Shown: positions 1 to 9,395 of the stretch, piece by piece | How positions within the stretch are numbered: the stretch's first letter is position 1 | Layout of the letters: every line of letters begins with the position of its first letter | Source: Deltaproteobacteria bacterium | Lineage (GTDB): Bacteria > Desulfobacterota > Desulfobulbia > Desulfobulbales > Desulfobulbaceae | Assembly: GCA_024277485.1 (NCBI GenBank) | Contig: JAJRVA010000027.1 | Location: forward strand, 1-9,395 | Direction of reading: 5' to 3' | DNA length: 9,395 nt | The notes under the pieces: generated by a model | Told to the model about the DNA's origin: nothing | Databases searched by the model: none | What the model saw: only the letters and a program-made list of their open reading frames with translations | Program-made: the position numbers and the translations under genes

Positions 1-502
1 GAGGATCTACTGTCCGTTCCGATTCTGTTCCGGAGGGGGAACGGTAGGTGATCTGCAGCTGGGTCTCACCCAGGAGACTGTTCAGCACGTCATCGAAAAT
101 GTGGGTATCAACCGTTTCCGTTTCAATCCATTCACAGTGGATGATGTCATCAACATCACGGTTGTCCGTGTTCATGAGTTCGGTCAGTTTTTTTTGCAGC
201 TTCTGTAATTCAGGCATATCGGTCAGGCCTGTTTCGGCGGCCATTTTCTGCAGGAGGCCGAGCATCAGCATCAGCCGTGGCGTATCTTCAAAGGGCAGGC
301 GGAAACCGTCCTCCGAGTAGTAGTAACCGTTTTTTTTCTGGTCAAAGTCCAGGGGCGCCAGAAGCCGGTCACGCAGGTAGGCGATGTCCCGGTGAGCGGT
401 GGTTGAAGAGACCTCGAATTCCCGGACAAGATCATTGCTGTTTGGGTAGCGGTTGTTCAGGAGGCGGGAGTGAAAATAGTAGATTCGTTCCAGCAGGCTC
501 AT
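1..502 (-). CDS. WYL-domain HTH transcriptional regulator (YafY-like), C-terminus cut off by the window edge
   Basis: Translation from the ATG at 502-500 gives 167 complete residues and stays open to base 1. Residues about 5-50 form a winged-helix HTH of the DeoR/YafY kind: a hydrophobic first helix (LLERIYYFHSRLL), NSNDLVREFEVSSTTAHRDI as the helix-turn-helix, and an LRDRL wing. The KNGYYY motif at 57-62 is typical of the family. From about residue 137 the beginning of a WYL domain is seen (LQITYRSPSG at 149-158), and the rest lies outside the window. WYL domains bind small ligands or nucleic acid and tune DNA binding by the HTH. An in-frame TGA two codons before the ATG fixes the start at or after this point. 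No clear Shine-Dalgarno sequence is seen. It lies 46 nt downstream of vapC on the same strand, so read-through from the vapBC promoter is possible. The target genes are unknown. Confidence 0.85.
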   Translation of the reverse strand, partial: MSLLERIYYFHSRLLNNRYPNSNDLVREFEVSSTTAHRDIAYLRDRLLAPLDFDQKKNGYYYSEDGFRLPFEDTPRLMLMLGLLQKMAAETGLTDMPELQKLQKKLTELMNTDNRDVDDIIHCEWIETETVDTHIFDDVLNSLLGETQLQITYRSPSGTESERTVDP

Positions 503-548
503 GGTTCAGGATTCATGTTTCAGGGTTGATCAGGCTGAAGGCAGCCGG

Positions 549-947
549 TTATTTTGCCAGTTCAAAGAGATGAAACCCGGATGCTTTCCTGTCAAAAGTA
601 AGGACGGTTCCGCACCCTTGCTCCTTGGCGGAGTGGGCAAGCAAAAGGGCTGAAAGATCGTATTTGTTTCCCAGCCCGGAGCGAGTGAGTTGCTGCAGAA
701 CTGCCTGATGTTCAAATTTCAGGATCGGCATGAGAAGCAGCTCGCGAATCGATTCCAATATCTCCATTCTCGGTATCCCGTAGACTGATTCCAGGACCCA
801 TATTAACTCCAAAATGACGAGTAATGGGACGAACAGCTCATTTTTTTCTGATTCAGCCTTCTTGAAAATATTGTACGCTGTTTCTGCCTGCCGCTTGTCA
901 TCACCGACTAAAAAACGAATGAAGATATTTGTATCTATCCCTTTCAT
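549..947 (-). CDS. vapC: VapC-type PIN-domain ribonuclease toxin
   Basis: The 132-residue protein has the size and layout of a VapC toxin, a Mg2+-dependent endoribonuclease of type II toxin-antitoxin systems that usually cuts tRNA or rRNA. All four acidic PIN positions can be placed: D5 in the opening GIDTNIFIRF strand, E47 in VILELIWVLE, D97 in KYDLSALLLA, and D119 in LTFDRKASGF. The enzyme therefore looks intact. Its ATG (947-945) overlaps the TGA of the antitoxin gene in an ATGA, which indicates translational coupling, with toxin made after antitoxin. The RNA target cannot be read from the sequence. No signal peptide or membrane segment is present, so the protein is cytoplasmic. Confidence 0.93.
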   Translation of the reverse strand: MKGIDTNIFIRFLVGDDKRQAETAYNIFKKAESEKNELFVPLLVILELIWVLESVYGIPRMEILESIRELLLMPILKFEHQAVLQQLTRSGLGNKYDLSALLLAHSAKEQGCGTVLTFDRKASGFHLFELAK

Positions 948-1192
948 TTGAACTTATCCTTCATTCGGTTCCTGACGGCATCATCCATAGCGTCAAGAGA
1001 GGCTGCTTTTCTGCCTGGTTTGTGTAATCTGCAAAAAATATCATCAACCTTTTTTGACACAGGCCTGATGATGGCTTCTCTTTTTTCAGTGACAATAATT
1101 TCAATTTTGTCGCCGGTGTGCAGTTTCAACGAATTCCTGATTTTTTTGGGAATAGTTACCTGCCCTTTTGTTGTGAGAGTCGCTATCGCCAT
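944..1192 (-). CDS. vapB: VapB antitoxin, AbrB/MazE-type DNA-binding fold
   Basis: This 82-residue protein opens with TTKGQVTIPKKIRNSLKL followed by GDKIEIIV, the signature of the AbrB/MazE/SpoVT swapped-hairpin DNA-binding domain (residues about 3-46). The charged C-terminal part (RLHKPGRKAASLDAMDDAV and onward) is the expected toxin-wrapping tail. It should neutralise VapC by filling its active-site groove and, with VapC, repress its own promoter. The start is supported by an AAGGAG ribosome binding site at 1204-1199, six bases before the ATG. A -35/-10 promoter lies just upstream with an inverted repeat over the -10, a natural operator. It is the first gene of the operon and overlaps vapC by 4 nt. 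Confidence 0.92.
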   Translation of the reverse strand: MAIATLTTKGQVTIPKKIRNSLKLHTGDKIEIIVTEKREAIIRPVSKKVDDIFCRLHKPGRKAASLDAMDDAVRNRMKDKFK

Positions 1193-1210
1193 GCCATTCT
1201 CCTTACTTCT

Positions 1211-1239
1211 ATTGCAATCTTACTTGAGTGTAAGGCAAT
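1211..1239. promoter_or_regulatory. Inverted repeat over the vapBC -10 box, probable autoregulatory operator
   Basis: CTTAC (1219-1223) and GTAAG (1230-1234) form perfect arms around six bases. Outside them ATTGC (1211-1215) and GCAAT (1235-1239) pair again, offset by three unpaired bases on the left. ATTGCAAT (1211-1218) is also a palindrome in itself. The whole element spans the -10 region and start site. VapBC complexes typically bind such palindromes to repress their own operon. The binding role here is inferred from position. Confidence 0.55.
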
Positions 1240-1255
1240 TGGGTGCTGTTGTCAA
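1227..1255 (-). promoter_or_regulatory. vapBC promoter
   Basis: Reading the minus strand, a perfect -35 box TTGACA (1255-1250) is followed after exactly 17 bases by TACACT (1232-1227), which matches TATAAT at four of six positions. The expected transcript start is near 1220, giving a leader of about 28 nt containing the AAGGAG ribosome binding site. Assignment to vapBC follows from position and strand. No other gene could use it. Confidence 0.75.
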
Positions 1256-1321
1256 GCGTTCAAGGTTCCAGGTTGCCGGGGCTTTGCTCCTGTAGACCAT
1301 GGATGACGGCGTAGGGATTAA

Positions 1322-1388
1322 CGAGTTTGTCAACTTTCATCTCATTTTTTTTGAAAAAAAATGAGGGGGTACTCGCTATATGACAAAC
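1322..1388. repeat. Nested inverted repeat with a T8/A8 core upstream of the 141-residue ORF
   Basis: The core is a perfect 12-bp inverted repeat: CTCA plus eight T (1341-1352), one G, then eight A plus TGAG (1354-1365). Outside it GTTTGTCA (1325-1332) pairs with TGACAAAC (1381-1388), and alternatively CGAGT (1322-1326) pairs with ACTCG (1371-1375). The two outer pairings share bases, so they are mutually exclusive. It could be a terminator-like or attenuator-like hairpin, a regulator site, or the end of a small inactive repeat element. It lies between the vapBC promoter, which points away from it, and the ribosome binding site at 1424. A TATATG at 1377-1382 could be a weak -10, but no well-spaced -35 is seen. 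Confidence 0.6.
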
Positions 1389-1435
1389 CACCCCTGTTAC
1401 AGTCAAGTAAAACAATCAGAATTAAGGAGGTTGGG

Positions 1436-1861
1436 ATGCGCTACAAAATGATTTTAGGTCAGACACTTTTTTCATTTTTCAAAAAGGAAAGACAGGGCCT
1501 GCGGATCAGGGAGGTACGGTTCATGAACAGGGATGTGGACGGTGCGGTGAACGGGACGACCCGTCTGCTGTATGATGAAGAGTCCGGCACAGTGCAGCGC
1601 TACGTCAACGGCTCGGCGCCCATTGCCAGCCTGTCCGATGACATGGTCTGTTTCCTGGCCGAGGTGTCCAGGTGTTTCGGCAGGCTCAGCGGCGAGCGGT
1701 CATGGGAGAAGGATGTCTGGCTCTGCGTTGATACCGAGGTCATTCCGGAAAACCGGGCCGCAGATCCCGCGCCTGAGGGCGACGATGACAGGCCGGAACA
1801 GGATGGATTCCTGCCGATAATTGCCGAACCGGGCATGGGCTATACTCTGGGCCTCCGCTGA
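1436..1861 (+). CDS. Uncharacterised 141-residue protein
   Basis: I do not recognise this protein. The ATG at 1436 is chosen because AAGGAGG (1424-1430) sits five bases before it. The frame is open further up to an ATG at 1361, but that lies inside the inverted repeat and has no ribosome binding site. Residues 1-30 are basic (LFSFFKKERQGLRIREVRF). Residues about 30-100 look like a compact mixed alpha/beta domain (TTRLLYDEESGTVQRYV, MVCFLAEVSRCFGRL, VWLCVDTEVI). Residues about 105-122 are a Pro/Asp-rich linker (AADPAPEGDDDRPEQDG), followed by a short hydrophobic tail. No signal peptide or transmembrane helix is evident. It runs towards the 3' end of the PPK2 gene with 31 nt between the stops. 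It is likely a real gene because of the ribosome binding site and ordinary composition, but its function is unknown. Confidence 0.7.
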   Translation: MRYKMILGQTLFSFFKKERQGLRIREVRFMNRDVDGAVNGTTRLLYDEESGTVQRYVNGSAPIASLSDDMVCFLAEVSRCFGRLSGERSWEKDVWLCVDTEVIPENRAADPAPEGDDDRPEQDGFLPIIAEPGMGYTLGLR

Positions 1862-1892
1862 TCCGGCGGTAGCCGTGGTCGACGGCGGAGCC

Positions 1893-2801
1893 TCAGCCCC
1901 GCAGGCTTTCGGGATCGAAGAGGTGTTTTTCCATATGCTTGATCTCGTCAATCCCGGAGATGACGATTTCCGGGTCGGTCTGCAGCTCTTTTGCCGGCAG
2001 TTTGTTGTTGTAATCAACATTGAGAAGAATATGCTTCATGCAGTTGAGCCGGGCCTTTTTCTTGTTGTCTGAACGGATGATCGTCCAGGGGGCAATGGTC
2101 CGGTTTGACTCGTTGAGCATCTGGAATTTTTTGACGCTGTACTGGTCCCAGTATTTCTGGGCCAGGTTATCCACCGGTGAAAGTTTGTACTGTTTCAGGA
2201 GATCGGTCTTGCGGGCTTCAAAGCGGCGGGACTGCTCCTCCTTGGAAACGGAAAAGTAGAACTTGAACAGCTTGATACCATCCTTGACAAGCAGTTCCTC
2301 AAACAGGGAAACGTCCTTTAAAAAACGCTTGTGCTGCTCATCGGTGCAGAAACCCATGACCGGTTCGACCATGGCCCGGTTGTACCAGGAACGGTCGAAC
2401 AGCACCAGTTCACTGCCGGCGGGCAGGTGAGGGACATAACGCTGGAAATACCACTGGGTTACTTCCGTGTCACTGGGCTTGGCCAGGGCCACGACCCGCA
2501 CGTTCCTGGGATTGAGAAAGGCGGTGATCCGTTTTATTGTTCCTCCCTTGCCGGCGGCATCGCGTCCTTCAAAGATAATCAGGATTCTGTCACCGTTGGC
2601 CTTCATTGATTTTTGCAGTTTCATAAGCTCGATCTGCAGCCTCTTCAGCTCCATCTCGTACTTGATGTGAGATTCCTTGATCCAGATCGCACACCGGCCT
2701 TTTTTTTCTTTCTTGTCCTTGAATTTCAAAATGGTCCCCTCAAGCGGCTTGTAGTCGACAGGACATTGTTCCGGGTGGTGGTTTTTCTTTTTTTTCGTCA
2801 T
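1893..2801 (-). CDS. Polyphosphate kinase 2 family protein, downstream copy
   Basis: This 302-residue protein has the PPK2 P-loop kinase fold. Walker A is FEGRDAAGKGG at residues 77-87 (K85). The Walker B/lid region VLFDRSWYNRAMVEP is at 133-147 (D136, R137, N141, R142). FYFSVSKEEQSRRFEAR (181-197) and the WTIIRSDNKKKARLN segment (239-253) are also family hallmarks. PPK2 enzymes transfer phosphate between inorganic polyphosphate and nucleoside mono- or diphosphates, and many run towards ADP or ATP formation. The first 35 residues are Lys-rich and probably disordered. The gene starts 27 nt after the stop of the other PPK2 gene, with GAGGT (2818-2814) as a modest ribosome binding site, so the pair is surely co-transcribed. 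Nucleotide preference (AMP, ADP or GDP) cannot be decided here. Length and domain layout are normal. Confidence 0.93.
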   Translation of the reverse strand: MTKKKKNHHPEQCPVDYKPLEGTILKFKDKKEKKGRCAIWIKESHIKYEMELKRLQIELMKLQKSMKANGDRILIIFEGRDAAGKGGTIKRITAFLNPRNVRVVALAKPSDTEVTQWYFQRYVPHLPAGSELVLFDRSWYNRAMVEPVMGFCTDEQHKRFLKDVSLFEELLVKDGIKLFKFYFSVSKEEQSRRFEARKTDLLKQYKLSPVDNLAQKYWDQYSVKKFQMLNESNRTIAPWTIIRSDNKKKARLNCMKHILLNVDYNNKLPAKELQTDPEIVISGIDEIKHMEKHLFDPESLRG

Positions 2802-2828
2802 ACGTGTTTTTTTACCTCAGTTGTGAAC

Positions 2829-3812
2829 TTACGAAAGAAATTTGCCGAATTTTTTACGCTGCTTGGCCATGATTTTTATCTCCCTGTCGCCGGGAATAAT
2901 AATGTCCTCTTCCGGTTCAAAATCAAGTGTCCGGCTGCGGGCAGCGTACTTGGAGGTATTTAAAATGAGTTTTATCGTATTCAGGCGGGCCCGGTGCTTG
3001 TCATCGGATTTGACGATATACCATTTGGACTGCTTGGTGTGGGTTTTTTTCAGGAGGCGGAATTTCGCCTCAGTAAACTCGTCCCAGAGTTCCTGGGCCT
3101 GCAGGTCCACCTCGCTCAGTTTCCACTGGCGCAGCGGATCATTTTTTCGGCGCTCGAATCTTTTGGCCTGCTCATCCTTGGTTACGGAAAAGTAGAGTTT
3201 CAGGAGAATGGTTTTGCCGTCGTCGATGAAATTTTTTTCATAGGTGGTGACCTTGTTCATGAACCGCTTGTACTGCGCCTTGGTACAGAATCCCATGACC
3301 GGTTCCACCATGGCCCGGTTGTACCAGGACCGGTCAAAGAGAACGATTTCTCCGGAGTGGGGAAACTGCTCGATATAGCGCTTCATGTGCAGCTCTGTCC
3401 GCTGGATCTGGTTCGGTTTGCCGAGCGCCACGACCCGGTAGTGTTTTTCGTTCATATAGCGGGTCACCCGGCGGATGGTCCCTCCCTTGCCGGAGGCATC
3501 CCGACCGTCAAAAAGGATGATCATTTTTTTGCCGACCCGCTCGAGATGCCTCTGCAGCTTGATCAGTTCCGCCTGGAATGGTTTCAGTTCTTCCGCGTTG
3601 TAGTATTTTTCCAGGGCTGTTTCAAGGATGATATCCTTGTCTTTCTTTTTCAGTACCTTGCGGATTTTTTTCCAGTGTTCGGAAGGATCCTTGATGTTGT
3701 CGAGTTTTTCATCGATCCGGTCAAGCGCTTCACTGATGACCTGGGACATTCGCGGAAGGGGCGGAGATTCCACCTTCAGGGTTTCTTTTTTCTGGGCTGG
3801 TTTCGCAGTCAT
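2829..3812 (-). CDS. Polyphosphate kinase 2 family protein, upstream copy
   Basis: This 327-residue PPK2 paralogue carries Walker A FDGRDASGKGG (residues 101-111, K109) and Walker B/lid VLFDRSWYNRAMVEP (157-171, D160, R161, N165, R166). Its neighbour shares an uninterrupted identical block at 157-177 here and 133-153 there, but differs much more elsewhere, so the duplication is old. It differs in having an extra helical N-terminal region (residues about 20-95, SQVISEALDRIDEKLDNI and onward), Asp instead of Glu at the start of the P-loop, Ser instead of Ala at 107, and an acidic C-terminal tail (DFEPEEDIIIPGD). These differences may mean a different nucleotide preference. It is cytoplasmic. 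There is no good Shine-Dalgarno sequence before the ATG at 3812, but a plausible promoter lies about 65-95 nt upstream. It is first in the PPK2 pair and follows cls on the same strand after 126 nt. Confidence 0.93.
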   Translation of the reverse strand: MTAKPAQKKETLKVESPPLPRMSQVISEALDRIDEKLDNIKDPSEHWKKIRKVLKKKDKDIILETALEKYYNAEELKPFQAELIKLQRHLERVGKKMIILFDGRDASGKGGTIRRVTRYMNEKHYRVVALGKPNQIQRTELHMKRYIEQFPHSGEIVLFDRSWYNRAMVEPVMGFCTKAQYKRFMNKVTTYEKNFIDDGKTILLKLYFSVTKDEQAKRFERRKNDPLRQWKLSEVDLQAQELWDEFTEAKFRLLKKTHTKQSKWYIVKSDDKHRARLNTIKLILNTSKYAARSRTLDFEPEEDIIIPGDREIKIMAKQRKKFGKFLS

Positions 3813-3877
3813 GTCGGGTTTTACTGTTGCTCAGAGATTAAGGTATGTATGTCAGTAATTTTAATCGTCTTATTAAT

Positions 3878-3905
3878 ATTATCATATCATGAGCGGGAAA
3901 GACAA
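3878..3905 (-). promoter_or_regulatory. Probable promoter of the PPK2 pair
   Basis: On the minus strand TTGTCT (3905-3900, four of six to the -35 consensus) is followed after 16 bases by GATAAT (3883-3878, five of six to the -10). The surroundings (3841-3890) are the most A/T-rich intergenic stretch here. The start site would leave a leader of about 60 nt. This would let the kinases be expressed independently of the upstream cardiolipin synthase gene. It is inferred from sequence only. Confidence 0.45.
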
Positions 3906-3938
3906 TTTTCTGTTCTCTTTTTGGTTGAAATATCCGGC

Positions 3939-5399
3939 TTAAAGAAGCGGTCCGACGAGCAGGGCACAGTTTTCTTTCAGGCGGCTGAAAAAGGAACGCT
4001 TGTCAAAATGTTTGTCATCAAGCAGGGTCGAGCTCTGCATATATTTCTGCTGCACTGCCCGCAGCTGACCGGTGAACTCCCTGTTGTACACAAAAAGGGT
4101 AAGCTCGAAGTTAAGCCAGAAGCTCCGCATGTCAAGGTTGACTGAGCCGATCAGACTGAAATCATTGTCTACGGTTATGGTTTTTGAATGCAGAAGACCT
4201 CCCTGGAACGCCATTATTTTAACGCCGCTCCGGGCCAGTTCGCCGTAACGGGCCCGGCTGGCATAATGCACCAGTCTGGAGTCATTTTTTTCCGGCACGA
4301 TAATGATCACGTCAACCCCTCTGCGGGCGGCGGATTTGAGCGCGGCCAGGATGGCATTATCCGGCACGAAATAGGGGGTGGTCAGGATCAGTTCTTTCCG
4401 GGCCGCGTACAGGGTGGTCAGCAGAAGATCATGGATGCCGTTCTCCGCGTAACCAGGGCCGGATGGGATCAGCTGGATGGGGGCGCTGCCGGTTCGCTGG
4501 ATGGGTTTTATTTTTACCGGTTCCTCCAGTTCGTTCAGGTTGATGCCGCTTTCAACGTGCCAGTCAAAGAGAAAGGTGGCGGTCATCTTTTCCACGACCG
4601 GTCCGTGCACCCGTACCATGGTGTCAACCCACTGGCCGACGTCTTCACCCTGTTTGAAGTATTTGGGGTCAACCAGGTTCTGGCTGCCGGTATAGCCGAT
4701 CTCGCCGTCAATAAGGACTATTTTGCGGTGATTCCTCAGGTCGATCCTGACAAAAAGCGCGCGGAAGAACCCGGCTGCCAGGGATTCGGATATCTTTATC
4801 CCTTTCGCTTTCATTTCCAGGGCGGAAGCACTTTTCAGAAACGCGTCACTGCCGATGGAATCAACCAGCACCCTGCATTTTACCCCGCGAGATACGGCCC
4901 GTATCAATGCGGCGGCAACCGCGTCGGCATGTCCTCCCTCGTGCCAGATATAAAACTCAAGAAAACAGCTCTCCCGCGCCTGGTCAATGTCCGCAATAAG
5001 GGTGGTGAAAAAGGTATCGGCATCCTCGATGATTTCCAGCCGGTTCCCGGCTACCGTGGGCAGACCGAAAATGGAAAAGGCCTGGGTGTCAATGGGGCGG
5101 CACTCAGGATTGATGTTGTCCCAGTTGACCTTGTGCCGCTCTTCCAGGTTGGCTGCCCATTTTTTGAAAAAAGAGATGTTTTCCGCAACATGTTCGCTTC
5201 TTTTCTGGCCGATCCTGTTTTCTCCGAAAAGAAGATAGATGACGGCCCCGGCAAAGGGAAGCAGGAGAATAATGACCAGCCAGGCCAGGGTAACGCTGGC
5301 CTCCCTCTTGCGCATGATAATCCGCAGGGAAAGACCGATGCGGATTGCCAGGTCGGCCAGGAAGATGGACGTTGTTATTATCCAGTAAAATTTTTCCAT
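3939..5399 (-). CDS. cls: Cardiolipin synthase (two-HKD phospholipase D family), membrane-bound
   Basis: The 486-residue length and layout fit ClsA-type cardiolipin synthases, which join two phosphatidylglycerol molecules to give cardiolipin and glycerol. Two N-terminal transmembrane helices lie at residues about 5-27 and 36-58, ending in YLLFGENRIG, the usual family junction. The two catalytic HxKx4D motifs are intact: H224/K226/D231 followed by GSQN, and H404/K406/D411 followed by GSVNLD. Other conserved pieces include FLEFYIWHEG (146-155) and TPYFVPD (341-347). The TAA immediately in frame before the ATG fixes the earliest start. The ribosome binding site is weak (a GAG only). It is read divergently from argJ and lies upstream of the PPK2 genes on the same strand. 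No clear terminator follows, so read-through into the kinases is possible. Confidence 0.93.
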   Translation of the reverse strand: MEKFYWIITTSIFLADLAIRIGLSLRIIMRKREASVTLAWLVIILLLPFAGAVIYLLFGENRIGQKRSEHVAENISFFKKWAANLEERHKVNWDNINPECRPIDTQAFSIFGLPTVAGNRLEIIEDADTFFTTLIADIDQARESCFLEFYIWHEGGHADAVAAALIRAVSRGVKCRVLVDSIGSDAFLKSASALEMKAKGIKISESLAAGFFRALFVRIDLRNHRKIVLIDGEIGYTGSQNLVDPKYFKQGEDVGQWVDTMVRVHGPVVEKMTATFLFDWHVESGINLNELEEPVKIKPIQRTGSAPIQLIPSGPGYAENGIHDLLLTTLYAARKELILTTPYFVPDNAILAALKSAARRGVDVIIIVPEKNDSRLVHYASRARYGELARSGVKIMAFQGGLLHSKTITVDNDFSLIGSVNLDMRSFWLNFELTLFVYNREFTGQLRAVQQKYMQSSTLLDDKHFDKRSFFSRLKENCALLVGPLL

Positions 5400-5797
5400 T
5401 TACTCAGGCTATGCGTGTCAGCAGGATACAGACAGGTTGTACTGCCCGCCGGGTGATGGTTTCACACGCTTCTCCTGCTCCGAAGGAGTTGAACTGCCGT
5501 ACATGTGTTCAGCTTGAAGACAGTGTGACAACTTTGGCTGATTCTCCCTGCAGGGTCAAGGAAAATTGTTGGAATATCCGCTGAACTGTGTTTTTATTAC
5601 ATAATGTCTTTTCAGAAACGGTATTTTGGTTCGATCCCTGCGTTATGCCTGAAATTGTATCCTCAGAACTGTATCATCATGACCGGGGCCGAATTTTGCG
5701 TATGGCGTTTCCCGAACTGAAATCCATGCTTGTGAACAGACACGAAATATCACGACCCTGATGTTCCTGCCTTAATAATCTCAACACAGAGTTCTTT
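5400..5797. other. 398-nt intergenic gap between divergent cls and argJ
   Basis: This stretch must hold the promoters of cls (minus) and argJ (plus), but no convincing -35/-10 pair is seen in either direction. TAATAAT at 5773-5779 is too close to the argJ start and has no partner. A 10-bp palindrome, CCCTGCAGGG, lies at 5546-5555. A plus-strand frame is open at 5585-5761. No tRNA, rRNA, CRISPR or insertion sequence end is visible. Confidence 0.6.
5645..5761 (+). CDS. Doubtful small ORF of 38 residues upstream of argJ
   Basis: From the ATG at 5645 the frame reads MPEIVSSELYHHDRGRIL, then an amphipathic stretch containing MAFPELKSMLVNRHEI, ending with TGA at 5759-5761, 36 nt before argJ. The frame is open upstream to 5585, and a GTG at 5588 would give 57 residues. 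No ribosome binding site precedes either start. Its composition is protein-like and it would point into argJ, so it could be a leader peptide, a remnant of a decayed gene, or chance. I do not recognise it. Confidence 0.2.
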   Translation: MPEIVSSELYHHDRGRILRMAFPELKSMLVNRHEISRP

Positions 5798-6982
5798 ATG
5801 AAGGTACAAGGATTTACTGCCGCCGCTGTCCATGCCGGTATACGTTATAAAGACAGACTGGATCTGGGATTAATCTATTCTGAAGTGCCTGCCATCACCG
5901 CCGGAGTCTTTACCGCCAACAGGGTGAAAGCCGCGCCTGTTCTTCTCGATATTGAACGCCTCGGCCAGGGAAAGGCCCAGGCTGTGCTGGTCAACAGCGG
6001 AAACGCCAACGCCTGTACAGGTGAACCGGGCATGGAAACGGCAAGGTCGGCGAGCCTGCTGGCAGCGCAGCAGCTTGGTATTGACGAGCAGATGGTGCTG
6101 GTTGCCTCCACTGGTGTCATAGGGGAGCAGATGGACCTCTCACCCTTTGAGCAGGCTGTCCCTGAACTGGTTCGCGTTCTTTCGCCGGACGGGTTTGATG
6201 ATGTAGCCAGGGCTATCATGACAACTGATACCGTACCGAAAACCTCCACTCGCCATGTTGAAATCGGGGGGACCACGGTCTCCATTCTCGGCATTGCCAA
6301 AGGTGCAGGCATGATCATGCCGGACATGGCCACCATGCTCTGTTTTGTGATCACCGACGCCCAGATTATTTTTCCTGAACTGCAGGAGGTTGTCAGGTCC
6401 GGTGTTGAAAAATCATTTAACCGGATAACGGTGGACGGCGATACCAGCACCAATGATACGGTACTTGTCATGGCAAACGGAACTGCCGGCAATACATGGA
6501 TTGACGAGGACAACCCCGAGGGCAAACAGCTTTTCGAGGGGGCCGTGCTGGAGGTTTTTCAGGACCTTGCCCTGCAGATCGTGGCGGATGGCGAAGGGGC
6601 GACCAAGGTTGTGACTGTCCGGGTGATCGGGGCCAGGGAAGAGGAAGGGGCTATGAGCGGGGCCCACACCATAGCCAACTCAGCTCTGGTGAAGACCGCA
6701 TTTTTCGGCGAAGACGCCAACTGGGGTAGAATTATTGCCGCCCTTGGTCGCTCAGACTGTTTTTTTACTCCGGAAAAGGTCTCTATTTATTTTGATGATG
6801 TCCAGCTGGTGAACAATGGCGTCAGCCTGGGGGGCGAAGCCGAAGAGGCCTGTTCCGCTGTTATGAGGAAGGATCGTTTTACAGTGACGGTTGACCTGCA
6901 GGACGGCCTGGAGCTGGCGGAGGTGTACACCTGCGATCTCTCGGTGGAGTATGTGAAGATAAATGCCGATTACCGCTCATAG
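5798..6982 (+). CDS. argJ: Glutamate N-acetyltransferase / amino-acid N-acetyltransferase (ArgJ)
   Basis: The 394-residue protein aligns end to end with the ArgJ family, which moves the acetyl group from N-acetylornithine to glutamate (cyclic arginine pathway). Many members also make N-acetylglutamate from acetyl-CoA. The self-cleavage site is clear: KGAGMIMPDMATM at residues 168-180, with cleavage expected between A178 and T179, leaving T179 as the nucleophile and giving alpha and beta chains. STGVIGE (104-110), NSGNANAC (66-73), DGDTSTND (213-220), GEGATK (265-270), GEDANWGRI (304-312) and the C-terminal YVKINADYRS are typical. Whether it is mono- or bifunctional cannot be told from sequence alone. 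The ribosome binding site is weak. The stop is 11 nt before the CHAD gene, so the two are probably co-transcribed. No other arginine gene is in the window. Confidence 0.96.
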   Translation: MKVQGFTAAAVHAGIRYKDRLDLGLIYSEVPAITAGVFTANRVKAAPVLLDIERLGQGKAQAVLVNSGNANACTGEPGMETARSASLLAAQQLGIDEQMVLVASTGVIGEQMDLSPFEQAVPELVRVLSPDGFDDVARAIMTTDTVPKTSTRHVEIGGTTVSILGIAKGAGMIMPDMATMLCFVITDAQIIFPELQEVVRSGVEKSFNRITVDGDTSTNDTVLVMANGTAGNTWIDEDNPEGKQLFEGAVLEVFQDLALQIVADGEGATKVVTVRVIGAREEEGAMSGAHTIANSALVKTAFFGEDANWGRIIAALGRSDCFFTPEKVSIYFDDVQLVNNGVSLGGEAEEACSAVMRKDRFTVTVDLQDGLELAEVYTCDLSVEYVKINADYRS

Positions 6983-6993
6983 GTGGTGTTCTC

Positions 6994-8544
6994 GTGCTGA
7001 AGGGGAGAAAGAATACAATCTGGGCTCTGCCCGAGTCACTGGACCCTGAGCAGCTGGTTGGTGATTTCAGTAACGTTTTTTCAATTGTGAGCGAAGAGCC
7101 TCTCCCGACGGGTGGAACCTGGTTTGACTCCTTTGACTGGCGCCTGTATCAACGCGGTTTCTGCCTTTTTCATGACAGGAGCGCCTGGTACCTCTTTCGG
7201 CACGGCTCAGAAGAGAGTGTCGCCTCTCTTACCCTGAAATACCAGCCCGGTCCGGTGTTTTCACGGGATTTTCCTCCAGGCCGCATCAGGTCAATTCTTG
7301 AACCGGTTCTTGAGATGCGAAGCCTGCTGCCCCTGGTTACCTGTGATTCCTCGGCATCCTGCCTGCGCGTCCTGAACAGGGATCGGAAAACGGTTGCCCG
7401 GGTGTTTCTGGAGGAGCACCGGTTGCCGGAACATGATGCTGTTGTGCGCATGGTCAGGCTGCAGGGTGTACGGGGGTATGACAAGAAATTCAAGGCAATC
7501 AGCAATTTTTTCTCCAATTACGGGATTCAGGACAGGGTTGACTTTCTCTACCCCTTTGTGAAAGGAGTGGAGTTCAGCGGCCGCAGGCCCCTTGATTACA
7601 GCTCAAAGCTTGACATCAGGCTCAAGCCTGATTTTTCCGCCCGGCAGGCCATGGTCCTGATATACAGGCACCTGCTTGAGGCAATGCAGCAGAACGAGGC
7701 AGGTATCTCAGAAGACCTGGACAGTGAATTCCTGCATGATTTCAGGGTGGCCGTCCGCCGCACGAGATCGGGCCTGGGCCAGGTTGGAAATGTTCTGCCA
7801 CCGGGCATAACGGACCGGACAAAAAAAGATTTTGCCTGGCTGGGAAAGGTTACCGGCCCGACACGGGACCTTGATGTGTATCTTCTCTCTGAGCAGAATT
7901 ACCGAAACCGCCTCCCGGAGAGCCTGCAGGCCGGCCTGGACACCTTTTTTGCGGACATCAGGGCCCGGAGAGAGGTTGAACACCGGCAGCTCGTTCTCCA
8001 CCTGCAATCCGACAGGTATAACCGGATTATCCACAGGTGGCGCCAGTACCTGGAAAGTGATGACATGGGGGAGGCAACAAAAAATTCCGGTCGTCCTGTT
8101 GTTGAGCTGGCCCGGGAGATCATCTTCCGTAAGTATTCCAAGATCATAAAGGACGGCAGAGCCATAACTCCCGCCTCCCCGGCTGAAAACCTGCACCAGC
8201 TGCGGATACAGTGCAAAAAGCTGCGCTACATCCTGGAGTTTTTTTCCTCTTTATTTCCGCGCAAGGATATGAACAGGGTGATCAAGCAGCTGAAACGGCT
8301 GCAGAACAACCTGGGAGATTTCAATGATCTGTCCGTACAGCAGGATATGCTGCATAATTACCGCACCGGCCTGAGGCCGGGCTCAAGAAAAAACCAGGAG
8401 CTTGCCGCATCCCTGGGTGGGCTGTCGACGAACCTCTACCATCATCAGCACAGGGTCCGGGAGGATTTTTCCGCCAGATTCAGTGAGTTCTCCGCCCCTT
8501 TGAACGCAAAACTGTATAAAAGACTTTTCGGCAAAAGGAACTGA
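6994..8544 (+). CDS. CHAD-domain polyphosphate-binding protein with degenerate CYTH-like N-terminus
   Basis: Residues about 215-510 of this 516-residue protein form a CHAD domain, a helical bundle lined with conserved His, Arg and Lys that binds polyphosphate. Its two hallmark repeats are present: LHDFRVAVRRTRS (H248, R251, R255, R256) and LHQLRIQCKKLRYILEFF (H401, R404, K408, K409, R411), followed by LKRLQNNLGDFNDL. Residues about 1-205 resemble a CYTH (triphosphate tunnel) domain: WFDSFDWRLYQRGFCLF (43-59) matches the YFDTPDLRL-type strand, and VRGYDKKF (159-166) is a family feature. The ExExK metal motif expected near residues 5-9 is missing, with RKNTI in its place, so triphosphatase activity is unlikely. 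The start is GTG at 6994, with AGGTGG (6981-6986) as ribosome binding site overlapping the argJ stop. It is cytoplasmic and sits in a row with parA and sixA. Confidence 0.9.
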   Translation: MLKGRKNTIWALPESLDPEQLVGDFSNVFSIVSEEPLPTGGTWFDSFDWRLYQRGFCLFHDRSAWYLFRHGSEESVASLTLKYQPGPVFSRDFPPGRIRSILEPVLEMRSLLPLVTCDSSASCLRVLNRDRKTVARVFLEEHRLPEHDAVVRMVRLQGVRGYDKKFKAISNFFSNYGIQDRVDFLYPFVKGVEFSGRRPLDYSSKLDIRLKPDFSARQAMVLIYRHLLEAMQQNEAGISEDLDSEFLHDFRVAVRRTRSGLGQVGNVLPPGITDRTKKDFAWLGKVTGPTRDLDVYLLSEQNYRNRLPESLQAGLDTFFADIRARREVEHRQLVLHLQSDRYNRIIHRWRQYLESDDMGEATKNSGRPVVELAREIIFRKYSKIIKDGRAITPASPAENLHQLRIQCKKLRYILEFFSSLFPRKDMNRVIKQLKRLQNNLGDFNDLSVQQDMLHNYRTGLRPGSRKNQELAASLGGLSTNLYHHQHRVREDFSARFSEFSAPLNAKLYKRLFGKRN

Positions 8545-8550
8545 TTTAAA

Positions 8551-8588
8551 GGTGGAAGGCTGAAGGTGGGAAGGCTGAAGGATGGGAG
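8551..8588 (+). repeat. Short degenerate tandem repeat in the CHAD-parA gap
   Basis: Two near-identical units, GGTGGAAGGCTGAA (8551-8564) and GGTGGGAAGGCTGAA (8565-8579), are followed by a partial third beginning GGATGGGA (8580-8587). GGGAG-TT-CTCCC at 8584-8595 could fold as a small hairpin just after. Such purine-rich repeats in gaps are probably slippage products. They separate the CHAD and parA genes within what otherwise looks like one operon. Confidence 0.7.
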
Positions 8589-8618
8589 TTCTCCCCGGCA
8601 AACTATTACGGTGGAACA

Positions 8619-9359
8619 ATGAGTGTCATTGCAGTGTATCACATCAAGGGAGGCGTCGGCAAGACGGCAACAGCCGTGAACCTGTCGTACCTGTCAGCAG
8701 CCGGCGGGGATAAAACCCTTCTCTGCGATATGGATCCCCAGGGCTCCACAACGTTTTATTTCCGGATCAGGCCGGCGAGGAAATTCAATACCAGGAAACT
8801 TTTAAAAGGCGGCCGACATGTTGACAGGAGTATACGCGGTACTGACTACCCCGGCCTGGACCTGCTGCCGGCCGATTTTTCATACCGCAACCTTGATATT
8901 GCCCTGGATGACATGAAAAAATCCCGCCAGCGGATCAGTCGTGTTCTCAAGCCTCTGCGCCGGGAGTATGATACTATATTTCTTGATTGCCCACCGAATA
9001 TAACCCTGTTGTCGGAAAACATTTTTTACGCCTCTGATTACATCCTGGTCCCCCTGGTACCCACTACCCTTTCCCACCTTGCCCTGCAGCAGCTGTATCG
9101 CTTCCTGGACGAGATAGGGGAAAAGCGCTCCAAGGTTCTTGTCTTCTTCTCCATGGTGGAAAAAAGAAAAAAAATGCACTGGGAGATGATGAAAAAGCTG
9201 ATAAAAAAGAAAGGTGTCATGCCCGCGCTTGTTCCGTACCTGGCGGACGTGGAAAAAATGGGACTGTATCGCCAGCCGGTGAATGTCGCCTGCCCGCGTT
9301 CAGTGGCGGCAGCAGCATACACGGACCTCTGGAATGAAGTAAGCAGGCGGATTGGTTAA
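8619..9359 (+). CDS. ParA/Soj-type ATPase without a ParB partner
   Basis: The 246-residue protein has the complete deviant Walker signature of the ParA/MinD family. KGGVGKT lies at residues 10-16, with signature lysine K10 and K15. Switch I/Walker A' is CDMDPQGSTT (36-45), and Walker B is TIFLDCPP (119-126, D123). PLVPTTLSHLAL (145-156) is the usual following strand. ParA ATPases dimerise with ATP, bind DNA non-specifically and move cargo over the nucleoid. The segment KRKKMHWEMMKKLIKKKG (182-199) is very basic and may contribute to DNA contact. It has no N-terminal HTH, and no ParB or parS-like site is seen in the window. Its start has a weak GGTGG (8610-8614). It lies 74 nt after the CHAD gene and 1 nt before the sixA start. 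The cargo is therefore probably not a plasmid or the chromosome. Confidence 0.93.
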   Translation: MSVIAVYHIKGGVGKTATAVNLSYLSAAGGDKTLLCDMDPQGSTTFYFRIRPARKFNTRKLLKGGRHVDRSIRGTDYPGLDLLPADFSYRNLDIALDDMKKSRQRISRVLKPLRREYDTIFLDCPPNITLLSENIFYASDYILVPLVPTTLSHLALQQLYRFLDEIGEKRSKVLVFFSMVEKRKKMHWEMMKKLIKKKGVMPALVPYLADVEKMGLYRQPVNVACPRSVAAAAYTDLWNEVSRRIG

Positions 9360-9360
9360 A

Positions 9361-9395
9361 GTGAAACAACTTCTTTTGTGCCGGCACGCCAAATC
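9361..9395 (+). CDS. sixA: SixA-type phosphohistidine phosphatase, only the first 12 codons present
   Basis: A GTG one base after the parA stop begins VKQLLLCRHAKS, which runs into the window edge. The hydrophobic strand followed by RHAKS is the histidine phosphatase signature in its SixA form (RHG in most other members), with H9 the expected phospho-acceptor. SixA proteins remove phosphate from phosphohistidine, for example in phosphotransfer proteins. AGGCGG (9345-9350) inside the end of parA is a fair ribosome binding site. Tight spacing means translation is coupled to parA. Only the N-terminus is available, so the assignment rests on this motif and its position beside a CHAD gene. Confidence 0.7.
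   Translation, partial: MKQLLLCRHAK

What the first reader, a model, noticed from the sequence alone, without database searches (positions are those of the whole stretch)
6994..9395. CHAD, ParA and SixA in one operon: a candidate polyphosphate-granule positioning system
Seen: a CHAD gene, an orphan ParA ATPase and a SixA start lie in one direction with gaps of 74 and 1 nt, and no ParB is present. Known: CHAD domains bind polyphosphate, and ParA-family ATPases position non-DNA cargos such as carboxysomes (McdA) and chemoreceptor clusters (ParC). Inferred: the CHAD protein could be the cargo adaptor that takes the place of ParB, linking polyphosphate granules to the ParA gradient on the nucleoid, with SixA adding a phosphorylation input. 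Two PPK2 genes nearby fit the theme.
Basis: partly seen in the sequence, partly recalled or inferred. Interest (0 to 1): 0.72.

Follow-up and report, generated by a model that had tools for sequence, protein, structure and literature searches.

The report
Conserved ParA–CHAD polyphosphate gene pair
A gene for a polyphosphate-binding protein and a gene for a ParA-type positioning ATPase are kept side by side in distantly related bacteria, often near polyphosphate genes, which makes them a strong but untested candidate for the machinery that places polyphosphate granules in the cell.

Summary
The linkage is wide. In 257 genomes of the window's likely order, 127 have both this long CHAD gene and this ParA, 8 only CHAD, 12 only ParA, 110 neither; 125 of 143 CHAD matches have ParA directly downstream. 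In 40 Calditrichota genomes, 17 of 17 CHAD genes have ParA beside them, 12 also PPK1 or PPK2. In 23 genomes tested, ParB lies elsewhere. Six Paracoccus plasmids carry the pair; two papers print it for Acidithiobacillus without a positioning idea. In two genomes this ParA follows PPK1 without CHAD. The CHAD protein is a degenerate triphosphate-tunnel fold plus a CHAD domain whose polyphosphate contacts are nearly invariant. Cable-bacteria-like genomes have the pair (7 of 7), and thin cable bacteria mostly hold a granule at each pole. Against a simple ParB replacement: no basic disordered N-terminus on CHAD, one of two Soj DNA-binding arginines lost, each gene sometimes kept without the other, PPK1 found in only 9 of 34 relatives. 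Granule positioning is the best reading, at about even odds; SixA is not core.

The parts
6994..8544 (+). CHAD protein, 516 aa, GTG start; residues 206-512 CHAD domain (nt 7609-8529), residues 7-205 degenerate triphosphate-tunnel (CYTH) fold (nt 7012-7608)
   Evidence: Pfam CHAD E=1e-61; AlphaFold model pLDDT 93.8; Foldseek: CHAD part to 6qva TMt 0.94, 37% identity; N-terminal part to thiamine triphosphatase/TTM folds; polyP residues H248 R251 R255 R291 Y412 in 43 of 43, R411 in 42 of 43
8619..9359 (+). ParA-family ATPase, 246 aa, deviant Walker A KGGVGKT at nt 8646-8666
   Evidence: AAA_31 E=1.8e-38; K10, K15, D39, D123 in 26 of 26 CHAD-linked ParAs; closest solved relatives are ParA/Soj
9361..9395 (+). 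start of a SixA-like histidine phosphatase gene, cut by the window end; accessory, not core
   Evidence: reads VKQLLLCRHAKS; full gene in L001
5798..6982 (+). argJ, first gene of the run, 11 nt before CHAD; syntenic in many Desulfobulbaceae-type relatives, not in the 17 Calditrichota loci (about 1.5 kb flanks) nor the three Paracoccus loci opened
   Evidence: ArgJ E=1.3e-146; synteny (35, 41, 51)
1893..2801 (-). PPK2 gene (polyphosphate kinase 2), over the TIGR03707 cut-off
   Evidence: a PPK2-family gene is in 14 of the 35 relative loci held
2829..3812 (-). second PPK2 gene, just under the TIGR03707 cut-off (297.0 vs 301.8 bits)
   Evidence: a PPK2-family gene is in 14 of the 35 relative loci held

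Best explanation
CHAD and ParA are a co-inherited two-gene cassette of polyphosphate biology. Most likely it is an ATP-driven system that spaces and shares out polyphosphate granules: the CHAD protein coats the granule through its polyP-binding CHAD domain; ParA-ATP dimers bind the nucleoid; contact with CHAD-coated polyphosphate makes ParA hydrolyse ATP and let go, so granules move on, and repel each other across, the ParA carpet, as carboxysomes do with McdA/McdB. Shown here by sequence: conserved linkage and co-occurrence, kept polyP-binding residues, intact ParA ATPase motifs, linkage of ParA to PPK1. Inferred: CHAD-ParA contact, nucleoid binding, granules as cargo, movement. The contact cannot be the usual disordered basic tail, so it would have to use the folded degenerate TTM domain, the CHAD surface, polyP itself, or a further protein.
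For: Order survey: both genes in 127 of 257 genomes, CHAD only 8, ParA only 12, neither 110; 125 of 143 CHAD matches have ParA downstream on the same strand within 500 nt. Calditrichota: 17 of 17 CHAD genes have ParA next to them (gap at most 297 nt); 12 of 17 also PPK1 or PPK2/PAP; of 23 CHAD-less genomes one has this ParA, cut by a contig start and followed by PPK1 (L133). Desulfobacterota sample of 198: ParA beside 8 of 9 long CHADs and 0 of 10 short CHADs. Six of 6 Paracoccus plasmid records with the long CHAD (coordinates), in one near pstA-pstB-phoU-phoB. PPK1-ParA without CHAD in L166 and L167. ParB lies by this ParA in 0 of 23 genomes, and by another ParA in 16 of the 17 Calditrichota ones, so this ParA is an extra, specialised copy. 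Acidithiobacillus folD-ppk-parA-CHAD in print (PMC10892726). CHAD residues: against PMC6537752. Cable-bacteria-like genomes 7 of 7; polar granule pairs in thin cable bacteria (PMC9159916).
Against: No disordered basic N-terminus on the CHAD protein (only residues 1-3 of the model fall under pLDDT 50). The ParA position aligned to Soj R218 is D or E in 21 of 26 (alignment). ParA without CHAD in 12 of 257 genomes and CHAD without ParA in 8, two of them at contig edges; of 8 genomes with ArgJ-ParA and no CHAD between, 6 have no CHAD found anywhere (MAGs, may be incomplete). PF02503 (PPK1) found in only 9 of 34 genomes of the ParA set, so many must make polyP with PPK2, if at all. Thicker cable bacteria have variable granule layouts (PMC9159916). 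Looser ParA relatives sit by other proteins: coiled-coil/PAS (L132), amphi-Trp (L168, L169), pyruvate kinase (L059). No physical or cell-biological evidence at all.
Confidence: 0.5

Rival explanations
1. ParA is an ATP-gated regulator of polyphosphate synthesis or breakdown: it binds CHAD or PPK and switches enzyme or granule assembly with cellular ATP, without gradients or transport.
For: This ParA follows PPK1 without CHAD (L166, L167) and precedes PPK1 in L133; no usual partner tail on CHAD; one DNA-binding arginine replaced by acid; the operons otherwise hold enzymes.
Against: ParA/MinD ATPases with conserved cargo neighbours have proved to be positioners where tested (PMC10241942, passages read); the R183/K184 pair at the Soj R189 position is kept.
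Confidence: 0.22
2. Static tether: ParA joins polyP condensates to the nucleoid where they nucleate, setting granule number and size as AlgP does, with no ATP-driven movement.
For: PolyP granules form in the nucleoid region and AlgP is proposed to tether them in Pseudomonas (PMC9239181, passages read); a granule-bound CHAD with a tightly bound ParA could do the same.
Against: Catalytic ATPase residues are kept in 26 of 26, which a pure tether does not need.
Confidence: 0.13
3. Sensor: ParA reports polyP status through CHAD to chromosome segregation or the cell cycle; granules are the signal, not the cargo.
For: Cells without polyP are slow to exit the cell cycle in Pseudomonas, and polyP affects it in Caulobacter (PMC9239181).
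Against: ParB lies by a different ParA in the genomes tested. Relatives' flanks were not searched for cell-cycle genes.
Confidence: 0.08
4. Hitch-hiking: a housekeeping or plasmid-type ParA that happens to lie in a conserved gene string.
For: Gene order argJ-CHAD-ParA-SixA is partly vertical inheritance in one order.
Against: The pair stays together with different neighbours in another phylum and on Paracoccus plasmids, co-occurs genome-wide, and is not the ParB-linked ParA. Distances co-vary (Mantel r 0.81 over 40 pairs), which joint inheritance alone would also give.
Confidence: 0.04

Closest known systems
McdA/McdB carboxysome positioning (and ParC/PpfA chemoreceptor positioning)
   Same: A ParA-family ATPase without ParB, encoded next to a protein that binds a cytoplasmic body
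   Different: Cargo would be polyphosphate; the partner has no disordered basic N-terminus; by profile this ParA is closer to ParA/Soj than to McdA (ParA 8ray 136.6, Soj 6iub 110, McdA 6noo 62.8 bits)
Acidithiobacillus folD-ppk-parA-CHAD cluster (PMC10892726, section 3.3 read; PMC6416229, passages read)
   Same: Same gene association with PPK1, already printed
   Different: ParA is called a plasmid or chromosome partition protein; the papers discuss copper and cAMP, not granule positioning. PMC6416229 says the CYTH active-site residues are kept there; here the domain is degenerate
AlgP / PhaF / PhaM granule tethers (PMC9239181, PMC13052382, passages read)
   Same: Link polyP or PHB granules to the nucleoid
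   Different: Single DNA-binding granule proteins, no ParA ATPase, no CHAD
Chlorobium tepidum CHAD protein (CtCHAD, 6qva)
   Same: Closest solved structure (37% identity); same binding residues
   Different: Solved as the CHAD part alone; I could not look at its gene neighbours

Membership tests
ParA/MinD ATPase family | Deviant Walker A with signature lysine, Walker B, catalytic aspartate | tested here: met
   K10, K15, D37, D39, D123 in 26 of 26 CHAD-linked rows; Pfam AAA_31
Nucleoid-binding ParA (Soj-like) | The two conserved DNA-binding arginines (B. subtilis Soj R189 and R218; numbers and their place in Soj recalled, aligned through) | tested here: inconclusive
   R189 position is R in 24 of 26 (K184 beside it in 26 of 26); R218 position D/E in 21 of 26. 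PMC7229837 (passages) says such residues are often poorly conserved across the family
ParABS chromosome/plasmid partition | ParB gene and parS beside ParA | tested here: not met
   No ParB among nine window proteins; PF02195 found in 23 of 23 related genomes but on another contig or far from the CHAD-ParA pair in all 23; one parS-like site, 9 of 200 shuffles
A/D ATPase partner protein (ParB, McdB, MinE type) | Positively charged disordered N-terminus (PMC10241942) | tested here: not met
   Median 5 residues before the first strand, median charge 0, at least 15 residues in 6 of 43 CHAD proteins
A/D ATPase positioning system | Conserved gene linkage of the ATPase with cargo genes | tested here: met
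A/D ATPase positioning system | Cargo mislocalises when the ATPase is lost | not testable with these tools
   needs imaging
CHAD polyP-binding proteins (phosins) | CHAD fold with basic polyP-binding residues | tested here: met
   6qva TMt 0.94; H248 R251 R255 R291 Y412 43 of 43, R411 42 of 43; residues from PMC6537752
CYTH/TTM triphosphate hydrolases | ExExK motif on the first strand (motif recalled) | tested here: not met
   Pattern in the first 60 residues of 2 of 43, at places that look like chance; fold kept
SixA equivalog | TIGR00249 curated cut-off | tested here: not met
   L001 gene 42.3 vs 74.5 bits; window copy cut after 11 codons

The most novel reading that the evidence does not exclude
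A dedicated ATP-driven partition system for polyphosphate granules exists in several bacterial phyla: a specialised ParA subfamily works with a CHAD granule-coat protein (and sometimes directly with PPK1), and is triggered not by a disordered tail but by a folded, catalytically dead triphosphate-tunnel domain or by polyphosphate itself. It would explain the one-granule-at-each-pole pattern of thin cable bacteria.
Probability: 0.38. Interest if true: 0.86.

Novelty: new variant of a known kind. Interest (0 to 1): 0.7.

Why it matters
A 2025 review of organelle positioning (PMC13052382, passages read) gives AlgP as the only entry for polyP granules in its table, marks ATP dependence as unknown and says it remains to be seen whether energy is spent. 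A conserved ParA-CHAD cassette, often with PPK, names genes that can be deleted to answer that, in cultured organisms (Paracoccus plasmids; Malonomonas rubra and Pelobacter seleniigenes encode both proteins on contigs of equal length). It would also test whether a ParA partner can work without the usual activating tail.

Tried and rejected
ParA-CHAD fusion: none among the 120 best-listed CHAD hits of each of two searches (4746 and 331 proteins passed; the rest not seen); those listed carry PF05235 only. Ordinary ParABS: ParB is elsewhere. SixA as a core input: rejected. ROK kinases beside CHAD-ParA in L045, L055, L056 as polyP glucokinases: under that cut-off (41-44 vs 250 bits), so not counted as polyP enzymes. 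Photobacterium short CHADs (L069, L070) and the Thiodictyon plasmid CHAD (L068) have no ParA beside them. A 4-nt ParA-PPK1 overlap in L133 was dropped: the conserved PPK1 start is about 140 nt on. Fisher p (6e-48) ignores shared ancestry and is not relied on. Literature: searches (8 papers, loose 'para' prefix; 66 papers, 20 listed) were read as listings only, apart from the papers named. Rows dropped: L053 from the ParA alignment (my coordinates gave stops); three plasmid rows from the structure alignment. The ParA tree is a quick tree; L078 (CHAD-linked) and the plasmid ParAs without CHAD are unresolved at its base.
Full report
What is there. The window carries argJ (5798-6982), a CHAD gene (6994-8544), a ParA gene (8619-9359) and the first 35 bases of a SixA-like gene (from 9361), all on the + strand with gaps of 11, 74 and 1 nt, and two PPK2 genes on the other strand. 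No whole genome is held for the window; the closest relative found is an uncultured Desulfobulbaceae MAG (L001: ParA 89%, CHAD 71%).

Is the linkage conserved? The ParA query found 35 relatives in genome contigs; 27 of 35 have CHAD upstream (gap at most 187 nt) and 8 have ArgJ-ParA with no CHAD between. Two of the 35 are titled Calditrichia, another phylum, with other neighbours: NUDIX-CHAD-ParA (L018) and PPK2-CHAD-ParA-PPK1 (L025). I then surveyed CHAD first, without asking for ParA. Calditrichota: 40 genomes, 17 with a CHAD gene, and 17 of 17 have ParA next to it (gap at most 297 nt, 8 of 17 overlap by exactly 4 nt). Twelve of 17 also hold PPK1 or PPK2/PAP next to the pair, two NUDIX, three a ROK kinase. 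Desulfobacterota: 198 genomes, 19 CHAD genes; nine are the long form (open frames over 500 aa) and ParA is beside 8 of 9; ten are short CHADs and ParA is beside 0 of 10 within about 1.5 kb. So ParA goes with the long architecture, not with CHAD in general.

Co-occurrence. Searching ParA in the same Calditrichota genomes shows a gap in scores: 17 of 17 CHAD genomes have a ParA at 247 bits or more; of 23 without CHAD one has it (162 bits, G065) and the other 22 reach 108 bits at most. G065 is no clean exception: its ParA is cut by the contig start, so the CHAD side is missing, and PPK1 follows (L133). In the 198 Desulfobacterota genomes nine have this ParA at 200 bits or more; eight are the CHAD-ParA genomes, one (G108) has no CHAD, and one long-CHAD genome (G086) has no such ParA. 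In the order of L001 (taken to be Desulfobulbales) 257 genomes split into 127 with both, 8 CHAD only, 12 ParA only, 110 neither, and 125 of 143 CHAD matches (some are fragments) have ParA downstream on the same strand within 500 nt. Of the other 18, at least three lie within 350 nt of a contig edge (G318, G459, G406). These counts are not corrected for shared ancestry; the repeat in another phylum and on Paracoccus plasmids is what argues for function.

A separate ParA. In 23 genomes with the pair (17 Calditrichota, G009 and five cable-bacteria-like), ParB (PF02195) is present in 23 of 23 and lies on another contig or at least about 200 kb from the pair in all. In 16 of the 17 Calditrichota genomes ParB is beside a different ParA, about 30% identical to this one; G068 has only a weak ParB match. 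The pair's ParA is thus an extra copy, not the chromosome's.

Other lineages. The six Paracoccus plasmid records that hold the long CHAD all have ParA next to it (coordinates; three opened: small protein - CHAD - ParA - CYTH - NUDIX, in P. marcusii about 1.3 kb from pstA-pstB-phoU-phoB). Among the 120 best-listed ParA and 120 best-listed CHAD hits of a Desulfuromonadales query, 22 contig lengths are shared exactly, against 0 or 1 after shifting the lengths; this suggests the same contig, not adjacency. Named sources include Malonomonas rubra and Pelobacter seleniigenes in both lists, Nitrosomonas, Granulosicoccus and Mariprofundus in the ParA list. In print, PMC10892726 (section 3.3 read) and PMC6416229 (passages) show folD-ppk-parA-CHAD in Acidithiobacillus and take ParA as a partition protein. 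A full-text search for 'ParA' with 'CHAD domain' as whole words gave only these two papers, and 'CHAD, ParA, ppk, polyP' the same two; polyphosphate granules with ParA-like and segregation gave one commentary, whose two passages do not hold this idea. The library lacks most subscription papers.

Not only CHAD. In two genomes that also have CHAD-ParA, a second ParA of the same subfamily follows PPK1 with no CHAD (L166, L167). One CHAD-less genome has ParA convergent with an exopolyphosphatase-family gene (L171). This ties the ParA to polyphosphate apart from CHAD. Looser relatives (183-213 bits) lie beside other proteins: amphi-Trp domain proteins (L168, L169), a coiled-coil/PAS protein (L132); a plasmid relative lies by pyruvate kinase (L059). 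The wider family may serve several cargos.

The proteins. The CHAD model (pLDDT 93.8) has two parts. Residues 206-512 match the Chlorobium CHAD crystallised with polyP (6qva, TMt 0.94, 37% identity). Residues equivalent to its polyP contacts H253, R256, R260, R296, R418, Y419 (PMC6537752, passages) are kept: 43 of 43 for five, 42 of 43 for R411. Residues 7-205 match thiamine triphosphatase and other triphosphate tunnel folds, but the ExExK motif (recalled) is missing in 41 of 43 and the two pattern hits look like chance: a degenerate domain free for another role. ParA keeps its signature lysine, Walker lysine, catalytic aspartate and Walker B in 26 of 26 CHAD-linked rows. In a quick tree the 32 rows of this ParA group stand apart from 12 ordinary Calditrichota ParAs (support 100); all CHAD-linked rows but L078 form a group at 89, with the CHAD-less L030 and L033 inside it, so CHAD was probably lost there. 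CHAD and ParA distances co-vary over 40 pairs (Mantel r 0.81), as joint inheritance alone would also give.

Results against the simple model. Known partner proteins meet their ATPase through a positively charged disordered N-terminus (PMC10241942, passages). The CHAD protein has a median of 5 residues before its first strand, median charge 0, and 15 or more residues in 6 of 43. The position aligned to Soj R218 is D or E in 21 of 26, though the R189 position is R in 24 of 26. Eight of 35 first-round loci lack CHAD; of their genomes 2 have CHAD elsewhere and 6 have none found. In three genomes (L174, L177, L180) argJ-CHAD-SixA remains without ParA, in two of them with a split or short CHAD frame. 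PPK1 was found in 9 of 34 genomes, so most of these would need PPK2 to make polyP. SixA-like genes follow CHAD: 18 of 27 first-round loci with CHAD, 1 of 8 without, 5 of 10 short-CHAD loci without ParA.

Link to a phenotype. Seven genomes whose CHAD is 73-85% identical to that of Candidatus Electrothrix laxa (named), so by inference cable bacteria, all have the pair. Thin cable bacteria mostly hold two similar polyP granules, one at each pole, and neighbouring cells share the pattern; thicker filaments vary (PMC9159916, passages). Review PMC13052382 (passages) marks energy use in polyP granule positioning as unknown.

Verdict. The cassette is real, conserved and about polyphosphate (I would say 0.85 for the last). 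That it positions granules is the best single reading, at about 0.5; how ParA would touch its cargo is open. New as an interpretation and in breadth, as far as the searches above reach; the Acidithiobacillus gene order was already in print.

Noticed in passing
L166 2990-5877; L167 994-4023: PPK1 followed by a ParA of this subfamily, no CHAD, in genomes that also carry CHAD-ParA; a NUDIX-like gene lies upstream in L167.
   Followed up: partly
L168 440-3765; L169 2710-5109: Divergent ParA relatives (183-192 bits) with amphi-Trp domain proteins nearby (one scanned in each locus): maybe another ParA cargo system.
   Followed up: no
L132 7572-9007: ParA relative (213 bits) right after a coiled-coil plus PAS protein in a Desulfobacterota genome without CHAD.
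   Followed up: no
L057 4299-4487; L063 4288-4476; L071 4273-4476: Small protein (62-67 aa) overlapping the CHAD start in Paracoccus, basic N-terminus, looks like a ribbon-helix-helix by eye; no NCBIfam match for the three, no Pfam match for the one scanned; sequences.
   Followed up: partly
L059 3905-6747: On Marinobacter pMAQU02 a ParA relative lies next to pyruvate kinase and near an acetoacetyl-CoA reductase annotated for PHB synthesis; a Halomonas relative has a pyruvate-kinase-like ORF (by eye) about 3 kb away.
   Followed up: no
window 549-1192 (-): PIN-domain toxin and MazE/AbrB-type antitoxin pair beside a WYL/HTH regulator (2-502).
   Followed up: no
window 1361-1861 (+): Hypothetical protein next to the PPK2 genes, with a similar ORF (by eye) at the same place in L001 (131-592) and L003 (1232-1669).
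   Followed up: no
window 9353-9368: 13 of 16 match to the parS consensus (recalled) at the ParA/SixA junction; 9 of 200 shuffles had at least one.
   Followed up: partly
L001 2699-3427: Some relatives have a gene that looks like a metallophosphoesterase (by eye) between PPK2 and cardiolipin synthase; the window lacks it.
   Followed up: no
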